Shown one piece after another: positions 1 through 64,000 of a stretch of DNA of 64,000 nt. The stretch covers positions 62,001 to 126,000 of the forward strand of contig NZ_QDDR01000006.1 in assembly GCF_003075525.1 (NCBI RefSeq). The letters are read 5' to 3'. This stretch comes from Pararhodobacter aggregans (GTDB lineage: Bacteria > Pseudomonadota > Alphaproteobacteria > Rhodobacterales > Rhodobacteraceae). The first letter of the stretch is position 1. Each line of letters starts with the position of its first letter. The notes beneath the pieces are model-generated. The model was not told the origin of the DNA. It saw only the letters and a list, made by a program, of their open reading frames with translations, and ran no database searches. Made by a program: the position numbers and the translations under genes.

Positions 1-629
1 CCGGTCAGTTCCGGCTCGGCGCAATGGATCACGCCCGCCACGTCGCCATCGGTGATGAGGCGGATCGCGGCGCCGGTCGAGCGGACTTCGCGGATCAGAT
101 CCTCGTGCCGGGGGCGTTCGAGGATGCAGCAGGTGATGTCCGACATGTCGCAACCCTTGGCAGCGGCGAGCGCGCGGACCCGTTCGGCGGGCTCCATCTC
201 CAGCGTCACGGTGCCGGGGGCATAGCCGGGGCCGATGGCCAGCTTTTCCATGTAGACATCGGGGGCGTGCAGCAGCGTGCCGCGGGGCGCCATGGCGATG
301 ACGGTCAGCGCGTTCGGCATGTCCTTGGCGGTCAGCGTCGTGCCTTCCAGCGGGTCCAGTGCGATATCCACCGCCGGGCCGTTGCCGGTCCCGACCTCTT
401 CGCCGATGTAAAGCATCGGCGCCTCGTCGCGCTCGCCCTCGCCGATGACCACGACGCCTTCGATATCCAGCATGTTCAGCTGGGTGCGCATCGCCTCGAC
501 GGCAGCATGGTCGGCGGCCTTCTCGTCGCCGCGCCCGATCCAGGCGGCGGATTCCAGCGCCGCGGCTTCAGAGACGCGGGCCAGGCCCAGCGACAGCATG
601 CGGTCATGGAAGAGGGGGGATTCGGGCAT
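1..629 (-). CDS. glpX: Class II fructose-1,6-bisphosphatase (partial, runs off left edge)
   Basis: Hydrolyses fructose 1,6-bisphosphate (and often sedoheptulose 1,7-bisphosphate) in gluconeogenesis or the Calvin cycle. The leftward frame begins MPESPLFHDRMLSLGLARVS and contains the GlpX-family segments IGRGDEKAADHAAVEAMR, VVIGEGERDEAPMLYIGEEVG and DIALDPLEGTTLTA (metal and phosphate binding). About 209 N-terminal residues are present; the C-terminal third lies beyond the window. The start at 629 is preferred over the in-frame ATG at 635 because AAGGA lies six bases before 629 and touches 635. It follows hom on the same strand, with 296 bp of repeat-bearing intergenic DNA between. Confidence 0.93.
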   Translation of the reverse strand, partial: MPESPLFHDRMLSLGLARVSEAAALESAAWIGRGDEKAADHAAVEAMRTQLNMLDIEGVVVIGEGERDEAPMLYIGEEVGTGNGPAVDIALDPLEGTTLTAKDMPNALTVIAMAPRGTLLHAPDVYMEKLAIGPGYAPGTVTLEMEPAERVRALAAAKGCDMSDITCCILERPRHEDLIREVRSTGAAIRLITDGDVAGVIHCAEPELT

Positions 630-789
630 GATCATTCCTTGATTGAAATCGGGCTGCTCTGGGGACTGCATAGCGCGCGAGGGGGGCGGAAACAACGTTG
701 GTGCCGCTAACGACCGGGCAGGCCTGCACGCGGTCCCGCCCGGGATCATCCGGGGCTCTGGTGACAGGCATGCTACGGGGCGGCGGGAA

Positions 790-915
790 GGTGGGATGAA
801 ATCCCACCCTACGGGGCGCGCATCGTGGGGACGGCGCCGGGCCGGGCGGCGAGCGTGTAGGGTGGGATTTCATCCCACCGCGAGGCCAGGGTGCAGGGTG
901 GGATTTCATCCCACC
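790..915. repeat. Three REP-like palindromes, GGTGGGAT/ATCCCACC type
   Basis: Three copies of a 23-bp unit lie at 790-812, 857-879 and 893-915. The core is GGTGGGATTTCATCCCACC, itself a hairpin with GGTGGGAT/ATCCCACC arms. The unit is led by GTAG (GCAG in the third copy). The first copy is inverted relative to the other two. A fourth copy is at 17870-17892. They fill the glpX-hom gap, which otherwise holds no gene. Confidence 0.85.
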
Positions 916-925
916 CCAGGCTATG

Positions 926-2212
926 TCACACTTCCTCGATTCTCAGCGCCACCGGCTCGCCCACCAGCACGCCGGTATCGGCGAAACGGGTCAGGGCATG
1001 GGCGATGTCGTCGGACGAGGCCTTGTGCGTGACGATCAGCACCGGCGCGTCGGTGCCTTCGTGCGAATACTGGCGCATGCGGGCGATGGAGATGCCGCTT
1101 TCGCCCAGAACCGTGGCGATCTTGGCCAGCGCGCCGGGCTTGTCCAGAAGCGTCATGCGCAGATACCAGGGCGCGCCCGCGCTGACCGCGGCGGGGGGGG
1201 CTGCGACCAGATCCGCGGCCGGCTGGCCGAAGACCGGCAGGCGGAAGCCGCGGGCGATGTCGATCACGTCGCCCATCACGGCGCTGGCGGTCGGGCCTTC
1301 GCCCGCACCCGCGCCACGCAGCACGATCTGGCCGACCATGTCGCCCTCGATCACCACCATGTTGGTGCCGCCCTGCAACTGGCCCAGCGGATGCGTTTCT
1401 GGCACCAGGCAAGGCGTCATGCGCTGTTCCAGCCCGCGGCCGGTCATCTGCGCCACGCCCAGCAGCTTGATGGAATAGCCCATGTCGCGCGCCAGCCGGA
1501 TATCGGCGGTCGAGACCGAACCGATGCCCTGCAGCACCACATTGTCGAAATCCACCTCGGTGCCGAAGGCGATGGCGCTGAGCAGGCTCAGCTTGTGGCC
1601 CGCGTCGATGCCGCCCACGTCGAGATTGGGATCGGCTTCCAGATAGCCCAGCTTGCGGGCTTCCTCGAACACCGCGTCATAGGGCAGGCCCGCCGATTCC
1701 ATCCGGGTGAGGATGTAGTTGCAGGTGCCGTTCATCACGCCCATGACGCGCTTGATCTGGTTGCCCGCCAGCCCTTCGGTCAGGGCCTTGATGACCGGGA
1801 TGCCGCCCGCCACCGCCGCCTCGAACCGCAGGGAACGGCCCTTCTCCTCGGCCAGGCGCGCCAGGGCGGTGCCGTGCTTGGCCAAGAGCGCCTTGTTGGC
1901 GGTGACCACGTCCTTGCCGCTCTTCAGCGCCGTCTCGACCAGCGCCTTGGCCACGCCATTCTCGCCGCCGATCAGTTCGACCACGACATCGACATCCTCG
2001 CGCCGCGCCAGCTGGACCGGGTCATCCTCCCAGCCATAGGCCGAGATATCGGCGCCCCGGTTCTTCGACCGCGAATTGGCGCTGACGGCGACGATCTCGA
2101 CCGGGCGACCGGCGCGGCGGGCGAGCAGCGCGGCATGGGTCTGGACGATCTTGACGACGCCAATGCCAACCGTGCCGAGACCGGCGATGCCAAGACGAAG
2201 AGGGGTGGACAT
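926..2212 (-). CDS. hom: Homoserine dehydrogenase
   Basis: NAD(P)-dependent reduction of aspartate semialdehyde to homoserine, the branch to threonine and methionine. The 428-residue protein has an N-terminal Rossmann motif (LGIAGLGTVGIGVVKI, residues 5-20), the substrate-binding segments VTANKALLAKHG and EAAVAGGIPVIKAL, and a C-terminal ACT domain (about 350-428, TLLDKPGALAKIATVLGES) typical of the threonine-regulated form. The start at 2212 (MSTPLRLG) is chosen over the ATG five codons upstream because GGAG sits six bases before it. A perfect 18-bp palindrome lies 22 bp upstream. Confidence 0.95.
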   Translation of the reverse strand: MSTPLRLGIAGLGTVGIGVVKIVQTHAALLARRAGRPVEIVAVSANSRSKNRGADISAYGWEDDPVQLARREDVDVVVELIGGENGVAKALVETALKSGKDVVTANKALLAKHGTALARLAEEKGRSLRFEAAVAGGIPVIKALTEGLAGNQIKRVMGVMNGTCNYILTRMESAGLPYDAVFEEARKLGYLEADPNLDVGGIDAGHKLSLLSAIAFGTEVDFDNVVLQGIGSVSTADIRLARDMGYSIKLLGVAQMTGRGLEQRMTPCLVPETHPLGQLQGGTNMVVIEGDMVGQIVLRGAGAGEGPTASAVMGDVIDIARGFRLPVFGQPAADLVAAPPAAVSAGAPWYLRMTLLDKPGALAKIATVLGESGISIARMRQYSHEGTDAPVLIVTHKASSDDIAHALTRFADTGVLVGEPVALRIEEV

Positions 2213-2234
2213 ACAGCGCTCCGACATGATCCTT

Positions 2235-2252
2235 CCGCCCGGCGCCGGGCGG
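2235..2252. other. 18-bp perfect palindrome upstream of hom
   Basis: CCGCCCGGC followed by its exact reverse complement, 22 bp before the hom start and between hom and the lipoprotein gene. In the leftward transcript it would form a GC-only hairpin with no following T tract, so it is not a clear intrinsic terminator. It could be an mRNA-stabilising hairpin or chance in high-GC DNA. Confidence 0.4.
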
Positions 2253-2308
2253 TATCGCTGCTGGATTAGCCTGCCGGGGGGCCGGGCGCAATGCGCGGAT
2301 GCGCGCGC

Positions 2309-2587
2309 CTAGCGCTCGTCGCGCGACATGGCCGCGGCCCGGCGCAGGAGATCGGCGCGTTCCTGGCTCTCGACCCCGCCGCGCCGCAGCGCCGCGGCCC
2401 GCGCCCGCAGCGCCGAGGCCCGCCAGGCCAGCTCACGCGAGGCGGCCTCGCCGCGGGTGGAATCGGCCGCGCCTGCGGTCCGGGCGGCGATCTCGTCGAG
2501 CGGCAGCAGCGCCGGCGCCTCGGGCGCGACGGTGCCGCAGCCGGCGAGCAGCAGCGCGGAAAGGGCAAGCGGGGCGAAACGGAGCAT
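2309..2587 (-). CDS. Small putative lipoprotein
   Basis: A 92-residue protein with a clear lipoprotein signal: MLRFAPLALSALLLAGC, where Cys17 sits in an LAGC lipobox. The mature part is short, Ala/Arg-rich and probably helical (RASALRARAAALRRG). I recognise no family. The start is set by the signal peptide. It is divergent from the TetR gene at 2714, and the operator at 2686-2700 lies in the 126-bp shared promoter region, so both genes could respond to that regulator. Function unknown; localisation in the outer or inner membrane is inferred from the lipobox. Confidence 0.7.
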   Translation of the reverse strand: MLRFAPLALSALLLAGCGTVAPEAPALLPLDEIAARTAGAADSTRGEAASRELAWRASALRARAAALRRGGVESQERADLLRRAAAMSRDER

Positions 2588-2685
2588 CGGGGCCTCGGCC
2601 TTGGGGTGCGCCAACCTAGCAAGCGGGCCGGTCGCTGTGAAGGCGCAATGCGGCCGCAACCCTGGCCGGGCGATCCGGGGTTGAA

Positions 2686-2700
2686 TTGAACGGGCGTTCA
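2686..2700. promoter_or_regulatory. TetR-type operator, TTGAAC-N4-GTTCA
   Basis: TTGAACGGGCGTTCA, with perfect TGAACG/CGTTCA arms and two central bases, ending 13 bp before the TetR start codon. The left half AATTGAAC is identical to the half-site of the palindrome before ivd (34278-34299), and the spacing is the same. Autoregulation of the adjacent TetR gene is the simplest reading. Confidence 0.65.
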
Positions 2701-2713
2701 GTGACAATGGCGC

Positions 2714-3319
2714 ATGGCCCGCAAACCCGGCTCCCGTTCCGAGATCACCGGCCCGCGCCTGCGCGAGGCGGCGTTGCGGCTGTTCGCCCGCGACGGCTAC
2801 GCGGCGGTGTCGATGCGCCAGATCGCGGCCGAGGTGGGGGTGCAGGCGGGCGCGCTCTATCTCTACACCGCCGACAAGCAGAGCCTGCTCGCGGATCTGA
2901 TGGCCGATCACCTGGAGGCGCTGCTGGCCGCCTGGGCCGAGGAGGCGCCCGAGGGCGACGCCCGCGCCCGGCTCGATCATTTCGCCCGCTTCCACATCCG
3001 GTTTCACGCGGCCCGGGCCGATGCGGTCTTCATCGCCTATATGGAGCTGCGCAACCTCACGCCCGGGAATTTCGCCCGGATCGAGGCGCTGCGCCGCCGC
3101 TACGAGACCGAGCTGGAGCAGATCCTCAGGGACGGGCAGGCGGAGGGGTGTTTCGCGCTGCCCGATACCAAGCTGGCGGCCATGGCGCTGATTGCCATGC
3201 TGACCGGCGTCAACACCTGGTTCCGCGAGGGCGGGCGCCTCAGCCTGCCGCGGGTCGAGGATATCTATGTCGACATGGTGCTGAAGGCCGCGGGCGCCAC
3301 CGCGGGCCCGCCCCCCTGA
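2714..3319 (+). CDS. TetR/AcrR-family transcriptional regulator
   Basis: A 201-residue one-component repressor. The N-terminal helix-turn-helix is typical: LREAALRLFARDGYAAVSMR followed by QIAAEVGVQAGALYLYTADK (residues about 15-58), with the GALYLY recognition helix. The rest is an all-helical ligand domain rich in aromatic and hydrophobic residues. The start is at 2714; an ATG at 2707 is out of frame. The palindromic operator just upstream suggests autoregulation, and the matching site before ivd raises the possibility that it also controls branched-chain acyl-CoA catabolism. The ligand cannot be read from sequence; an acyl-CoA is a guess from that link. Confidence 0.88.
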   Translation: MARKPGSRSEITGPRLREAALRLFARDGYAAVSMRQIAAEVGVQAGALYLYTADKQSLLADLMADHLEALLAAWAEEAPEGDARARLDHFARFHIRFHAARADAVFIAYMELRNLTPGNFARIEALRRRYETELEQILRDGQAEGCFALPDTKLAAMALIAMLTGVNTWFREGGRLSLPRVEDIYVDMVLKAAGATAGPPP

Positions 3320-3332
3320 GGGGGCGGGGCGC

Positions 3333-5195
3333 TCAGCGCGTCCAGCGGTCGATGGTCAGGTTGGTGTTGCAGCTGCCGCGGTTATAGGTGCCGATGAAGA
3401 TCACGTACTGGCCGCTGGGCGGGTTGGTCATCCGCACGCCCGCGTTCCAGCCGGTGTAATCATCGTTGAAATACCATTGCCCGTTCGGGTCGCGGATAAT
3501 CAGCGTCGTGTCGCAGGTATAGCCGCTGTTGCCGTCGTTCAGGCGGATCTGCAGGCCGTTGTAGGTCGAGGTGACGTTCTGGTTGTCGTAGTTCAGCACC
3601 AGCGAGGGCGAGGCATTGGCATAGCCCCAGCCGCCGGTATTCGGGCAGGACGACAGCGAGGTGCCGCCGCTGGCCTGGCGCTGCATGGTGATGCCGGTGG
3701 TCAGATCGGCCCGGGTCATGGTCAGCCAGGGGGCGGCGATGCGGTATTCCGGGCAGCCCGAATAGCGGTTGAAACGATTGTGCGGATCGGCCGTGAGCAG
3801 GTTCGCGGCATTGGCGACGAAGGGCGCCGCCGTGCCCGTCCCCACGTTCGAGGCGGTGATCGTCAGGTTGTCGAGCCCCCAGCTTTCATCGCTGATCGCG
3901 CTGTCCACGCCGGCCGAGAGTCCCAGCGAGAAGGTCCGGGGCGCGTTGTCGATGGTCAGCGTGACCCGCCAGAGCTGGTCGTTCGAGCCGCCGCCGGCAA
4001 AGCTGCTGCCGGTCCGGGTCCGCGTCATCGACACCCGATAGGTGGAATTGCCGATGTATCCGGTGCTGACGCGGGCATTGTCATAGGGGGCCTGCGAGTA
4101 GTTGATGAAGGGATCGACCGACAGCGGCACCCCGTTCATCAGGATGGTGAACGTATCGCCGCGCGGCAGGATGTACTGGTTGGCATAGCCGTCCCAGGTG
4201 TCGAGGATCAGCAGGTCGAAGGCGATATTGGCCGTGGCATGGTCCGCCTGAAGATCGACGGCGACGGTGACGGGCGTGGTCCAGGTCTCGGTCCCGAAGG
4301 GCCCCAGATACGAGCCCGAGGGGCCACCTGCGGTGATGGTGCTGCGCGACAGGCCGCTGGTGACGCCATCGTCGAAGGAATAGGTCCGGTTCGCCACCGG
4401 CGGGTTCGTGGGTTCGGGCGTCGGATCGGTCGGATCGGGCAGGCCCTCGTTGCCGCTGCCGGTCCAGGCGATTTCGTAATCGGCTTCCGGGTAGACGGGC
4501 TCTTGCCCCTCGAAGTTGATCCAGGGCGCAAAGCGGGGGCGGACCACGACCACCGGGGTGAAGCGCAGCTGACCGACGCCGACCTGCGCGAAGGGTTCCC
4601 AGAGCGCGAAGGCCTCGACCAGCAGCAGCGCCTCGCCCGGCAGGACCGGCGGGATGCGGTCGGGCAGGTCCGAGACCGGCATCTGCGCGCCGGCTCCAGC
4701 GAAGGTGAAGCTGCCGTCCTCGCCGAACTCGGCCATCAGGGTTTCCAGATCGCCCGCCTGCATCAGCTCGAACGTATCTTCCGGCAGCGCCGAGAGGTCG
4801 CGCGTGGCATAGGACCATTGCAGGCGGTTGCGCTCGTTGGCGCTGTCCCAGATCACCGAGGACACGCGCAGCCGGGTCGGGAAGCGCGAATCGATCAGGA
4901 AATCGAAGACGTCGTTCAGGCCCTCGATGTAATTCGCGGTGAAGAGGTCGGTCTCGCGCGACATGATGTCGGCGACCGTCTGGGCGGCCATCTGGGCGTG
5001 ATAGCGGGTCTTGTAGCCGTCATAGAACACCACCGTCGCCGCCAGCGCCCACAGGAGCAGCGGCAAGGTGAGGATCAGCTCGACCGAGACCGAGCCCTGG
5101 CTCGCCCCCCGGAAGGCACGGGTCCGGGCCACCAGAGACTCTGCCAGGGCGCGCGGCATCGCCAGAACGCGGGAGAGGGCATCGGAGACACTCAT
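3333..5195 (-). CDS. TadE/TadG-like pseudopilin fused to PPC-like beta-sandwich domains
   Basis: A 620-residue protein. Residues about 25-60 (GSVSVELILTLPLLLWALAA) form the TadE-type hydrophobic N-terminal segment, followed by a TadE-like extracellular region to about 230. A Pro/Thr linker (PDPTDPTPEPTNPP) leads to a 200-residue beta-rich region and then a C-terminal domain (about 475-620) with CDTTLIIRDPNGQWYFNDDY and SGQYVIFIGTYNRGSC, which resembles pre-peptidase C-terminal (PPC) beta-sandwiches. The start at 5195 is chosen because GAGG lies just upstream; it overlaps the end of tadE by 8 bp after re-starting downstream of its stop context. It is probably a surface-exposed pilus-associated adhesin. 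TadE-PPC fusion is unusual. Confidence 0.75.
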   Translation of the reverse strand: MSVSDALSRVLAMPRALAESLVARTRAFRGASQGSVSVELILTLPLLLWALAATVVFYDGYKTRYHAQMAAQTVADIMSRETDLFTANYIEGLNDVFDFLIDSRFPTRLRVSSVIWDSANERNRLQWSYATRDLSALPEDTFELMQAGDLETLMAEFGEDGSFTFAGAGAQMPVSDLPDRIPPVLPGEALLLVEAFALWEPFAQVGVGQLRFTPVVVVRPRFAPWINFEGQEPVYPEADYEIAWTGSGNEGLPDPTDPTPEPTNPPVANRTYSFDDGVTSGLSRSTITAGGPSGSYLGPFGTETWTTPVTVAVDLQADHATANIAFDLLILDTWDGYANQYILPRGDTFTILMNGVPLSVDPFINYSQAPYDNARVSTGYIGNSTYRVSMTRTRTGSSFAGGGSNDQLWRVTLTIDNAPRTFSLGLSAGVDSAISDESWGLDNLTITASNVGTGTAAPFVANAANLLTADPHNRFNRYSGCPEYRIAAPWLTMTRADLTTGITMQRQASGGTSLSSCPNTGGWGYANASPSLVLNYDNQNVTSTYNGLQIRLNDGNSGYTCDTTLIIRDPNGQWYFNDDYTGWNAGVRMTNPPSGQYVIFIGTYNRGSCNTNLTIDRWTR

Positions 5196-5202
5196 GGGGA
5201 CC

Positions 5203-5739
5203 TCACGCGGGTTCATTGGCGAAAGCGGCATGCGAGACAATGTGGTAGCCGCCCGAGCTGTCGGTCGGCATGCCCAGCACCAGCCCGGTCAGGCTGAGGA
5301 ACGGATCGACCACGGCGCAGACCCGGATCAGCATCAGCTGCTGCAGCCCGGCCGAGGGCGCGAAGCTGAGGACCGGCGAGAGTTCGAGTTCGCGGTTGAT
5401 GCATTGCGCGGGATCGGCGAGGCCCGACCAGTTCTGTGTGTCGACCGGGCGCAATTCGATGGCGATGGCGTTCTGGCAATCCTGGATCATGAAGGAATTC
5501 TCGCAGATCATGTCGCGGAAGCGGCTGAACTGCGCGCCGGTGATATTGCCCAGCCGGACCTGACGCACGGCGATGTCGACCGAGCGGTCCAGGAAGACCT
5601 GGCGCAGCATGACCGTGCCGAAGTCGACGGCCGAGAACAGGAACATCAGCACCAGCGGCACGGTGAGCACGAACTCGATCGTGGCGCTGCCGGTCTGGCT
5701 GCGCGCAAAGCGCCGCAGGAGGGGGCGACGCGGGCTCAC
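5203..5739 (-). CDS. TadE-family pilus assembly protein
   Basis: A 178-residue pseudopilin-like protein of the Tad (tight adherence) system. Residues 13-45 carry the signature SQTGSATIEFVLTVPLVLMF, with Glu in the hydrophobic segment as expected for prepilin-like processing. It starts with GTG at 5739, overlapping the stop of the vWA gene by 4 bp (GTGA), which indicates translational coupling. It probably functions with its two neighbours in pilus assembly or anchoring at the membrane. The core tad genes (tadA, tadB, tadC, rcpA, flp) are not in the window. Confidence 0.87.
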   Translation of the reverse strand: MSPRRPLLRRFARSQTGSATIEFVLTVPLVLMFLFSAVDFGTVMLRQVFLDRSVDIAVRQVRLGNITGAQFSRFRDMICENSFMIQDCQNAIAIELRPVDTQNWSGLADPAQCINRELELSPVLSFAPSAGLQQLMLIRVCAVVDPFLSLTGLVLGMPTDSSGGYHIVSHAAFANEPA

Positions 5740-7019
5740 AGCGTCAACCTCAGCGCCTGGGTCTGGATCGAGGCGGTGATGCCGCGGAACACGTCGATGA
5801 TGCCGTCAGCGGTGGTGTTGAAGTAATGACTGGGCGACGAGGCGCAATCCTGCATCAGCGCGGCGCCGCTGCTCGGGGCCTGATAGGCGATGGCATAGAT
5901 CAGCACGCCCTGGTCCTTGAGCGCGTCGCAGACGCGTTCTGAATTGAGGTTCTGCACCAGTTCCGGGTAGCGCTCGCCGCAGCAGTTCTGCCCGTCGGTC
6001 AGCAGGATCAGGGCGCGGACCACATTGGGTGCGTCCCAGTCATAGGGGCGCCCCTCGAAGACCGGGTTGATCTCGTGATTGGCGATCAGTTCGCTGATGG
6101 CGGGGCGGATCGTCGGGTCGAAGAACAGCGCGCCGTACCGGATGCCAAGGTCGATCGAGGTGGTGCCCGAAGCACGCAGATCATTGATATAGGTGGTGGC
6201 CAGATCGGGGTCACTGACATAGGGGCGCACCGTGCGCCAGCTGGCGGTGTTGCAATTGGCCCGGTTGGTCAGCAGGTTCAGCGAACCGACGATCTGCGAC
6301 CACAAAAGCCAGTCGTTGCAGGCGCCGCTGCCCGCCGCGTTCGAGAAATGGTTGAGGAAACCAGCGGGAGGCAGCACCCAGGTGTCATAGGGCACCAGCG
6401 TGATGCCGACATCGCCCACTTCCTCGGCGTCGTTCAGCAGGCTGGTGGTCAGCTCGACCGCGGCGTCGCGCATCGCGTCGATCTTGCCCTGACCGTTCAT
6501 CGATCCCGAGACGTCCAGCACCATGACCAGTTCCACATCGGGCCCGCCCTGAAAGGTCTCGGCCGCCCGCGACGGGGTTATCATGTCGATGCTGTCGACG
6601 CCCGCCAGGCTCATGAAGGCCGACGGGATCCGGGCCCGCGGGAAGGCGGTGACGACGCGGCCCTCCTGCGGGTCATCGACGATGGTGAAATTGTTGCCCA
6701 GCAGTTCGGAATAGCCATCGGCGGCGAAATAGGCCCGCAAGATCTGTTCGGGCGTCGCGCCCGAGACATTCTCGCGCAGCATGGTCGCCGCCAGCACGGC
6801 GCGGTCGGCCGTGCCCTGCAGGCGGATGCGTTCGTTTTCATAGCGCATCATGTCGACGGCAAGCCCGCCGAACAGGATCATCGCCACGAAGACAAAGAGG
6901 CTGAAGACCGCCATCGTGCCGTCTTCGGCCCTGGCAAAGATCGCAAGATCGCCTTTCAGGTCCTTGCCCTGCCTGCCCGATCCCGGCGAATGCCGTGGCT
7001 GTCCCGTGATGGCGTCCAT
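5736..7019 (-). CDS. TadG-like protein with von Willebrand A domain
   Basis: A 427-residue membrane-anchored protein. The N-terminal Tad/TadG segment (about 35-65, EDGTMAVFSLFVFVAMILFG) holds one transmembrane helix. A vWA domain follows (about 155-415) with the metal-ion-dependent adhesion motif DVSGSMNGQG, a later DLGIRYG (threonine region TTSIDLG) and ILLTDGQNC. The start at 7019 (MDAITG) excludes a 14-residue upstream extension that has no ribosome site. First gene of the three-gene tad accessory operon, with 4-bp coupling to tadE. Likely role: surface adhesion or pilus stabilisation. Confidence 0.88.
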   Translation of the reverse strand: MDAITGQPRHSPGSGRQGKDLKGDLAIFARAEDGTMAVFSLFVFVAMILFGGLAVDMMRYENERIRLQGTADRAVLAATMLRENVSGATPEQILRAYFAADGYSELLGNNFTIVDDPQEGRVVTAFPRARIPSAFMSLAGVDSIDMITPSRAAETFQGGPDVELVMVLDVSGSMNGQGKIDAMRDAAVELTTSLLNDAEEVGDVGITLVPYDTWVLPPAGFLNHFSNAAGSGACNDWLLWSQIVGSLNLLTNRANCNTASWRTVRPYVSDPDLATTYINDLRASGTTSIDLGIRYGALFFDPTIRPAISELIANHEINPVFEGRPYDWDAPNVVRALILLTDGQNCCGERYPELVQNLNSERVCDALKDQGVLIYAIAYQAPSSGAALMQDCASSPSHYFNTTADGIIDVFRGITASIQTQALRLTL

Positions 7020-7240
7020 CGTTCTACCCCGTAACCACCGCGCTTGCGCGGCTTGAAACACAGGGTGTGGTAGCGCGAGGCGATGGCTGAAATGCGGCGC
7101 AAGGGGGGCCGAATGTGGCGGTGGAAAGGCAGATCTGCGGGCAATTTGCGCCGGATCGAGAACAAACCGTCCCCGGTATCCGGGCCAATCGCAGGGCTTG
7201 TCCGGGTGACGCCCTGAAATTGCTTAAATTTTTAGGATAA

Positions 7241-8077
7241 TCAGCCGAAGTCGCGGGCCAGCGCGCAGAAGGCCTCGAGGTCGATCTCTTCGGCGCGGGC
7301 GGTGGGCGCGATTCCCAGCCGTTCGAGACGCGCCTCGATCTGCGGATCGAGCCCCTTCAGCGCCGCCCTGAGCATCTTGCGCCGCTGGTTGAAGGCGGCG
7401 GCGACGACCCGTTCCAGGGTCTTTGCGGAGGCGGGAAAGCGCGGCTCGGGCAGGGCGGTCAGATGCACCACGGCCGAGTCGATCTTGGGCGGCGGGGTGA
7501 AGGCGCCGGGCGGCAGGGTCAGCACGATCCGCGCCTCGGTCCGCCATTGCGCCAGAAGCGCGAGGCGGCCGTAGGCCTTGCTGCCGGGGCGGGCGACGAT
7601 GCGCTCGGCCACTTCCTTCTGGAACATCAGCGTGAGCGTGGTCCAGACGGGCGGCCAGGACGGCGGGGTCAGCCAGCGCACCAGCAATTCGGTGCCGACG
7701 TTATAGGGAAGGTTGGCTACCACCTTGATCGGCGGGGTCAGGTGCTGAAGGGGATCGACCTGCAGCGCGTCGCCGCCGATCACTTCCAGCCGGCCGGGAT
7801 AGGCGGCGGCGATCTCGGCCAGGGCGGGCAGGCAGCGGGCGTCCTTCTCGATGGCCAGCACCCGGCGCGCGCCCTCGGCCAGAAGGCCTCGGGTCAGTCC
7901 GCCGGGGCCGGGCCCGACCTCCAGCACGTCCGAACCGCTCAGGTCACCGGCCGCCCGGGCGATGCGCGAGGTCAGGTTCAGATCCAGCAGGAAGTTCTGC
8001 CCCAGCGCCTTGCGGGCGTCGAGGCCATGCGCCGCGATCACCTCGCGCAGGGGGGGGAGATTGTCGATCTGGGCCAT
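7241..8077 (-). CDS. rsmA: 16S rRNA (adenine1518/1519-N6)-dimethyltransferase
   Basis: Dimethylates two adjacent adenines in the 3' terminal hairpin of 16S rRNA during 30S maturation. The 278-residue protein has the SAM motif [17 protein letters not shown] (about 48-63), an acidic SAM contact at AIEKD, the catalytic NLPYNV motif (about 118-123) and a C-terminal helical domain with [17 protein letters not shown]. The start at 8077 ([14 protein letters not shown]) is where family similarity begins; the frame stays open further upstream but crosses the REP elements. Last gene of the lpt-surA-pdxA run; losing it gives kasugamycin resistance in other bacteria. Confidence 0.96.
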
Positions 8078-8125
8078 GCCGACCGGATGCGGCAAAACGC
8101 GGCGCATGGCAAGGGGGATGGGGGC

Positions 8126-8178
8126 GGTGCGTGCGAGCACGCACCCTACCGCCCGTAGGGTGCGTGGTTCCACGCACC
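8126..8178. repeat. Inverted pair of REP-like units, GGTGCGTG type
   Basis: Two 24-bp units face each other: GGTGCGTGCGAGCACGCACC plus CCTAC-type tail at 8126-8149, and GTAGGG plus TGCGTGGTTCCACGCACC at 8155-8178. Each unit is itself a hairpin, and the pair can form a larger one. They lie between rsmA and pdxA. The same arrangement occurs at 17652-17718. Confidence 0.85.
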
Positions 8179-8189
8179 GTGCGGCCCCC

Positions 8190-9149
8190 TCAGGTCCGGG
8201 CCAGCGCCATGTCCCAGGCCATGACCATGGCCGCCCGCATCGAGGCAGGATCGGCCAGCCCGCGGCCCGCGATGTCATAGGCCGTGCCGTGATCGGGCGA
8301 GGTGCGCACGAAGGGCAGGCCCAGCGTCACATTGACCCCGCCCGCGAAGTCGATGGTCTTGATCGGGATCAGCGCCTGATCGTGATACATGCAGAGCGCC
8401 GCGTCATAGCGCGCCCGGGCCGCCGGATGGAACATCGTATCGGCGGGCAGGGGGCCGGTGATCTGCATTCCGGCGTGCTGATAGCGGCGGATCAGGGGGG
8501 CGATGAAATCCAGCTCCTCGCGCCCCATGGCGCCGCCTTCGCCCGCATGCGGGTTCAGCCCGGCCAGCGCCAGCCGCGGCTCGGCCAGTCCGAAGTCGCG
8601 TTGCAGCGCCGCATGGGTGATCTCGATCGAGCGCGACAGCAAGTCGGGGGTCAGCGCCCGGGGAACCTCGGCCAGCGGGATGTGGATGGTGACCGGCACC
8701 ACCCGCAGCTCGGGACAGGCGAGCATCATCACCACCTCGGCCCCGCCCGCCAGATGGGCGAGGAATTCGGTATGGCCGGGGAAGGCGAAACCGGCGCCGT
8801 CCTTCAGGGCCTTCTTGTTGATGGGCGCGGTGACCACGGCGGAGCACTCGCCCGCCTGTACCAGCGCCACCGCCCGCTCGATCGCGGCGATGGTGCCGGC
8901 GGCATTGGCCGGATCGGGCCGGCCGGGCCGGGCGGGCGCGGCGAAGGTCAGGGGCAGCACGGCCAGCACGCCCCCGGGCACCGGCTGGGCCGGGTCATCG
9001 ACCGCCTGCCAGCGCGTGCCCTCGGGAAGGTGGCGCGGATCGCCGATCCAGACCATCGGCGCCGGGGCCCCGTCGCGGGCGATGCGGGCCGCCAGTTCCG
9101 GCCCGATCCCCGAGGGATCGCCCGAGGTGACGGCGAGGGGCGCGGGCAT
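8190..9149 (-). CDS. pdxA: 4-hydroxythreonine-4-phosphate dehydrogenase
   Basis: NAD-dependent oxidation of 4-phosphohydroxy-L-threonine in the DXP-dependent pathway to pyridoxal phosphate. The 319-residue protein starts [19 protein letters not shown], the family N-terminal motif. It holds [28 protein letters not shown] (zinc His) and [11 protein letters not shown] (zinc His), the conserved metal and substrate ligands. The start at 9149 (ATG) overlaps the surA stop by one base (TGATG); a GTG one codon earlier is possible. The lpt-surA-pdxA-rsmA order matches that of many proteobacteria. Confidence 0.96.
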
Positions 9150-10402
9150 CACGGATACCGGATGTCGGCCTCGGCCCTGAGCCGTTGCAGATAGACCATC
9201 GCCTGCCCCTCGAGCGCCCGGTTGATGAGGCCCTCGCGCACCTGCGCCCGCGGAGGGATATTCTCGCCGGAAATGGTCCGGGCGCAGAGCATCAGCACCA
9301 TCAGGGCGTTGTCCTGCACCAGATTGGCGCTGATCTGGCCGGGGTTGAGGCGCTCAAGCTCGGTCCGCACGGCGCTGGAAAGGCTGGTCAGCGGCTGGGT
9401 GAGGTGCTGGACGGCATCGGTCGGCAGTTCAGGCGCCTCGCGCAGGACACGGGCGTCGAAATCGACGCAGCTGTCGGTCCCCTCGCGGATCCGGGCGATG
9501 CGGGCGAGGTTGGTCTCGCTGCGGCCGCCGGGCAGCATCGCCATGCGGTAATCGAGCTCCGTCGCCTCGGCCGAGACGGCGCGGGAATCGCGGCGCGCGC
9601 GCAGCTGGAAGAAGGCATAGGCGCCGGGCATCTCCATCGGACCGATCACCGTACCGGGCGCGGCGCTGGAAAAGGCAGTGGCCAGTTCCGGCGGCAGGCC
9701 GCCCAGGTCGATCCAGCGCTCGACGCGCCCGCCACTGGTGGCCGAGGGCGCGGCCGAGACCTGACGCGCGGCATTGGCGAATTCGGTCTCGGTGCGGATG
9801 CGCTGCACCTGCGGGATGATCCGCGACACCTGTTCGGCGAATTGCGGGTCCGAGGGCAGGAAAATCTCCGAGATCAGCACCTCGGTCGAGGGCTGCACGC
9901 CTTCGACCGACAGCGCCTGGTCGATCTGGGCGTCGGAAATGGTGATGGTCCGGCCATAGACCGCCACCACCAGTTCGCGCCAGAGGACGCCCGAGCGGAT
10001 GAAGCTTTCGAAGGTCTCGCGGTCGATCCCGGCCTGGGCCATCCGCTCGATCATCTCGTCGGCGGTGATGTTGGCGCGGGCGGCGAATTCGTTCATCCCG
10101 GCGGTGACCTGATCGGGCGTCAGGCGTCCGCCCAGCCGCGCGGCCTCCTGCATTTGCAGACGGTCCTCGATCAGGCGCTCGATGGCACGCTCGCGCGGGT
10201 TGTCGCCCTGGGCGCCAATGAACTCCAGAAACCGCATCTTCTGGGTGATGTCGTAATTGGTGATCGCGTCGTCGTTGACATAGAGCGCCGCCGCGAAGGG
10301 CGATTGCGCCCGCGCCGGGGTCGCCGTCAGCGGCGCGGTCAGGGCCGAGCCCAGCACCAGGGCCGCGGCAAGGAGGGCAGGGCGGAAAAGCGAAGCTCGC
10401 AT
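9149..10402 (-). CDS. surA: SurA-like periplasmic peptidyl-prolyl isomerase/chaperone
   Basis: Periplasmic chaperone for outer-membrane beta-barrel proteins such as LptD. The 417-residue protein has a signal peptide (residues 1-32, cleavage after TPARA), then the SurA N-terminal chaperone region starting AAALYVNDDAITNYDITQK, and a single parvulin-like domain at about 170-275 (EVLISEIFLPSD ... ARQVSAAPSATSGGRVERWIDLGGL). E. coli SurA has two parvulin domains; one is usual for alphaproteobacterial forms. It lies 73 bp after lptD on the same strand and is probably co-transcribed, which fits its role in LptD folding. Confidence 0.9.
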   Translation of the reverse strand: MRASLFRPALLAAALVLGSALTAPLTATPARAQSPFAAALYVNDDAITNYDITQKMRFLEFIGAQGDNPRERAIERLIEDRLQMQEAARLGGRLTPDQVTAGMNEFAARANITADEMIERMAQAGIDRETFESFIRSGVLWRELVVAVYGRTITISDAQIDQALSVEGVQPSTEVLISEIFLPSDPQFAEQVSRIIPQVQRIRTETEFANAARQVSAAPSATSGGRVERWIDLGGLPPELATAFSSAAPGTVIGPMEMPGAYAFFQLRARRDSRAVSAEATELDYRMAMLPGGRSETNLARIARIREGTDSCVDFDARVLREAPELPTDAVQHLTQPLTSLSSAVRTELERLNPGQISANLVQDNALMVLMLCARTISGENIPPRAQVREGLINRALEGQAMVYLQRLRAEADIRYP

Positions 10403-10475
10403 CGCAGAGGTCTTTCTGTTCGTCGTGCCGTGCCTCCGGCCTAGCGGGTCGGAAGGCGGATGAAAAGGGGGCGGC

Positions 10476-12644
10476 TCAGGTCCGGCAGGTGCGGCCGCCA
10501 GTGCTGGGCGCGCGTCCGCCGATACCCAGAAGCTCGATCCTGAGGTCGAAGCGGGTCGAGGCCGAGGGGTTCGTCGCCGTCACGAAATGCCGTGCAAGCG
10601 TCATGTCGAGGGACAGGCATTCGTTGCTGAAGGTAAAGCCGGTGCGCGCGGCGGCAAAGATGTTCTGGCCGAAATCGTAATCCCAGCCGACCGTGGTGGC
10701 CCAGCCGCTGTCAAACCGGCGGGTCACGTCGACCGACCATTCGGCCAGATCGACGGCGCGGTCCTCGAAGGTGCTGGCGGGCAGGTACAGATAGGTCGTC
10801 GACAGCCGGGTCCGGTCCCAGTGCCAGGCAAGATTGGTCTCGGCCCGGCGCAGCGCGGTGTTGTCGGGGTCGAGCAAGAGGCGCGCGGTCAGGCTGAGCC
10901 CGTCGTTGTTGCTGAGCCGTCCGGCCAGCAGCCAGTCCGAGCTGATGCCGCCCAGGGGCTGTTCGTGCAGCGGGTCGAAGCCCGGAAGCGGCGCGCGGCG
11001 CCAGATATGGCCGATCAGCGTCTCCGAGGTCCAGCCACTGGGGTCGTGGCGGGCCCAGCGCAGGCCCGCGTTGATGCGGCTGCCGTCGTCGGGCGCGTCC
11101 TCGCCCGAATAGCGGGTCAGGGCAAAGAGGTTGCCCGCGTCCAGTTCCGGCATCGTATGGTCGTCGTTGGGCAGGGCGCCGCCCCGGCGCTGGGCGCCGA
11201 TCACCTGCATGACGGGTTCGATCACATGCCGCACCCCGCTGTCCGAGACCCGGGCCAGGGGCCAGCGAAGCTCGACCATGCCTTGCAGCACGCGGCGGTT
11301 CACCGGGTCGGGATAGGTCGCATCATCCGAGACCCGCACATGGTCGATCCGGCCCTGAAGCGCGCCGGTGGCGACGATGCCGCCCGCCATGATGACGCTG
11401 CGCCGCCAGCCCAGCGCCAGATGCGCCCGCGCCACGTCGCGCCCGGCGATGCCGTCCATCGAGGATTGCCGCCAGAAGGCGCGCGCGCCCAGATCGACCG
11501 TCAGATCGCCGCCGCCGACGCCGTGATGCTGTTCCAGCGTGGCCTCGGTTACCGCGTTGGGCAGCCGGTCGTTTACATCCGCCGCGCGCAGCGAATAGAA
11601 GCCCAGCAGCCGCAGCCGCGCCGCCTGGTCGCGGGTGATCCGCTCCAGCGTCGCATGGCCGTGCAGCCGCGCATTGTCGGCGATGTTGTAGGTCTCGAGA
11701 TAGGTCCGGTCCGAGGCCGCCAGCAGGTCGGCGGTCAGCGTCCAGTGGTTGCCAAGTGCGAAAAGCGCCCGGACATAGCCATAGCCCCGCAGGTTGTCGG
11801 TGACGATGCCGTCATGCGAGATCTGGCCGCCCAGTTCGATCCCGCCGTTCTGCCGCGCCATGCGCCAGCGGAACCCCAGCGAGACCATGCCGTTGGTCGA
11901 GGCCCGAGGCGTCAGGGTCAGGTCCTGGCTGTCGCCCAGCGGCATGAAATAGGGCAGGCCGATCGACAGGCCCAGCTGGCTGTCGAGGCTGATCTCGGGA
12001 CGCAGCAGGCCCGGGGCCCGGGTCACGCCCGGCGCAGGCAGGTTGAGGCGGGGCGCATAGAAGATCGGCACCCCGGCAAAGCGGAACTGCGCGCGTTCGA
12101 ATTCCAGCCGACCCGTGGTCTCGTCATGGCGCACGCGCTGGGCGCGGATCTCCCACAACGGCGTCGGGTTCGAGGCGCAGACCGGGCAGCTCGAGGCAAT
12201 GACCGCATCCATCTGGCTGATGCCGTTGGTGCCGCGCTCGATCCGGGCGGCCGAGATCTGCATCTGCTGGTCCAGCACCACCCGCGCGCCGGTGACGATC
12301 CCGGCCCTGAGCGAGGGCGCAAGCTGGGCCGCATCCGCCAGCACAACCTGGTCGGGGCCGTTGCTGAGGGTGATGGGACCGGCAATCTCCAGCGTGTCGC
12401 GGCGCCGGTCGAAGACCACGCGCCCGGCAGTCAGGCGAATCGAGCCGTGCCAGACCTCGACCGCGCCTTCGGCCACCAGACGCCCGGCGCTGTCGACGAA
12501 GACCTGATCGGCCATCAGCGTGGCCGGCTGCGTCTGCGCCAGCGCAGGCAGGGGAAGAGTGACAAGCAGGCCGAGACCGGCCGCGGTCAGTTGCGACCGG
12601 GTCGCCTCCGCGATCCTGCTCAGGGCTTGCCTGATCTGCGCCAT
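10476..12644 (-). CDS. lptD: LPS-assembly outer-membrane protein LptD
   Basis: Inserts lipopolysaccharide into the outer leaflet together with LptE. The 722-residue protein has a signal peptide (to about residue 33, LPLPALAQ), an OstA/LptA-like periplasmic domain (about 38-150, VAEGAVEVWHGSIRLTAGRV) and a C-terminal beta-barrel (about 210-722). Cysteines are in SSCPVCASNPTPLWEIRA in the N-terminal domain, and in NECLSLDM and GGRTCRT near the end, so disulphides like those of E. coli LptD are possible. The start at 12644 (MAQIRQ) is 8 bp past the lptG stop, with GGGACAGG upstream; the longer open frame upstream is lptG antiphase sequence. Confidence 0.94.
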   Translation of the reverse strand: MAQIRQALSRIAEATRSQLTAAGLGLLVTLPLPALAQTQPATLMADQVFVDSAGRLVAEGAVEVWHGSIRLTAGRVVFDRRRDTLEIAGPITLSNGPDQVVLADAAQLAPSLRAGIVTGARVVLDQQMQISAARIERGTNGISQMDAVIASSCPVCASNPTPLWEIRAQRVRHDETTGRLEFERAQFRFAGVPIFYAPRLNLPAPGVTRAPGLLRPEISLDSQLGLSIGLPYFMPLGDSQDLTLTPRASTNGMVSLGFRWRMARQNGGIELGGQISHDGIVTDNLRGYGYVRALFALGNHWTLTADLLAASDRTYLETYNIADNARLHGHATLERITRDQAARLRLLGFYSLRAADVNDRLPNAVTEATLEQHHGVGGGDLTVDLGARAFWRQSSMDGIAGRDVARAHLALGWRRSVIMAGGIVATGALQGRIDHVRVSDDATYPDPVNRRVLQGMVELRWPLARVSDSGVRHVIEPVMQVIGAQRRGGALPNDDHTMPELDAGNLFALTRYSGEDAPDDGSRINAGLRWARHDPSGWTSETLIGHIWRRAPLPGFDPLHEQPLGGISSDWLLAGRLSNNDGLSLTARLLLDPDNTALRRAETNLAWHWDRTRLSTTYLYLPASTFEDRAVDLAEWSVDVTRRFDSGWATTVGWDYDFGQNIFAAARTGFTFSNECLSLDMTLARHFVTATNPSASTRFDLRIELLGIGGRAPSTGGRTCRT

Positions 12645-12652
12645 GCCTGTCC

Positions 12653-13753
12653 CTATCCGTCCTCCAGATGAAGCAATACCCCAAGCGCAAGCAGCATGGA
12701 AGCTATCGGTGGTGTCCAAATCGCCAAGGACAACGGTATTTGGCCATTCTCCCCCAGAACCTGCGCGAAATTCCGCAGAAAGAACAGGGCAAAACCGGCC
12801 AGAACCGTGAGCAGGATGCGGATGCCCGCACCGCCTGCGCGCGTGTGCCTGAAACACAACACCGCCCCCACCATCAGCATTGCCGCCATCAGCATCGGCA
12901 GCGCCAGCTCCGCCTGGAACTGCGCCCGGTGCGGGCGCGACGACAGTCCCGCCCGATCCAGCGCCCGGATGAAGCCCGGCAGGTCCCAGACGCTGAGCGT
13001 GCCCGCGCGCGAGAAGCTCTCGCGGATCCGCTCGCCGGTCAGGTCGCTTTCCATCTCCAGCGAGAGATAGGTCTGGGCGTCGCGCTCGGGATTGCCGGCG
13101 GAAAGGTCCCAGCGCTTGGCCTCGGTCAACAGCCACCGCCCCGGCACCAGCCGCGCGCTCTCGGCCTCGATGCGGATCAGGGGCACGCCGGTGTCACGCT
13201 CGAACAGCAGGAACGAAACGTTGCGAAAGCCCAGCCCGTCAGGCTCGACCGATTGCGCCCGGATCACCGTCTGGCCGCGCTCGTCACCCTGCCGCATCCA
13301 GAGGGCCGAGCCCTCGAGGCTGATCTGCGCCTGCTGGTCGGGGCTCTGCAGGGCGGCAAGCCGCGCCTGATAGGCCCGCGTCGCCGCCGCCGCCAGGGGG
13401 TTCAGCGCCGCCACCGTCAGCGCCCCGAACAGGAGCGTGGCCAGAAAGGGCTCGCGCAGCATCCGCATGGCGCTGCGCCCCGCCGAGCGGATCACCACCA
13501 GTTCCGAGGACCGCGCAAGGCCCAGAAACAGCGCCATCGAGGACAGGATCACCAGCAGCGGCAGGATCTGATAGAAGGTCGCGGGCACCCGCAGCATCGA
13601 GAGCCAGACGATCTCGCGCATCGGCGTCTCGCTGCCGCCGAAGCGGCGCATCATCTCGACCACTTCGAAAAGCAGCAGCATGCCGAAGAAGACCGCGCCG
13701 ATCAGCGCGAAGCTCAACGCCAGACGGCGGACGAGGTACAGGCCCAGCGTCAT
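12653..13753 (-). CDS. lptG: LPS export ABC transporter permease LptG
   Basis: Inner-membrane permease that, with LptF and the LptB ATPase, extracts LPS towards the LptA bridge. The 366-residue protein has the YjgP/YjgQ layout: transmembrane helices at about 12-35, 55-80 and 95-120, a periplasmic beta-jellyroll (about 130-260) and three C-terminal helices (about 270-360). The segment ILSSMALFLGLARSSELVVI is the family's coupling-helix region. Its ATG overlaps the lptF stop by 4 bp (ATGA). The lptB, lptA and lptC genes are not in the window. Confidence 0.95.
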   Translation of the reverse strand: MTLGLYLVRRLALSFALIGAVFFGMLLLFEVVEMMRRFGGSETPMREIVWLSMLRVPATFYQILPLLVILSSMALFLGLARSSELVVIRSAGRSAMRMLREPFLATLLFGALTVAALNPLAAAATRAYQARLAALQSPDQQAQISLEGSALWMRQGDERGQTVIRAQSVEPDGLGFRNVSFLLFERDTGVPLIRIEAESARLVPGRWLLTEAKRWDLSAGNPERDAQTYLSLEMESDLTGERIRESFSRAGTLSVWDLPGFIRALDRAGLSSRPHRAQFQAELALPMLMAAMLMVGAVLCFRHTRAGGAGIRILLTVLAGFALFFLRNFAQVLGENGQIPLSLAIWTPPIASMLLALGVLLHLEDG

Positions 13754-14853
13754 GGCTTCACCCGCCGCCGCCGGGTGGCCCAGCCGATCAGGCCCATGGA
13801 TGCCGCCACCGCCAGCGCCAGCGGGATCGCTCCCAGCCAGGCGAGGCTCGCCTGCCGCATGGCCGGACCGGCCAGCGCATTGGTCAAGGATTGCACCAGC
13901 GCCATCAGGACCACCGCCAGCACGATCTCCTTCCAGAAGCCGAGGCGGCTGAACCCGCCCGCCATCAGCGCCGAAAAGCCGATCAGCGCCGCCGCCACCG
14001 CCGCGAACCCGTCGACGAAGCGCGAGACCAGCTCGAAGCGGAACTGCGCCTCGCTGGCCCGCGTCTCGGCCAGCAGGGCGGGGGTGGGGGACATGAGTTC
14101 GGAGGAAGTCAGCTCCTGCACCGAGCGTCCGCGCCCGGCGGGCCCGGCCATCGAGCTGAGGTCATAGGTGAAATCGCCAAACCCGGTGACCGACAGCCGC
14201 CCGCTGCGCTGGTCATGGACCTGCGCCTGCCCGTCGATCATCACCAGCTTCGGCCCCGTCGCCTCGGGGACGATCAGGGCGGTGCGGGCGGTGTAATCGA
14301 TGCGCTGCAACTGGCTGCGGGCGTCGGACAGATAGATGCCGCGCATCGTGCCGTCCTCGGTGATCTCGTTGATGAAAAAGGTGATTCCCTCGGCCGGATG
14401 CTGGAAGACGCCGTCCTGCAACAGGCTGGCGGTCAGGTTCTGCGCCACCTCGACCTGGCGGCGCGCCAGTTCCGCCCGGGCCTCGGGGATCAGGAAATGC
14501 ATGAGCAGCGTCAGGAAGGCGGTGACGATCAGACCGAAGACGACAACCGGCCGGGCGATGCGGAAGGGCGAGATCCCGGCCGCCTGCAAGACCGACATCT
14601 CGCTGTTGCGCAACAGGCCCAGCGTGACATAGGTCGCGGCGACGAAGGCCGAGATCGGCAGCACGGTGCGGATCAGCATCGGCAGGCTGAGCGCGGTGAA
14701 CTCGAGGAACACCGACATCGGCTGGCCGTCCGAGATCAGCTGATCGAACAGCCGCACAGCCCGGTTCACCCAGTAGACCGAGACCAGCACCAGCGAGAAA
14801 AAGCCGAACACCCACAGGAGTTGCGCCAGAATATAGCGATCCAGCCGCGTCAC
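13750..14853 (-). CDS. lptF: LPS export ABC transporter permease LptF
   Basis: Partner of LptG in the LPS extractor. The 367-residue protein begins VTRLDRYILAQLLWVFGFFS. It has the same plan as LptG, with three N-terminal helices, a periplasmic domain (PAEGITFFINEITEDGTMRG) and three C-terminal helices. The coupling segment is TLGLLRNSEMSVLQAAGISP. It starts with GTG at 14853; GGAAGG lies 8 bases upstream, and no ATG start fits the family length. It heads the operon lptF-lptG-lptD-surA-pdxA-rsmA and is divergent from pepA, as in many alpha- and gammaproteobacteria. Confidence 0.95.
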   Translation of the reverse strand: MTRLDRYILAQLLWVFGFFSLVLVSVYWVNRAVRLFDQLISDGQPMSVFLEFTALSLPMLIRTVLPISAFVAATYVTLGLLRNSEMSVLQAAGISPFRIARPVVVFGLIVTAFLTLLMHFLIPEARAELARRQVEVAQNLTASLLQDGVFQHPAEGITFFINEITEDGTMRGIYLSDARSQLQRIDYTARTALIVPEATGPKLVMIDGQAQVHDQRSGRLSVTGFGDFTYDLSSMAGPAGRGRSVQELTSSELMSPTPALLAETRASEAQFRFELVSRFVDGFAAVAAALIGFSALMAGGFSRLGFWKEIVLAVVLMALVQSLTNALAGPAMRQASLAWLGAIPLALAVAASMGLIGWATRRRRVKP

Positions 14854-14956
14854 GCGCGCCCCTTCCAAAGCTCCAAGTCGCGGCAATCTAGACGCTTTCC
14901 CCTGCCGGGGGAACCGCGATTTCCGTGGCCCGGGGCGGGGCGCGGTGGGAGGGGGC

Positions 14957-15014
14957 GGAACCGGGGGGCCAGCCCCCCTGACCCCCCGGGATATTGGGGG
15001 AACAAAGAAGGGGC
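14957..15014 (+). repeat. Dispersed GGATATT repeat, forward copy
   Basis: A G/C-rich hairpin part (CCGGGGGGCCAGCCCCCC) is followed by CCCCCCGGGATATTGGGGGA and ACAAAGAAGGGGC. It is the same element as at 15578-15631 (inverted), 22672-22937, 26555-26815, 56731-56782 and 63001-63056. Confidence 0.8.
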
Positions 15015-15577
15015 AAGCGGTGGACCGTCCGGGGCCCGGCGCAGCGCGGGACCTGCGCGCCGGGGATTGCGCCGAGCGGGCGAGACGGCTGTCGGGCGCG
15101 GGATCGTCGGGGCTGGCATGTCCGCGCCGTCGCCCGGGCGAAGCCGATCCGGCAGGCGGTGTCCGAGGCGGCAGGGAGCAAGGACCATCAGCCGCAGGAT
15201 ACCTGACCTGCGGGCCGGCATTCCGGGTGTCAGAGGGTGTCAGAGGCTTGGCGCCCCGTTGCGGTGACCTGGTCAACCGGCGGATTGGGGAAAGCGCCCC
15301 GGCCAGCCGTCCGCCGCCAGATCGCCCCGCCTTGCCCTGATCCAGCCGGGCATCCGGCGCCCCTCCAGAAAGGTGACGCCGGTCCCGGACGGCGAGACCG
15401 TCGCGGCGGGCCGGAGCGGTCGACAGGTGCCCCCGCCACCGCGTTTGCCTTTCAATAAGGTTAATGCGGCGCGGCGCCCCGGTTCCAGCCAGACGAACAA
15501 CGGCATGCCTGCCGCCCACCTCCACCGCCCGGGCCCGCCCTGAGGCAGATCCCCGCTCTCCCGCGACGCGCCCCGCC

Positions 15578-15631
15578 CCCCATCTTCGTTCCTCAAATAT
15601 CCCGGGGGTCCGGGGGCTGGCCCCCGGTTCC
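15578..15631 (-). repeat. Dispersed GGATATT repeat, inverted copy
   Basis: On the minus strand it reads CCGGGGGCCAGCCCCCGGA then CCCCCGGGATATTTGAGGAA and CGAAGATGGG. It ends 83 bp before the pepA start and pairs with the copy at 14957-15014. Confidence 0.8.
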
Positions 15632-15714
15632 CCGGCCGCCCCGTGGCGCCCGCCCCCTTGGCTTCCCCCGCCCGCGCGCCTAGGGTTCGCCCGACCGAGC
15701 CCGAGGAGACAGCC

Positions 15715-17166
15715 ATGGCCCCGCCCGCGATCCGCTTTTCCGCCCCCGATCCCGCCGCCCTCGCCGCGCATGACGGGCTGATCGTCGCCTTCGCCGATCT
15801 CGCCCTCGATGCCGAGGCCCGGCGCCTCGACCGGCTGATGCGGGGGGCGCTCGCCCGGGTGGTCACCGCCGAGGGCTGGGAGGGGCTGGCACCGGGCGAA
15901 GGGCTGGCGCTGGCCTTTCCTGCGGGGCTCAAGGCCGCCGCGGTCCTGCTGGTCAAGCTGCCGAAAAAGGCCGAGGCCGCAATCCTGCGCAAGGCGGGCG
16001 CGACCATCGGCAAGGCGCTGAAACCGGCGGGGGCGCTGGTCCTCGCACGGGCGCTGCGCGGCCTCGCGCCGCTGGTCGAGGGGGCGGCGCTCAGGGCCTA
16101 TGGCTATGCCCGCCGGGCCGAGGCACCGAAGGCCCCCGGGGCGATCGCGTTCCAGGTCGCCGATCCCGCGGCGGCCGAGGCGGAATGCGCCACGGCCCTG
16201 ACCCTGGCCGAGGCCGTGCATTTCACCCGCGATCTGGTCAACGATCCGGCCAATATCCTGACCACCACCGAATTCGCCGCCCGGCTGGAGGCGATGCGCG
16301 ATCTCGGCCTCACGGTCGAGGTGCTGGACGAGCCGCAGCTCGAGGAACTCGGCATGCGGGCGCTCTTGGGCGTGGGGCAGGGGTCCGAGAGCCCGTCCAA
16401 GGTCGTGGTCATGGAATGGAAGGGCGCCGAGGGGGCGCCGCTGGCTCTGGTCGGCAAGGGCGTGGTTTTCGACACCGGCGGCATCTCGATCAAGCCCGCG
16501 GGCGGGATGGAGGAGATGATCGCCGACATGGGGGGCGCCGCGGTGGTGGCGGGGACCATGCGGGCGCTGGCCGCGCGCAAGGCACGCGCGCATGTCGTGG
16601 GCCTTGTGGGCCTCGTCGAGAACATGCCCGACGGCAAGGCGCAACGGCCGGGGGATGTTGTCACCTCCATGAAGGGCGACACGATCGAGATCATCAACAC
16701 CGACGCCGAGGGGCGGCTCGTCTTGGCCGATGTCCTCTGGTACGCGCAGGAACGGTTCCAGCCCGCGGCGATGATCGACCTTGCCACGCTGACCGGGGCC
16801 TGTGTGGTGGCGCTGGGGGCCGAGAATGCCGGGGTCTTCTCGAACGACGATCCGCTCTGCGAGGCGCTGCTGAAAGCGGGCGCCGATCAGGGCGAGGGCG
16901 TCTGGCGCCTGCCGCTGGGGCCGGGCTATGACAAGCTGATCAAGAGCACCATGGCCGATATGAAGAACACCGGCGGGCGCTATGGCGGGGCCATCACCGC
17001 GGCGCAGTTCCTGCAACGCTTCGTCAAGAAGGGTCAGCCCTGGGTGCATCTCGACATCGCAGGCGTGGCCTATACCGCGGCCGAGACGGATTTCGCGCCG
17101 AAAGGGGCCTCGGGCTGGGGCGTCAGGACGCTCGACGCGCTGGTCCGGGCAAGGTTCGAGGGCTGA
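15715..17166 (+). CDS. pepA: Leucyl aminopeptidase (M17 family)
   Basis: Cytosolic dinuclear-metal aminopeptidase that removes N-terminal residues, notably Leu. The 483-residue protein has the variable M17 N-terminal domain (1-165) and a catalytic domain with LVGKGVVFDTGGISIKPAGG (metal-binding Lys and Asp), NMPDGKAQRPGDVV and the signature NTDAEGRLVLAD (catalytic Arg and metal Asp/Glu). The start at 15715 has GAGGAG 6-8 bases upstream; the 24-residue extension upstream is arginine/proline-rich and lies in intergenic sequence. holC follows 2 bp after the stop, an arrangement shared with many proteobacteria. Confidence 0.95.
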   Translation: MAPPAIRFSAPDPAALAAHDGLIVAFADLALDAEARRLDRLMRGALARVVTAEGWEGLAPGEGLALAFPAGLKAAAVLLVKLPKKAEAAILRKAGATIGKALKPAGALVLARALRGLAPLVEGAALRAYGYARRAEAPKAPGAIAFQVADPAAAEAECATALTLAEAVHFTRDLVNDPANILTTTEFAARLEAMRDLGLTVEVLDEPQLEELGMRALLGVGQGSESPSKVVVMEWKGAEGAPLALVGKGVVFDTGGISIKPAGGMEEMIADMGGAAVVAGTMRALAARKARAHVVGLVGLVENMPDGKAQRPGDVVTSMKGDTIEIINTDAEGRLVLADVLWYAQERFQPAAMIDLATLTGACVVALGAENAGVFSNDDPLCEALLKAGADQGEGVWRLPLGPGYDKLIKSTMADMKNTGGRYGGAITAAQFLQRFVKKGQPWVHLDIAGVAYTAAETDFAPKGASGWGVRTLDALVRARFEG

Positions 17167-17168
17167 GG

Positions 17169-17639
17169 ATGGCCGTCGCCCGCTTCTATCACCTGACGCG
17201 CGACCCGGTGGAGGCGCTGCTGCCGCAGCTGATCGGCAAGGCGCAGGAGATCGGGCTCAAGGTGGCGCTGCGGGGCGTGGACCGTGGACGGATGGAGGCG
17301 CTGGACCGGCTGTTGTGGCTGGGCGAGGGCTTCTTGCCGCATGGCATGGCGGGCGGGCCGCATGACGGGGACCAGCCCTGCCTGCTGGTCTGGACGGCCG
17401 AGACGGTGGCGGCGCTGCCGAACCGGCCGGGCTGTCTGGTGACGCTGGACGGGGCCGAGGTCGGCGCGGAGGAGGCGCAGGCGGTCGACCGGCTTTGCGT
17501 CGTTTTCGACGGCATGGATGAGGCGGCCGTGGCCCGGGCCCGGGATCAATGGCGGGCGCTGACCGGGGCCGGGGTGGCGGCGGAATACTGGAGCCGCGAG
17601 TCCGGGCGCTGGGAATGCAAGGCGAAGCACCCGAAGTGA
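17169..17639 (+). CDS. holC: DNA polymerase III chi subunit
   Basis: Clamp-loader accessory subunit that binds SSB and the psi subunit. The 156-residue protein begins VARFYHLTRDPVEALLPQLI, and has the family segments GLKVALRGVDRGRMEALDRLLW, FLPHGMA and a C-terminal WECKAKHPK. Length and order fit HolC (about 145-155 residues). It is 2 bp from the pepA stop and so almost surely in the same transcript. A psi subunit gene is not present nearby, as is usual in alphaproteobacteria. Confidence 0.93.
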   Translation: MAVARFYHLTRDPVEALLPQLIGKAQEIGLKVALRGVDRGRMEALDRLLWLGEGFLPHGMAGGPHDGDQPCLLVWTAETVAALPNRPGCLVTLDGAEVGAEEAQAVDRLCVVFDGMDEAAVARARDQWRALTGAGVAAEYWSRESGRWECKAKHPK

Positions 17640-17651
17640 GGGGGCAGCCAA

Positions 17652-17718
17652 GGTGCGTGCCAGCACGCACCCTACGGCGGGATGGGGGCGACCCGTAGGG
17701 TGCGTGCTGGCACGCACC
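17652..17718. repeat. Inverted pair of REP-like units, GGTGCGTG type
   Basis: Units at 17652-17675 (GGTGCGTGCCAGCACGCACC plus CTAC) and 17695-17718 (GTAG plus GGTGCGTGCTGGCACGCACC) face each other, as at 8126-8178. They lie in the 266-bp gap between the convergent holC and FadB-like genes, directly after the holC stop. Confidence 0.85.
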
Positions 17719-17869
17719 GGGCCCCGGCGCCGGAACCGGCAATGGCATGCCGAACGACAAGGTCTCCCGGCCCGAGCTTGACGGCTGCCGGATGTCGGAG
17801 CGCCGATCCCGCGCTGTGAGGGAGCAGGGCGAAGCACGCGATGTGGCGCGTCGGTGCCGGAGGGGGCCC

Positions 17870-17892
17870 GTAGGGTGGGATTTCATCCCACC
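17870..17892. repeat. REP-like unit, GGTGGGAT type
   Basis: A single copy of the GTAGGGTGGGAT + TTCATCCCACC unit seen three times at 790-915. It ends 13 bp before the stop of the FadB-like gene. Confidence 0.85.
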
Positions 17893-17905
17893 GTCGTGCC
17901 CCCGC

Positions 17906-19789
17906 TCACGCCGGAGTCGTCTCGTTCAGATCGGCGAAACGCCAGCCGCGGCGGATCATCTCGTCAAGGATCGGCTCGGGCGTCCAGAGGTCGGGATCCA
18001 GCGCCGCGGCGATGCGCAAGTCGTGGCGCAGCACCATCGGCCCCAGCGCATCGGCCTCGGCCATCGGCCCGCCGCGCCAGTGCGGCCAGCCCGCGCCCAT
18101 CACCAGCGCCAGATCCAGATCCGAGGGCCTGAGCGCCCGCCCGGCCGCCAGCAGCCGCATCCCCTCGTTCACCACCGCCAGCAGGACCAGCCGGTCGAGG
18201 GGCAGAGGCAGATCCGCGCGGTCCTCGGCCGCCTGACCCTCGGCCAGACCCTGCGGCAGGATCTCGACCGCGGCCAGCGCCTCGGGACGGGCGCCGAGCG
18301 CCCGCAGCCGGGCGGCGGCACGGGCGGCGGCGCGGATCAGGGGGGTCAGCACCGGCCCCTCCTGCACCCGCAGCGCGGTCATCCGCACTTGCAGCGCCAG
18401 CGCCGTGAGGGGCGCCCGCACCGGCGCCGTTTCCGGGCCCCGCTCGACCAGTTCGCACAGCCGCACCGGCCGGGTCGGCGCGGGCAGCAGCGCCAGCGCC
18501 CGCTCGGGATGGGCGAGACCCGCCAGCCACTCCGAGGCCGGCTCCCAGGCGGCGAGCGGCACATTGGCCGGCAGCGCCGCCTCCAGCCAGGCCAGATGCG
18601 CCGCATCGGCCAGCGCCACAGCCGGCGGTTGATCGGGGTCGAGCCGCAGCCGCCCGGCGACGCGGGTCCAGTCCTCCTCGGCCTCGGCCTGGGTCAGGCG
18701 CCCGGCGCGGACCTGGGCGAATTGCGCCTCGGCCACCCGTTCCAGCGTCGCGGCCAGCGTCTCGCGGTCGCGGCCCATGACCAGCACGCTCACCCCCTCC
18801 CGCAAGAGGATCGGCACCAGCCGGGCGGCGGTCGGCGCGTCCAGCGCCAGGCAGACGGCGCCATCGACCGGGCGCGGTTCGGGTTCCTGCGCGCGGCGGG
18901 CGGCGAGGGCGACATGGGCCAGCATCCGCGCCTCGGGGCGCAGGGTGGCGTCCTCGGCCCGGGCCCGGTCGAAGGCCAAAGCCTGTTCCGGCGGCAAAAG
19001 CTGCGCCGCCTCCAGCGCGTCGAGCAGCCAGAGGTCGGGCAGGCGGTGCGACGGCAGGGGGGCGGGGAGGGCGGCGCGGGCCTCGGCCAGCGCCCCGGCA
19101 AAACCGGCGGGGTCGTCAAGCCCGGGGCGGGCGCGGCTGCGCGGCGCCGGGACGAGGTCGAGCACCCGGGCGATGGCGGCGGCAACCGGGTCGTCCACGA
19201 CGGCCTCGACCAGGCCCGCCGCCAGGGCGTTCCGGGCGCCCATCGCCCGGCCGCCGATCAGCGTGAGCGCCGGTCCCGCGCCGACCCGCCAGGCCAGCCG
19301 CACCGCCGCCCCGCCCGGGGGCAGTCGGCCGAGCCGCGCCTCGGGGCAGAGGAACACCGTGCCCGGCGCGGCGATCCGCGCCTCGGCCGCCAGCGCCAGG
19401 GCCAGCCCGCCTGACGCCACGCGCCCGCTCAGCGCCGCGACCACGGGCTTCGCCGCGCCCTCGATCCGGTCGCAAAGATCGGCCAGCGCCGCCATCACCG
19501 GCGGCAGGGTCTGCGGATCGGGGCCGGGCAGCGGCAGATCGGCGAAGGCTCCGGCGCAGAACCCCTGCGCGCCGCCGGTCAGCACCACGCCCGTGATGAC
19601 GGGATCGGTCAGAACCGCCTCCAGCGCCGCCGCCAGATCACCGACCAGGGCCGGGCTCATCCGGTTGCCGTCCGGCCCGTTCAGGCGCAGCACCGCCACC
19701 CCCTCGCGATCGCGGCGCTGCACGAGGCCCGGGGCGGCGAGCGGGGCATTCTGGCGGTTCACGGCGTCTCCTGACGGCTTTTTCGCCAT
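17906..19789 (-). CDS. FadB/FadJ-like multifunctional protein, catalytically degenerate
   Basis: A 627-residue protein with the FadB/FadJ layout: crotonase domain (about 20-200), Rossmann-like region (about 310-440), hydroxyacyl-CoA dehydrogenase C-terminal repeats (about 460-620). The crotonase part keeps GFCAGAF and CPEARLG, but the segment SGGLALALAAEARIA has Ala where the first catalytic Glu (GGGxE) should be. The NAD-binding GxGxxG is replaced by AVCLALDAPTAARL, and the HFFNP catalytic His region reads LLPAPTRPVRLCELVERG. So hydratase is doubtful and dehydrogenase activity is probably lost, yet the frame is intact. It could be a structural or regulatory paralogue of a true FadB, or an isomerase. 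Confidence 0.8.
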   Translation of the reverse strand: MAKKPSGDAVNRQNAPLAAPGLVQRRDREGVAVLRLNGPDGNRMSPALVGDLAAALEAVLTDPVITGVVLTGGAQGFCAGAFADLPLPGPDPQTLPPVMAALADLCDRIEGAAKPVVAALSGRVASGGLALALAAEARIAAPGTVFLCPEARLGRLPPGGAAVRLAWRVGAGPALTLIGGRAMGARNALAAGLVEAVVDDPVAAAIARVLDLVPAPRSRARPGLDDPAGFAGALAEARAALPAPLPSHRLPDLWLLDALEAAQLLPPEQALAFDRARAEDATLRPEARMLAHVALAARRAQEPEPRPVDGAVCLALDAPTAARLVPILLREGVSVLVMGRDRETLAATLERVAEAQFAQVRAGRLTQAEAEEDWTRVAGRLRLDPDQPPAVALADAAHLAWLEAALPANVPLAAWEPASEWLAGLAHPERALALLPAPTRPVRLCELVERGPETAPVRAPLTALALQVRMTALRVQEGPVLTPLIRAAARAAARLRALGARPEALAAVEILPQGLAEGQAAEDRADLPLPLDRLVLLAVVNEGMRLLAAGRALRPSDLDLALVMGAGWPHWRGGPMAEADALGPMVLRHDLRIAAALDPDLWTPEPILDEMIRRGWRFADLNETTPA

Positions 19790-19853
19790 TAGACGAAACG
19801 TCAGCGGCTACCGCAACACTTCAGGGGGTATTTTCCGCCCGCGCCGCCCGGTT

Positions 19854-20186
19854 TCAGGGCGCGCAATCGCGACAGAAGGGCGTCGCGGGCAGGACCTCCA
19901 GCCGTTCGTCGGAAATCCGCGTGCCGCAGGTGACGCAAAAGCCGTATTCGCCCTCGCCCAGCCGTTTCAGCGCGGCGAGGATGGCGCGCAGCTCCTGCTT
20001 GCCCTCGTCGCCCAGCGAGGTCAGCACCTCGTCATTCTCGCGCTCGGTCGCCAGGTCCTCCCAGTCGCGGGACTGGTGCGACATCAGCTCGTCCTCGATC
20101 CCGTGCAGGCGCGAATCGAGTTCGGCCAGACGGGCCACCAGACGCCCCTTGTGATGCGACAATTCCTTGGCAGTGAACGCGGACAT
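19854..20186 (-). CDS. DksA/TraR-family zinc-finger protein
   Basis: A 110-residue RNA-polymerase secondary-channel-type factor. The N-terminal two-thirds is helical and charged (coiled-coil HHKGRLVARLAELDSRLHGI), with an acidic tip region (DWEDLATERENDEV). The C-terminal zinc finger has CVTC at residues 84-87 and CRDC at 105-108. It is shorter than E. coli DksA (151), matching the short alphaproteobacterial class. The start at 20186 has AGGAGA upstream. It is divergent from the sulfur operon at 20331; the 144-bp gap holds the inverted repeat at 20258-20285. Confidence 0.85.
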   Translation of the reverse strand: MSAFTAKELSHHKGRLVARLAELDSRLHGIEDELMSHQSRDWEDLATERENDEVLTSLGDEGKQELRAILAALKRLGEGEYGFCVTCGTRISDERLEVLPATPFCRDCAP

Positions 20187-20257
20187 CGGGCTTCTCCTCT
20201 GAGCTTGCGGCGTTAGACTGGCATGACGCGCAGAATCCTGCATGATCCATGTCAAAT

Positions 20258-20285
20258 ATTCACATTCAAATCTTGTAATGTGAAT
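20258..20285. promoter_or_regulatory. AT-rich inverted repeat before sulfur operon
   Basis: ATTCACATT and AATGTGAAT are perfect 9-bp arms separated by 10 bp, 45 bp before the metallo-hydrolase start. The low GC stands out in this genome. BigR/SqrR-type ArsR repressors, which govern this kind of operon, bind AT-rich inverted repeats; the published SqrR half-sites ATTC/GAAT occur at the ends here, but the spacing (20) differs from the N8 form I recall. Confidence 0.5.
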
Positions 20286-20330
20286 CCCGACCTGTATATT
20301 ACATGCAGCAAACGGAATGTGGAGATCCCC

Positions 20331-21194
20331 ATGCAACCCGAAGTCTATGGCTTCTTCGACGAAGCGACCTTCACCATCACCTATGTTGTGCGTGACCCGT
20401 CCAGCAGCAAGTGCGCCATCGTCGATTCGGTGCTGGATTTCGACTATGCCTCGGGGCGGACCGATACCCGTTCGGCCGACGCGGTGATCTCTTTCGTGAA
20501 AGAGAGGGGGTTCGAGGTCGAGTGGCTGCTGGAAAGCCATGTCCACGCCGACCACCTCTCGGCCGCGCCCTATATCCAGGAGCAGCTGGGCGGCAAGATC
20601 GGCATCGGCGAGAACATCACCGTGGTGCAGAACACCTTCGGCAAGGTGTTCAACGAGGGGACCGAGTTCCAGCGTGACGGCTCGCAATTCGACCGGCTGT
20701 TCAAGGAGGGCGACAGCTTCCACATCGGCCAGCTGCGGGGCGATGTTCTGCACACGCCCGGCCATACGCCCGCCTGCCTGACCTATGTGGTGGGCGATGC
20801 GGCCTTTGTCGGCGACACGCTCTTCATGCCCGATTTCGGCACCGCGCGCTGCGACTTCCCCGGCGGCTCGGCCGAGACGCTCTACCAGTCGATCCAGAAG
20901 ATCCTGGCGCTGCCCGAGGCGACCCGCATCTTCGTCGGCCATGATTACAAGGCCCCGGGGCGCGACGAATACGCATGGGAAACCACGGTGGCCGAGCAGA
21001 AGGCCTTCAACATCCACGTGGGCGCGGGCAAACCGGCCGATGAATTCGTCTCGATGCGGACCCAGCGGGATTCGACGCTGGCCATGCCGCGGCTCATCAT
21101 CCCCTCGCTGCAGGTCAACATGCGCGCGGGCCAGATGCCGCCGGCCGAGGATAACGGGATCAGCTATCTGAAGGTGCCGGTCAACGGGATCTGA
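20331..21194 (+). CDS. MBL-fold hydrolase, ETHE1/Blh-type persulfide dioxygenase
   Basis: Probably oxidises persulfide (glutathione persulfide) in sulfide detoxification. The 287-residue protein has the metal motif HVHADH (about residue 70), TPGHTP (about 144), VGDTLF and the C-terminal FVGHDY, in the ETHE1/Blh order. It corresponds to the C-terminal half of the Blh protein of Xylella/Agrobacterium bigR operons; the N-terminal DUF442 half is a separate gene at 22214. The start at 20331 has GGAG 7 bases upstream; an in-frame extension to 20223 crosses the inverted repeat and is rejected. Confidence 0.88.
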   Translation: MQPEVYGFFDEATFTITYVVRDPSSSKCAIVDSVLDFDYASGRTDTRSADAVISFVKERGFEVEWLLESHVHADHLSAAPYIQEQLGGKIGIGENITVVQNTFGKVFNEGTEFQRDGSQFDRLFKEGDSFHIGQLRGDVLHTPGHTPACLTYVVGDAAFVGDTLFMPDFGTARCDFPGGSAETLYQSIQKILALPEATRIFVGHDYKAPGRDEYAWETTVAEQKAFNIHVGAGKPADEFVSMRTQRDSTLAMPRLIIPSLQVNMRAGQMPPAEDNGISYLKVPVNGI

Positions 21195-21315
21195 CGACAG
21201 GCGGGGCAGGGGGCGGCAGCGTCCCCGGCCCGACCCGCGCGGCACGCCCGCGGCAAACCCCCATGCCAAACCACCAGATGCCCCCGCAAAACGGGCACGG
21301 AAACGGGAAATCATC

Positions 21316-21744
21316 ATGCAAATCGACTGGATTTGGGGCCTCGCCGGAGGTCTCATGATCGGCTCTGCGGCGGCCTTCTACCTTCTGGTGAACGGCCGCA
21401 TCATGGGCGCCTCGGGCATCGTCGGCGGCCTTGTGGACCGCACCGGCTGGAGCACCTGGGCCGAGCGCCTGTCCTTCGTCGCGGGGCTGGCGCTGATGCC
21501 GGCGCTGCTGAAGCCGCTCTTCACCGCCCCGGTCGCGACCCATATCACCGACAACATGCCGGCCGTGGTGCTGGCGGGGTTGCTGGTCGGCGTGGGGACG
21601 CGGCTGGCCAATGGCTGCACCTCGGGGCACGGCGTCTGTGGCATCTCGCGCTTCTCGCTGCGCGGCATCGCCGCCACCATCTTCTACCTCGTCGCCGGCG
21701 GCCTGGCCGTCATCGTCTTCCGCCATCTCTTCGGGTCCATCTGA
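21316..21744 (+). CDS. YeeE/YedE-family sulfur transporter subunit (first half)
   Basis: A 142-residue membrane protein with about four helices. It has the GCTSGHGVCGISRFSLRG signature of YeeE/YedE (thiosulfate-type or sulfur-compound) transporters, with Cys in the GxxxGCTSGHG loop. It resembles PmpA, which works with PmpB. It begins at 21316, 121 bp after the metallo-hydrolase. The second half of the transporter follows one base after its stop. Confidence 0.87.
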   Translation: MQIDWIWGLAGGLMIGSAAAFYLLVNGRIMGASGIVGGLVDRTGWSTWAERLSFVAGLALMPALLKPLFTAPVATHITDNMPAVVLAGLLVGVGTRLANGCTSGHGVCGISRFSLRGIAATIFYLVAGGLAVIVFRHLFGSI

Positions 21745-21745
21745 C

Positions 21746-22186
21746 ATGCTGCGCAACATCACCTCTCTGATCGCCGGCAGCCTGTTCGGCGCGGGCCTCC
21801 TTGTCTCGGGCATGACTGACACCACCAAGGTGCAGGGCTGGCTCGACATCTTCGGCGACTGGGATCCGACGCTCGCCTTCGTGCTGGGCGGGGCCATCCT
21901 GCCGATGATGCTGGCCTGGGCCGTGGCCGCGCGCCGCGCCCGCTCGCTGCTGGGCAGCGACCTGCCCGGCAAACCCAAGGCCGAGATCGACCGCAACCTG
22001 ATGATCGGTTCGCTGATGTTCGGCGCGGGCTGGGGGCTTGTCGGGCTCTGCCCCGGCCCGGCCATGGCCTCGATCAGCTGGGGCGGCGTCGGCGGCGCGG
22101 TCTTCCTCGTGTCGATGTTTGCCGGTATGTATGTGGCCCCGGCCTTCCGCCTGCGCTTCAACGCCATGGCCCAGGCCCTCGGCTGA
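21746..22186 (+). CDS. YeeE/YedE-family sulfur transporter subunit (second half, DUF6691-like)
   Basis: A 146-residue membrane protein, the PmpB-like partner. It carries GAGLLVSGMTDTTKVQGWLD near the N-terminus and GAGWGLVGLCPGPAM in the second half, where the Cys in GLCPGPA matches the YeeE loop. Four helices are likely. It starts 1 bp after the preceding stop (TGACATG), so the two subunits are translated together. E. coli YeeE combines both halves in one chain, so the assembled pair probably equals one transporter for thiosulfate or a related sulfur species. Confidence 0.87.
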   Translation: MLRNITSLIAGSLFGAGLLVSGMTDTTKVQGWLDIFGDWDPTLAFVLGGAILPMMLAWAVAARRARSLLGSDLPGKPKAEIDRNLMIGSLMFGAGWGLVGLCPGPAMASISWGGVGGAVFLVSMFAGMYVAPAFRLRFNAMAQALG

Positions 22187-22213
22187 CCCAGACCCAGACA
22201 GGACGCGCCCGCC

Positions 22214-22639
22214 ATGGATATCCGCCCGCTCACCGACAGCTACGGCGTCACCCCGCAGATCACCCCCGAGGACCTTTCCGCGATCAAGGCGGCGGGCTAC
22301 CGGACGGTGATCTGCAACCGCCCCGACCCCGAGATCCCCGAGGATCTGCACGCCGAGACGATGCGCGCGGCGGTCGAGGCGGCGGGCCTGCGCTTCGTGG
22401 TGAACCCGGTCTTTCCCGGCCAGCTGACGATGGAGAATGTCGAGATCCAGCGCGACACGATCGACGAAGCCGAAGGTCCGGTCCTGGCCTATTGCGCCTC
22501 GGGCAACCGCTCGTCCATCGTCTGGGCGCTGGCCAATGCGGGCCGGGTGCCCACGGATGACCTGATCGCGGCGGCGGGCAAATACGGCTACCAGCTGGCG
22601 CAGTTCCGCGGGATGATCGACCAGCTCGCCGGGCAATGA
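22214..22639 (+). CDS. DUF442/TIGR01244 phosphatase-like sulfur transferase
   Basis: A 141-residue protein matching the N-terminal domain of Blh. It starts MDIRPLTDSYGVTPQITPED and has the PTP/rhodanese-like active loop YCASGNRSSIVW (Cys about residue 94, Arg about 99). The family is thought to move sulfur or act with the persulfide dioxygenase. Last gene of the operon, 27 bp after the second YeeE gene. In Xylella and Agrobacterium it is fused to the MBL domain; here the two are separated by the transporter genes. Confidence 0.85.
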   Translation: MDIRPLTDSYGVTPQITPEDLSAIKAAGYRTVICNRPDPEIPEDLHAETMRAAVEAAGLRFVVNPVFPGQLTMENVEIQRDTIDEAEGPVLAYCASGNRSSIVWALANAGRVPTDDLIAAAGKYGYQLAQFRGMIDQLAGQ

Positions 22640-22671
22640 AGCATGCGGGGGGCCAGCCCCCAGAGACGCAA

Positions 22672-22937
22672 GAGGCGGGGGGCTGCTCGCCCCCCGCACC
22701 CCCTCGCCAAAGGGGACCCTCGGGGCCCCCTTTGGAAACCCCCGAGGATATTTAGAGAACAAAGATGAAGATTAAGAGGGCGTTATGCCGCCTTCTTTGC
22801 GCTGCAAATATCCTCGGGGGTGAGGGCCGCCCGGACGAGGCGCCAGTGGCGCGTCGTCAGGCCCGAACGCCCGGAGCGGATGCGGAGGGCCGGACCAGGC
22901 CGTCAGGCCAAGAGGGGGGCAGACGGCCCCCCTCCTT
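22672..22937. repeat. 266-bp repeat, copy 1 (same family as GGATATT repeat)
   Basis: Near-identical to 26555-26815. It contains the core CCCCCGAGGATATTT (22739-22753) and its exact complement AAATATCCTCGGGGG (22806-22820) around a 52-bp loop, preceded by GGGGACCCTCGGGGCCCCC and followed by a conserved 115-bp tail (GAGGCGCCAGTGGCGCGTCG ...). It fills the DUF442-to-TRAP gap. An open frame starts inside (MKIKRALCRLLCAANILGGE) but is judged a by-product of the repeat. Confidence 0.9.
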
Positions 22938-22948
22938 CTTTTTCCGGC

Positions 22949-24010
22949 TCAGCGCGCCGCCAGGTAGCGGCCGACGAAGGCGTTGGCATAGGGGATCGCG
23001 CCCGCCTCGAAGGCCTCGTAGCTTTCCAGCACCCGCGCCGCATCGGCCGAGGCCGCGCGCTGTTCTTCCTTGACCTCGGCCCAGGCGGTTTTCATCGCCG
23101 CGACCACGTCCTCCGGGAAGGCGAGGAATTCGACGCCCGCCTCGGTCAGCTGCTGCATGGCGCCGACGTTGAAATAGTCGAACTGGCCCAGCGTCTCCAT
23201 CGACGCCTGCATGGCCGCCGCCTCGACGATGGCTTTCAGGTCGTCGGCGAGCCCGGCCCAGACTTCAGTATTGACCACCACTTGCAGCGCCGCGCCCGGT
23301 TCGGCGAAGGCGGGGGTGTAGCACAGGTTGGTGATGCGCTGCAGGCCGAAGGCCTGATCCAGCAGCGGCCCGACCCATTCGGCCGCGTCGATGGCGCCCG
23401 ATTGCAGCGACTGGAAGATCTCGGTCGCGGGCATCAGGATGGCGTTGACGCCCAGCTTGCGCATCATCTCGCCGCCGAGGCCGGCGATGCGCATGTTGAG
23501 GCCCTGCAGGTCCGCCAGCGACTCGATGCGGGTCTTGAACCAGCCGCCTGCCTGGGTGCCCGAATTGCCCGAATAGAAGGGCTTGAGGTTGCGCTCGGCA
23601 TAGATCTCGTCCCAGATCTGCTGGCCGCCGCCCCATTTCAGCCAGGCGTAATGCTCGTTCGCCGTCAGGCCGAAGGGCACGCCGGTGAACCAATGCGCCG
23701 CCGCCGTCTTCGAGGCGGCGTAATAGGGCGTGCCATGGCCGATGGGGGCGTTGCCCGCCTGCACCGCATCCTCGACCGCGAAAGGCGGCACCAGTTCGCC
23801 CGCGCCGAAGACCTCGATCACGATCCGCCCGGCGGACAGCGTCTCGACCAGTTCGGCGAAGCGCGTGGCATTGGTGCCGACGCCCGGCGCCGGTTTCGGG
23901 AAGGACGAGGGCATGGCCCATTCGATCCGCTCCTGCGCCAGCGCAGGGGTGGCGAGGCCGCCCGCGGCAGCGAGACCGGCGCCGCCCTTCAGGAAGGTTC
24001 TGCGTTCCAT
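22949..24010 (-). CDS. dctP: TRAP transporter substrate-binding protein (TakP-like)
   Basis: Periplasmic solute receptor of a TRAP transporter. The 353-residue protein begins with a twin-arginine signal (MERRTFLKGGAGLAAAGG, cleavage near residue 25), which TakP-type 2-oxoacid receptors in Rhodobacter also have. Family segments: EVFGAGELVP, GLNMRIAGLGGEMMRKLGV, SGAIDAAEWVGPLLD. The Arg in NMRIAG is the usual carboxylate clamp. It closes the leftward dctQ-dctM-dctP operon, 11 bp after dctM. The substrate is likely an organic (2-oxo) acid by family; not provable here. Confidence 0.9.
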   Translation of the reverse strand: MERRTFLKGGAGLAAAGGLATPALAQERIEWAMPSSFPKPAPGVGTNATRFAELVETLSAGRIVIEVFGAGELVPPFAVEDAVQAGNAPIGHGTPYYAASKTAAAHWFTGVPFGLTANEHYAWLKWGGGQQIWDEIYAERNLKPFYSGNSGTQAGGWFKTRIESLADLQGLNMRIAGLGGEMMRKLGVNAILMPATEIFQSLQSGAIDAAEWVGPLLDQAFGLQRITNLCYTPAFAEPGAALQVVVNTEVWAGLADDLKAIVEAAAMQASMETLGQFDYFNVGAMQQLTEAGVEFLAFPEDVVAAMKTAWAEVKEEQRAASADAARVLESYEAFEAGAIPYANAFVGRYLAAR

Positions 24011-24021
24011 GGAAATCCTCC

Positions 24022-25554
24022 TCAGTTGAACATCTGGTGGGGTAGCCAGGTGGCCAGCCCCGGGAACAGGTAGACCATGGCCAGCGCCAGGATCTGAATG
24101 AGAACAAAGGGCACCACGCCGCGATAGATGTCCAGTGTCGTGATCTGCGGTGGTGCCACGGACCGGAAATAGAAGAGCGCGAAGCCGAAGGGCGGGGTCA
24201 GGAACGAGGTCTGCAGGTTCATCGCCATCAGGACCGCGAACCAGACGGGCGAGATGTCACCGGCCAGCACCGCCGGGCCCAGCAGCGGCACGACGATATA
24301 GATGATCTCGATGGCTTCCAGGATGAAACCCAGCAGGAAGACGATGACCATGACGGCCAGCAGCGCCCCCATCTCGCCGCCCGGGAATTCGCGGGTCAGA
24401 TGCTCGACGGCGCGTTCGCCGCCAAAGCCGCGGAACACCAGCGACAGCATGGAGGCGGCGATGACGATGCCGAAGACCATGCCCGAGATCTTGATCGTCT
24501 CGACCATCGCGCCGCCCAGCATCCGGCCCCGGGTCAGCCGCCAGATCGCCACCAGCACGCCCGCGGCGAGCAGCAGCGCCGCGGCGACCGACGCCGCCTC
24601 GCCCAGCCCGCTGCGGCCGACGCCCGCCACTTTCAGCGCCACCAGTGCGAAGGCGGCAAGCCCGGCGATGCCGATCACCGCCCGCTCCCAGCGCTGCGCG
24701 GTGGTGGCGAAGGCGGCCATCAGCCCGGCGCCGACCGCGCCCAGCCCCGCGGCCTCGGTCGCGGTGGCGATGCCGCCGAGGATGGAGCCCAGAACGGCGA
24801 GGATCAGCAAGAGCGGCGGCAGGAAGGTGAATACGACCTCGGTGGCGGCGACCGGCTGGCGCTCGCCGACCCGTTTGGCCCGGCCCGGGCGCAGCGTGAC
24901 CAGCAGCCACAGCGCATAGAGCCCGACCAGCAGCAGCCCCGGCACCAGGGCACCGGCGAAAAGGTCGGCCACGGACACCGGATCCGGCGCGAAATTGCCG
25001 CGCCGCTGCTGGGCCTCCAGATAGGTGTTGCCGATCTGGTCGCCCAGCAGCACCAGAAGGATCGAGGGCGGGATGATCTGCCCCAGCGTGCCCGAGGCGC
25101 AGATCAACCCCGCCGCCTGCCGCTTCGGTACGCCCGAGTCCAGCATCGGCGTCAGGGCGATCATCACCAGCATGACGATGGTGGCGCCGATGATGCCGGT
25201 CGAGGCGGCGATGATGGTGCTGAAGGCCAGCACCGACAGCGCCATCCCCAGCGGCGAGCCTCCCAGCAGGCGCGCCAGCACCCTCAGCATCCGCTCGGCG
25301 AGATTGGCGCGCTCCAGAAAGACGCCCATCAGCACGAAGAGGGGGACCGCCATCAGCAGCGTATTGGCCATGATCCCCTGCACCCGGGACGGGAAATTGG
25401 CCAGGAAATCAAGGTTGAAGAGCCCGAATTGCGCCGCACCCACCGCCAGGACGAAGGGCACGCCGGCAATCGCCAGCATGGCCGGAATGCCCGACAGGAT
25501 CCCGGCAAAGAGCCCGGCGAACAGCACGAGCAGCATGATTTCCTGCCCGCTCAT
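24022..25554 (-). CDS. dctM: TRAP transporter large permease
   Basis: Twelve-helix membrane subunit coupling Na+ flux to uptake. The 510-residue protein is longer than the usual 425-465 because of an inserted region at about 235-330 (from residues VADLFAGALVPG to AFALVALKVAGVG), which may add helices. Signatures: ASTGIIGATIVML, ASGTLGQIIPPSILLVLLGD, NLQTSFLTPPFGFALFYFR. The start at 25554 overlaps the dctQ stop by 4 bp (ATGA), which decides the start over upstream codons. Partner of dctQ and the TakP-like receptor. Confidence 0.92.
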   Translation of the reverse strand: MSGQEIMLLVLFAGLFAGILSGIPAMLAIAGVPFVLAVGAAQFGLFNLDFLANFPSRVQGIMANTLLMAVPLFVLMGVFLERANLAERMLRVLARLLGGSPLGMALSVLAFSTIIAASTGIIGATIVMLVMIALTPMLDSGVPKRQAAGLICASGTLGQIIPPSILLVLLGDQIGNTYLEAQQRRGNFAPDPVSVADLFAGALVPGLLLVGLYALWLLVTLRPGRAKRVGERQPVAATEVVFTFLPPLLLILAVLGSILGGIATATEAAGLGAVGAGLMAAFATTAQRWERAVIGIAGLAAFALVALKVAGVGRSGLGEAASVAAALLLAAGVLVAIWRLTRGRMLGGAMVETIKISGMVFGIVIAASMLSLVFRGFGGERAVEHLTREFPGGEMGALLAVMVIVFLLGFILEAIEIIYIVVPLLGPAVLAGDISPVWFAVLMAMNLQTSFLTPPFGFALFYFRSVAPPQITTLDIYRGVVPFVLIQILALAMVYLFPGLATWLPHQMFN

Positions 25555-26039
25555 GCGCCGCGCTTCTCGAAAAGGGCGGCGAGGCCCTGGACGATCATCA
25601 GCGCCGCCGCGACCGGCAGCGCCGTCTTGACCAGATAGAGCCCGCCAAGGCCGCCGGGCGTGGTCGAGCCCTCGCCGATCGACCAGGAAAAGGCGATGTC
25701 GCCCCAGCCCGCCCAGAGGATCAGGCCGAAGACCGGCGTCAGGAACAGCGCCCAGGCCAGCGCATCGGCGCGGCGCAGATAGCCGGGCGGCAGGCGCTCG
25801 GACAGGACCTCGACCCGGACATGGCCGCCCCGCGCATGGCACAGCGGCACGGCCAGAATCAGGAAGACCGCGAAGGCATAGGAGGCGAGGTCCTGCATCT
25901 TGATCGAGCCGGTGCCGAAGCCGTAGCGCAGCACGACATTGACCAGCACCATCAGCACCAATGTCGCCCCCGCAAGGCAGGCCAGCGCCAGCGTCAGCCG
26001 GTCGAGCAGCCGGGCAAGTCTCAGGAATTGCTGGATCAA
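25551..26039 (-). CDS. dctQ: TRAP transporter small permease
   Basis: Four-helix subunit of the TRAP transporter, 162 residues (usual length). Helices at about 12-38, 48-68, 88-112 and 132-155. The segment MVLVNVVLRYGFGTG carries the DctQ motif (NVxxRYxF), and PLCHARGGHVRVEVL is also typical. It heads the dctQ-dctM-dctP operon, with the dctM start inside its stop. The 53-bp gap to the DUF454 gene gives room for a promoter but could also be read through. Confidence 0.9.
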   Translation of the reverse strand: MIQQFLRLARLLDRLTLALACLAGATLVLMVLVNVVLRYGFGTGSIKMQDLASYAFAVFLILAVPLCHARGGHVRVEVLSERLPPGYLRRADALAWALFLTPVFGLILWAGWGDIAFSWSIGEGSTTPGGLGGLYLVKTALPVAAALMIVQGLAALFEKRGA

Positions 26040-26092
26040 GAGGGTCCCCCGCCGAAATCAGGGTGCCACGAAACGCCGCCCCGGGGCCGGTG

Positions 26093-26479
26093 TCAAGGAC
26101 CGGAGCCCGGCTTGGCGCCGCGGCCCGGGTTCGGCCGGGTCAGGATGAAGAGCGTGACGGCGCCCAGCGTCGCGGCCTGGATCCACAGGACGCGGGCCGG
26201 GAGCTGCAGCGCCAGGCTGAGGCCGAAGGTGGCGGCGATAGCGATCATGGCCAGCGTCTTGGCCCGGGGCGAGATCGCGCCCTCGACCCGCCAGTCGCGG
26301 ATCGGCGGGCCGAGCCGGGGATGGCCGAGCAGCCAGGCCTCGAGCCGCGGCGAGGAGCGGGCGAAGCAGAAGGCCGCCAGCAGCAGGAAGGGCGTGGTCG
26401 GCAGCAGCGGCAGCACGATCCCCACCACGCCCAGAAGCAGCGCCAGCCCGCCCGCCGCCATCCACAGAACCCTGACCAT
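26093..26479 (-). CDS. DUF454 (YbaN-like) inner-membrane protein
   Basis: A 128-residue membrane protein with three or four helices. The N-terminal LWMAAGGLALLLGVVGIVLP and LPTTPFLLLAAFCFARSSPR match YbaN/DUF454. The start at 26479 has GGAGG 4 bases upstream; the longer frame to 26653 runs into the repeat and is rejected. Function unknown. It is co-directional with and just upstream of the TRAP operon, and may share its transcript. Confidence 0.82.
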   Translation of the reverse strand: MVRVLWMAAGGLALLLGVVGIVLPLLPTTPFLLLAAFCFARSSPRLEAWLLGHPRLGPPIRDWRVEGAISPRAKTLAMIAIAATFGLSLALQLPARVLWIQAATLGAVTLFILTRPNPGRGAKPGSGP

Positions 26480-26554
26480 CTCGCCTCCGCTGCTGTCGGG
26501 GGCAACATAGCCCGCCGCCCTGGGACGGAAAGGGGGCCTGCGCCAATGCCGCAG

Positions 26555-26815
26555 GAGGCGGGGGGCCAGCCCCCCGCGCCCCCCGCCAAAGGGGACCCTC
26601 GGGCCCCCTTTGGAAACCCCCGAGGATATTTGGAGAACAAAGATGAAGATCAAGAGGGCGTTAAGCCGCCTTCTTTGCGCGTCAAATATCCTCGGGGGTG
26701 AGGGCCGCCCGGACGAGGCGCCAGTGGCGCGTCGTCAGGCCCGAACGCCCGAAGCGCGAGCGGAGGGCCGGACCAGGCCGTCAGGCCAAGAGGAGGGCGG
26801 ACGGCCCCCCTCCTT
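26555..26815. repeat. 261-bp repeat, copy 2
   Basis: Near-identical, in the same orientation, to 22672-22937; the arms are at 26617-26631 and 26684-26698. Differences cluster in the 5' GC hairpin, in the loop and in the last 30 bp. Together with copy 1 it brackets the TRAP operon and DUF454 gene (3.6 kb). It lies in a 400-bp gap with no other gene (26480-26879). Confidence 0.9.
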
Positions 26816-26879
26816 TGCCGCAGCGGGTTTCCAGCGCCCCGGGATTCGCGTAGCCTTCGGAAAACGGCGTGAGGCAGGC

Positions 26880-28097
26880 ATGGACGGGGCGAGCGGGACG
26901 GGGTTCAAGCGGCGCGTTTTCTACGTGCCGGGCTACGATCCTTTCCCGCCCCGCCGCTACCGCGAGTTCTACCGCAAGGAGGGCGCGGCCCAGGCCCGGA
27001 TCAGTGGCTACGAATTCGCCATGAAGGCCGAGACCGGCAGCGGCGCCTATGTCTGGCGGGTCGAGACGCGGATTGGAGACCAGCCGGCCGAGGCGCGGGT
27101 GCAGGTGCTGGTCTGGGCCGATCTGGTGCAGCAATCCATGCGCCGGGGTGTCGTTGCCACCTATCTGCTGCTGGTGCGCACGCTCTGGATCTTCTTCTCG
27201 ACCGGGGCGCTGGGGGCGATGATACGGCTCCGGCCCGGGCCGATGCTGACCGGCGCCTGGCCGGTGGGGATGCTGACCGGGCAGCTGATCCTCGGGCTTC
27301 TGGCGCTGGCGCTGGTCTGGGGGGGGGCGCAGGCGCTGGTCGGCGGGCTGGCCGGGCAACTGCTGGGCGCGGGCCTGGGGGCGCTGGCGCTGGCGGGCGT
27401 CATGCAGGGGTTCCGCAAGCTCGATACCCGGCTTTTCGCCTATTACATGCTTTATGATTTCGCCCAGGTGGCGCAGCATCGCGGCGCCTTTGGCGCGGCG
27501 CTGCAGGCGCGGCTTGACGGCTTTGCCGAGGAGGTGGCGGCGGCGCTGGCCGAGGGCCATGACGAGGTGCTGGTGGTCGGCCATTCCTCGGGCGCGGCGC
27601 TGGCGGTGGCCATCGTCGCGGCGGTCGAGCGGCGGGGGCTGCCCGAGACCGGCGCGCGGCTCGCGCTTCTCACCCTCGGCCAGGCGATCCCGATGCAGGC
27701 CTTCCTGCCCGAGGCGCGGCAATTGCGCGCCGACCTGCGCCAGCTGGCCGCCAGCCGGGCCGTCACCTGGGTTGATGTCAGCGCCCGGGGCGACGGGGTC
27801 TGTTTCTGGCTGACCGACCCGCCCGCCGTCTGCGGCGTGGCGCCCGACGATCAGCATCAGCCACTGGTCTTCTCCGCCGCTTTCTCGGAGACGCTGGCGC
27901 CCGAGACATGGCGCCGGATCCGGCGGCAGTTCTTCCGTCTGCACATCCAGTATCTGGCCGCCTTCGAGCGCCCCCGTGATTACGATTATTTCCAGATCAC
28001 CGCCGGGCCCATGCTGCTGGCCGACCGTTACCGCGGCCGCGCCCCCTCGCCACAGGTCGAGCGGCGGGTCTATTCGCCGCACCGGAGCCTGCCGTGA
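26880..28097 (+). CDS. Membrane alpha/beta-hydrolase-like protein
   Basis: A 405-residue protein of unrecognised family. N-terminal RRVFYVPGYDPFPPRRYREF looks like the first strand of an alpha/beta hydrolase; the nucleophile elbow GHSSGAALAV has the candidate Ser at about 236. Between them lies a hydrophobic stretch (about 92-115 and 135-178) with two or more transmembrane helices. The C-terminal part (300-405) is soluble and has a conserved-looking YDYFQITAGPMLLADRYRG. The start at 26880 follows GAGGCAGGC; the frame upstream lies in the repeat. It overlaps the P450 start by 4 bp (GTGA). Substrate unknown; a lipid ester is possible. Confidence 0.65.
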   Translation: MDGASGTGFKRRVFYVPGYDPFPPRRYREFYRKEGAAQARISGYEFAMKAETGSGAYVWRVETRIGDQPAEARVQVLVWADLVQQSMRRGVVATYLLLVRTLWIFFSTGALGAMIRLRPGPMLTGAWPVGMLTGQLILGLLALALVWGGAQALVGGLAGQLLGAGLGALALAGVMQGFRKLDTRLFAYYMLYDFAQVAQHRGAFGAALQARLDGFAEEVAAALAEGHDEVLVVGHSSGAALAVAIVAAVERRGLPETGARLALLTLGQAIPMQAFLPEARQLRADLRQLAASRAVTWVDVSARGDGVCFWLTDPPAVCGVAPDDQHQPLVFSAAFSETLAPETWRRIRRQFFRLHIQYLAAFERPRDYDYFQITAGPMLLADRYRGRAPSPQVERRVYSPHRSLP

Positions 28098-29452
28098 TCG
28101 TCCCGCCCAAGCCCCCCTCGCGGCAGGGGCGCTTCGCCTTCTTCCGGTATCTGCGAAATTTCCGCCGCGACATCCTCAGCGCCAATCCCGAGCGGCTCTA
28201 CCGCGCCAAGATGGCCGAGTTCCGCATCCCGTTTCTGCACACCTTTCTGGTCAATGAACCGGTGCTCTGGAAGCGGGTGCTGACCGAAGCGCCGGGCGAT
28301 TTCCCCAAGTCGCCGCGGATGGCGGCGGGGCTGGAGCCGCTGCTGGGGCAGGGGGTGTTCCTGACCAATGGCGCGCTCTGGCAGCGGCAGCGGCGGATCA
28401 TTGACCCGGCCTTCGAGGGCGGGCGGCTGCGCGACACCTTCCCGGCGATATGGGCGGCGGGGGAGGCGACGGTGGCGCGGCTGCGCGCCCGGGCGGGGGG
28501 CGCGCCGGTCGAGGTCGAGGCCGAGATGAGCCATTCGACGGCCGATGTCATCTTCCGCACGCTGTTTTCCGTGCCGATCGAAGACCGCACCGCCAGCGCG
28601 GTCTTCGGCGCCTTTCGCGCCTATCAGGGCACGCAGCCGTTGATAAACCTGGCGGCCTTCCTGCCGCTGCCGCGCTGGATGCCGCGGTTCCATCGCCGGG
28701 CGACGCTCAGGGCGGCGCGGCGGATCCGGGGGCTGATCGGCGATCTGGTGGCGGCGCGGCGCCGGGCCATCGCCGAGGGCCGCGCGCCCGATGATCTGGC
28801 GACCAAGATCATGACCATGGCCGACCCGCTGGACGGGCGGCCCTTCGACGATGCCGAGATGGTCGATCAGGTGGCGGTGTTCTTTCTGGCCGGGCACGAG
28901 ACCTCGGCCTCGGCTTTGGGCTGGGCGCTTTACCTGCTGGCGCTGGACCCCGATCTTCAGGACCGGCTGGCCGAGGAAGCGGCGAGCGAGCTGACCCCCG
29001 ATTTCGGTTCCGTCAGCCGGTTGAGACTGGCGCGCGACGTGTTCCGCGAGGCGTTGCGGCTTTACCCGCCGGTGCCAATGATGGTGCGCGAGGCCGCCTG
29101 TCCCGCCGAATTCCGCGGACGCCGGGTCGAGACCGGCGCGCAGGTGGTGGTGAGCCCCTGGCATCTGGGCCGCCATCAGGCGATCTGGGAGGATCCCGAT
29201 GCCTTCTGCCCGGCGCGCTGGCAGACGCCCGAGGGGCGGGCATCGGCGCGGGACGGGTTCATTCCCTTCTCGGCCGGGCCGCGGGTCTGCACCGGGGCGG
29301 GGCTGGCCATGGTCGAGGGACCGCTCATTCTGGCGATGATCGCCCGCGACCTGCGGCTGGCCCCGGTCGAGGGCCGCGTGCCGGTGCCGCAGGCGCAGCT
29401 GACGGTGCGCGCGGCCGAGGGGATCTGGCTGCACCTGACCCCCCGGTCCTGA
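28094..29452 (+). CDS. Cytochrome P450
   Basis: Heme-thiolate monooxygenase, 452 residues. Signatures in order: I-helix oxygen motif FLAGHETSASALGWALYLLA (about 262-280), K-helix ExxR in FREALRLYPPVP, and the heme loop PFSAGPRVCTGAGLA with the axial Cys at about residue 398. The class resembles long-chain or fatty-acid/terpene P450s (CYP4-like I and K motifs), but substrate is not readable. It starts with GTG at 28094 overlapping the hydrolase stop, so the two are translationally coupled and may act on one substrate. No ferredoxin partner is adjacent. Confidence 0.95.
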   Translation: MIVPPKPPSRQGRFAFFRYLRNFRRDILSANPERLYRAKMAEFRIPFLHTFLVNEPVLWKRVLTEAPGDFPKSPRMAAGLEPLLGQGVFLTNGALWQRQRRIIDPAFEGGRLRDTFPAIWAAGEATVARLRARAGGAPVEVEAEMSHSTADVIFRTLFSVPIEDRTASAVFGAFRAYQGTQPLINLAAFLPLPRWMPRFHRRATLRAARRIRGLIGDLVAARRRAIAEGRAPDDLATKIMTMADPLDGRPFDDAEMVDQVAVFFLAGHETSASALGWALYLLALDPDLQDRLAEEAASELTPDFGSVSRLRLARDVFREALRLYPPVPMMVREAACPAEFRGRRVETGAQVVVSPWHLGRHQAIWEDPDAFCPARWQTPEGRASARDGFIPFSAGPRVCTGAGLAMVEGPLILAMIARDLRLAPVEGRVPVPQAQLTVRAAEGIWLHLTPRS

Positions 29453-29499
29453 CCGCGGGCCGGTGTCGTCGGGGCGGGGCAATTTTTCCTTGGACAGGT

Positions 29500-29518
29500 T
29501 GGTAAATTCATTTTACCA
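29500..29518. promoter_or_regulatory. GntR/FadR-type inverted repeat before second TRAP operon
   Basis: TGGTAAA and TTTACCA are perfect 7-bp arms around 5 bp. TGGT...ACCA is the classic core of FadR-subfamily GntR operators, which often regulate TRAP operons. It is 158 bp before dctP, in an unusually AT-rich patch. No GntR gene is present in the window. Confidence 0.5.
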
Positions 29519-29675
29519 CTTGAGGCATGGAGCAGGCGCCTGTCGAATTGGCCACATCGGGCTCAGCACGAGGCTTGACGCAACGCTTTCTTCATGTTCG
29601 GCTAAACACGCGGCCGCCGACGACGGAAAGGGGAGACTCCGTCCCGGACAAGAGCCGCACACCAGGGAGAGAAAC

Positions 29676-30707
29676 ATGAAAAAAATTCTTACCACCTCGG
29701 CGCTTGTCGCCGGGCTGACGGCGGGTGCCGCTCAGGCTCAGCAGCATTGGAACCTGCAATCGACCTATGCCGGGTCGCTGCCGCAGCTTGGCACGCTCGG
29801 AATCCGTATCGCCGACATGATCACCCAGCTCAGCAACGGCGAGATCGAGGTCACCTTCCAGAACCCCGGTGGCGTGGTCCCCGCGCTCGAGGTGTTCGAC
29901 GCGGTCGGTTCCGGCGCGGTCGAGGCGGGGTGGTCCACGCCCGGCTATTGGGCGGGCCGGGTTCCGGCGCTGCAATTGCTGGCGGCCGTGCCCTTCGGGC
30001 CCCGGGCGTCGGAATACCTCGCCTGGATGAAATTCGGCGGCGGGCAGGAATTCCTGGAAGAACTCTACGAGCCCCACAACATCCATTCGGTGATCTGCGC
30101 CGTGATCGCGCCCGAGGCCTCGGGCTGGTTCCGCAACGAGATCCACAACACCGACGAGCTGCGCGGCCTGACCATGCGCTTCTTCGGTCTGGGCGCCAAG
30201 GTGATGGAGCGGATGGGCGTCTCGACCCAGCTGCTGGCCGGCGGCGACATCTTCCCGGCGCTGGAACTGGGCACCATCGACGCGACCGAGTTCTCGATGC
30301 CGGCCATCGACCTCAACCTCGGCTTCTATCAGGTGGCGCAGCACTATTATTTCCCCGGCTGGCACCAGCAATCGACCTTCTTCGACCTGATGATCAACCT
30401 CGACCTGTGGGAAAGCCTGTCCGAGCATCAGCAGCAGATGATCAACACGATCTGCGACGCCAACATCGCCTTTGGCCTGGCCGAGGGCGAGGCGATCCAG
30501 ATCGACGCGCTGGAGACGCTGGAGAACGAGCACGGCGTGCAGATCCACCGCTGGTCGGACGAGGACCTGGGCCGGCTGGAAGCCGCCTGGGAAGAGGTGG
30601 CCGCCGAGCTGGCCGGCGAGGACGCCGACTTCGCCCGGGTGTACGAGAGCTACACCAACTTCCGGCAGCGTTATGCCCGGTGGCGTGACCTGGCCTATCT
30701 GGACTGA
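29676..30707 (+). CDS. dctP: TRAP transporter substrate-binding protein
   Basis: Periplasmic solute receptor, 343 residues, with a Sec signal (MKKILTTSALVAGLTAGAAQ, cleavage near AQA). Family segments include EVTFQNPGGVVPALEVFDAV, GLTMRFFGLGAKVMERMGV (Arg clamp) and LGTIDATEFSMPAIDL. The start at 29676 has AGGGAGAG upstream. The receptor is followed by an intrinsic terminator before the permease genes, which would give it excess expression. Substrate probably an organic acid by family; not established. It is only distantly similar to the TakP-like receptor at 22949. Confidence 0.9.
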   Translation: MKKILTTSALVAGLTAGAAQAQQHWNLQSTYAGSLPQLGTLGIRIADMITQLSNGEIEVTFQNPGGVVPALEVFDAVGSGAVEAGWSTPGYWAGRVPALQLLAAVPFGPRASEYLAWMKFGGGQEFLEELYEPHNIHSVICAVIAPEASGWFRNEIHNTDELRGLTMRFFGLGAKVMERMGVSTQLLAGGDIFPALELGTIDATEFSMPAIDLNLGFYQVAQHYYFPGWHQQSTFFDLMINLDLWESLSEHQQQMINTICDANIAFGLAEGEAIQIDALETLENEHGVQIHRWSDEDLGRLEAAWEEVAAELAGEDADFARVYESYTNFRQRYARWRDLAYLD

Positions 30708-30727
30708 CCCGTCCCTGGCCTGAAATG

Positions 30728-30755
30728 GGGGCATCCCGCCGGGATGCCCCGTTTT
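30728..30755 (+). terminator. Intrinsic terminator between receptor and permease genes
   Basis: GGGGCATCCC, loop GCC, GGGATGCCCC, then GTTTT. Ten perfect pairs. It lies 20 bp past the dctP stop and 38 bp before dctQ, so it probably acts as a partial terminator. Confidence 0.8.
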
Positions 30756-30792
30756 CGCACGCATATTCGACGAACGAAGGGGCAGGCCGGCC

Positions 30793-31797
30793 ATGGGCAC
30801 GCTATTGTCGATCCTCACCATCGCGGCTTCGGCCGTCATCGTCGTGGTCGATCCCACGTCGATGTGGGTTTTCTACGCGCTGGGGGTGATCCTGGTCTCG
30901 CATCTGCTGGCCTGGCTGATGCGGGCCGCGCCGGGCTGGTTCATGGCGGCGACGCTCTTGGGCTGGTCCTCGGTCATGATCGCGACGCCTTTGGCGCTGA
31001 CCCAGACCCAGCTGAACGGGCTCGCGCGCCTTGTGCGCCGCCAGCGCGAGGGCTGGGAAGCGGCGCAGGCGACGCTCGATTTCTTCGAGCCGCTGGTGCC
31101 CTATGCGACGCCCCTGCTGCTTGCGGTGACGCTCTATTTCGTGGTGATGGCGGTGCTGGCGCTGCGGGGCGCGCGTGAGGGCGCCTCGGCCTACATGCTG
31201 CAAGCCTCGGACCATCTGGCCCATGCCTGCACCGTGGTGGGCAAGGCCGCGGCCTTCCTCTTCGTGCCGATGATGCTGATTATCCTCTACGACGTCTTCC
31301 AGCGCAAATATCTGGGCTACAACCCCGATTTCACCACCACCGACTGGTACAAGATGTTCACCTCGACCCGCCTGCAAGAGATGGAATGGCATCTGCATTC
31401 CGTCCTCTTCCTGCTGGCGCTGGGCTATGGCTACGTCAAGGACAGCCATGTCCGCATCGAGCTGGTGCGCGACACGCTGCGGCCGCGGACCCGGGCCTGG
31501 GTCGAGCTGTTCGGCGCGCTGCTGTTTCTGGTGCCCTATTGCTATGTGGTCATCGAATACGGCACCGAGAACGCGCTCAGGGCCTTCAACATCGGCGAGG
31601 GTTCGGACGCGCTGACCGGCCTGCCGCATCGCTTCATCATCAAGGGCATGCTGCCGGTGGGCTTTGTCTTCGTGGCGCTGGCGGGGCTGTCGGCGGCGCT
31701 GAAATGCCTGGTCTATCTCTTCGGGCCCTCCAGCCTGCGCGCGGCCTCGGGCCAATACGCGGGCGATCATCCCCCCACCCAACCCGCCGACGCCTGA
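30793..31797 (+). CDS. dctQ: TRAP transporter small permease, long form
   Basis: A 334-residue membrane protein, about twice the length of usual DctQ. N-terminal helices (about 5-30, 35-55 and 105-125) precede the conventional DctQ region (about 145-320), which has FVPMMLIILYDVFQRKYLGY, HSVLFLLALGYGYVKDSHVR and VRDTLRPRTRAWVELFG. Long DctQ forms belong to the mannitol/chloroaromatic-type TRAP systems. It follows the terminator and precedes dctM by 14 bp. Confidence 0.87.
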   Translation: MGTLLSILTIAASAVIVVVDPTSMWVFYALGVILVSHLLAWLMRAAPGWFMAATLLGWSSVMIATPLALTQTQLNGLARLVRRQREGWEAAQATLDFFEPLVPYATPLLLAVTLYFVVMAVLALRGAREGASAYMLQASDHLAHACTVVGKAAAFLFVPMMLIILYDVFQRKYLGYNPDFTTTDWYKMFTSTRLQEMEWHLHSVLFLLALGYGYVKDSHVRIELVRDTLRPRTRAWVELFGALLFLVPYCYVVIEYGTENALRAFNIGEGSDALTGLPHRFIIKGMLPVGFVFVALAGLSAALKCLVYLFGPSSLRAASGQYAGDHPPTQPADA

Positions 31798-31811
31798 CCG
31801 GAGCGCCCCGC

Positions 31812-33197
31812 ATGGAAAATGTCATCTACTACATGCCGCTGATCATGTTCGGCGTGCTGGCGATCGTGCTCTTCACCGGCTACCCGGTCGCCTTCATCCT
31901 CGGCGGGATCGCGCTGCTTTTCGCCGTGCTGGGCGATTGGGCGGGGGTGTTCCGGCTGGACCAGATCCAGCTGGTGCCGCTGAGGATCTACGGCGGGACC
32001 ATGGCGAGCCTCGTGCTGGTCGCCATCCCGATGTTCACCTTCATGGGCACGATGCTGGAGAAATCCGGCGTCGCCACCGACCTGCTGGAGGCGCTGCAGG
32101 TGCTCTTGCGCAAGGTGCCGGGGGGGCTGGCGCTGTCGGTCACGCTGATGGGCACGATCATGGCCGCGACCACCGGCATCATCGGCGCCTCGGTCGTGAT
32201 GATGACGCTGATGGCGCTGCCCGTCATGATGAAGGCGAATTACTCGATCCCCTTGGCCACCGGCACCATCGCCGCCTCGGGCACTTTGGGCATCCTGATC
32301 CCGCCGTCCATCATGCTGGTCATCATGTCCGACCTGCTGTCGGTGCCGGTGGGGACCGTCTTCATCGCCGCCATCGTGCCGGGGTTGCTGCTGGCGCTGC
32401 TCTATACGCTCTACATCTTCCTCCTCTGCCGCTGGAAGCCGCATCTCGCCCCGCCGATGCCGGACGAGATCGGCCCGGCCACAAGGGGCGAGTTCTGGCG
32501 GATGATCTTCCGGTCGTTCCTGCCGCCGATCTTCCTGATCCTCGCCGTGCTGGGCTCGATCTTCGCCGGCCTCGCCACGCCGACCGAGGCCTCGGGCGTG
32601 GGGGCCGCGGGCTCGGTGCTGCTGGCCTGGTTCAACCGGCGCCTCACCTGGGAGACGTTCAAGGATGTCTGCTACCGCTCGGCCCTGACCGGGGCGATGC
32701 TGTTCGGCATCTTCGTCGGCGCGACGGCTTTCAGCTTCGTCTTCAAATCCATCGGCGGCGAGCATCTGATCGTCGAATTCATCCAGAATTCCAGCGTCGG
32801 CCCCTGGTCGATCCTGTTCGTCCTGATGGCCATGGTCTTTGCGCTGGGCTTCTTCTTCGACTGGATCGAGATCACGCTGATCGTGCTGCCGATCTTCGCG
32901 CCCATCGTGGCGCTTCTGGATTTCGGCGGCCATGTCGGCGAATGGGCGGGGATCTCCAACCCGATCGTCATCTGGTTCCTGATCCTGGTGGCGGTGAACC
33001 TGCAGACCAGCTTCCTGACCCCGCCCTTCGGCTTCGCGCTCTTCTACCTCAAGGGCGTGGCCCCGCCCGAGGTCAAGATCCAGATGATCTACAAGGGCAT
33101 CATCCCCTTCGTGGCGCTGCAGGTGCTGGGGCTGTTCCTCTGTGTGGTTTTCCCCTGGATCGTGCTCTGGCTTCCAAGCTGGGCGCTGGGCGGATAG
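31812..33197 (+). CDS. dctM: TRAP transporter large permease
   Basis: Membrane subunit of the second TRAP transporter, 461 residues, close to the usual length. Signatures: ATTGIIGASVVMMTLMALPVM, ASGTLGILIPPSIMLVIMSD, TPTEASGVGAAGSVLLA, ILVAVNLQTSFLTPPFGFAL. The start at 31812 (MENVIYYMPLIMFG) follows a short gap after dctQ. The gene ends 10 bp before an intrinsic terminator, which closes the operon dctP-dctQ-dctM. Confidence 0.93.
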   Translation: MENVIYYMPLIMFGVLAIVLFTGYPVAFILGGIALLFAVLGDWAGVFRLDQIQLVPLRIYGGTMASLVLVAIPMFTFMGTMLEKSGVATDLLEALQVLLRKVPGGLALSVTLMGTIMAATTGIIGASVVMMTLMALPVMMKANYSIPLATGTIAASGTLGILIPPSIMLVIMSDLLSVPVGTVFIAAIVPGLLLALLYTLYIFLLCRWKPHLAPPMPDEIGPATRGEFWRMIFRSFLPPIFLILAVLGSIFAGLATPTEASGVGAAGSVLLAWFNRRLTWETFKDVCYRSALTGAMLFGIFVGATAFSFVFKSIGGEHLIVEFIQNSSVGPWSILFVLMAMVFALGFFFDWIEITLIVLPIFAPIVALLDFGGHVGEWAGISNPIVIWFLILVAVNLQTSFLTPPFGFALFYLKGVAPPEVKIQMIYKGIIPFVALQVLGLFLCVVFPWIVLWLPSWALGG

Positions 33198-33206
33198 ACG
33201 GGGACC

Positions 33207-33235
33207 CGGGCGGCGGACAATCCGCCGCCCGTTTT
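33207..33235 (+). terminator. Intrinsic terminator after second TRAP operon
   Basis: CGGGCGGCGGA, loop CAA, TCCGCCGCCCG, then TTTT: eleven perfect pairs. It lies 10 bp after dctM and 13 bp before the lysE-like start. Confidence 0.85.
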
Positions 33236-33247
33236 CGCTGAGGCGCC

Positions 33248-33841
33248 ATGTTCTTCGATCCGCTGCTTTACACCTTCGTCTTCCTCGGGCTTTTCACCCC
33301 GGGGCCGAATGTCATCATGCTGACCGCCTCGGGCGTGCGCTTCGGTTTCCTGCGCACGCTGCCGCATCTTTTCGGCGTGGTGGTCGGCGTGGGCATCACC
33401 GCGGGCGTTACCGCGCTGGGCGTGGGGGCGGCGGTGCAGGCCTCGCCCACGCTGAATCTGGTGCTGCGGCTGGGCGCGGCCGGGTTCATCCTGTGGATGG
33501 CCTGGGGCCTCTGGAAAGCCTCTGCCAGGCCGCGCAAGGCGGCGGACCCCGACGAGAAGCCCCTCAGCTTTGTCGGTGCGGTCCTTTTCCAGTGGATCAA
33601 CCCCAAGGTCTGGGCCGTGGCCTTCGCGGCTTCCGCCGGGTACTCCGCCGGGCTGCCCGCAGGGATCGAGGCCGCGCGCCTCGCCACGGCGTTTTCGTCG
33701 CTGAACCTGCTGGTCTGCCTGTTCTGGACCGCTGCGGGCTCGCTGCTGACCGCGCTGCTGTCGGCGCCGCTGGCGTGGAAGATCTTCCTGCGGTTCATGG
33801 CGGTGCTCTTGGCCTTCACCACGCTCCTGATCTTCCGCTGA
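33248..33841 (+). CDS. LysE/RhtB-family amino-acid exporter
   Basis: A 197-residue inner-membrane protein with about six helices. The N-terminal LFTPGPNVIMLTASGVRFGF matches the LysE/RhtB signature (PGPN), and FQWINPKVWAVAFAASAGY is the second conserved region. The start at 33248 has GAGG 4 bases upstream. Such proteins export amino acids or homoserine lactone-like metabolites; no substrate can be assigned. It stands alone between the TRAP terminator and a small basic gene. Confidence 0.88.
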   Translation: MFFDPLLYTFVFLGLFTPGPNVIMLTASGVRFGFLRTLPHLFGVVVGVGITAGVTALGVGAAVQASPTLNLVLRLGAAGFILWMAWGLWKASARPRKAADPDEKPLSFVGAVLFQWINPKVWAVAFAASAGYSAGLPAGIEAARLATAFSSLNLLVCLFWTAAGSLLTALLSAPLAWKIFLRFMAVLLAFTTLLIFR

Positions 33842-33889
33842 CACAAGTTTGCGTTGCGCGGGCCGGACGGGCATGGCCCAATGCGGCGC

Positions 33890-34255
33890 ATGACCGACCG
33901 TGACCCCCCGGCCGACAAGGCCCGTGACCGCCAGAGGCAGCGCAAGATCGCCGCCAATTCCTCGGACAAGGCCGCGCGCAAGCATGCGCCGCGGATCAAG
34001 GCCATGGGCAACCGCCAGACCCGGCGGCTGGACAAGCAGGCGCTGTCCTCGGCACCCGAGGAGGCGGCCGGACAGCCCGAGGGGTTGAAGACCCGGCCCC
34101 GCCATTGGGGGACCGAGAACGCCGCCGACCGCCGGGCCGAACGGGACGCCGAACGCGCCTGGCTCGATGCCAACCAGGTCGGGGATCGGCCGGGCCGGGG
34201 CCGCGCCCAGTTCAAGCCGTGGCGTCACGAGGATCAGGGACCGGATTTCGTTTGA
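33890..34255 (+). CDS. Small basic hypothetical protein
   Basis: A 121-residue protein rich in Arg, Lys, Asp and Ala (RQRQRKIAANSSDKAARKHAP, GNRQTRRLDKQAL). It has no hydrophobic stretch and no recognised motif. It is likely cytoplasmic and possibly nucleic-acid-binding, from composition only. The start at 33890 (MTDRDPPADKARDR) is chosen over 33854 because composition is consistent from there, but no strong ribosome site decides it. It ends 61 bp before ivd, whose palindrome sits in the gap. Confidence 0.6.
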   Translation: MTDRDPPADKARDRQRQRKIAANSSDKAARKHAPRIKAMGNRQTRRLDKQALSSAPEEAAGQPEGLKTRPRHWGTENAADRRAERDAERAWLDANQVGDRPGRGRAQFKPWRHEDQGPDFV

Positions 34256-34277
34256 CCGAATCCGGCCCCATGCATAG

Positions 34278-34299
34278 GAATTGAACAGCTGTTCAATTC
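34278..34299. promoter_or_regulatory. 22-bp perfect palindrome before ivd
   Basis: GAATTGAACAG followed by its exact complement, 17 bp before the ivd ATG. The core is TTGAAC-N4-GTTCAA, the same half-sites and spacing as the TetR operator at 2686-2700. It sits where a repressor would block transcription or early elongation. Confidence 0.75.
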
Positions 34300-34315
34300 G
34301 GGGGAGGGAAGGGCC

Positions 34316-35479
34316 ATGTTCACCGCATCCATGAAGTTCGACCTGGGCGAAGACGTCAACGCGCTGCGCGAGACGGTGCATCGCTGGGCGCAGGACCGCG
34401 TCAAGCCGCTGGCGGCCGAGGTCGACAGGACCAACGCCTTCCCCAACGCGCTCTGGCCCGAGATGGGCGATCTGGGCCTGCTGGGCATCACCGTGCCCGA
34501 GGAATACGGCGGCGCCGGGATGGGGTATCTGGCCCATGCCGTCGCGGTCGAGGAGATCGCGCGGGCCTCGGCCTCGATCAGCCTGTCTTACGGCGCGCAT
34601 TCCAACCTCTGCGTCAACCAGATCAAGCTGAACGGCTCGCCCGAGCAGAAGGAGAAATACCTTCCGGGCCTCGTCAGCGGCCGCAACATCGGCGCGCTGG
34701 CCATGTCCGAGGCGGGGGCGGGGTCCGACGTGGTGTCGATGAGCCTGCGCGCCGAGAAGAAGAACGACCGCTTCATCCTGAACGGCACCAAGTACTGGAT
34801 CACCAACGGGCCGGACGCCGACACGCTGGTCGTCTATGCCAAGACCGATCCCTCGGCCGGGTCCAAGGGCATCACCGCCTTCCTGATCGAAAAGACCATG
34901 GCCGGTTTCTCGACCAGCCCGCATTTCGACAAGCTGGGGATGCGCGGGTCGAACACCGCCGAACTGGTGTTCGAGAATGTCGAAGTGCCCTACGAGAACA
35001 TCCTCGGCGAGGAAGGCAAGGGCGTCCGCGTCCTGATGTCGGGCCTCGATTACGAGCGCGTGGTGCTGGCCGCCATCGGCCCCGGCATCATGGCCGCCTG
35101 CCTTGACGAGGTCATGCCCTACATGCGCGACCGCAAGCAATTCGGCCAGCCCATCGGGTCCTTCCAGCTGATGCAGGGCAAGATCGCCGACATGTACACG
35201 GCGCTGAATTCGGCCCGCGCCTATGTCTACGAGGTCGCCAAGGCCTGCGACCGGGGCGAAGTGACCCGCGCCGATGCCGCCGCCTGCTGCCTTTACGCCA
35301 GCGAACAGGCCATGGTGCAGGCGCATCAGGCGGTGCAGGCGATGGGCGGGGCCGGGTTCATGGCCGATTCCGTCACCAGCCGCCTGTTCCGTGACGCCAA
35401 GCTGATGGAGATCGGCGCCGGCACCTCGGAAATCCGCCGCATGCTGGTCGGGCGCGAGCTGATGTCCGCGATGGGGTGA
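34316..35479 (+). CDS. ivd: Isovaleryl-CoA dehydrogenase
   Basis: FAD-dependent oxidation of isovaleryl-CoA to 3-methylcrotonyl-CoA in leucine catabolism. The 387-residue acyl-CoA dehydrogenase has [13 protein letters not shown] (FAD/substrate), [20 protein letters not shown] and the C-terminal [15 protein letters not shown]. The catalytic base fits the IVD position, the Glu in [10 protein letters not shown] (about residue 245), not the late Glu of medium-chain enzymes. The start follows GGGGGAGGGAAGG. The operon continues with a hypothetical gene 4 bp downstream and, through the LprI-like genes, to the CoA synthetase and mccB. The palindrome upstream is the likely control site. Confidence 0.93.
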
Positions 35480-35483
35480 CGCG

Positions 35484-36059
35484 ATGGCGGTGTTCAGCCT
35501 GCCGTGGGACCATGCGCCCGTGATCCGCTGCCGCCATTGCCGCGGCCCGGCCACCTATGCCACCCCCGGCCGCATCGCCGTCACGCCAAAGAACGAGGCC
35601 TGGGTCCGGGCTTCGCGCCACCTGACGATCCGCCAGAACCACGACCCCCGGGGCCCGGCGCAGATCGCCCTCTTCGACAACCGCGACGAGGCACAGGCGG
35701 CGATCCTGGCCGATCACCCCGATTGGCATGAGCGGATCCGCTATGACCTGCTGCGGACCTGGCCCGAGGACGAGCCCTTGCGCGTGACCTGCCACCGCTG
35801 CGGCACGGTCGAGACCCGGGTGGTGCGGGACGAAGACCGGTTCTTTCAGGTCGAGTACCGGGGACAGACCCTCTGGGCCGCGAATCGCGACCATGCGCAG
35901 GCGCTGATCGACTTCATCGAGGGCGCGGACCGCCGCCGCCTGCCCGACGACGAGACCCGCGCCTGGGCCCGCCGCATCCCCACGCATTTCCTGACCGCCA
36001 AGGGGCGCGAGACCATCGTCAAGCGGCTGAGGCGGCTGATCGAGGAATACGAGGCATGA
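35484..36059 (+). CDS. Hypothetical protein with CxxC pairs
   Basis: A 191-residue protein I cannot assign. It has two Cys pairs, CRHC (about residue 16) and CHRC (about 103), that could bind one metal as a zinc ribbon, and a charged C-terminal helical part (GRETIVKRLRRLIEEYE). It starts 4 bp after the ivd stop, so co-transcription is likely. It has no signal peptide or membrane segment; cytoplasmic. A role in isovalerate catabolism is possible only by position. Confidence 0.7.
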   Translation: MAVFSLPWDHAPVIRCRHCRGPATYATPGRIAVTPKNEAWVRASRHLTIRQNHDPRGPAQIALFDNRDEAQAAILADHPDWHERIRYDLLRTWPEDEPLRVTCHRCGTVETRVVRDEDRFFQVEYRGQTLWAANRDHAQALIDFIEGADRRRLPDDETRAWARRIPTHFLTAKGRETIVKRLRRLIEEYEA

Positions 36060-36159
36060 ACCGCCCTTGCCCGCCGCGCGCCCCGACCGCCTGTCGCAGC
36101 CCCGGGCGCGGCGATAGCCCGGCCCGCTCCATTGGTTCTTCCGTCAACAAGGCTTCTTC

Positions 36160-36666
36160 ATGACCCGATTTCTTGCTCTTCTCGCCCTCATCGCCACCCC
36201 TGCGCTGGCCGAGGAACCCTATGACAGCTTCTCGACCGGCATCGCCGATTGCGTCGCCGCCACCGACGGGATCGAGGCCGGGCGCGCCTGCATCGGCACC
36301 GGGGCCGCTGCCTGTTTCGACGGGGCGCCGGATGGCCAGACCACCACCGGCATGATGTTCTGCGGGCTGGCCGAGCGCGACGTCTGGGACCGGCTTCTGA
36401 ACGAGGAATACGGCCTCGCCCGGGACGCCGCCCGCGCCGCTGACGAGGCCGAACGCGCGGATTTCCCCGAATTCGCCCGTCGGGTTGAACAATTGCGCGA
36501 CGCCCAGCGCGCCTGGATCGCCTATCGCGACGCCAATTGCGCCATGGAATACGGGCTCTGGGGCGCCGGGAGCATGCGCCAGATCGCCGGGGCGGATTGC
36601 CAGCTGCGCATGACCGCCGGGCGGATGCTGGAACTGCGCGCCTACCGCCAGCAGCTGGGGGGCTGA
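36160..36666 (+). CDS. LprI/DUF1311-like secreted protein, copy 1
   Basis: A 168-residue protein with a signal peptide (MTRFLALLALIATPALAEEP, cleavage after ALA). The mature part has Cys residues in pairs (DCVAA, ACIG, ACFD, FCGL, NCAME, DCQLR) and the DUF1311/LprI pattern AQRAWIAYRDANCAMEYGLWG ... CQLRMTAGRMLELR, as in lysozyme-inhibitor LprI-type proteins. It is probably periplasmic, disulphide-bonded. The next gene starts 2 bp later and is a paralogue. Lysozyme inhibition is a family inference, not shown. Confidence 0.78.
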   Translation: MTRFLALLALIATPALAEEPYDSFSTGIADCVAATDGIEAGRACIGTGAAACFDGAPDGQTTTGMMFCGLAERDVWDRLLNEEYGLARDAARAADEAERADFPEFARRVEQLRDAQRAWIAYRDANCAMEYGLWGAGSMRQIAGADCQLRMTAGRMLELRAYRQQLGG

Positions 36667-36668
36667 GG

Positions 36669-37127
36669 ATGCGGCTTTTCCTCCTGCTTCTGCTGGCCAG
36701 CCCGCTGCGGGCCGAGGAGGCGCCTCTCGCCTCCCCGGCGCCACTGCTGGACTGTCTGGCAGCGTCAGGAGGAGGGGCCTGTGTCGGCACCATGGCCGGA
36801 GGCTGCGAGGCCGAGGCCGGGCCGGGCAGCGAGGGCCTCTGCCGCGGGGCCGAAACCGCGTTCTGGCAGGCCCGGGCCGAGGCCGCCCTCAGCCTCCTGC
36901 GCGACGGCGAGAGCGAGGTGCAGGCCCGCGCCCGCCGTCTGGGCTGGCCCGAGCCCGTCCCCACGCTCGACGCGCTGTCGCAGGGGTTCGAGGCCTATCG
37001 CCGCGCCGCCTGCGACTGGCGCGCCGCCTCCTGGGACGGGATCCACGCGGGCCATGAGCAACAGGATTGCCTGATGCGCCTGACCGCCGGACATGCGCTG
37101 CTGCTGGAAGGGATGCTCGATGACTAG
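36669..37127 (+). CDS. LprI/DUF1311-like secreted protein, copy 2
   Basis: A 152-residue paralogue. Signal peptide MRLFLLLLLASPLRAEEAP, then LLDCLAASGGGACVGTMAGG, and the same C-terminal pattern: FEAYRRAACDWRAASWDGIH ... DCLMRLTAGHALLLEG. It starts 2 bp after copy 1 (TGAGGATG) and overlaps copy 3 by 8 bp. A start at 36669 is set by the signal peptide. Divergent in sequence from its neighbours, so the tandem set is old. Confidence 0.75.
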   Translation: MRLFLLLLLASPLRAEEAPLASPAPLLDCLAASGGGACVGTMAGGCEAEAGPGSEGLCRGAETAFWQARAEAALSLLRDGESEVQARARRLGWPEPVPTLDALSQGFEAYRRAACDWRAASWDGIHAGHEQQDCLMRLTAGHALLLEGMLDD

Positions 37128-37593
37128 GCGCTGGCCCTTGCTTCTCCTGCTCGCTGCGCCTGTCGAGGCGCAGACTCTTGCCCTGGTGCCGGTGGTGCTG
37201 GACGCCTGCCGGATGACGCTGACGGCGGCGGAATGCGCCGGCCTCGCCACACGGGCCTGTCAGGGCGACAACCCGACGACCTACAGCGGGACGCTCTGCC
37301 TGCAAGCCGAGTACGAGCACTGGCAGGCCGCCATGCTGCGGGCGCTAGATGCGGCGGAAGCGGTTGCACGCCAGAGAGATGCCGCCGAACAGCGTGAAGA
37401 GGGGCCTTCGCGGGTGCTGGGCCTGATCGCGGTTCAGGGCGCCTGGGAGAATTTTCGCAACGCTCGCTGCCATTACGACGCCCTGAGCTGGTGGGGCGGC
37501 AGCGGGGCGGGCATGGCCGAGGGCTCTTGTCTGGTGCGTCTGACTGCGGCGCAGGTCGATGATCTGGAACGTCTGGCCGGGGGGGAGCGCTGA
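37120..37593 (+). CDS. LprI/DUF1311-like secreted protein, copy 3
   Basis: A 157-residue paralogue with signal peptide TRRWPLLLLLAAPVEAQTLA. Pattern again: LDACRMTLTAAECAGLATRAC, then QGAWENFRNARCHYDALSWW and SCLVRLTAAQVDDLERL. The ATG at 37120 lies inside the end of copy 2 (8-bp overlap). The CoA-synthetase gene starts 1 bp after its stop, so the three secreted proteins are tightly embedded in the leucine-catabolism operon. Confidence 0.75.
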   Translation: MTRRWPLLLLLAAPVEAQTLALVPVVLDACRMTLTAAECAGLATRACQGDNPTTYSGTLCLQAEYEHWQAAMLRALDAAEAVARQRDAAEQREEGPSRVLGLIAVQGAWENFRNARCHYDALSWWGGSGAGMAEGSCLVRLTAAQVDDLERLAGGER

Positions 37594-37594
37594 G

Positions 37595-39145
37595 ATGCTG
37601 CCCGCCGCCGGCTCTTATCAGGCGCTTTGCGACGACTTCCGCTGGCAGATCCCGGCGCGGCTGAACATGGCGCGGCAGGCCTGTTTCGACCGGGCCGAGG
37701 TCCAGCCGGACCGTCCGGCGATCCTCGATCTTTCCACCGGCACCCGGCGCGACGTGACCTATGGCCAGCTCGCCGCCATGGCCCGGGGGCTGGCCGCGCA
37801 TCTGGCGGGGCAGGGCGTGCGGCCCGGCGACCGGGTGGCGGTGCTGCGGGCCCAGGATCCCTGGACCGCCGCCGCGCATCTGGCGATCTGGACGCTGGGG
37901 GCGATCAGCCTGCCGCTATTCACCCTCTTCGGTCCCGAGGCGCTGGCCACCCGCCTGTCGGACGCCGGGGCAACCCACGCTGTCACCGATGCCGAGGGCG
38001 CGGCCCGCCTCGCGGCGTTGGGCGTGACGGCGCATGTGCCCGAAACCCTCGCCCTGCCGCCCGCTGGCCCCGACCCGCTGGACACCGCGTCCGAGGACCC
38101 GGCGGTCCTGATCTACACCTCCGGCACCACCGGCGCGCCGAAGGGGGCGCTGCATGCCCACCGGGTGCTGACCGGCCATCTGCCGGGGGTGGAGATGAGC
38201 CATGACCGTCTGGGCCAGCCCGGCGATGTGCTCTGGACTCCGGCCGACTGGGCCTGGATCGGCGGGCTTTTCGACGTGCTGATGCCGGGGCTGGCGCTGG
38301 GCCTGCCGGTGGTCGCCGCCCGCCTGCCGAAATTCACGCCCGAGGGCGCCGCGCGGGTCATCGCCGAGGCCGGAGTGCGCAACGTCTTTTTCCCGCCGAC
38401 CGCGCTGAAGATGCTGAAGGCGGCGGACCTCGCGATCCCCGGCCTGCGCTCGGTCGCCTCGGGCGGCGAGCCCCTGGGGGCCGAGATGCTGGACTGGGGC
38501 CGCCGCGCCTTCGGCCTCGCGATCAACGAATTCTACGGCCAGACCGAGGGCAACATGATCGCCTCCTCGGCCGGGTCGCTGTTCCCGGCGCGCCCGGGCT
38601 GCATCGGCAAACCGGTCCCGGGCCATGACCTGGCGGTGCTGGGGCCGGAGGGGCCGCTGGGCGAGGGGGTCGAGGGCGATATCGCGGTGAAACGCGGCTC
38701 GGCCTCGATGATGCTGGGCTATTGGCAGCGGCCCGAGGCGACGGCCGAGAAATTCCGCGGCGACTGGATGCTGACCGGCGACCGCGGCCTGTGGGAGGAC
38801 GGCTATCTGCGCTTTGTCGGGCGCGAGGATGACGTCATCACCTCGGCCGGTTACCGGATCGGCCCGTCCGAGATCGAGGATTGCCTGCTGCGCCACCCCG
38901 CCGTCGCGCTGGCCGCGGTGATCGGCCTGCCCGACGCCCAGCGCACCGAACGCATCCGCGCCTATGTCGTCCTCAAGCCCGGCAACGAGGCGACCGAAGC
39001 CGAGATCCAGTCCCACATCCGCACCCGCCTCTCGGCCCATCTGGTCCCGCGCGAAGTGCGCTTCGCCGCGGACCTGCCGATGACCGTGACCGGCAAGATC
39101 ATTCGCAAAGACCTGAAACGCAGGGCCCAGGAGGAGACCCCATGA
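37595..39145 (+). CDS. AMP-forming acyl-CoA synthetase
   Basis: Activates a carboxylic acid to its CoA thioester via an acyl-adenylate. The 516-residue ANL-family enzyme has the P-loop-like [16 protein letters not shown] (about 182-197), [11 protein letters not shown] (A5 motif), [20 protein letters not shown] (A7/A8) and the C-terminal acylating Lys in [11 protein letters not shown] (about 504-514). By context it may activate isovalerate or a related short branched acid. It starts 1 bp after the LprI copy 3 stop, and its stop overlaps the mccB start (ATGA). Confidence 0.9.
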
Positions 39146-40746
39146 AACTCCAATCCCACATCCTCACCGGCTCGGACGCCTTCAAGGCCAACCGCGCCGC
39201 CCATATGCAAGCGCTGGAGATCGTCGCCGAGGCAGCGGCGCAGGCGGCCGAGGGGGGCGGGGCCAAGGCCCGGGCGCGGCATATCGAGCGGGGCAAGATG
39301 CCCCCGCGCGAGCGGGTCGCCAACCTGCTGGACCCGGGTTCGCCCTTCCTCGAGATCGGCGCCACCGCCGCCCACGGACTTTATGACGGCGCCGCCCCGG
39401 CCGCAGGCGTCATCGCCGGGATCGGTCTGGTGCACGGGCAGGAGGTGATGGTCGTCTGCAACGATGCCACCGTGAAGGGCGGCACCTATTACCCGATGAC
39501 GGTGAAGAAACACCTGCGCGCGCAGGAGATCGCGGCCGAAAACATGCTGCCCTGCGTCTATCTGGTCGATTCGGGCGGCGCCAACCTGCCCAACCAGGAC
39601 GAGGTCTTCCCCGACCGCGACCATTTCGGCCGCATCTTCTACAATCAGGCCAATATGTCGGCCCGCGGCATCCCGCAGATCGCCGTGGTCATGGGTTCTT
39701 GCACGGCGGGGGGCGCCTATGTCCCGGCCATGTCGGATGTGACCATCATCGTGCGCAATCAGGGCACGATCTTTCTGGCCGGTCCGCCGCTGGTCAAGGC
39801 CGCGACCGGCGAGGTGGTCAGCGCCGAGGATCTGGGCGGCGGCGATGTGCATACCCGCCTCTCGGGCGTGGCCGATTACCTGGCCGAGGATGACGCGCAT
39901 GCGCTGGCGCTGGCCCGTCGGGCCGTGGCGCAGCTCAACCGCCGCAAGCCCGAGACGGTGCTGATGCAGGCCTCCGAGGAACCGGCCTATGACCCTGACG
40001 AGATCCTGGGCGCCGTGCCGGCCGATCTGCGCACGCCCTACGACATCCGCGAGGTGATCGCCCGGGTCGTCGACGGTTCGCGCTTCGACGAGTTCAAGCC
40101 GCGCTATGGCGAGACGCTGGTGACGGGCTTCGCCCATCTCAAGGGCTGCCCGGTGGGGATCGTCGCCAATAACGGGGTGCTGTTCAGCGAGGCGGCGGTC
40201 AAGGGCGCGCATTTCGTCGAACTCTGCAGCCAGCGCAAGATCCCGCTGGTCTTCCTTCAAAACATCACCGGCTTCATGGTCGGCCGGAAATACGAGAACG
40301 AGGGCATCGCCCGGCATGGCGCCAAGCTGGTGACGGCGGTGGCCACGACCTCGGTGCCGAAGGTCACGATGCTGGTGGGCGGCTCGTTCGGGGCGGGCAA
40401 TTACGGCATGGCGGGGCGGGCCTATCAGCCGCGGTTCCTCTGGACCTGGCCCAATTCGCGGATCTCGGTGATGGGTGGCGAGCAGGCGGCGGGGGTGCTG
40501 GCCACCGTCCGGCGCGAGGGGATCGAGCGGCAGGGCGGCCAATGGTCGGCCGAGGACGAGGCCGAATTCAAGCGCCCCACCATCGAGATGTTCGAGCGCC
40601 AGTCGCACCCGCTCTATGCCTCGGCGCGGCTCTGGGACGACGGGATCATCGACCCTCGCCGCACGCGCGAGGTGCTGGCGCTGTCGCTGTCGGCGGCGCT
40701 GAACGCCCCCATCGGGGAGACGCGCTTCGGCGTGTTCCGCATGTGA
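39142..40746 (+). CDS. mccB: Methylcrotonyl-CoA carboxylase, carboxyltransferase (beta) subunit
   Basis: Transfers CO2 from biotin to 3-methylcrotonyl-CoA. The 534-residue crotonase-fold carboxyltransferase has [20 protein letters not shown], the CoA-binding [20 protein letters not shown] and [16 protein letters not shown], and [12 protein letters not shown]. Its length matches MCC beta (about 535). The ATG at 39142 overlaps the synthetase stop. The biotin-carrying alpha subunit is at 41690, after a small membrane-protein gene. Confidence 0.93.
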
Positions 40747-40892
40747 GCGGGGGAGGGGATTCGGGCCGCGCAGGCGCCGCTTGCCCGTCGGGCGGGAATG
40801 CCTTGCGCGGGTTCGCGGCAGGATTGTGGCTGGCAAAAGATGATTCGCGCTCAGGTTGCGCGACAATCCGCGGCACCCGGCACGGGGGCAGC

Positions 40893-40930
40893 GGCGCCAA
40901 TGCACGCGCCCTTAAAGGCATGTTGGCGCC
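40893..40930. other. GGCGCCAA/TTGGCGCC inverted repeat
   Basis: Two exact 8-bp arms separated by 22 bp, in the 261-bp gap between mccB and the SNase-like gene. It might be a regulatory site, since the gap is long for an operon. No other signal is seen in the gap apart from an AT-rich stretch (ACATTAACG) just after. Confidence 0.3.
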
Positions 40931-41007
40931 AACATTAACGTCGATTCCCCGGAAAACCGCTGAAAACCGCCCAATTTCCGCCGTATTGGCGGGAGATTTT
41001 GGGGATC

Positions 41008-41529
41008 ATGCCCCGTGTATCCAACCTCTCCTCTCCTGCCTGCGTGCGACGCATCCCGTCGCCCGGCGATCTGCGCAATCTGCGCCGCAGCATCGCCCGG
41101 GAAGGGCGTCGGCGGCGCAGCCGCTGGACCACGCCGCGCATGATCGTGGCCGCGCTGGTCATGCTGATCCTGGCGCCGGTTGCCGGGGCGCTCGCGGGGG
41201 TCAGTGGCGGCAGCGCGTCGGTGATCTCGACCTCGGGCTGCCGGTTGCTGTCGGTGGTGGATGGCAACACGGTCGAACTGTCCTGCCCGGGCGACGAGGT
41301 GCGGCATCACCATGTCATGGGTCTGACTTCGCCGCCGGTCCTGGGCGCCCGCTGCCTGGCCGAGGCCTGGTGGGGCCTCAGGGCGCATGTCTCTCTCAGG
41401 GCGCAGGTCTGGCAGGCCGAAACGCTGGCCTTCGTCGAGGAACCGCGCGCGCATCTGGTGCTGATGCTGGCCGATGGTATCCCGATCCACCGGCTGGTTC
41501 CGACGCCGCCGCCCGATCCCTGCGCCTGA
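41008..41529 (+). CDS. Membrane-anchored protein with nuclease-like (SNase) segment
   Basis: A 173-residue protein. A strongly basic N-terminus (RRSIAREGRRRRSRWTTPR) leads into one transmembrane helix (about 45-65, MIVAALVMLILAPVAGALAG), then a short domain. CRLLSVVDGNTVELSCPGDE resembles the first strands of SNase-type nucleases (VVDGDTV), but the following catalytic Arg/Glu pattern is not clear (HHHVMGLTSPPVLG), so a pseudo-nuclease is likely. Placed between mccB and mccA on the same strand. Confidence 0.5.
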   Translation: MPRVSNLSSPACVRRIPSPGDLRNLRRSIAREGRRRRSRWTTPRMIVAALVMLILAPVAGALAGVSGGSASVISTSGCRLLSVVDGNTVELSCPGDEVRHHHVMGLTSPPVLGARCLAEAWWGLRAHVSLRAQVWQAETLAFVEEPRAHLVLMLADGIPIHRLVPTPPPDPCA

Positions 41530-41689
41530 CGCGCGGGGCAACTGCGCGCTGCGCCTCTTCTCCCGATAACCCGATCCGTACCGCCGCCGGTTCCCTCCGC
41601 GCGGCGCTTTCGGCATTTCCCCTTTCCCCCCGTGACCCGGCCGGTGCCCCAGGTGCCGCGCCGGGCGCCGTCCGACCGGAGGTCCGCCC

Positions 41690-43621
41690 ATGTTCGACTG
41701 CATCCTGATCGCCAACCGTGGCGAGATCGCCTGCCGTGTGATCCGCTCTGCCCGGGCGCTGGGCGTGCGTACCATCGCCGTCTATTCCGACGCCGACGCG
41801 GGCGCCGCCCATGTCGCGCTGGCCGATCAGGCGGTGCATATCGGCGGGCCGCGGCCTGCCGACAGCTACCTGCGCGGCGACCGGATCATCGCCGCGGCGC
41901 TCGCCACCGGGGCCAAGGCCATCCACCCGGGCTATGGCTTCCTGTCGGAGAACCCCGATTTCGTCGAAGCGGTCGAGGCCGCGGGCCTGACCTTCATCGG
42001 CCCCTCGGCCAGCGCGATCCGCGCCATGGGCCTCAAGGACGCGGCCAAGGCGCTGATGCAGGAGGCGGGCGTGCCGGTGGTGCCGGGCTACATGGGCGCC
42101 AATCAGGACCCCGAGCATCTGGCGGGCGCGGCGGATGGCGTGGGCTATCCCGTGCTGATTAAGGCCGTGGCGGGCGGCGGCGGCAAGGGCATGCGGCTGG
42201 TCGAACGGCCGCAGGATTTCCGCGACGCGCTGGAAAGCGCCCGGGGCGAGGCGGCGACCGCCTTCGGCAATGCCGCCGTGCTGATCGAGAAATACATCGA
42301 GCAGCCGCGCCATATCGAGGTGCAGGTCTTCGGCGACGGCACCCGCGCCGTGCATCTCTTTGAACGCGACTGCTCGCTGCAACGCCGCCACCAGAAGGTC
42401 ATCGAGGAAGCGCCCGCCCCCGGCATGACCGAGGCGATGCGCGCCGCCATGGGCCAGGCCGCCGTGCGCGCGGCCGAGGCGATCGGCTACAGGGGCGCGG
42501 GGACCGTCGAATTCATCGTCGATGGCTCGAAGGGTCTCAGGCCCGACGGTTTCTGGTTCATGGAGATGAACACCCGCCTGCAGGTGGAACACCCGGTGAC
42601 CGAGCTGATTACCGGCGTCGATCTGGTGGAATGGCAGCTGCGCGTGGCCTCGGGCGAGGATCTGCCCGCCCGGCAGGAGGATCTGGCAATCCGCGGTCAC
42701 GCCTTCGAGGCCCGCCTCTATGCCGAGGACGTGCCGGCGGGCTTTCTGCCCGCGACCGGTACGCTGACCCATCTGACCTTCCCCGAGGGGGCGCGGATCG
42801 ATTCGGGCGTGCGGCCGGGCGACACGATCAGCCCCTGGTACGACCCGATGATCGCCAAGGTCATCACCCATGGCCCGACCCGCGCCGTGGCTCTGGCCCG
42901 GCTGCGCGCGGCGCTGGAGGGGACGCAGGTGGCGGGGTCGGTGACCAACCTCGCCTTCCTCGGCGCACTGACCCGGCATGCGGGCTTCGCGCGGGGCGAG
43001 GTGGACACCGGCCTGATCGGCCGCGACATCGCCAGCCTCACCGCCGAGCCTCCGGTCGAGGATGCGATGGTGGCGCTGGCGGCGCTGACGGCGGCGGGCG
43101 CAGGGCAGGGCGGGACGCTGGAGGGCTTCGCCCTCTGGTCGCCCTTGCGACAGACCGTGACCCTGGACCTGGGCGAGAAGCGGTGGAATGTCGTCCTGAC
43201 CCGCACCGCGCCCAACTGGACGCTCAGGATCGGCGCGCGGGAACTTGAGGCCGAGCGCCGCGCCGGAACCTGGTGGATCGACGGCACCCGCGCGCCCGAG
43301 GCGGCGCTGACCGCGCCGGGCAGGGTCTCGGTCTTCGGGGCGTGCATCGTGCATTTCACCCTCCCCGATCCGCTGGCCCGCGAGGGTGATGCCGGGGCTG
43401 CGGCGGGCGTGGTGCTGGCGCCCATGCCGGGGCTGGTGAAGGCGGTCTTCGTCAGCAAGGGCGAGGCGGTGGTCAAGGGCGCCCGACTTGCGGTACTGGA
43501 GGCGATGAAGATGGAACACACGCTGACCGCCGGTCGCGACGGCATCGTTGCCGAGGTGCTGGCGGGCGCGGGCCAGCAGGTCGAGGCGGGCGCCGCCCTG
43601 ATCGCGCTGGAGGACGAATAG
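41690..43621 (+). CDS. mccA: Methylcrotonyl-CoA carboxylase, biotin-containing alpha subunit
   Basis: Carboxylates its own biotin with ATP and bicarbonate. The 643-residue protein has a biotin carboxylase domain (1-450) with LIANRGEIACRVIRSARALG, the ATP loop KAVAGGGGKGMRLV, and FMEMNTRLQVEHPVTELITG; a beta-barrel linker region; and a C-terminal carrier domain with EAMKMEHTL, whose Lys (about 606) takes biotin. The start follows AGGTCCG. It pairs with mccB for leucine catabolism. The usual next genes, methylglutaconyl-CoA hydratase and HMG-CoA lyase, are not here. Confidence 0.94.
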   Translation: MFDCILIANRGEIACRVIRSARALGVRTIAVYSDADAGAAHVALADQAVHIGGPRPADSYLRGDRIIAAALATGAKAIHPGYGFLSENPDFVEAVEAAGLTFIGPSASAIRAMGLKDAAKALMQEAGVPVVPGYMGANQDPEHLAGAADGVGYPVLIKAVAGGGGKGMRLVERPQDFRDALESARGEAATAFGNAAVLIEKYIEQPRHIEVQVFGDGTRAVHLFERDCSLQRRHQKVIEEAPAPGMTEAMRAAMGQAAVRAAEAIGYRGAGTVEFIVDGSKGLRPDGFWFMEMNTRLQVEHPVTELITGVDLVEWQLRVASGEDLPARQEDLAIRGHAFEARLYAEDVPAGFLPATGTLTHLTFPEGARIDSGVRPGDTISPWYDPMIAKVITHGPTRAVALARLRAALEGTQVAGSVTNLAFLGALTRHAGFARGEVDTGLIGRDIASLTAEPPVEDAMVALAALTAAGAGQGGTLEGFALWSPLRQTVTLDLGEKRWNVVLTRTAPNWTLRIGARELEAERRAGTWWIDGTRAPEAALTAPGRVSVFGACIVHFTLPDPLAREGDAGAAAGVVLAPMPGLVKAVFVSKGEAVVKGARLAVLEAMKMEHTLTAGRDGIVAEVLAGAGQQVEAGAALIALEDE

Positions 43622-43631
43622 TGGAAGACGC

Positions 43632-44486
43632 ATGACCGACCTGCCCGCCACCCTTGCCGCCTGCGCCGATGCGGTGCTGACCACCGCCGACGGCCGCGCC
43701 AAGACCGCGCTGTCGAAGCGCTGCGCCGAGGCGTGGTTCGCAGGCCGGGAGGCGGGCACACCGATGCCCATCGGCACCGGCAACCCGCCCGACAACCCGG
43801 CCCGGCCGGAAAAGCCCGAACTCCTGAACCCGCGGGACATGCCGCGGCGGCGTCCGGGCAGCGCCGCGGGGCGGCTGGCGCTGCTGCATGCGGTGGCGCA
43901 TATCGAACTGAACGCCGTCGATCTGCATTGGGACATCATCGCCCGCTTCACCGCCACGACGATGCCGATGGGTTTCTACGACGACTGGGTGAAGGCCGCG
44001 GCCGAGGAATCCAAGCATTTCAACCTGGTCTGCGACGTGCTTGAGGGCCTGGGCTCGCATTACGGCGCCTTGCCCGCCCATGCCTTCATGTGGCGCGCGG
44101 CGGCGGATACCCGCGACGACCTGCTGGGACGGCTCGCCGTGGTGCCCATGGTGCTGGAGGCGCGGGGCCTCGATGTCACGCCGTCGATGATCGCGCTGTT
44201 CCAGAAGGCCGATCTGCCGGGCGCCGTTTCCGCATTGGAAACAATCTACGCCGAAGAGGTCAGCCATGTCGCCTATGGCTCCAAATGGTTCCACTTCCTG
44301 TGCGGCCGGGCCGATATCGACCCCAAGGAAGCGTTCCACGATCTGGTGCGGCGCTATTTCCACGGCGCGCTGAAGCCGCCTTTCAACGAGGAAAAGCGCG
44401 CCGAGGCGGGGATTCCCCCTGATTTCTATTGGCCGCTGGCCGATGAGGTGTCACCCGCAGGGCACAGCCGCAACACAAGGCCGTAA
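43632..44486 (+). CDS. DUF455 ferritin-like protein
   Basis: A 284-residue protein of the DUF455 family, a four-helix ferritin-like fold with possible di-iron centre (HAVAHIELNAVDLHWD, EESKHFNLVCD, ETIYAEEVSHVAYG supply Glu/His ligands in the expected helix positions). It starts 10 bp after mccA, on the same strand. Function not known to me; MiaE-like hydroxylase relatives suggest a metal-oxygen role. The last 15 residues (SPAGHSRNTRP) are low in similarity. Confidence 0.8.
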   Translation: MTDLPATLAACADAVLTTADGRAKTALSKRCAEAWFAGREAGTPMPIGTGNPPDNPARPEKPELLNPRDMPRRRPGSAAGRLALLHAVAHIELNAVDLHWDIIARFTATTMPMGFYDDWVKAAAEESKHFNLVCDVLEGLGSHYGALPAHAFMWRAAADTRDDLLGRLAVVPMVLEARGLDVTPSMIALFQKADLPGAVSALETIYAEEVSHVAYGSKWFHFLCGRADIDPKEAFHDLVRRYFHGALKPPFNEEKRAEAGIPPDFYWPLADEVSPAGHSRNTRP

Positions 44487-44658
44487 GCGATTCGATTTCG
44501 GCGGTTTTTCGCCGATCCGGCGGAACGTTGCCGATGCAAGGGGAACCGCCCGGCCAAAACGGTTGCCTGCCTGAAAAGCGCTCGTTAACAGTTTCTCCAA
44601 CCTCCGCGGCCGTGGTCAGCGGAGGGTAACCTGCGCCGTTCAATCGCAAGGGGGACCT

Positions 44659-45990
44659 GTGAGGGCCTGGATAGACCACCTGAATACCAAGCTCGAGCGC
44701 TTTCTGCCCGAGAAACGCCTGTTCCTGCGTTCCGAGACCAGCACCCGGTTCGTCCGTCTGCGACCCGTCGCGCAAGCGTCCATCCTGACCATCGCCTCTG
44801 GCTACATGGCCTGGAGCCTGGTTGCCACCTCGATCCTGTTCTTCGAGGTGATCGGCTCGAACGACCTGCGCGAAAGCGCCCGCCGCGAGCAGAGCTATTT
44901 CGAGACCCGTCTCAACGAGATGGCCGCGCAGCGTGACAACGCCCTGATCGAGGTTCAGGCCTCGTACCGCCGTTACGGCGAGGCGATGGACCGCGTGGCC
45001 AACATGCAGACCGCGCTCATGGAAGGCGAGCAGCGCAACGCCGAACTGACCCGCGGCATCGACGCGCTGCAGGCGACGCTGCACAGCACCACCACCGCCC
45101 GCGACCAGGCCGAGGCCCAGCTGGCCGAACTGGAAGCGCTGGACGCCAATTCGCAACTGGCCCAGACGACCGAGGACCTCGACGAGGTCGAACAGACCCT
45201 CGATTTCGTGCTGACCGCGCTGGACCGTACCGCCGACGAGCGGGAACAGATCCGCGCCGTGGCCGATGGCGCCGCCCGTCAGGCCGAGCATCTGGCACTG
45301 GAATACCGGCTGATCCAGGACCGCAACACGCGCATCTTCACCCAGCTCGAGCAAGCCGTCGAGAATTCGATCCAGCCGCTGGAACGGATGTTCAGCGCCG
45401 CGGGCCTGTCGTCGGAAACGCTGCTGCGGCAGGTGCGGGCGGGCTATCAGACGCGCTCGGCCTCGCTGCAACCCATTTCGATCTCGACCTCGGGCACCAT
45501 CGATCCCAATTCCGACGAGGTGCGGGCCAATTCCGTGCTGGCCGCGCTCGAGGAAATCGACGCCTACCGCATCGCGCTGCAACGCACCCCCTTCGCGCTG
45601 CCGGTCACCAGCGTGCGCGTCAACTCGCCCTTCGGCTATCGCCGCGACCCGATCACCGGCGGTCGGCGGCTTCATGCCGGTCAGGATTTCGGCGGCGCCC
45701 GCGGCACCGCGATCCATGCCACGGCCGATGGCACCGTGAGTTTCGCCGGCCGGCAAAGCGGTTACGGCAATCTGATCATCATCCAGCACGATTTCGGCTT
45801 CGAAACCCGCTATGCCCATCTCAGTAGCATCGGCGTGAGAGAGGGCCAAAGGGTCTCGCGCGGGGACCGTATCGGTGGTATGGGATCGACTGGCCGCTCG
45901 ACGGGCACGCATCTGCACTACGAGATCCGTGTCGGTGGCAACCCCATCAATCCCATGACCTACATAAGGGCAGCACAGAATGTTTTCTAA
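44659..45990 (+). CDS. M23-family peptidoglycan endopeptidase (LytM-type) with coiled coil
   Basis: A 443-residue membrane-anchored zinc peptidase. Residues about 38-60 (QASILTIASGYMAWSLVATS) form one transmembrane helix. A long coiled coil (about 70-240) precedes the M23 domain (about 315-440) with HAGQDFGG (zinc His and Asp) and THLHYEIRVGG (zinc and catalytic His). The full HxxxD...HxH set is present, so it should be active. GTG start at 44659, with AAGGGGGA upstream. It overlaps the bactofilin start by 11 bp, a pairing that ties cell-wall cutting to bactofilin scaffolds in other bacteria. Confidence 0.93.
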   Translation: MRAWIDHLNTKLERFLPEKRLFLRSETSTRFVRLRPVAQASILTIASGYMAWSLVATSILFFEVIGSNDLRESARREQSYFETRLNEMAAQRDNALIEVQASYRRYGEAMDRVANMQTALMEGEQRNAELTRGIDALQATLHSTTTARDQAEAQLAELEALDANSQLAQTTEDLDEVEQTLDFVLTALDRTADEREQIRAVADGAARQAEHLALEYRLIQDRNTRIFTQLEQAVENSIQPLERMFSAAGLSSETLLRQVRAGYQTRSASLQPISISTSGTIDPNSDEVRANSVLAALEEIDAYRIALQRTPFALPVTSVRVNSPFGYRRDPITGGRRLHAGQDFGGARGTAIHATADGTVSFAGRQSGYGNLIIIQHDFGFETRYAHLSSIGVREGQRVSRGDRIGGMGSTGRSTGTHLHYEIRVGGNPINPMTYIRAAQNVF

Positions 45991-46627
45991 GAGCAGGATC
46001 AACGAAACCGCCGGCCGCGCGGAAGCCCCGCGCGCGTCCGAATCGGCAGCCTCCGCGCCGGTCTCGGCGCCGGTCTCGCGGCCCTCGCTCGACATGGGCG
46101 GCAACGTGGGTGCCGGTTCGGCGCCGAAGCCCAAGCCCGCGGCCTCGGTCTTGTCGGCCGATCTGCAGATCTCGGGCAACATCCGCACCTCGGGCGATGT
46201 GGTGATCGAGGGCGTCGTCGATGGCGACATCCGCGCCCATCTGCTGACCGTGGGCGAAAGCGCCACCATCCGTGGCGAGATCATCGCCGATGACATCGTC
46301 ATCAACGGCCGGGTCATCGGTCGGGTGCGCGGCCTCAAGGTCCGCCTGACCTCGACCGCGCGAGTCGAGGGCGACATCATCCACAAGACCATCGCCATCG
46401 AATCGGGCGCCCATTTCGAGGGGTCCGTGCAGCGTCAGGATGACCCGCTGGCCTCGTCGAGCCAGTCGGCCGCCGCCAGCGCCAGCGCGTCGTCGGCCCC
46501 GCGTCCGGCCGCCGCCGCGCCGCAGCCCGCCGCTGCGCCGGCGCCGGCCGCGCGTCCCTCGATGCCGGCCGAAGCCAGCCGCCCCGCCGCCCCCAAGGCG
46601 CCGATGGACAGCAAAGCCTCGCAATAA
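45980..46627 (+). CDS. Bactofilin
   Basis: A polymer-forming cytoskeletal protein. The 215-residue chain has a flexible N-terminus, a bactofilin beta-helix (about 55-150: VLSADLQISGNIRTSGDVVI, GDIRAHLLTVGESATIRGEI, NGRVIGRVRGLKVRLT) and a Pro/Ala-rich tail. It starts 11 bp inside the M23 gene and ends before a strong terminator. It probably positions the M23 enzyme at the membrane and shapes the wall. Confidence 0.93.
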   Translation: MFSKSRINETAGRAEAPRASESAASAPVSAPVSRPSLDMGGNVGAGSAPKPKPAASVLSADLQISGNIRTSGDVVIEGVVDGDIRAHLLTVGESATIRGEIIADDIVINGRVIGRVRGLKVRLTSTARVEGDIIHKTIAIESGAHFEGSVQRQDDPLASSSQSAAASASASSAPRPAAAAPQPAAAPAPAARPSMPAEASRPAAPKAPMDSKASQ

Positions 46628-46653
46628 GCGCGGACCGATCCAGAGACAGGAAG

Positions 46654-46678
46654 CGGGGGGCCAGCGGCCCCCCGTTTT
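46654..46678 (+). terminator. Intrinsic terminator after bactofilin
   Basis: CGGGGGGCC, loop AGC, GGCCCCCCG, then TTTT: nine perfect pairs. It is 26 bp after the bactofilin stop, and just past the end of the convergent DUF2189 gene. Confidence 0.85.
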
Positions 46679-46688
46679 GCGTTTCGGC

Positions 46689-47489
46689 TCAGCCCTCGGG
46701 CGGCAACAGGCGCCGGTAAAGGTGCCAGCTGGCATGGCCGAAGACCGGCAGCACCACGAAAAGCCCCAGAAACAGCGGCAGCATCCCCAGGAACAACGCC
46801 CCGGCGATGATCGCGGCCCAGAGCGCCATGGTCACCGGATTGGCCGTGACGCAGCCGAAACTGGCGATCATCGCGCTGATGAAATCGACCTCGCGGTCCA
46901 GGATCAGCGGCAGGCTCACCACGGTCAGCGCGTAGAAGAGCGTCGCCATCACGCCGCCGATGACCGAGCCCACCACCAGCATCATCAGGCCATTGCCGCT
47001 GAGCAGCATGCTCCAGGTCGAGCCGGTGATCGGCGCGAGGCCGAAGAACAACGCAAAGATCGTATGGGCGATGAAGACCCAGAACATGAAGACCAGCATG
47101 ACGAACATCGCCATCGACGGCACCTGCCGGTCCTTCTGCGCGAAGACGATGGCGAAGACCGAGCGCAGGCCCAGCGGCTGGCCCGCCTCCAGCCGTCGGC
47201 TGACCTCGTAAAGGCCGGTCGCGGCGAAGGGGGCGAGGATCGGGAAGCCCACGGCGATCGGGATGAACCAGTATTCCGCGGCCGAGGCGGCGAAGATCGC
47301 GTACATGATAAGCCCGCCCAGCACGTAGAAGGCGCTGAAGACGATGCCGTAGAAGGGGGCGCGGCGGAAATCCCGCCAGCCCAGCGCCAGAACCTCGCGC
47401 AGGGCGGCCGGGTTGATCGCCGCGGGGGGCGGAATGGTCGATGGCTCGGCCGCCAGCCGCCCGGCGGGTTCGGGTTGTGTGTCGGTCAC
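46689..47489 (-). CDS. DUF2189 membrane protein
   Basis: A 266-residue integral membrane protein with about six helices. N-terminal ALREVLALGWRDFRRAPFYG and PFAATGLYEVSRRLEAGQPL match DUF2189 (also called YdbH-unrelated UPF membrane family). GTG start at 47489 with GGAGG 6 bases upstream. It faces the bactofilin gene convergently, with the terminator between. Function unknown; possibly cytochrome-oxidase-associated in some relatives, not shown here. Confidence 0.75.
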   Translation of the reverse strand: MTDTQPEPAGRLAAEPSTIPPPAAINPAALREVLALGWRDFRRAPFYGIVFSAFYVLGGLIMYAIFAASAAEYWFIPIAVGFPILAPFAATGLYEVSRRLEAGQPLGLRSVFAIVFAQKDRQVPSMAMFVMLVFMFWVFIAHTIFALFFGLAPITGSTWSMLLSGNGLMMLVVGSVIGGVMATLFYALTVVSLPLILDREVDFISAMIASFGCVTANPVTMALWAAIIAGALFLGMLPLFLGLFVVLPVFGHASWHLYRRLLPPEG

Positions 47490-47638
47490 GGGCTCCTCCC
47501 TTGCCGTCCCGGACGCGGATCGCGCGGGCGCCCGGCAAGGCTAACACAGGCGGGCGGGCATTCAATCGTCCTGCACACCGCCACCCGCTAGGCAAAGGCC
47601 CCGCCCGGTGGCAGCATGGGGGCAGGGAGGAACCTGCC

Positions 47639-47800
47639 ATGGATCCGGTGACGATGAGCTATTACGCGGCCGTCTGCGCCGCGCTGGGCTACGGCGCGAG
47701 CGGCATCCGGTCGAAAGCGCTGCGCATCGTTCTGGGCGTGGCTGTGGGGCTGGTCGCGGCGACGCTGTTGCCCTCGATCCGGGCCTTGCTGGGCCTCTGA
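47639..47800 (+). CDS. Small membrane protein, 53 aa
   Basis: Begins MDPVTMSYYAAVCAALGYGA and ends LPSIRALLGL. One or two hydrophobic segments (about 8-22 and 30-46). A strong GGGAGG lies 8 bases before the ATG, and no longer gene overlaps it on either strand. I know no family. The neat ribosome site and clear hydrophobic pattern support it, but it could be chance. Confidence 0.55.
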   Translation: MDPVTMSYYAAVCAALGYGASGIRSKALRIVLGVAVGLVAATLLPSIRALLGL

Positions 47801-47910
47801 GCGCGATGGCACGAAAATACGTAGGGTAACTTTGAACCTTTTGCCGGTCTCGGGCGTCTTATCTATGACCGCGCCCTGATGGCGCGCCCCGAGAAACCGG
47901 AGTACCTGCC

Positions 47911-48072
47911 ATGACCCGCATTCCTGCCCCGCGCGCCTCGTTCGACCTCTATGACGACCTGATGGCGATTTCGCGCCTCGATGCCACCATCAGCGCCAGC
48001 CGCCGCCACAACGCCCCGGCGGTCAAGGATTTCAGCCTGCTGGCGAAATTCGTCCCCGGCCTGAAGGTCTGA
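47911..48072 (+). CDS. Small hypothetical protein, 53 aa
   Basis: Begins MTRIPAPRASFDLYDDLMAI and ends KFVPGLKV; charged, with no hydrophobic stretch. GGAG lies 8 bases before the ATG. It precedes prfB (convergent, stop at 48094) by 21 bp. The region between it and the previous small gene holds an AT-richer patch that could be its promoter. No recognised family. Confidence 0.5.
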   Translation: MTRIPAPRASFDLYDDLMAISRLDATISASRRHNAPAVKDFSLLAKFVPGLKV

Positions 48073-48093
48073 GGACACAGACCCGCGCGGGGC

Positions 48094-49215
48094 TCAGTCG
48101 CCCTGCGCGTCGGCGCGGCTCTTGCCTGCGACCTGCTGGGCCAGCGTGGCGGCCATGAAGCCGTCCAGATCGCCGTCCAGCACCCCCTGCGTGTCCGAGG
48201 TCTCGTGCTGGGTCCGCAGATCCTTGACCATCTGGTAGGGCTGCAGCACATAGCTGCGGATCTGGTTGCCCCAACCGGCATCGCCCTTGTTCTCATGCGC
48301 CGCGGTGATCGCCGCGTTCCGCTTGTCCAGCTCCATCTGATAGAGCCGCGCCTTCAGCGCGTTCATCGCCGCCTCGCGGTTCTGGTGCTGGGATTTCATC
48401 GAGCTGGTCACCACGATCCCGGTCGGAATGTGGGTGATCCGCACCGCCGAGTCGGTGGTGTTGACGTGCTGGCCACCGGCGCCCGACGAGCGGTAGGTGT
48501 CGATGCGGATCTCGTTGGCCGGAACCTCGATCTCGATATTGTCGTCAACCACCGGATAGACCCAGATCGAGGCGAAGGACGTCTCGCGCGTGCCCTTGCC
48601 GAAGGGCGAAATGCGCACGAGGCGATGCACGCCCGATTCCGACTTCAGCCAGCCATAGGCATTGGGCCCGCTGATCCGGTAGGAGGCCGATTTGATCCCC
48701 GCCTCGGCGCCCGCTTCCTCGGATTGCAGTTCCACCTTGTAGCCGCGCTTCTCCGCCCAGCGGACATACATGCGCTGCAACATTTCGGCCCAGTCGCAGG
48801 CCTCGGTCCCGCCGGCGCCGGCGTTGATCTCGAGGAAGGTGTCGTTGCCGTCGGCCTCGCCGTCCAGCAGCGCCTCCAGCTCTTTCGCCGCCGCCTTCTC
48901 GCCCAGCGCCTTCAGCGCCGCTTCGGCCTCGGCCACGACATCCTTGTCGTCTTCCATCTCGCCGAGTTCGATCAGCTCGACATTGTCGTTCAGGTCGCGG
49001 CTGATCGTCTCGTAGGTCGAGACCGCTTCCATCAGCTGCTGACGCTCGCGCATCAGCTTCTGGGCGCGGGCCGGGTCGTTCCACAGGTTCGGGTCCTCGA
49101 TCATCGCGTCGAATTCCTCGAGCCGGTGCTTGGCGGTTTCCCAATCCATCCGTTGCGCAAGCAGGTGCAGCGACTTCTGGATCGCCTCGACCGTGTTCTG
49201 GGTTTCTGCGCGCAT
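48094..49215 (-). CDS. prfB: Peptide chain release factor 2
   Basis: Terminates translation at UGA and UAA. The 373-residue RF2 has the SPF stop-codon motif (ISPFGKGTRE, about residue 206) and the GGQ hydrolysis loop (SSGAGGQHVN, about 248-257). The reading frame is continuous from the ATG at 49215: there is no in-frame UGA and no programmed frameshift site as in E. coli, which is normal for this group. It lies 107 bp after bcp on the same strand; the gap holds a GGGGGCC/GGCCCCC hairpin. Confidence 0.95.
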   Translation of the reverse strand: MRAETQNTVEAIQKSLHLLAQRMDWETAKHRLEEFDAMIEDPNLWNDPARAQKLMRERQQLMEAVSTYETISRDLNDNVELIELGEMEDDKDVVAEAEAALKALGEKAAAKELEALLDGEADGNDTFLEINAGAGGTEACDWAEMLQRMYVRWAEKRGYKVELQSEEAGAEAGIKSASYRISGPNAYGWLKSESGVHRLVRISPFGKGTRETSFASIWVYPVVDDNIEIEVPANEIRIDTYRSSGAGGQHVNTTDSAVRITHIPTGIVVTSSMKSQHQNREAAMNALKARLYQMELDKRNAAITAAHENKGDAGWGNQIRSYVLQPYQMVKDLRTQHETSDTQGVLDGDLDGFMAATLAQQVAGKSRADAQGD

Positions 49216-49322
49216 CGGATCACCTGTTCAGCATCGGGAGAGGGGGCCGCGGCGGCCCCCTGTCTGGTCGGTCTGATATAAGGTCCGGCCCCCTCAGGCA
49301 AGGGCAGGCCGGGAAAGGGCCC

Positions 49323-49793
49323 TCAGGCCGGGCGCACCATCGCCTCGACCGCGGCCAGCACCTCTTCGGCATGGCCCTTGACGCTGACCTTGGGCCAGAT
49401 CCGGGCGATCTGCCCCTGACCGTCGATCAGGAAGGTGGCGCGGGTGATGCCCATGAAGGTCTTGCCATACATGGATTTCTCGCCCCAGACGCCATAACGC
49501 TCGCAGATGTCGCCTTCCTCATCGGAAACCAGGATCACGCCCAGATCGTGCTTCAGCCTGAACTTCTCGTGCTTCTTCACGCTGTCCTTGCTGACGCCGA
49601 TCACCACCGCGCCGGCCGCCTCGAAGGCATGGCCCAGTTCGGTGAAATCCTTGGCTTCCTGTGTGCAGCCGGGGGTGTCGTCCTTGGGGTAGAAGTACAG
49701 GACCACGGGCTGGCCGCGCAGACCGCTGAGCGTGACGCTGTTGCCGTCCTGATCGGGGGCGGTGAAGTCGGGGGCCTTGTCGCCGATATCCAT
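49323..49793 (-). CDS. bcp: Thioredoxin-dependent peroxiredoxin (Bcp type)
   Basis: Reduces hydrogen peroxide and organic peroxides. The 156-residue protein has VVLYFYPKDDTPGCTQEAKD with the peroxidatic Cys (about 46) and the Arg in TRATFLID. The Cys five residues later, the resolving Cys of E. coli Bcp, is absent (Ala/Lys); the only other nearby Cys is GDICERYG (about 95), so the enzyme is 1-Cys or uses that one. The start at 49793 has AGGAGA upstream. It is divergent from queA. Confidence 0.93.
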   Translation of the reverse strand: MDIGDKAPDFTAPDQDGNSVTLSGLRGQPVVLYFYPKDDTPGCTQEAKDFTELGHAFEAAGAVVIGVSKDSVKKHEKFRLKHDLGVILVSDEEGDICERYGVWGEKSMYGKTFMGITRATFLIDGQGQIARIWPKVSVKGHAEEVLAAVEAMVRPA

Positions 49794-49878
49794 GGTGCTC
49801 TCCTGTGGTTGCCTAAGTTGTAGTCGGGCGGGCGCGGGGATAAAGGGGGGCGGGGTGGAAAAGTGAAGGATCGGCCGC

Positions 49879-50925
49879 GTGAAGCTCAGCGATTTTGATT
49901 TTGACCTGCCCGAGGATCTGATCGCCACCCGGCCGATGAAGCCGCGCCCCGCCGCGCGGCTGCTGCTGGCCGAGGGGGACGCGATCGCCGACCGCCATGT
50001 CCGCGATCTGGTCGACATCCTGCGCCCCGGCGACCGGCTGGTCCTGAACAACACCCGCGTCATTCCCGCGCGCCTCTTCGGCGAGCGCCTGCGCGACACG
50101 AAGGACGGCTCGGGCCGGGCCAAGGTCGAGGTGACGCTTCTGAACCCCGAACCCTCGGGCGGGTGGCGGGTGCTGGCGCGGCCCCTGCGCAAGCTGGCCC
50201 CGGGCGACCGTCTGGACTTCGGGGCAGGGCTCACGGCCGTGGTGTCCGGCAAGGACGAGACCGAGGCGGTGCTGGCCTTCGACCTGACCGGCCCCGCCTT
50301 CGACGCCGCGCTGGAGGAAGCGGGCCGCATGCCGCTGCCGCCCTATATCGAAAGCCGCCGCCCGGCCGATGCCCAGGACCGCGAGGATTACCAGCCGGTT
50401 TTCGCCCGTGAGCGCGGCGCGGTGGCGGCGCCCACCGCCAGCCTGCATTTCGACCAGCCGCTGCTCGATGCCCTGCGCGCGATGGGTGTCGATTTCACCG
50501 AGGTGACGCTGCATGTCGGCGCCGGCACCTTCTTGCCGGTCAAGGTGGAAGACGTGACCACCCACCGCATGCACGCCGAATGGGGCGAGGTCACGCCCGA
50601 GGCGGCCGCGCAGATCAACGTGACGAAAGCCGCGGGCGGGCGGGTCATCCCGGTCGGCACCACGGCGCTCAGGCTGATCGAGAGTGCTGCGCGTTCCGGC
50701 CGGGTCGAGCCCTGGCGGGGCGAGACGGATATCTTCATCTACCCGGGTTTCACCTTCCACGCGGCGAACGGGCTGCTGACAAATTTCCACCTGCCGAAAT
50801 CTACGCTGCTGATGCTGGTCTCGGCGCTGATGGGGGCAGAGCGGATCCGCGCGATCTATGACCACGCGGTCACTGAGCGTTACCGCTTCTTCTCCTACGG
50901 CGACGCCTCGCTGCTGTTGCCTTAA
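49879..50925 (+). CDS. queA: S-adenosylmethionine:tRNA ribosyltransferase-isomerase
   Basis: Adds the epoxycyclopentanediol of queuosine to preQ1 at tRNA wobble G34. The 348-residue protein starts [19 protein letters not shown] and has [35 protein letters not shown] and [21 protein letters not shown] start at 49879 with AAGGA upstream. It is divergent from bcp, and its stop overlaps that of the next, convergent gene by 4 bp. tgt or other queuosine genes are not adjacent. Confidence 0.95.
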
Positions 50926-51911
50926 CCTTTTCGGTCGCGTGGCCGGGGGCGGGTCGGGATGTCCTTGAGCAGGCCCCCCACGCCCATGCCCCGGATATCG
51001 GCGCCCGTCACCGGCACGCCGCAGATCAGCCGCTCCAGCACCCAGTCGGCGCCGTTCAGCGCGGGCGAGCGGGCGCAGCCGGGCAGGCCCACCACCGGCA
51101 CGCCGTCCAGCGATCCGATGAACAACAGGTTGCCGGGATCGACCGGCATGCCGAAATGCTCGACCACACCGCCCGCGCGCCTGAGCGCCGAGGGCGCCAC
51201 GTCGCGGATATCCGAGGTGGCCGAGGCGGTGAGGATCAGGATCAGCGCGCCCCGGGCCTGCGCCAGCGACTCGGCCAGCGCGGTTTCGTCATGGGGAACA
51301 AGCACTTCCGGCCCGAGCTTCACACCCAGCCGCTGAAGTCGCTCCCCGGTGACGCGGTGGCCCTTGTCGCCCAGCCCGTCGCCGACCACGGTCTCGATCA
51401 TCACCGCGTCCGTCAGCACCGGCAGCGCCAGATCCAGCGCCCCGCGCCCGGCCTCGCAGGCGGCGGAAACGGACGTCTTCTCAAGCCCATAGGCGATGAT
51501 CTTCACGGTGGCGACCATGCCGCGCGGCTCCATCCGGTGCCATTCCGGCACCGTGGCGAGGGTGATCGCCGGATCCGCGTTGTTGACCGCCGCCACCTTC
51601 GCCGGGTCGATCCGGGCGATCCCGGCGCTCTTGGCCATGACATTGACCCGTCCGGTGCCGACCGGCTGCAAGTCCAGCCCCTGCGAGCCCGCCACCAGCG
51701 CCTCGGCCAGCGCCAGCGCCGCCGCATCCTCGCCCATGTCGTCGGGCCCAAGCCGCGCGGCGATCACCCGGTCGCGGCCCGCGTCGCGCAGGGCGGCGAT
51801 GTCGCCGGCGTCCAGCAGCTTGCCCTTCTTCAGCCGTCCGCCCGGCAGCGGCACCGAATGCGCCAGCACCGCCCCCAGCGCGTCCGAAAGGTCGACGGGC
51901 CCGAAGTCCAT
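50922..51911 (-). CDS. Molybdopterin-binding (MoeA/MogA-like) protein
   Basis: A 329-residue protein with a MogA/MoaB-like domain (about 165-300) that keeps the phosphate-loop-like [20 protein letters not shown] and [21 protein letters not shown]-terminal [18 protein letters not shown] resembles the MoeA N-terminal part. It lies directly after the XdhC gene (stop/start TGATG), so it probably helps insert or modify molybdenum cofactor for a hydroxylase. The ATG at 51911 is chosen over GTG one codon upstream. The stop overlaps that of queA (TTAA shared). Confidence 0.8.
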
Positions 51912-52888
51912 CACGCCTGTCTCAACACCTGCGTCACCTGCGCCAGCACCGAGACGGCGATCTCGGCCGGGGTCTTGGCGCCGATGTCGAGGCCCACGGG
52001 GGCGTGGATCCGGGCGATCTGCGCCTCGGTGATCCCCGCCGCGCGCAGCCGTTCCAGCCGCTTGGCATGGGTGCGGGTGGAGCCGAGGCAGCCCAGATAG
52101 AACACCTCGGACCCCAGCGCCGCGACGATCGCCGGATCGTCCAGCTTGGTGTCATGGGTCAGCGTCACAACGGCCGTGCGCGCATCCAGCCCCTCGGCCA
52201 GCAGCCCCTCATCCGGCCAGTCGTGGCGGATCACCGTGCCCGGAAAACGCCCCTCGCTGGCGAAGGCGTCGCGCGGGTCGATCAGCACCGGGTCATAGCC
52301 CGCGAGCTTGGCCATCGGCACCAGCGCCTGCGCGATATGCACGGCGCCGACGATCAGCATCCGGAGCGGCGGGTTGAAAAGGGCGATGAACTCGCCCGTT
52401 TCCTCCATGCCCGAGCGGTCGGCCCGGAACCTCTCCGGCAGGTCGGAGGGGCCCAGAAGCCGCCGCGCCCAGCCCTCGACCGTCACGCCATAGGCCAGCG
52501 GCTTGCGGGCCGCGCGGGCCTCGACCACGGCGGCCAGCATCGCCTCGGGCATGCCCTTGCCGATGGGTTCGACCAGCACCCGGATCGTGCCGCCGCAGGC
52601 CAGCCCCACCGAAAACGCCGTCTCGTCCGTCACGCCGAAGGTCAGGACCCGGGGCGTGCCGTCGGCCAAGGTTTCCAGCGCCTCGACCACCACCGCGCCC
52701 TCGACGCAACCGCCCGAGACCGAGCCCATGATCTCGCCCTCGCCGGAAATCGCCAGTTGCGAGCCGGGCTGGCGGGGGGCCGAGCCCCAGGTCTCGATCA
52801 CCGTGGCCAGCGCCGCGCCCTTGCCGGAGCGGTGCCAGTCGAGGGCGATTTCGGGGATGCGGTCGTGCTGCGGGGCGTCAGGCTGCAT
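51911..52888 (-). CDS. XdhC/CoxI-family molybdenum-hydroxylase maturation protein
   Basis: A 325-residue protein. The N-terminal XdhC domain has TWGSAPRQPGSQLAISGEGE, SVSGGCVEGAVVVEAL and ACGGTIRVLVEP; the C-terminal Rossmann domain has GAVHIAQALVPMAKLAGYD (nucleotide loop), VTLTHDTKLDDPA and YLGCLGSTRTHAKR. Such proteins protect and sulfurate molybdenum cofactor for xanthine or CO dehydrogenases. The start at 52888 (MQPDAPQ) has AGGAGG upstream. Together with coxDE nearby, it points to a molybdenum hydroxylase encoded elsewhere. Confidence 0.9.
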   Translation of the reverse strand: MQPDAPQHDRIPEIALDWHRSGKGAALATVIETWGSAPRQPGSQLAISGEGEIMGSVSGGCVEGAVVVEALETLADGTPRVLTFGVTDETAFSVGLACGGTIRVLVEPIGKGMPEAMLAAVVEARAARKPLAYGVTVEGWARRLLGPSDLPERFRADRSGMEETGEFIALFNPPLRMLIVGAVHIAQALVPMAKLAGYDPVLIDPRDAFASEGRFPGTVIRHDWPDEGLLAEGLDARTAVVTLTHDTKLDDPAIVAALGSEVFYLGCLGSTRTHAKRLERLRAAGITEAQIARIHAPVGLDIGAKTPAEIAVSVLAQVTQVLRQA

Positions 52889-52975
52889 TGGCGGGATCCT
52901 CCTGCTCCATACTATGCGGTCGGTTTCGGCCGAAGGCCAGCGCGACCTTTGGGGCAGGGCCGGGCAGGGCAACGG

Positions 52976-53005
52976 AAAACCCCCGGCACCGAAGGGCGCC
53001 GGGGG
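52976..53005 (-). terminator. Intrinsic terminator after OmpA-family gene
   Basis: On the minus strand: CCCCCGGCGCC, loop CTTC, GGTGCCGGGGG, then TTTT. Eleven pairs with one G-U. It lies 21 bp past the OmpA stop. Confidence 0.85.
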
Positions 53006-53026
53006 CGAGGGTCCGAAGACCGCAGA

Positions 53027-55087
53027 TCAGTTCGAGGCGACCTGCAGCAGCGGCGTGATGCGGCGGACCACCACGCGGCGGTTCTCGCGTTCCGCGGCCT
53101 CGGTGCGGATGCGCAGATCGCTTTCGCCATAGCCCTGCAGCACCATGTTCGCGGGCGAGACCCCGAAATATTCGGTCAGCGCCCGGGCCACCGATTCCGC
53201 GCGGCGGTCGGACAGCGTCAGGTTCATCACATCGCTGCCCACGGCGTCGGTGTGGCCCTCGATCAGGAACACCTCGTTCGGGTTCTCGGCGATCATGCTG
53301 GTCATCAGCTCGCCCAGCGCCAGCAGGTTGCGCGCCTCATCGGGAGAGATCGCCGCCGAGCCGGTGTCGAAGGTGATGTTCTGCACCTGCGCCGCCGGGG
53401 CCAGATAGCGCACCCGGTCGATCTGACGGATCTGGTTGAGCGAGAAGGCGCGGCCAACCGGCGCCTGGCTTTCCAGCGCCACGCGCAGCGCCCGTTCGTC
53501 CTGCGGATCCACCTGGCGCGGGGCCTGACGGTTGGGCTCGGGCAGATCGGCGATCACCACGGGCTCGTAGGTCTGGGTGTCGTCGAAGAGGATGGTACGC
53601 GAGCCATCGGGGTGGATCACCACGCGCTTGACCACGCGGGCCTCGGCGTTGCGCACCGTCACCACCTGGCTGCCGTCGCGTTGCAGGACCACGGTTTCCG
53701 ACGAGCCGTCCGAATAGCGGCGGGTCGTGACCTCGCTGCCCGGCTGGCGCAGGATCGCGTCATCGTCGCGCAGGACCTGCAGATGGCCGTTGCGGTCGCG
53801 CACCACCACGCGGTCGGGCGAGGTGCCGACAACCTCGCGGTTGTCATTGAGCAACGCGCCGACGACCAGCGCCCCGGCGGCACCGACCAGCGCGCCTTGC
53901 AGGAAGCGGTTGAAATTGTCGTCTTCCTGCTGGCCCTGGGCCTGCTGGGCCGCGGCCTCGCCCTCGGGGGCGGCGGTGGTGTCGGTGCGGGCGTAATCCT
54001 CGGACGAGAGGCGGGCGTTGTCCTCGGTCACCGTCTCGGTGCTTTCCTCGACCACGTCACCGGCTTCGGTGGCGGCGAGCGGCGCCTCGGCTTCGCCGGT
54101 CGCGGCTTCGGCCGCGGCGTCCGAGGGTTCGGTCGGGATCACGTCCTGTTCGGTCTCGGCGGTGGCCTCGGCCTCGTCCGAGCCGCCGCCCAGCGCGTTG
54201 ACGATCCGGTCGAGCGTCGAGGGCTCTTCCTCGGTCGCGGTCTCGGCGGTCGCGTCAGGCGCGGTTTCACCCTCGGTCGTGGCGTCTTCGGTGGTCGCTT
54301 CGGTGGTCGCTTCGGTCTGGGCCTCGCCCTCGGCCGTCGCCTCCTCGTCCGAGCCGCCGCCCAGCGCGTTCACGATGCGGTCGAGGGTCGAGGGTTCTTC
54401 CTCGGCGGTCGCGTCAGGCGCGGCTTCGGTGGTGGCTTCGGTGGTGGCTTCCGCCTGGGGTCGCGGATCGACCGGGGTTTCGGCCTGGACCTCGGCCTGC
54501 GGCGCGACCGGCGTTTCGGCGGGGGCCTGAGCCTCGGCCTGCGGCGCGGTCTCGGGCACGGCCTCTACGGGCGCCTCGGCCTGAGCCTCGGCGGGAATTT
54601 CGGGCTGCACCTCGGCGGGGGCTTCCGCCTGTGCTTCGGGTTGTGCCTCGACGGGGGTTTCGGCCGGCGCTTCGGCCTGAACCTCGGGCTGGGCTTCCGG
54701 CTGGGCCTCGACCGGGGCCTCGGCTTGCGCTTCGGGTTGCAGCGCATCGGCGGGCGCTTCGCCCTGGACGGCGCCGCCCAGCTGTTCGGTCAGCGTCTCG
54801 AGCGAGGGCGCGCTGCCTTCGACAGTCGCACCCACATCGGCCTCCGGCGCGGCTTCCGCTTCGGCTTGCGGCTGCGCGTCTTCCTCGGCCTCGGCGTTGC
54901 CGCCCTGAGCCTGGCTGGCCTCGGACACGGCGACGTTGCATTCGTCCTGCGTCATGGCGTCGGTGCAGACCTCGGCCTGGATGTCCGCCCGGCTGCGGCC
55001 CTCCTGGGCCATTGCCGGGAAGGTCACGGGCACGGCCAGCGCGAAGCTGGTGACCAGCGCGGTCGTCGTCTTAAGGGGGCGTCGCAT
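53027..55087 (-). CDS. Large OmpA-family protein with Ala/Glu/Pro-rich region
   Basis: A 686-residue secreted protein. Signal peptide 1-27 (VPVTFPAMAQ), then a low-complexity region (about 60-400) rich in PEAQAEAP, TTEATTE and TAEEEPSTLDRIVNALGGGS. The last segment occurs twice, 57 residues apart (171-bp tandem duplication at 54180/54351). One hydrophobic stretch (FLQGALVGAAGALVVGALL, about 400-420) precedes a C-terminal OmpA domain (about 570-680) with VFLIEGHTDAVGSDVMNLTL and LSDRRAESVARALTEYFGV. It probably binds peptidoglycan with the OmpA domain and reaches the surface or wall. The start at 55087 is set by the signal peptide. Confidence 0.87.
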   Translation of the reverse strand: MRRPLKTTTALVTSFALAVPVTFPAMAQEGRSRADIQAEVCTDAMTQDECNVAVSEASQAQGGNAEAEEDAQPQAEAEAAPEADVGATVEGSAPSLETLTEQLGGAVQGEAPADALQPEAQAEAPVEAQPEAQPEVQAEAPAETPVEAQPEAQAEAPAEVQPEIPAEAQAEAPVEAVPETAPQAEAQAPAETPVAPQAEVQAETPVDPRPQAEATTEATTEAAPDATAEEEPSTLDRIVNALGGGSDEEATAEGEAQTEATTEATTEDATTEGETAPDATAETATEEEPSTLDRIVNALGGGSDEAEATAETEQDVIPTEPSDAAAEAATGEAEAPLAATEAGDVVEESTETVTEDNARLSSEDYARTDTTAAPEGEAAAQQAQGQQEDDNFNRFLQGALVGAAGALVVGALLNDNREVVGTSPDRVVVRDRNGHLQVLRDDDAILRQPGSEVTTRRYSDGSSETVVLQRDGSQVVTVRNAEARVVKRVVIHPDGSRTILFDDTQTYEPVVIADLPEPNRQAPRQVDPQDERALRVALESQAPVGRAFSLNQIRQIDRVRYLAPAAQVQNITFDTGSAAISPDEARNLLALGELMTSMIAENPNEVFLIEGHTDAVGSDVMNLTLSDRRAESVARALTEYFGVSPANMVLQGYGESDLRIRTEAAERENRRVVVRRITPLLQVASN

Positions 55088-55445
55088 GGCAACTCCTCTG
55101 AGCGTTCCAGTTGCCTATCAACGCCCGGAGGCCCGGCTTGTTCCGAAGACACGCTGCGACGGGGGCGCGAAGGGCGTGTCGGGGGGCCTGAAACCAAGAC
55201 CGCCGCGCCCGGGAGGAAGGCGCGGCGGCAGGTGTGACCCCATGGGCTGACGGGGTCGCCTGGCCGCTGGGAGGGAGAGCGCGGCCGTTGCAATCCAGAT
55301 GGGGTGGACGGGCCGGAATGCCAAGGGGGCGCAGGCGCGACCTTCGGTCGCAATCGTGCAGGAGCCATGAATCAAAGGCGGGCAAGGCGTTGATATTTCT
55401 GTGATCGACCCGGAATTCCCCCAGGGCGGCGGCGCCCGGCAGCCC
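55088..55445. other. 358-bp region between coxE and OmpA-family gene
   Basis: No gene found. A hairpin lies at 55200-55228 (CCGCCGCGCC/GGCGCGGCGG with a 9-bp loop). On the minus strand it is followed by TCTTGGTTTC, so it may weakly terminate the coxDE transcript. A smaller GCGACC-TTC-GGTCGC hairpin is near 55339. The OmpA promoter should be here. Confidence 0.5.
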
Positions 55446-56705
55446 TCAGCCGTTCAGCATCGCCATCAGCCGCGCCTTCTCGCCCCGGTCGCGCGGATCC
55501 GACAGCGCCTCGGCCAAAGCCTCAAGCGAGGCGATGGAATGCCCGGCCCTCAGCGTGTCGACATGCGGCAGCATGGCCCGCACGCCCTGCGCGCGCGGCG
55601 CGAACCCGTCCCAGCGCAGAAGCGGGTTCAGCCAGATGAGCCGCCGGGCCGAAAGGTGCAGGCGCTCCATCTCCTTGGTCAGCAGCGCCGGATCGTCGCG
55701 GTCAAGCCCGTCCGTAATCAGCAGCACCACCGCCCCCTGACCCAGCACCCGGCGCGACCAGTCGCGGTTGAAGTCGTGCAGGCAGGCGCCGATCCGGGTG
55801 CCGCCCTGCCAGTCCCGCGCCTCGTGCCCGGCCGCGTTGAGCGCGGCGTCCACGTCGCGGGTCGCCAGATGCCGGGTGATGTTGGTCAGCCTTGTGCCGA
55901 AGGTGAAGGCATGGACCCGGGCCCAACCCTGGCCCTGCCGGTTGGCGACGGCATGGACGAAATGCAGCACCATCCGCGAATAGGAGGCCATGGAGCCCGA
56001 GATATCGCAGAGCACGACCAGCGCCGGCCAGCGCGTCGCGGGCTTGCGGCGGGCCAGCGTCAGCACCTCGCCGCCGGTGCGCATCGCGCCCCTGAGCGTG
56101 CGGCGCCAGTCAGGGCGGGAGCCGAGCGGATCGGCGGTCAGGCGGCGGGTTTTCAGGGGCTTCACCGGCAGCGAGAGGCGGGCCAGCATCCGCCGGGCCG
56201 CTGCCGCCTCCTCGGCATTCATCTGCTCGAAATCGAGGGCGCGCAGCTTTTCCTCGGCCGAGGCGGTGAAGCTCGCGTCGATCTCGATCAGCGCGTCCTC
56301 GTCCTCGTCCTCGTCCCGGGCGGGCGGGGCGGGCGGTTCGGCCCCGTCAAGCAGCGCCTCGGCCGCGCGCTTGGCGGCGGAGGCCGCGCGCTCTTCCTCC
56401 TGCACCCCGCGCACGGCGGGCAGGAGCAGCGCCATCATATGCTCCATGTAGCGCGGATCGCGCCAGAAGAGGCGAAAGACCTGATGAAAGACCTGCCTCT
56501 CCTCAGGCCGCGAGACGAAGACCGCGTGCAGGGTCCAGTAGAAATCCTCGCGCCGGGAAAAGCCCGCGGCGCGCACCGCCTCGATGGCGGTCAGCACCCG
56601 GCCGGGGCCGACCGGCAGCCCGGCCTTCCGCAGCGCGCGGGCGAAATGCGTCAGATTCGCCGTGAGCTTGGGGTCGTCGGGCAGGGGCAGCGCGGGCTCG
56701 GCCAA
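55446..56705 (-). CDS. coxE: CoxE-like vWA-domain protein
   Basis: A 419-residue protein related to CoxE, which acts with the CoxD AAA+ ATPase in maturing the active site of CO-dehydrogenase-type enzymes. The N-terminal LPDDPKLTANLTHFARALRK and the C-terminal vWA domain (about 215-419; VVLCDISGSMASYSRMVLHF with the MIDAS DxSxS, VVLLITDGLDRDD) are typical; a DEDEDED acidic stretch lies between. The start is uncertain. A TTG at 56705 is where similarity begins; the first ATG upstream is at 56777, but that extension would translate the dispersed repeat at 56731-56782. Confidence 0.85.
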   Translation of the reverse strand: MAEPALPLPDDPKLTANLTHFARALRKAGLPVGPGRVLTAIEAVRAAGFSRREDFYWTLHAVFVSRPEERQVFHQVFRLFWRDPRYMEHMMALLLPAVRGVQEEERAASAAKRAAEALLDGAEPPAPPARDEDEDEDALIEIDASFTASAEEKLRALDFEQMNAEEAAAARRMLARLSLPVKPLKTRRLTADPLGSRPDWRRTLRGAMRTGGEVLTLARRKPATRWPALVVLCDISGSMASYSRMVLHFVHAVANRQGQGWARVHAFTFGTRLTNITRHLATRDVDAALNAAGHEARDWQGGTRIGACLHDFNRDWSRRVLGQGAVVLLITDGLDRDDPALLTKEMERLHLSARRLIWLNPLLRWDGFAPRAQGVRAMLPHVDTLRAGHSIASLEALAEALSDPRDRGEKARLMAMLNG

Positions 56706-56730
56706 TCTTGCGTCTCGCTTTTGGCGGCGC

Positions 56731-56782
56731 CCGGGGGTTTCACACCCCCGGACCCCCGTGGGATATTTGGGGCGCAAAGATC
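56731..56782. repeat. Dispersed GGATATT repeat between coxD and coxE
   Basis: Hairpin CCGGGGGT-TTCAC-ACCCCCGG (56731-56751), then ACCCCCGTGGGATATTTGGG and GCGCAAAGA. It overlaps the coxD stop region (stop at 56781-56783) and lies before coxE, so the two genes are separated by the repeat instead of being coupled. Confidence 0.75.
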
Positions 56783-57692
56783 ACGCGGTTTCGAGGGCTT
56801 TCTTGGCGTCGTCCAGCAGGCGCTTGGCCTCGGAGCCCTGCAGGCGGGCGATGTCGTCCTGATACTTGAGGATCGCGCCCAATGTGTCGGCGATCACCTC
56901 GGGGCTGAGGGCAATCACGTCGAGGGCGAGGAGGCATTTGGCCCAGTCGATGGTTTCCGCCACGCCCGGGCGCTTGAACAGATCCTCGCCCCGCAGGCGC
57001 TGGACGAAGGCCACCACCTCGCGGCTGAGCCCGGCGGCGGCCTCGGGGACGCGGGCCTGCAGGATCTCGGTCTCGCGGGCGAAAGTCGGGTAGTCGACCC
57101 AATGGTAGAGGCAGCGGCGCTTGAGCGCGTCATGCACTTCGCGCGTGCGGTTCGAGGTGAGGATGACGATCGGCGGCTCGGGCGCCTTGATGGTGCCGAG
57201 TTCGGGGATCGTCACCTGGAAATCGCCGAGCGCTTCCAGCAGGAAGGCCTCGAAGGGTTCGTCCGTGCGGTCGATCTCGTCGATCAGGAGGACGGGCGCG
57301 CCGCCGTCCTGCGGGCGCATGGCCTGCAGGAGCGGGCGCTCGATCAGATACTCGGGGCCGAAGAGGTCGGTGCGCAGGCTCTCGGCGCCGGTGCCGGTGG
57401 CTTCGGCGGCGCGGATCGCCACCATCTGCGCGGCGAAGTTCCATTCATAGACGGCCGAGGCCGCATCCAGCCCTTCGTAGCATTGCAGGCGGATCAGGCG
57501 ACGGCCCAGCGCGGCGGCGATGGCCTTGGCGATCTCGGTCTTGCCGGTGCCGGCCTCGCCTTCCAGAAACAGCGGCCGGCCGAGTTTCAGGGCGAGGAAG
57601 GTGACGGTGGCGAGCGAGCGCCCGCAGATGTAGTTCTGGCCGGCCAGCATGTCCTGAACGGCGTCAATGCTGGCGATGTCGCGATGGCTCAC
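56781..57692 (-). CDS. coxD: CoxD/MoxR-family AAA+ ATPase
   Basis: A 303-residue ATPase: Walker A GEAGTGKTEIAKAIA (about 44-58), Walker B PVLLIDEIDRTDEPFEAFLL and sensor 1 VILTSNRTREVHDALKRRC. CoxD with CoxE is needed to build the Cu-S-Mo site of CO dehydrogenase in carboxidotrophs; homologues occur where no CO dehydrogenase is known. GTG start at 57692 with GGAGG upstream. Its stop falls inside the dispersed repeat. The structural coxMSL genes are not in the window. Confidence 0.9.
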   Translation of the reverse strand: MSHRDIASIDAVQDMLAGQNYICGRSLATVTFLALKLGRPLFLEGEAGTGKTEIAKAIAAALGRRLIRLQCYEGLDAASAVYEWNFAAQMVAIRAAEATGTGAESLRTDLFGPEYLIERPLLQAMRPQDGGAPVLLIDEIDRTDEPFEAFLLEALGDFQVTIPELGTIKAPEPPIVILTSNRTREVHDALKRRCLYHWVDYPTFARETEILQARVPEAAAGLSREVVAFVQRLRGEDLFKRPGVAETIDWAKCLLALDVIALSPEVIADTLGAILKYQDDIARLQGSEAKRLLDDAKKALETA

Positions 57693-57784
57693 GCCGGATC
57701 CTCCCTGATCGTCGGGCCATACTGGGGGCGGGCCGGGCGCGATACAAGCGCCGAGCGGGGGCTTGCGACCAATGGACAGGTCGC

Positions 57785-59977
57785 TCAGTCGCGGCGCGCG
57801 GCAGAGGCGACGAAGCGTTGCAGGAGCCCGGTGTCGAGGGGTTTGTAGAGCAGCGGCACCCCGGCGCGGAGCGCGCGCAGCCGCAGCGGTTCGGCGCGGG
57901 TCGCGGTCAGCAGGCGCGCGGGCAGGGGGCCATGGCGGCGGGAAAGGTCCTGCATCAGGGCAAGGCCCGCTTCCTCGTCCCCGGCGCGGGCGTCGATCAG
58001 CACGAAATCGGGCGGCAGGCCGATTTCCTCGATCAGCGCCAGCGCCTCGGCCGGGTCGGGTACGTCGAGGATATTGACGCCCCAGCCGTCCAGCAGATGC
58101 GTCAGCGCGCGGCGCATGTCGCTGTCGGCGGCGACCAGCAGGCCGATCAGGTCGCGCGGCAGGTCGGGGCGGGGGACGGGCGGCGCGGGCGGCGCGGCGG
58201 CGGGGGCCTCGGCCGGGGGGCCCAGATGCAGGACGAAGCGCGAGCCGCGGCCCAGGCGGGAATCGAGCGTCACCGCGTGGCCCAGCAGCGCCGAGGCGCG
58301 CTCGACGATGGCGAGGCCGAGGCCCATCCCCTCGGACGCCGAGGCGCGGGCGTTGAGGCGGTGGAACTCGCGGAAGATCGCCTCGCGGTCGGCCTCGGGG
58401 ATGCCGGGGCCGGTGTCGGTGACCTCGGCCCGGATCCCGGCGGCGGTATGGCGCACGCCGACCAGCACCCCGCCCCGGTCGGTGTAGCGGATCGCATTGC
58501 CGATCAGGTTCTGCAGGATGCGCCGCAGCCAGGTCGGGTCCGAGACGACCACGGCACCGGTCGGGCGCAGGCGCAGGCTGAGGCCCCTGTCGGCCGCCAC
58601 CGGGGCGAATTCCTCGGCCAGACGGGCCAGCAGCGGACCCAGCGGCACGGGCTGGGGGCGTACCGAGAGCCGCCCGCTTTCCAGCCGCGAGATGTCGAGC
58701 AGCGCGTCGAGGATCGTCTCGACCGATTGCAGGGCCGAGCGGGTCTTGCCCAGCGCGTCCAGCGCGCGGGGGTTCAGATCCTCGTCCTCCATCGAGGCGA
58801 GGAACAGCTTGGCGGCCGAGAGCGGTTGCAGCAGGTCGTGGCTGGCGGCGGCGACGAAGCGCGAGCGGGTGGCATTGGCGCGCTCGGCATGGGCCAGCGC
58901 CTCGCCCAGTTCCAGCGTGCGGGCGGCGACGCGGGCTTCCAGCGTCTCGTTGGCGCGCGACAGCCCGGCGATGGCCCGGCGTTCGGCGGTGACATCGGTG
59001 AAGGAGATGACGAAACCGCCGTCCGGCATCTCCTGCGCGAAGGCATCGAGCACCACGCCCCCTTCGCGCGTCACCTCGAAGCGCAGCGGCTGGCGCGGTG
59101 TCGGCCCCGCGACCCAGGCGCGCAACCCCTCGAAGCGCAGCGAGCCGGGCGAGAGGCGCCCGGCCAGATCGTCGAAGGCAAGGCCGGGGCGGAAACGGGT
59201 GCGGTTCACGGCCAGCAATTCGGCGGCGCGTTCGTTCCAGCCGATCATCCGCGCCTCGGCATCGAAGATGCAGACGCCCTGGCTGATATGGTCAAGCGTC
59301 GCCCGCACGATCCGCGCCTGATCGTCCAGAAGTCGCCCGCGGGCCTCGCGTTCGGCGCGGATGATGTCGGTGACATCGGTCTGCAGGATCACCGTGCCGC
59401 CATCGCCGGTGCGATGCTCGCTGACCTGCAGCCAGCGGTCGCCCCTCAGCGCCACGGTGAAGTTGGTCGAGCGGTCGCGGTGGCGCCTGAGGCGCAGCAC
59501 GGCCCAATCCTGGGCGCTGACCCCCTCGGGCAGGGACAGCTGGCCCGAGCCGCTGACCAGCTCGACATAGCGGGCGAAGCTGAGGCCCGGGACCAGCGCC
59601 GGCTGGATGTCGCTCAGCTGCAGGCCGAAGCGCGAATTGCACATGACCAGCACGTCGTCGGGCCCAAAAAGGCCGAAGCCCTCCTGCACCGTCTCGATGG
59701 CATCGGCGAGGTTGCGGCGCGCGGCCTCGGTCTCGCGGTTGGCGGCGGCGAGGCGGGCGTTCGACTGGTTCAGAAGGTCCAGCGCCGCCTCCAGCTCGCG
59801 GGTGCGGGCGCGGACCTGTTCCTCCAGCATCGCCGCGCGCTCGAACTGGGCATAGGCGGCACCCGACAGGTCCGTGCCCTGCTCGACCCGGCGCATCAGC
59901 ACCTCGACGATCTGCAGGAGCTTGTCGGTCTGCCGGGCCGGGCTGTCCTCGGGGTTCAGAAGGCTGCGCGGGCTCAC
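57785..59977 (-). CDS. PAS-domain hybrid histidine kinase with receiver (NahK-like)
   Basis: A 730-residue sensor kinase without transmembrane helices. Layout: helical N-terminus (1-90), PAS domains (about 90-215 and 225-345), dimerisation and phospho-acceptor H-box FVAAASHDLLQPLSAAKLFL (His about 380), HATPase (about 480-600, LIGNAIRYTDRGG and GMGLGLAIVERASAL), and a C-terminal receiver (about 610-728; FVLIDARAG with candidate Asp about 662, LYKPLD with Lys). The H-box AASHDLLQPL is the NahK/PAS_7 type. GTG start overlaps the FIST gene stop by 4 bp (GTGA), the arrangement of NosP-NahK pairs. Confidence 0.9.
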   Translation of the reverse strand: MSPRSLLNPEDSPARQTDKLLQIVEVLMRRVEQGTDLSGAAYAQFERAAMLEEQVRARTRELEAALDLLNQSNARLAAANRETEAARRNLADAIETVQEGFGLFGPDDVLVMCNSRFGLQLSDIQPALVPGLSFARYVELVSGSGQLSLPEGVSAQDWAVLRLRRHRDRSTNFTVALRGDRWLQVSEHRTGDGGTVILQTDVTDIIRAEREARGRLLDDQARIVRATLDHISQGVCIFDAEARMIGWNERAAELLAVNRTRFRPGLAFDDLAGRLSPGSLRFEGLRAWVAGPTPRQPLRFEVTREGGVVLDAFAQEMPDGGFVISFTDVTAERRAIAGLSRANETLEARVAARTLELGEALAHAERANATRSRFVAAASHDLLQPLSAAKLFLASMEDEDLNPRALDALGKTRSALQSVETILDALLDISRLESGRLSVRPQPVPLGPLLARLAEEFAPVAADRGLSLRLRPTGAVVVSDPTWLRRILQNLIGNAIRYTDRGGVLVGVRHTAAGIRAEVTDTGPGIPEADREAIFREFHRLNARASASEGMGLGLAIVERASALLGHAVTLDSRLGRGSRFVLHLGPPAEAPAAAPPAPPVPRPDLPRDLIGLLVAADSDMRRALTHLLDGWGVNILDVPDPAEALALIEEIGLPPDFVLIDARAGDEEAGLALMQDLSRRHGPLPARLLTATRAEPLRLRALRAGVPLLYKPLDTGLLQRFVASAARRD

Positions 59978-61113
59978 GGGGCCGCTCCGGGCGGATAGAG
60001 GGCGACGCCGGTCAGGGTCTGGTTCACATGCATGGCGTTCAGCTGTTCGCCATAGGTGGAAAAGCCGGTCACGCCATGGTCACGCAAGAGGGTCGAGATG
60101 CGGCCGGTCAGCTGCTTTTCCTGCGCCTCCATCCGGCGCAGCACGCAATCGCAGGCCAGGATCGCCGCGGGGCGCTGGGCGCCGGTCAGCCCGGCCAGCG
60201 CCCCCGCCAGATGATCGGCCATGTCGAGGGGTTCGGCCAGCGTCAGCACCAGCCCCTCGTCAATGGCGGAATAGAAGATCAGATCGCCATTCTCGTCCAC
60301 CTGCCGGATCGAGCGGACATGGTGGCGCCCGCCGACGCGCACCACGACCGGATGGGCGGCGAAGGTGAAGGGGGTCAGCTGGCCCGGGTCCTTGCCCAGC
60401 AGCCGGGCATATTCGCGGGCGGCGGGTTCGGCGTTGATCGCCTGCACCGTGCGGCGGGCGGGATCGGCGCGGGTCACCACCATGCGGGTATCGGTCGGGC
60501 GGAAATGGTCGAATTTGAAGACCTTGACCGGACAAGCGGTGCGCAGGATCGTCACCACGGCCGCGTTGCGCAAGGCCTTGCCGCCATGGAAGACGAAGGT
60601 CTCCAGAAACCGCGTCCCGTCCGCCGCCGAGCCGCCGAACAGCGGCGTGGCGCCGAGGCCGGGGGAGAGGAGCGAGGCCAGCTCGTCCTCCTTGGCCGAG
60701 AGGCCGTCGACCAGCAGGTAGACGAATTCATGCTCCCAATCGGGGTGGCTGCGGGCCAGCGCGCCGCGGGCCCGGATCAGGTCGCCGATCACCGCCTGCG
60801 CGTCGAGCGACGACAGGTCCGGGATCAGCAGCGGTTCGGCGGCGAAATGGGCGGCGGGGAAGGCGGCGGCCACGATCATCCCCTCGGCGTAACCCTGCGC
60901 CGCGATCTCGCCCGCGGTGGTGCAGCCGATCACCGGCGCCGGGGCCAGGTCGCGCGAAAGGGCGCGCACCAGACGCTCGCGTTCCGGGGCGCGCGGCGAG
61001 ACGAAGACCACCACCAGCGCGAAGGGGCCCGGACCCAGCGACCGCGCCAGCGTCGCCGCCGCCTGCGGGTCGTCGGCCGGGGTCTCGGCCACGCGCATCA
61101 CCTCAGGGGCCAT
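59974..61113 (-). CDS. FIST-domain sensor protein (NosP-like)
   Basis: A 379-residue protein with FIST N (about 15-210) and FIST C (about 220-365) domains: VVVFVSPRAPERERLVRALS, CTTAGEIAAQGYAEGMIVAA, PLFGGSAADGTRFLETFVFH, and FSTYGEQLNAMHVNQTLTGV. FIST proteins sense small ligands; NosP members bind heme and sense NO and sit next to a hybrid kinase, as here. The start at 61113 has GGAGG upstream. No heme ligand can be assigned by eye. Confidence 0.85.
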   Translation of the reverse strand: MAPEVMRVAETPADDPQAAATLARSLGPGPFALVVVFVSPRAPERERLVRALSRDLAPAPVIGCTTAGEIAAQGYAEGMIVAAAFPAAHFAAEPLLIPDLSSLDAQAVIGDLIRARGALARSHPDWEHEFVYLLVDGLSAKEDELASLLSPGLGATPLFGGSAADGTRFLETFVFHGGKALRNAAVVTILRTACPVKVFKFDHFRPTDTRMVVTRADPARRTVQAINAEPAAREYARLLGKDPGQLTPFTFAAHPVVVRVGGRHHVRSIRQVDENGDLIFYSAIDEGLVLTLAEPLDMADHLAGALAGLTGAQRPAAILACDCVLRRMEAQEKQLTGRISTLLRDHGVTGFSTYGEQLNAMHVNQTLTGVALYPPGAAP

Positions 61114-61184
61114 CGCATCCTCCGTTGCCGGGCCGAGGCTAGGATGCGGTCCGGCGCTTGTCCAGTATGGCTCGGCGGCCGGGA

Positions 61185-61934
61185 CTATCGCAGCAGCCGC
61201 GCGGCCAGCCCCGGGGACAGGCGGTTGACGAGGCGCAGCAGCCTGGCCTTGCCGACCCAGATCTCGGCCTGTCCCCGCTCCAGCCCCGCCAGCACCGCGG
61301 CGGCCGCCTGCGCCGGGGTGATCTTGCCCGATCCGCGCCCCTCGGTCATGTCGGTGGCGACCAGCGACATGATTGCCTCGCTGATCTGGAGATGCGGCGC
61401 GGCGCGCTGGCATTGATAGCGCAGCGCCCGGGTGAACGAGCGCGCCGCCGCCTTGGTCGCGCCATAGACCGGCGAGGCAGCCTTGGGCGCTATGGCGAGG
61501 CCCGAGGTGACGGTGACGATCGCCGCCCGTTCCTGCCGGGCGAGGACCGGCAGCAGGCCCAGCGTCAGGGCGACGACCGCGTCGAGGTTGGTGGCGATCT
61601 CCTGCCGGGCGAATTCGGTGGCCTGCGCCGGGGGCAGGGCGAAGAGGTCCATCTCCACCTGCACCCCGGCATTGTTGATCAGCAGGTCGATGTCGGGATG
61701 CTCGCGGGTCAGATCGGCGACGAGGGTATCGACCTCGGCCCGCGAGGACAGATCCGCGCGCCGGGTGACGACCGCACCGGGAAAGGCCTGTTCCAGCGCT
61801 GCAAGATGGCTCTGGCTCTGCCCGACGGCGATGACCCGGCAACCGCGCGCCACAAGCTGACGGGTCAGCTCAAGCCCGATGCCGCGCGCGCCGCCGGTGA
61901 CCAGCGCGGTTCGGCCGTGAAGCGCCGGGCTCAT
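61185..61934 (-). CDS. Short-chain dehydrogenase/reductase
   Basis: A 249-residue classical SDR: cofactor loop TGGARGIGLELTRQL (about 13-27), NNAGVQ (about 90), catalytic Ser in VTSGLA and the YGATK motif (Tyr about 154, Lys 158). The C-terminal extension (ARLLRLVNRLSPGLAARLLR) is hydrophobic and amphipathic and may touch membrane. Its ATG overlaps the darcynin-like stop by 4 bp (ATGA). Substrate unknown. It is repressed, by position, by the divergent TetR. Confidence 0.9.
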   Translation of the reverse strand: MSPALHGRTALVTGGARGIGLELTRQLVARGCRVIAVGQSQSHLAALEQAFPGAVVTRRADLSSRAEVDTLVADLTREHPDIDLLINNAGVQVEMDLFALPPAQATEFARQEIATNLDAVVALTLGLLPVLARQERAAIVTVTSGLAIAPKAASPVYGATKAAARSFTRALRYQCQRAAPHLQISEAIMSLVATDMTEGRGSGKITPAQAAAAVLAGLERGQAEIWVGKARLLRLVNRLSPGLAARLLR

Positions 61935-62260
61935 GCCGCCGCCTCCTCCTGCTGGAACAGGCGAAAGCCGTTTTCCAGCGCGGGCGTGATCGACACCACC
62001 TCGAAATAGGGGGCCGAGATCAGCGGCGTGTTCCGCAGCCGCTCCATGGTGAAATAGTACGCCAGCATGTCCGAGGTTTCGAACACCGCGATATCCGAGG
62101 CCGCGCCGCTGAAGGCCTCGGCGTCGTAGAAACGCATCGTCACGCGGTCATCGACCAGCGCCAGGGCCAGGCACTCGGCGGCGATCGTGTCGCGCTGGGC
62201 GGGCGGCAGGCTTAGCCAGGCGGGGGTGGCGCGCAGATGCACGAAAATGGTCCAGGTCAT
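61931..62260 (-). CDS. Darcynin-family protein
   Basis: A 109-residue protein that resembles the darcynin family: MTWTIFVHLRATPAWLSLPP, VTMRFYDAEAFSGAASDIAV and YFEVVSITPALENGF match what I recall of that domain. Function is unknown for the family. The start at 62260 is where the pattern begins. It heads a two-gene operon with the SDR and is divergent from TetR, with an operator-like palindrome between. Confidence 0.72.
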   Translation of the reverse strand: MTWTIFVHLRATPAWLSLPPAQRDTIAAECLALALVDDRVTMRFYDAEAFSGAASDIAVFETSDMLAYYFTMERLRNTPLISAPYFEVVSITPALENGFRLFQQEEAAA

Positions 62261-62305
62261 GTCTTGTGTCCTCGGGTTGCCTTGGCGGGTGCGATGGGCA
62301 AAGAA

Positions 62306-62319
62306 TGAGCAATCGCTCA
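62306..62319. promoter_or_regulatory. TetR-type operator between darcynin-like and tetR genes
   Basis: TGAGC and GCTCA arms around AATC. It is in the 88-bp gap between the divergent genes, 46 bp from the darcynin start and 29 bp from the TetR start. It fits a site that shuts both promoters. Confidence 0.6.
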
Positions 62320-62348
62320 GGTTTCTCAACTCGCATCCGGAGGCGCCG

Positions 62349-63032
62349 ATGTCGGGTCCGATTGTGCCAAGAAAAACGCCCCGGCAGGCCCGGGCGCGGG
62401 CCACCGTCGAGGCGATTCTGGAAGCGGCGGCTCGCATTCTGGTGGCCGAAGGGCTGGAGCGGCTGACCACCAACCGCGTGGCTGAGGTGGCGGGGATCAG
62501 CATCGGCACGCTCTATCAATACTTCCCGTCCAAGGAGGCGATCCTGGCCGAGATCCTGCGGGCCAAGCGGCAGCAGCTTCTGGAGGATATCCGGGCCGCG
62601 ACCGCCGAGGGGACGGGACAGGGTTTCGAGGCGCGGCTCTCGGGTTTGATCGAGGCGGCGATTGTCCATCAGCTCGGGCAACCGACGCTGGCGCGATCGC
62701 TCGAGTATCTGGACAGCCTGTTGCCGCTGGAAGCCGAGACCCAGGCCCTGAAGGCGGCGATCCTGGAGCGGGTGTCGGGGTTTCTGGCACGGGGCGGCAT
62801 CGCGCGGCCCGAAGAGAGCGCCCGCGATCTGGTGGCGGCGCTGAGGGGCATGATCGACGCCGCCGGGCTGGCGGGCGAGACGGACCGCGAGGCGCTCTTC
62901 CGGCGCGCGATGCGGCTCGTCCGGGGCTATCTGGGGCTGGAAGGGAGCGGTTTCGCCCTCGACCGCGACGCCTCCGGCGCCGAGCTCTCGGGCGACGAGC
63001 CGGGGGGCATTCTGCCCCCCGGACCCCCCTGA
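62349..63032 (+). CDS. TetR/AcrR-family transcriptional regulator
   Basis: A 227-residue repressor. HTH: ATVEAILEAAARILVAEGLE, then VAEVAGISIGTLYQYFPSK (about residues 18-63), the usual TetR pattern with a GTLYQYF recognition helix. The start at 62349 (MSGPIVPRKTPRQAR) lies just past the operator; a frame upstream to 62187 overlaps the darcynin gene. The last ten or so residues (DEPGGILPPGPP) and the stop come from the dispersed repeat at 63001-63056. It probably controls the divergent darcynin-SDR operon. Confidence 0.9.
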   Translation: MSGPIVPRKTPRQARARATVEAILEAAARILVAEGLERLTTNRVAEVAGISIGTLYQYFPSKEAILAEILRAKRQQLLEDIRAATAEGTGQGFEARLSGLIEAAIVHQLGQPTLARSLEYLDSLLPLEAETQALKAAILERVSGFLARGGIARPEESARDLVAALRGMIDAAGLAGETDREALFRRAMRLVRGYLGLEGSGFALDRDASGAELSGDEPGGILPPGPP

Positions 63033-63056
63033 GGATATTTGAGGAACAAAGAGATA
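63001..63056. repeat. Dispersed GGATATT repeat after tetR
   Basis: Hairpin CGGGGGGCA-TTC-TGCCCCCCG (63001-63021), then GACCCCCCTGAGGATATTTG and AGGAACAAAGAGATAGG. Its TGA at 63030-63032 is the stop of the TetR gene. Confidence 0.85.
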
Positions 63057-63090
63057 GGGGGCGGCGGGCGCCCCCCTTGGCGTCAGGCCG

Positions 63091-64000
<910 letters not shown>

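Follow-up and report, generated by a model that had tools for sequence, protein, structure and literature searches.

The window analysed here, a 64,000-nucleotide stretch of a Pararhodobacter aggregans contig, carries on its minus strand a nosP-like FIST gene, a gene for a hybrid histidine kinase and, downstream of these, coxD-, coxE- and xdhC/coxI-like genes (Table 1). The FIST reading frame runs from an ATG at 61113, with GGAGG 5 nt upstream, to a stop codon at 59976-59974, and the kinase reading frame runs from a GTG at 59977 to a stop that ends at 57785, which confirms the 4-bp overlap between FIST gene and kinase start (GTGA, 59977-59974) described in an earlier note on this DNA.

Table 1. 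Features of the FIST-kinase locus and the genes downstream, in window coordinates
Feature	Position	Strand	Evidence and remarks
Molybdopterin-binding (MoCF_biosynth-like) protein	50922..51914	minus	Weak: 24.9 bits, cut-off 26.6
xdhC/coxI-like molybdoenzyme maturation factor	51911..52972	minus	Best NCBIfam model: aldehyde-oxidoreductase maturation factor
coxE-like VWA protein	55446..56777	minus	Pfam VWA_CoxE, 2.9e-66
coxD-like AAA ATPase, directly downstream of kinase	56781..57692	minus	Pfam AAA_5; NCBIfam MadB_ATPase below cut-off
nahK/ercS'-like hybrid histidine kinase, PAS-PAS-HisKA-HATPase-REC, 730 aa	57785..59977	minus	Pfam, NCBIfam
In-line receiver	57821..58138	minus	Pfam, alignment; Asp662, Thr691 and Lys712 kept, acidic pair replaced by Ala616-Ala617
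His380 codon, predicted phospho-acceptor in H-box	58838..58840	minus	H in all aligned rows covering the column (row L177 does not span it)
GTGA shared by the FIST stop and the kinase start, 4 bp	59974..59977	minus	Sequence
nosP-like FIST gene, 379 aa	59974..61113	minus	FIST_N + FIST_C (Pfam), NosP (NCBIfam)
Cys323 codon	60145..60147	minus	181/181 rows (some genes present twice, fetched from two sources); also kept in four distant FIST proteins
His203 codon	60505..60507	minus	173/181 aligned NosP-type rows (same alignment); Gly in four distant FIST proteins

The FIST protein has FIST_N (residues 33-229, E 3.8e-44) and FIST_C (231-358, E 7.3e-23) domains, the full-length architecture of NosP, and is the only FIST match in the 5.08 Mb P. 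aggregans genome at a threshold of E 0.001. Its sole NCBIfam match is NosP (NF041558; 372.4 bits, E 2.3e-111, residues 14-372), and the best NCBIfam matches of the kinase are the NahK/ErcS' models NF041831 (337.6 bits, E 1.4e-100) and NF041832 (310.1 bits, E 2.1e-92). Pfam divides the kinase into PAS_7 (two stretches), HisKA (371-435), HATPase_c (480-585) and Response_reg (614-719), and the NahK-type H-box AASHDLLQPL, which the earlier note had correctly recognised in this PAS hybrid kinase, begins at residue 377. That note had likened the pair to NosP and NahK and proposed a profile search as a check; the NosP and NahK/ErcS' models do come out on top and the pairing is conserved in relatives, but none of the three scores reaches its curated cut-off (450, 1500 and 400 bits, respectively). 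Among 218 genomes of the family, one per genus, 84 have NosP matches at 1e-40 and none reaches the 450-bit cut-off, which is attained in 25 of 398 genomes of the phylum. The window genes are a divergent NosP/NahK-type pair.

The pairing is not due to chance, since in 92 of 97 FIST loci of the family a NahK-like kinase gene on the same strand starts no more than 700 bp from the FIST stop; four of the remaining five have a kinase ORF within the fetched piece that falls outside this 700-bp rule, and one (L234) has none. Wider pieces were surveyed for 60 of the 72 type A loci, chosen mainly in order of NosP score, with two very short contigs skipped and one genome contributing two loci. In 58 of these 60, the gene immediately upstream of nosP encodes a NarL/LuxR-type response regulator (RR), the exceptions being L280, which meets a contig edge, and L288, which has none. 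A triad of RR, FIST and kinase genes is conserved in the family. The window itself has no RR gene beside the FIST-kinase pair, so that the three genes are not together there. The earlier note was therefore right, locally, in seeing no other partner gene, but an RR ortholog (62% identity; next best 36%) is encoded on another P. aggregans contig (C14), where it lies 173 bp from coxG in divergent orientation. It is of the DNA-binding LuxR type, and its arrangement with coxG matches the gene order coxL<coxS<coxG<RR>nosP>kinase of relatives. With the RR gene beside coxG and the FIST-kinase pair beside coxDE on different contigs, the linkage to cox genes has outlived the relocation.

The in-line receiver, in which the earlier note had let the pathway end, is an unlikely output. 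Its Response_reg match is marginal, at 31.7 bits with the cut-off at 30.2, and the window kinase reads A-A-D at positions that are [DE]-[ND]-[DE] in 18 further rows, most of them more distant. A sequencing error is an unlikely cause of this reading, because the codon is two bases away from that of the nearest relative (GAA to GCC). The loss of the acidic pair is not quite unique, the receiver of L170 reading I-S-D; moreover, the kinases of four relatives (L057, L064, L066 and L188) have no receiver at all, and the receivers of L192 and L218 lack the acceptor Asp. It is the lost pair here, together with the absent or dead receivers elsewhere, that makes output through the in-line receiver improbable, and the alignment indicates that this receiver has decayed. 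Most kinases have an intact-looking receiver, 119 of 130 rows retaining the Asp together with one or both of the paired acids, some genes being counted twice because they were fetched from two sources; this, and the separation of the P. aggregans RR gene from the pair, runs contrary to the explanation that we favour below.

The genes around the triads fall into two recurrent settings. Scored within about 9 kb, the 60 family triads have PQQ-alcohol-oxidation genes nearby in 23 cases, a form II 'CO dehydrogenase' (CODH) cox cluster in 21, both in three and neither in 13, the last of these again contrary to the favoured explanation. Among the named loci, 33 of 38 carry cox genes (D, E, G, S or L), and in L309 mogA-xdhC-coxE-coxD-coxL-coxS-coxG stand together with RR-nosP-kinase. 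The order seen in the window recurs in parts: a coxD-like gene is the kinase neighbour in nine other loci, the xdhC/coxI-like gene comes after coxE in L034 and L035, and the MoCF_biosynth-like gene adjoins xdhC in L034, L035, L293 and L309. The xdhC/coxI-like protein itself scores 180 bits against the 350-bit cut-off of the aldehyde-oxidoreductase maturation factor model. The downstream AAA and VWA genes were also considered as gas-vesicle genes and as NorQ/NorD, which we take to be the AAA/VWA genes of NO reductase; both identities were dropped, as relatives hold these genes in cox clusters. In P. aggregans CoxL (L241:7771-10206), as in L056, the motif AYRGAGR is present, which is characteristic of form II CoxL (PMC13240472), and the best NCBIfam model is glyceraldehyde dehydrogenase alpha, slightly over CODH, both being below cut-off. 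On plasmids of Paracoccus and Ruegeria, annotated triads have a PQQ methanol/ethanol dehydrogenase gene nearby; in the P. aggregans genome, the search for the PQQ-alcohol-dehydrogenase family gave only weak matches, all below cut-off. The setting in relatives, whether form II cox or PQQ-alcohol-oxidation genes, points to control of aldehyde or alcohol oxidation, which had no place in the earlier note. Many form II CODH clusters have the sensor triad in common with PQQ-alcohol dehydrogenase clusters, which suggests an aldehyde substrate for the former.

In kind, the system to which the pair belongs most likely matches AfdRTS and RfdRTS of Rhodobacter sphaeroides and FlhR-orf2-FlhS of Paracoccus denitrificans. 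These, likewise from Rhodobacterales, are described as having a further gene, of unclear role, between regulator and kinase and as controlling formaldehyde metabolism (PMC4776306). The P. aggregans regulator differs in lying apart from the pair, and the systems are likened by gene position and description only. The middle gene of AfdRS and RfdRS appears to encode a NosP-family FIST protein, a kinship that we draw for afdT, rfdT and orf2 from gene position and from the label 'GfdT' on FIST genes. With about even confidence, we propose that an AfdRTS-like triad operates in P. aggregans, in which the NosP-like FIST protein tunes the kinase, the distant RR is phosphorylated and aldehyde or alcohol oxidation is thereby controlled. 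The FIST protein would bind a small reactive signal and alter kinase autophosphorylation at His380; the phosphate would then go directly from the kinase to the RR encoded on contig C14, and the RR would control transcription of aldehyde or alcohol oxidation genes, in this lineage probably those of the form II cox cluster (a molybdenum hydroxylase). As ligand, we slightly favour an aldehyde-linked signal over NO; an aldehyde may be the real signal because the triad is often beside alcohol/aldehyde oxidation genes in related bacteria. The fold match with FBXO22, described below, also speaks for the favoured explanation. Formaldehyde sensing by AfdRS and RfdRS is described as unknown (PMC4776306), and, contrary to the triad model, adhI expression with formaldehyde is reportedly unchanged in an rfdT mutant (PMC4776306). 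In the open-licence literature we found nothing linking NosP with carbon monoxide dehydrogenase and nothing on FIST domain, histidine kinase and Rhodobacterales together; for NosP and formaldehyde, among the matches listed, only a ped review was on the subject, by its title, and for the Afd, Rfd, Gfd and Flh genes one of the matches listed was. Sensing by NosP-like proteins may, on these results, extend beyond NO.

The strongest alternative, although a somewhat unlikely one, is classical NO sensing, in which the FIST protein would be a heme-NO sensor controlling the kinase as in NosP-NahK, the alcohol/aldehyde neighbourhood being secondary. The NosP profile is matched over its full length and the NosP-type His203, a candidate heme ligand on alignment grounds, is retained; in addition, a Cu nitrite reductase is above cut-off in the P. 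aggregans genome, so NO may be made inside this bacterium. In Pseudomonas aeruginosa, NosP and NahK (PA1975-PA1976; ErcS') are likewise an adjacent FIST protein and hybrid kinase, with the same H-box type and as the best profile matches of the window pair. These genes and their P. putida homologues cluster with LuxR-type agmR/erbR and PQQ-alcohol oxidation genes (PMC12997753), so that such a neighbourhood also accompanies a NosP-NahK system. The window pair differs from the P. aeruginosa pair in the lost receiver acidic pair, in having its RR on another contig and in having cox rather than PQQ genes nearby. Against NO sensing stand the scores below the NosP and NahK cut-offs, the separate H-NOX that the genome already encodes next to a GGDEF gene, and the alcohol/aldehyde oxidation genes that surround the triad in relatives. 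FIST, kinase and RR also occur together as NosP-NosK-NosR of Burkholderia pseudomallei and NosP-NahK-NarR of Legionella pneumophila, whose RRs have c-di-GMP-type output domains (PMC12570481, PMC11237717), whereas the P. aggregans RR is of the DNA-binding LuxR type.

A bolder version of the aldehyde reading, which we regard as unlikely, makes the triad FIST protein itself an aldehyde sensor, whose conserved Cys323 would capture formaldehyde or another aldehyde and which would be the missing sensor of AfdRS, RfdRS and FlhRS; the form II CODH beside many of the triads would then be an aldehyde-oxidising member of the regulon. The best fold match of the FIST model is human FBXO22 (Z 16.9-18.4, 249-262 aligned residues, 12-13% identity), and the matched part is presumably the FIST domain of that protein. 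The match, which covers nearly the whole FIST model, yet to a ubiquitin-ligase subunit, is one of fold only, PDB sequence searches with the FIST protein, profile A2 and a distant FIST protein having given no meaningful match. Cys326 of FBXO22 reacts with aldehydes (PMC11208438), and Cys323 is possibly its counterpart in the model.

It is improbable that the kinase instead feeds a phosphorelay from its in-line receiver through a stand-alone Hpt protein to an RbaY-type REC-SpoIIE phosphatase, like NahK-HptB-HsbR of Pseudomonas, where HsbR follows HptB. The first step of that relay, from NahK to HptB, is described for P. aeruginosa (PMC11784011), and as of 2014 no kinase had been identified that acts upstream of RbaY (PMC3999984). 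The search for phosphotransfer proteins encoded elsewhere, also proposed in the earlier note, did find an Hpt gene in P. aggregans, divergent from a REC-SpoIIE gene, an adjacency seen in 28 of 30 fetched loci, P. aggregans included. Hpt is present in 76 of 84 NosP-positive against 84 of 134 NosP-negative genomes (Fisher 3.5e-6, uncorrected for kinship or genome size), but this leaves 84 genomes with Hpt and without NosP, and it is a dedicated RR that is conserved with the pair. The state of the receiver, its acidic pair lost here and the domain missing or dead in some relatives, leaves the Hpt-RbaY output as no more than a rival.

That a generic two-component system stands near cox or PQQ genes by accident is very improbable. 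Loci with neither context, at least 13 context changes on the FIST tree (labelled from the 60-locus survey, with unlabelled loci omitted and many weak branches) and the weak contrast in pieces of ~5 kb (CoxG in 8/72 and PQQ-ADH in 1/72 type A loci against 0/20 type B) would fit such an accident. Against it, cox G, S or L genes in 24 of the 60 loci and PQQ-alcohol-oxidation genes in 26 were found in pieces no longer than 20 kb, each covering about 0.5% of a genome, compared with neither in any of the 30 Hpt loci (about 3.3 kb each), and in P. aggregans the linkage survives on two separate contigs. Least probable of all is CO sensing, in which a heme-FIST protein would detect CO and induce the linked cox genes: heme sensors can bind CO, but the triads are about as often near PQQ-alcohol-oxidation as near cox genes, and the linked CoxL is form II, for which activity is described as unresolved or CO as not the physiological substrate (PMC13240472, PMC6794299).

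The FIST gene and the hybrid kinase gene behind it are joined by a 4-bp overlap, as the earlier note had read from the sequence, and the proposed kinship of their products with NosP and NahK holds at the family level: NosP and NahK/ErcS' were the best NCBIfam profiles, yet all scores lay under the cut-offs. The NosP match spans the full length of the FIST protein (372 bits, cut-off 450), in which Pfam recognised FIST_N and FIST_C domains, and NahK/ErcS' is the best named family for the kinase (338 bits against a cut-off of 1500 and 310 against 400), which contains PAS_7, HisKA and HATPase_c domains and a weakly matching receiver. This is the only FIST match in the genome, and among named records the nearest loci show 96% identity (in a MAG without classification) and 79% (in Pararhodobacter zhoushanensis).

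Features of the FIST-kinase region (window positions)
Feature	Position	Strand	Remarks
FIST gene	61113-59974	minus	379 aa; Shine-Dalgarno GGAGG
Kinase gene	59977-57785	minus	730 aa; overlaps FIST gene by GTGA
OmpA-family protein	53027-55087	minus	between coxE and xdhC; long Ala/Glu/Gln-rich stretch
Darcynin-domain gene	61931-62509	minus	overlaps SDR gene upstream of FIST gene

Among 218 genomes of the family, one per genus, a NosP-type FIST gene was found in 84 at E 1e-40; the NosP cut-off was reached in none of the 218, and in 25 genomes of a 398-genome phylum sample. By a distance rule, a kinase was linked to FIST in 92 of 97 family-genome loci, comprising 72 of type A, with a kinase at least 45% identical to that of the window, and 20 of the more distant type B. 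The 20 type B pairs (e.g. L114-L116, L173, L185, L199) are each succeeded by a gene for a conserved small protein, in some cases with a signal-peptide-like start. In a FIST alignment of 181 rows, some genes being present twice, C323 and H362 (numbered as in the window's FIST protein) are invariant, and C64 and H203 are conserved in 180 and 173 rows, respectively. Because four distant FIST proteins lack C64 and H203 while C323 and H362 stay, the former two residues, both present in the window protein, seem to be marks of the NosP type. FIST proteins on Sinorhizobium fredii megaplasmids (H1-H6) are 61-62% identical to that of the window, nearer than many within-family copies, and transfer is possible.

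The earlier note let the pathway end in the in-line receiver with no other partner gene visible. The pair itself stood, but gene conservation indicates that it has a regulator partner, whose copy in this genome lies on another contig (C14). A NarL/LuxR-type response regulator gene is directly upstream of nosP in 27 of 38 named loci, and ~5-kb pieces contained this regulator at 68/72 type A and 20/20 type B loci. To cut the redundancy of the named loci, wider pieces (up to 20 kb) were fetched for 60 type A loci out of the 72, chosen mainly for top NosP scores and coming from 59 genomes; 58 of the 60 included the regulator. Its best NCBIfam model is ErdR, under cut-off; the C14 copy (62% identity) lies 173 bp from a divergent coxG.

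The genomic setting of these regulator-FIST-kinase triads points to aldehyde or alcohol oxidation, which the earlier conclusion did not include. The 60 wide loci divide into 23 with PQQ-alcohol-oxidation genes (PQQ-ADH, PedF or PqqB), 21 with cox genes (coxG, S or L), three with both and 13 with neither; by our own arithmetic the pieces cover ~0.5% of a genome, so that ten gene copies per genome would by chance give ~3/60. As a weak control, CoxG occurred in ~5-kb pieces of 8/72 type A vs 0/20 type B loci, and 30 control Hpt loci of ~3.3 kb held no genes of either context. The FIST tree, many branches of which are weak, requires at least 13 context switches. Annotated plasmids agree with the family loci: those of P. 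pantotrophus, Ruegeria and Paracoccus sp. carry triads in the vicinity of a PQQ methanol/ethanol dehydrogenase gene, and in SC52 a triad lies beside pedF. The window's genome itself has no PQQ-ADH above cut-off.

At least one cox gene is close by in 33 of the 38 named loci. Locus L309 reads mogA-xdhC-coxE-coxD-coxL-coxS-coxG and then regulator-nosP-kinase (CoxM was outside the genes sought there), and the window holds FIST-kinase-coxD-coxE-xdhC-mogA, with the regulator beside coxG on C14 and CoxS, CoxL and CoxM encoded on contig C2; the window's genome therefore resembles such a cluster broken up and dispersed. Linked CoxL proteins are of form II (motif AYRGAGR). The window genome's own CoxL scored 645 bits with glyceraldehyde dehydrogenase alpha vs 630 with CO dehydrogenase, both under cut-off, and the best model for the window's XdhC, an aldehyde-oxidoreductase maturation factor, was also below cut-off.

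We suggest that the FIST protein would bind a signal and tune the kinase, which would pass phosphate to the regulator, with cox or PQQ genes as putative targets. The rival route would lead from the in-line receiver via a stand-alone Hpt to a REC-SpoIIE (RbaY-like) phosphatase. The two genes are divergent in the window's genome (L027:23-1770) and in 28 of 30 fetched loci (own one included; others L118-L147), so that the Hpt is a candidate for feeding signals into Rba partner switching, and this Hpt is commoner with NosP (76/84 positive vs 84/134 negative genomes, raw counts uncorrected for kinship or genome size). The receiver's state, in both pocket and losses, argues against this route and in-line output generally. 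The acidic pocket is E-[NDPS]-[DE] in 29 of 33 named rows having a receiver and [DE]-[ND]-[DE] in another 18 rows, most of them more distant; it is A-E-D in four Pararhodobacter-clade rows (L030-L033), A-A-D in the window and I-S-D in L170 of the wider kinase set. The acceptor Asp is missing from L192 and L218, and the kinases of L057, L064, L066 and L188 stop without a receiver or downstream remnant; four further rows without a receiver did not count as losses, L036 and L164 because they lie at contig ends and L065 and L177 because their frames are shorter or split. Identity to the window drops more quickly in the receiver than in residues 1-215, for L117 to 28% vs 64%. The receiver is nevertheless usually maintained, since 119/130 kinase rows retain the Asp together with one or both acids of the pair. 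A second small Hpt gene directly precedes a sigma54-type response regulator gene (L028:1390-3161).

A comparable gene order is described in a review (PMC4776306) for systems governing formaldehyde metabolism: in R. sphaeroides afdT lies between afdR and afdS and rfdT between rfdR and rfdS, and in P. denitrificans orf2 lies between flhR and flhS, the middle genes being presented there as without a clear role. The FIST gene of the triads occupies this same middle place, and a FIST gene in CP049031 carries the label 'GfdT', as does P. putida PP_2663 (PMC12997753); from position and label, AfdT and RfdT are likely FIST proteins.

Nitric oxide is a plausible ligand, given that the protein is related to NosP and has His203, and that the genome encodes a Cu nitrite reductase. 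CO is a less plausible one, as form II enzymes reportedly do not have it as their physiological substrate (PMC6794299). An aldehyde signal would fit both neighbourhoods and the afd/flh systems. In a fold search with an AlphaFold2 model of the FIST protein (mean pLDDT 82; residues 329-331 and 356-361 under 50), FBXO22 was the top match (Z 16.9-18.4), followed by 'Toblerone'-type enzymes and chorismatase (Z 10-12). Aldehydes are described as covalently modifying FBXO22 Cys326 (PMC11208438); sequence searches gave no Cys323-Cys326 alignment, the resemblance being one of predicted fold. On contig C1 of the window's genome (L029:1498-3170), an H-NOX gene overlaps by 4 bp a GGDEF gene whose product has a weak HNOBA match, a candidate second, separate NO/c-di-GMP system.
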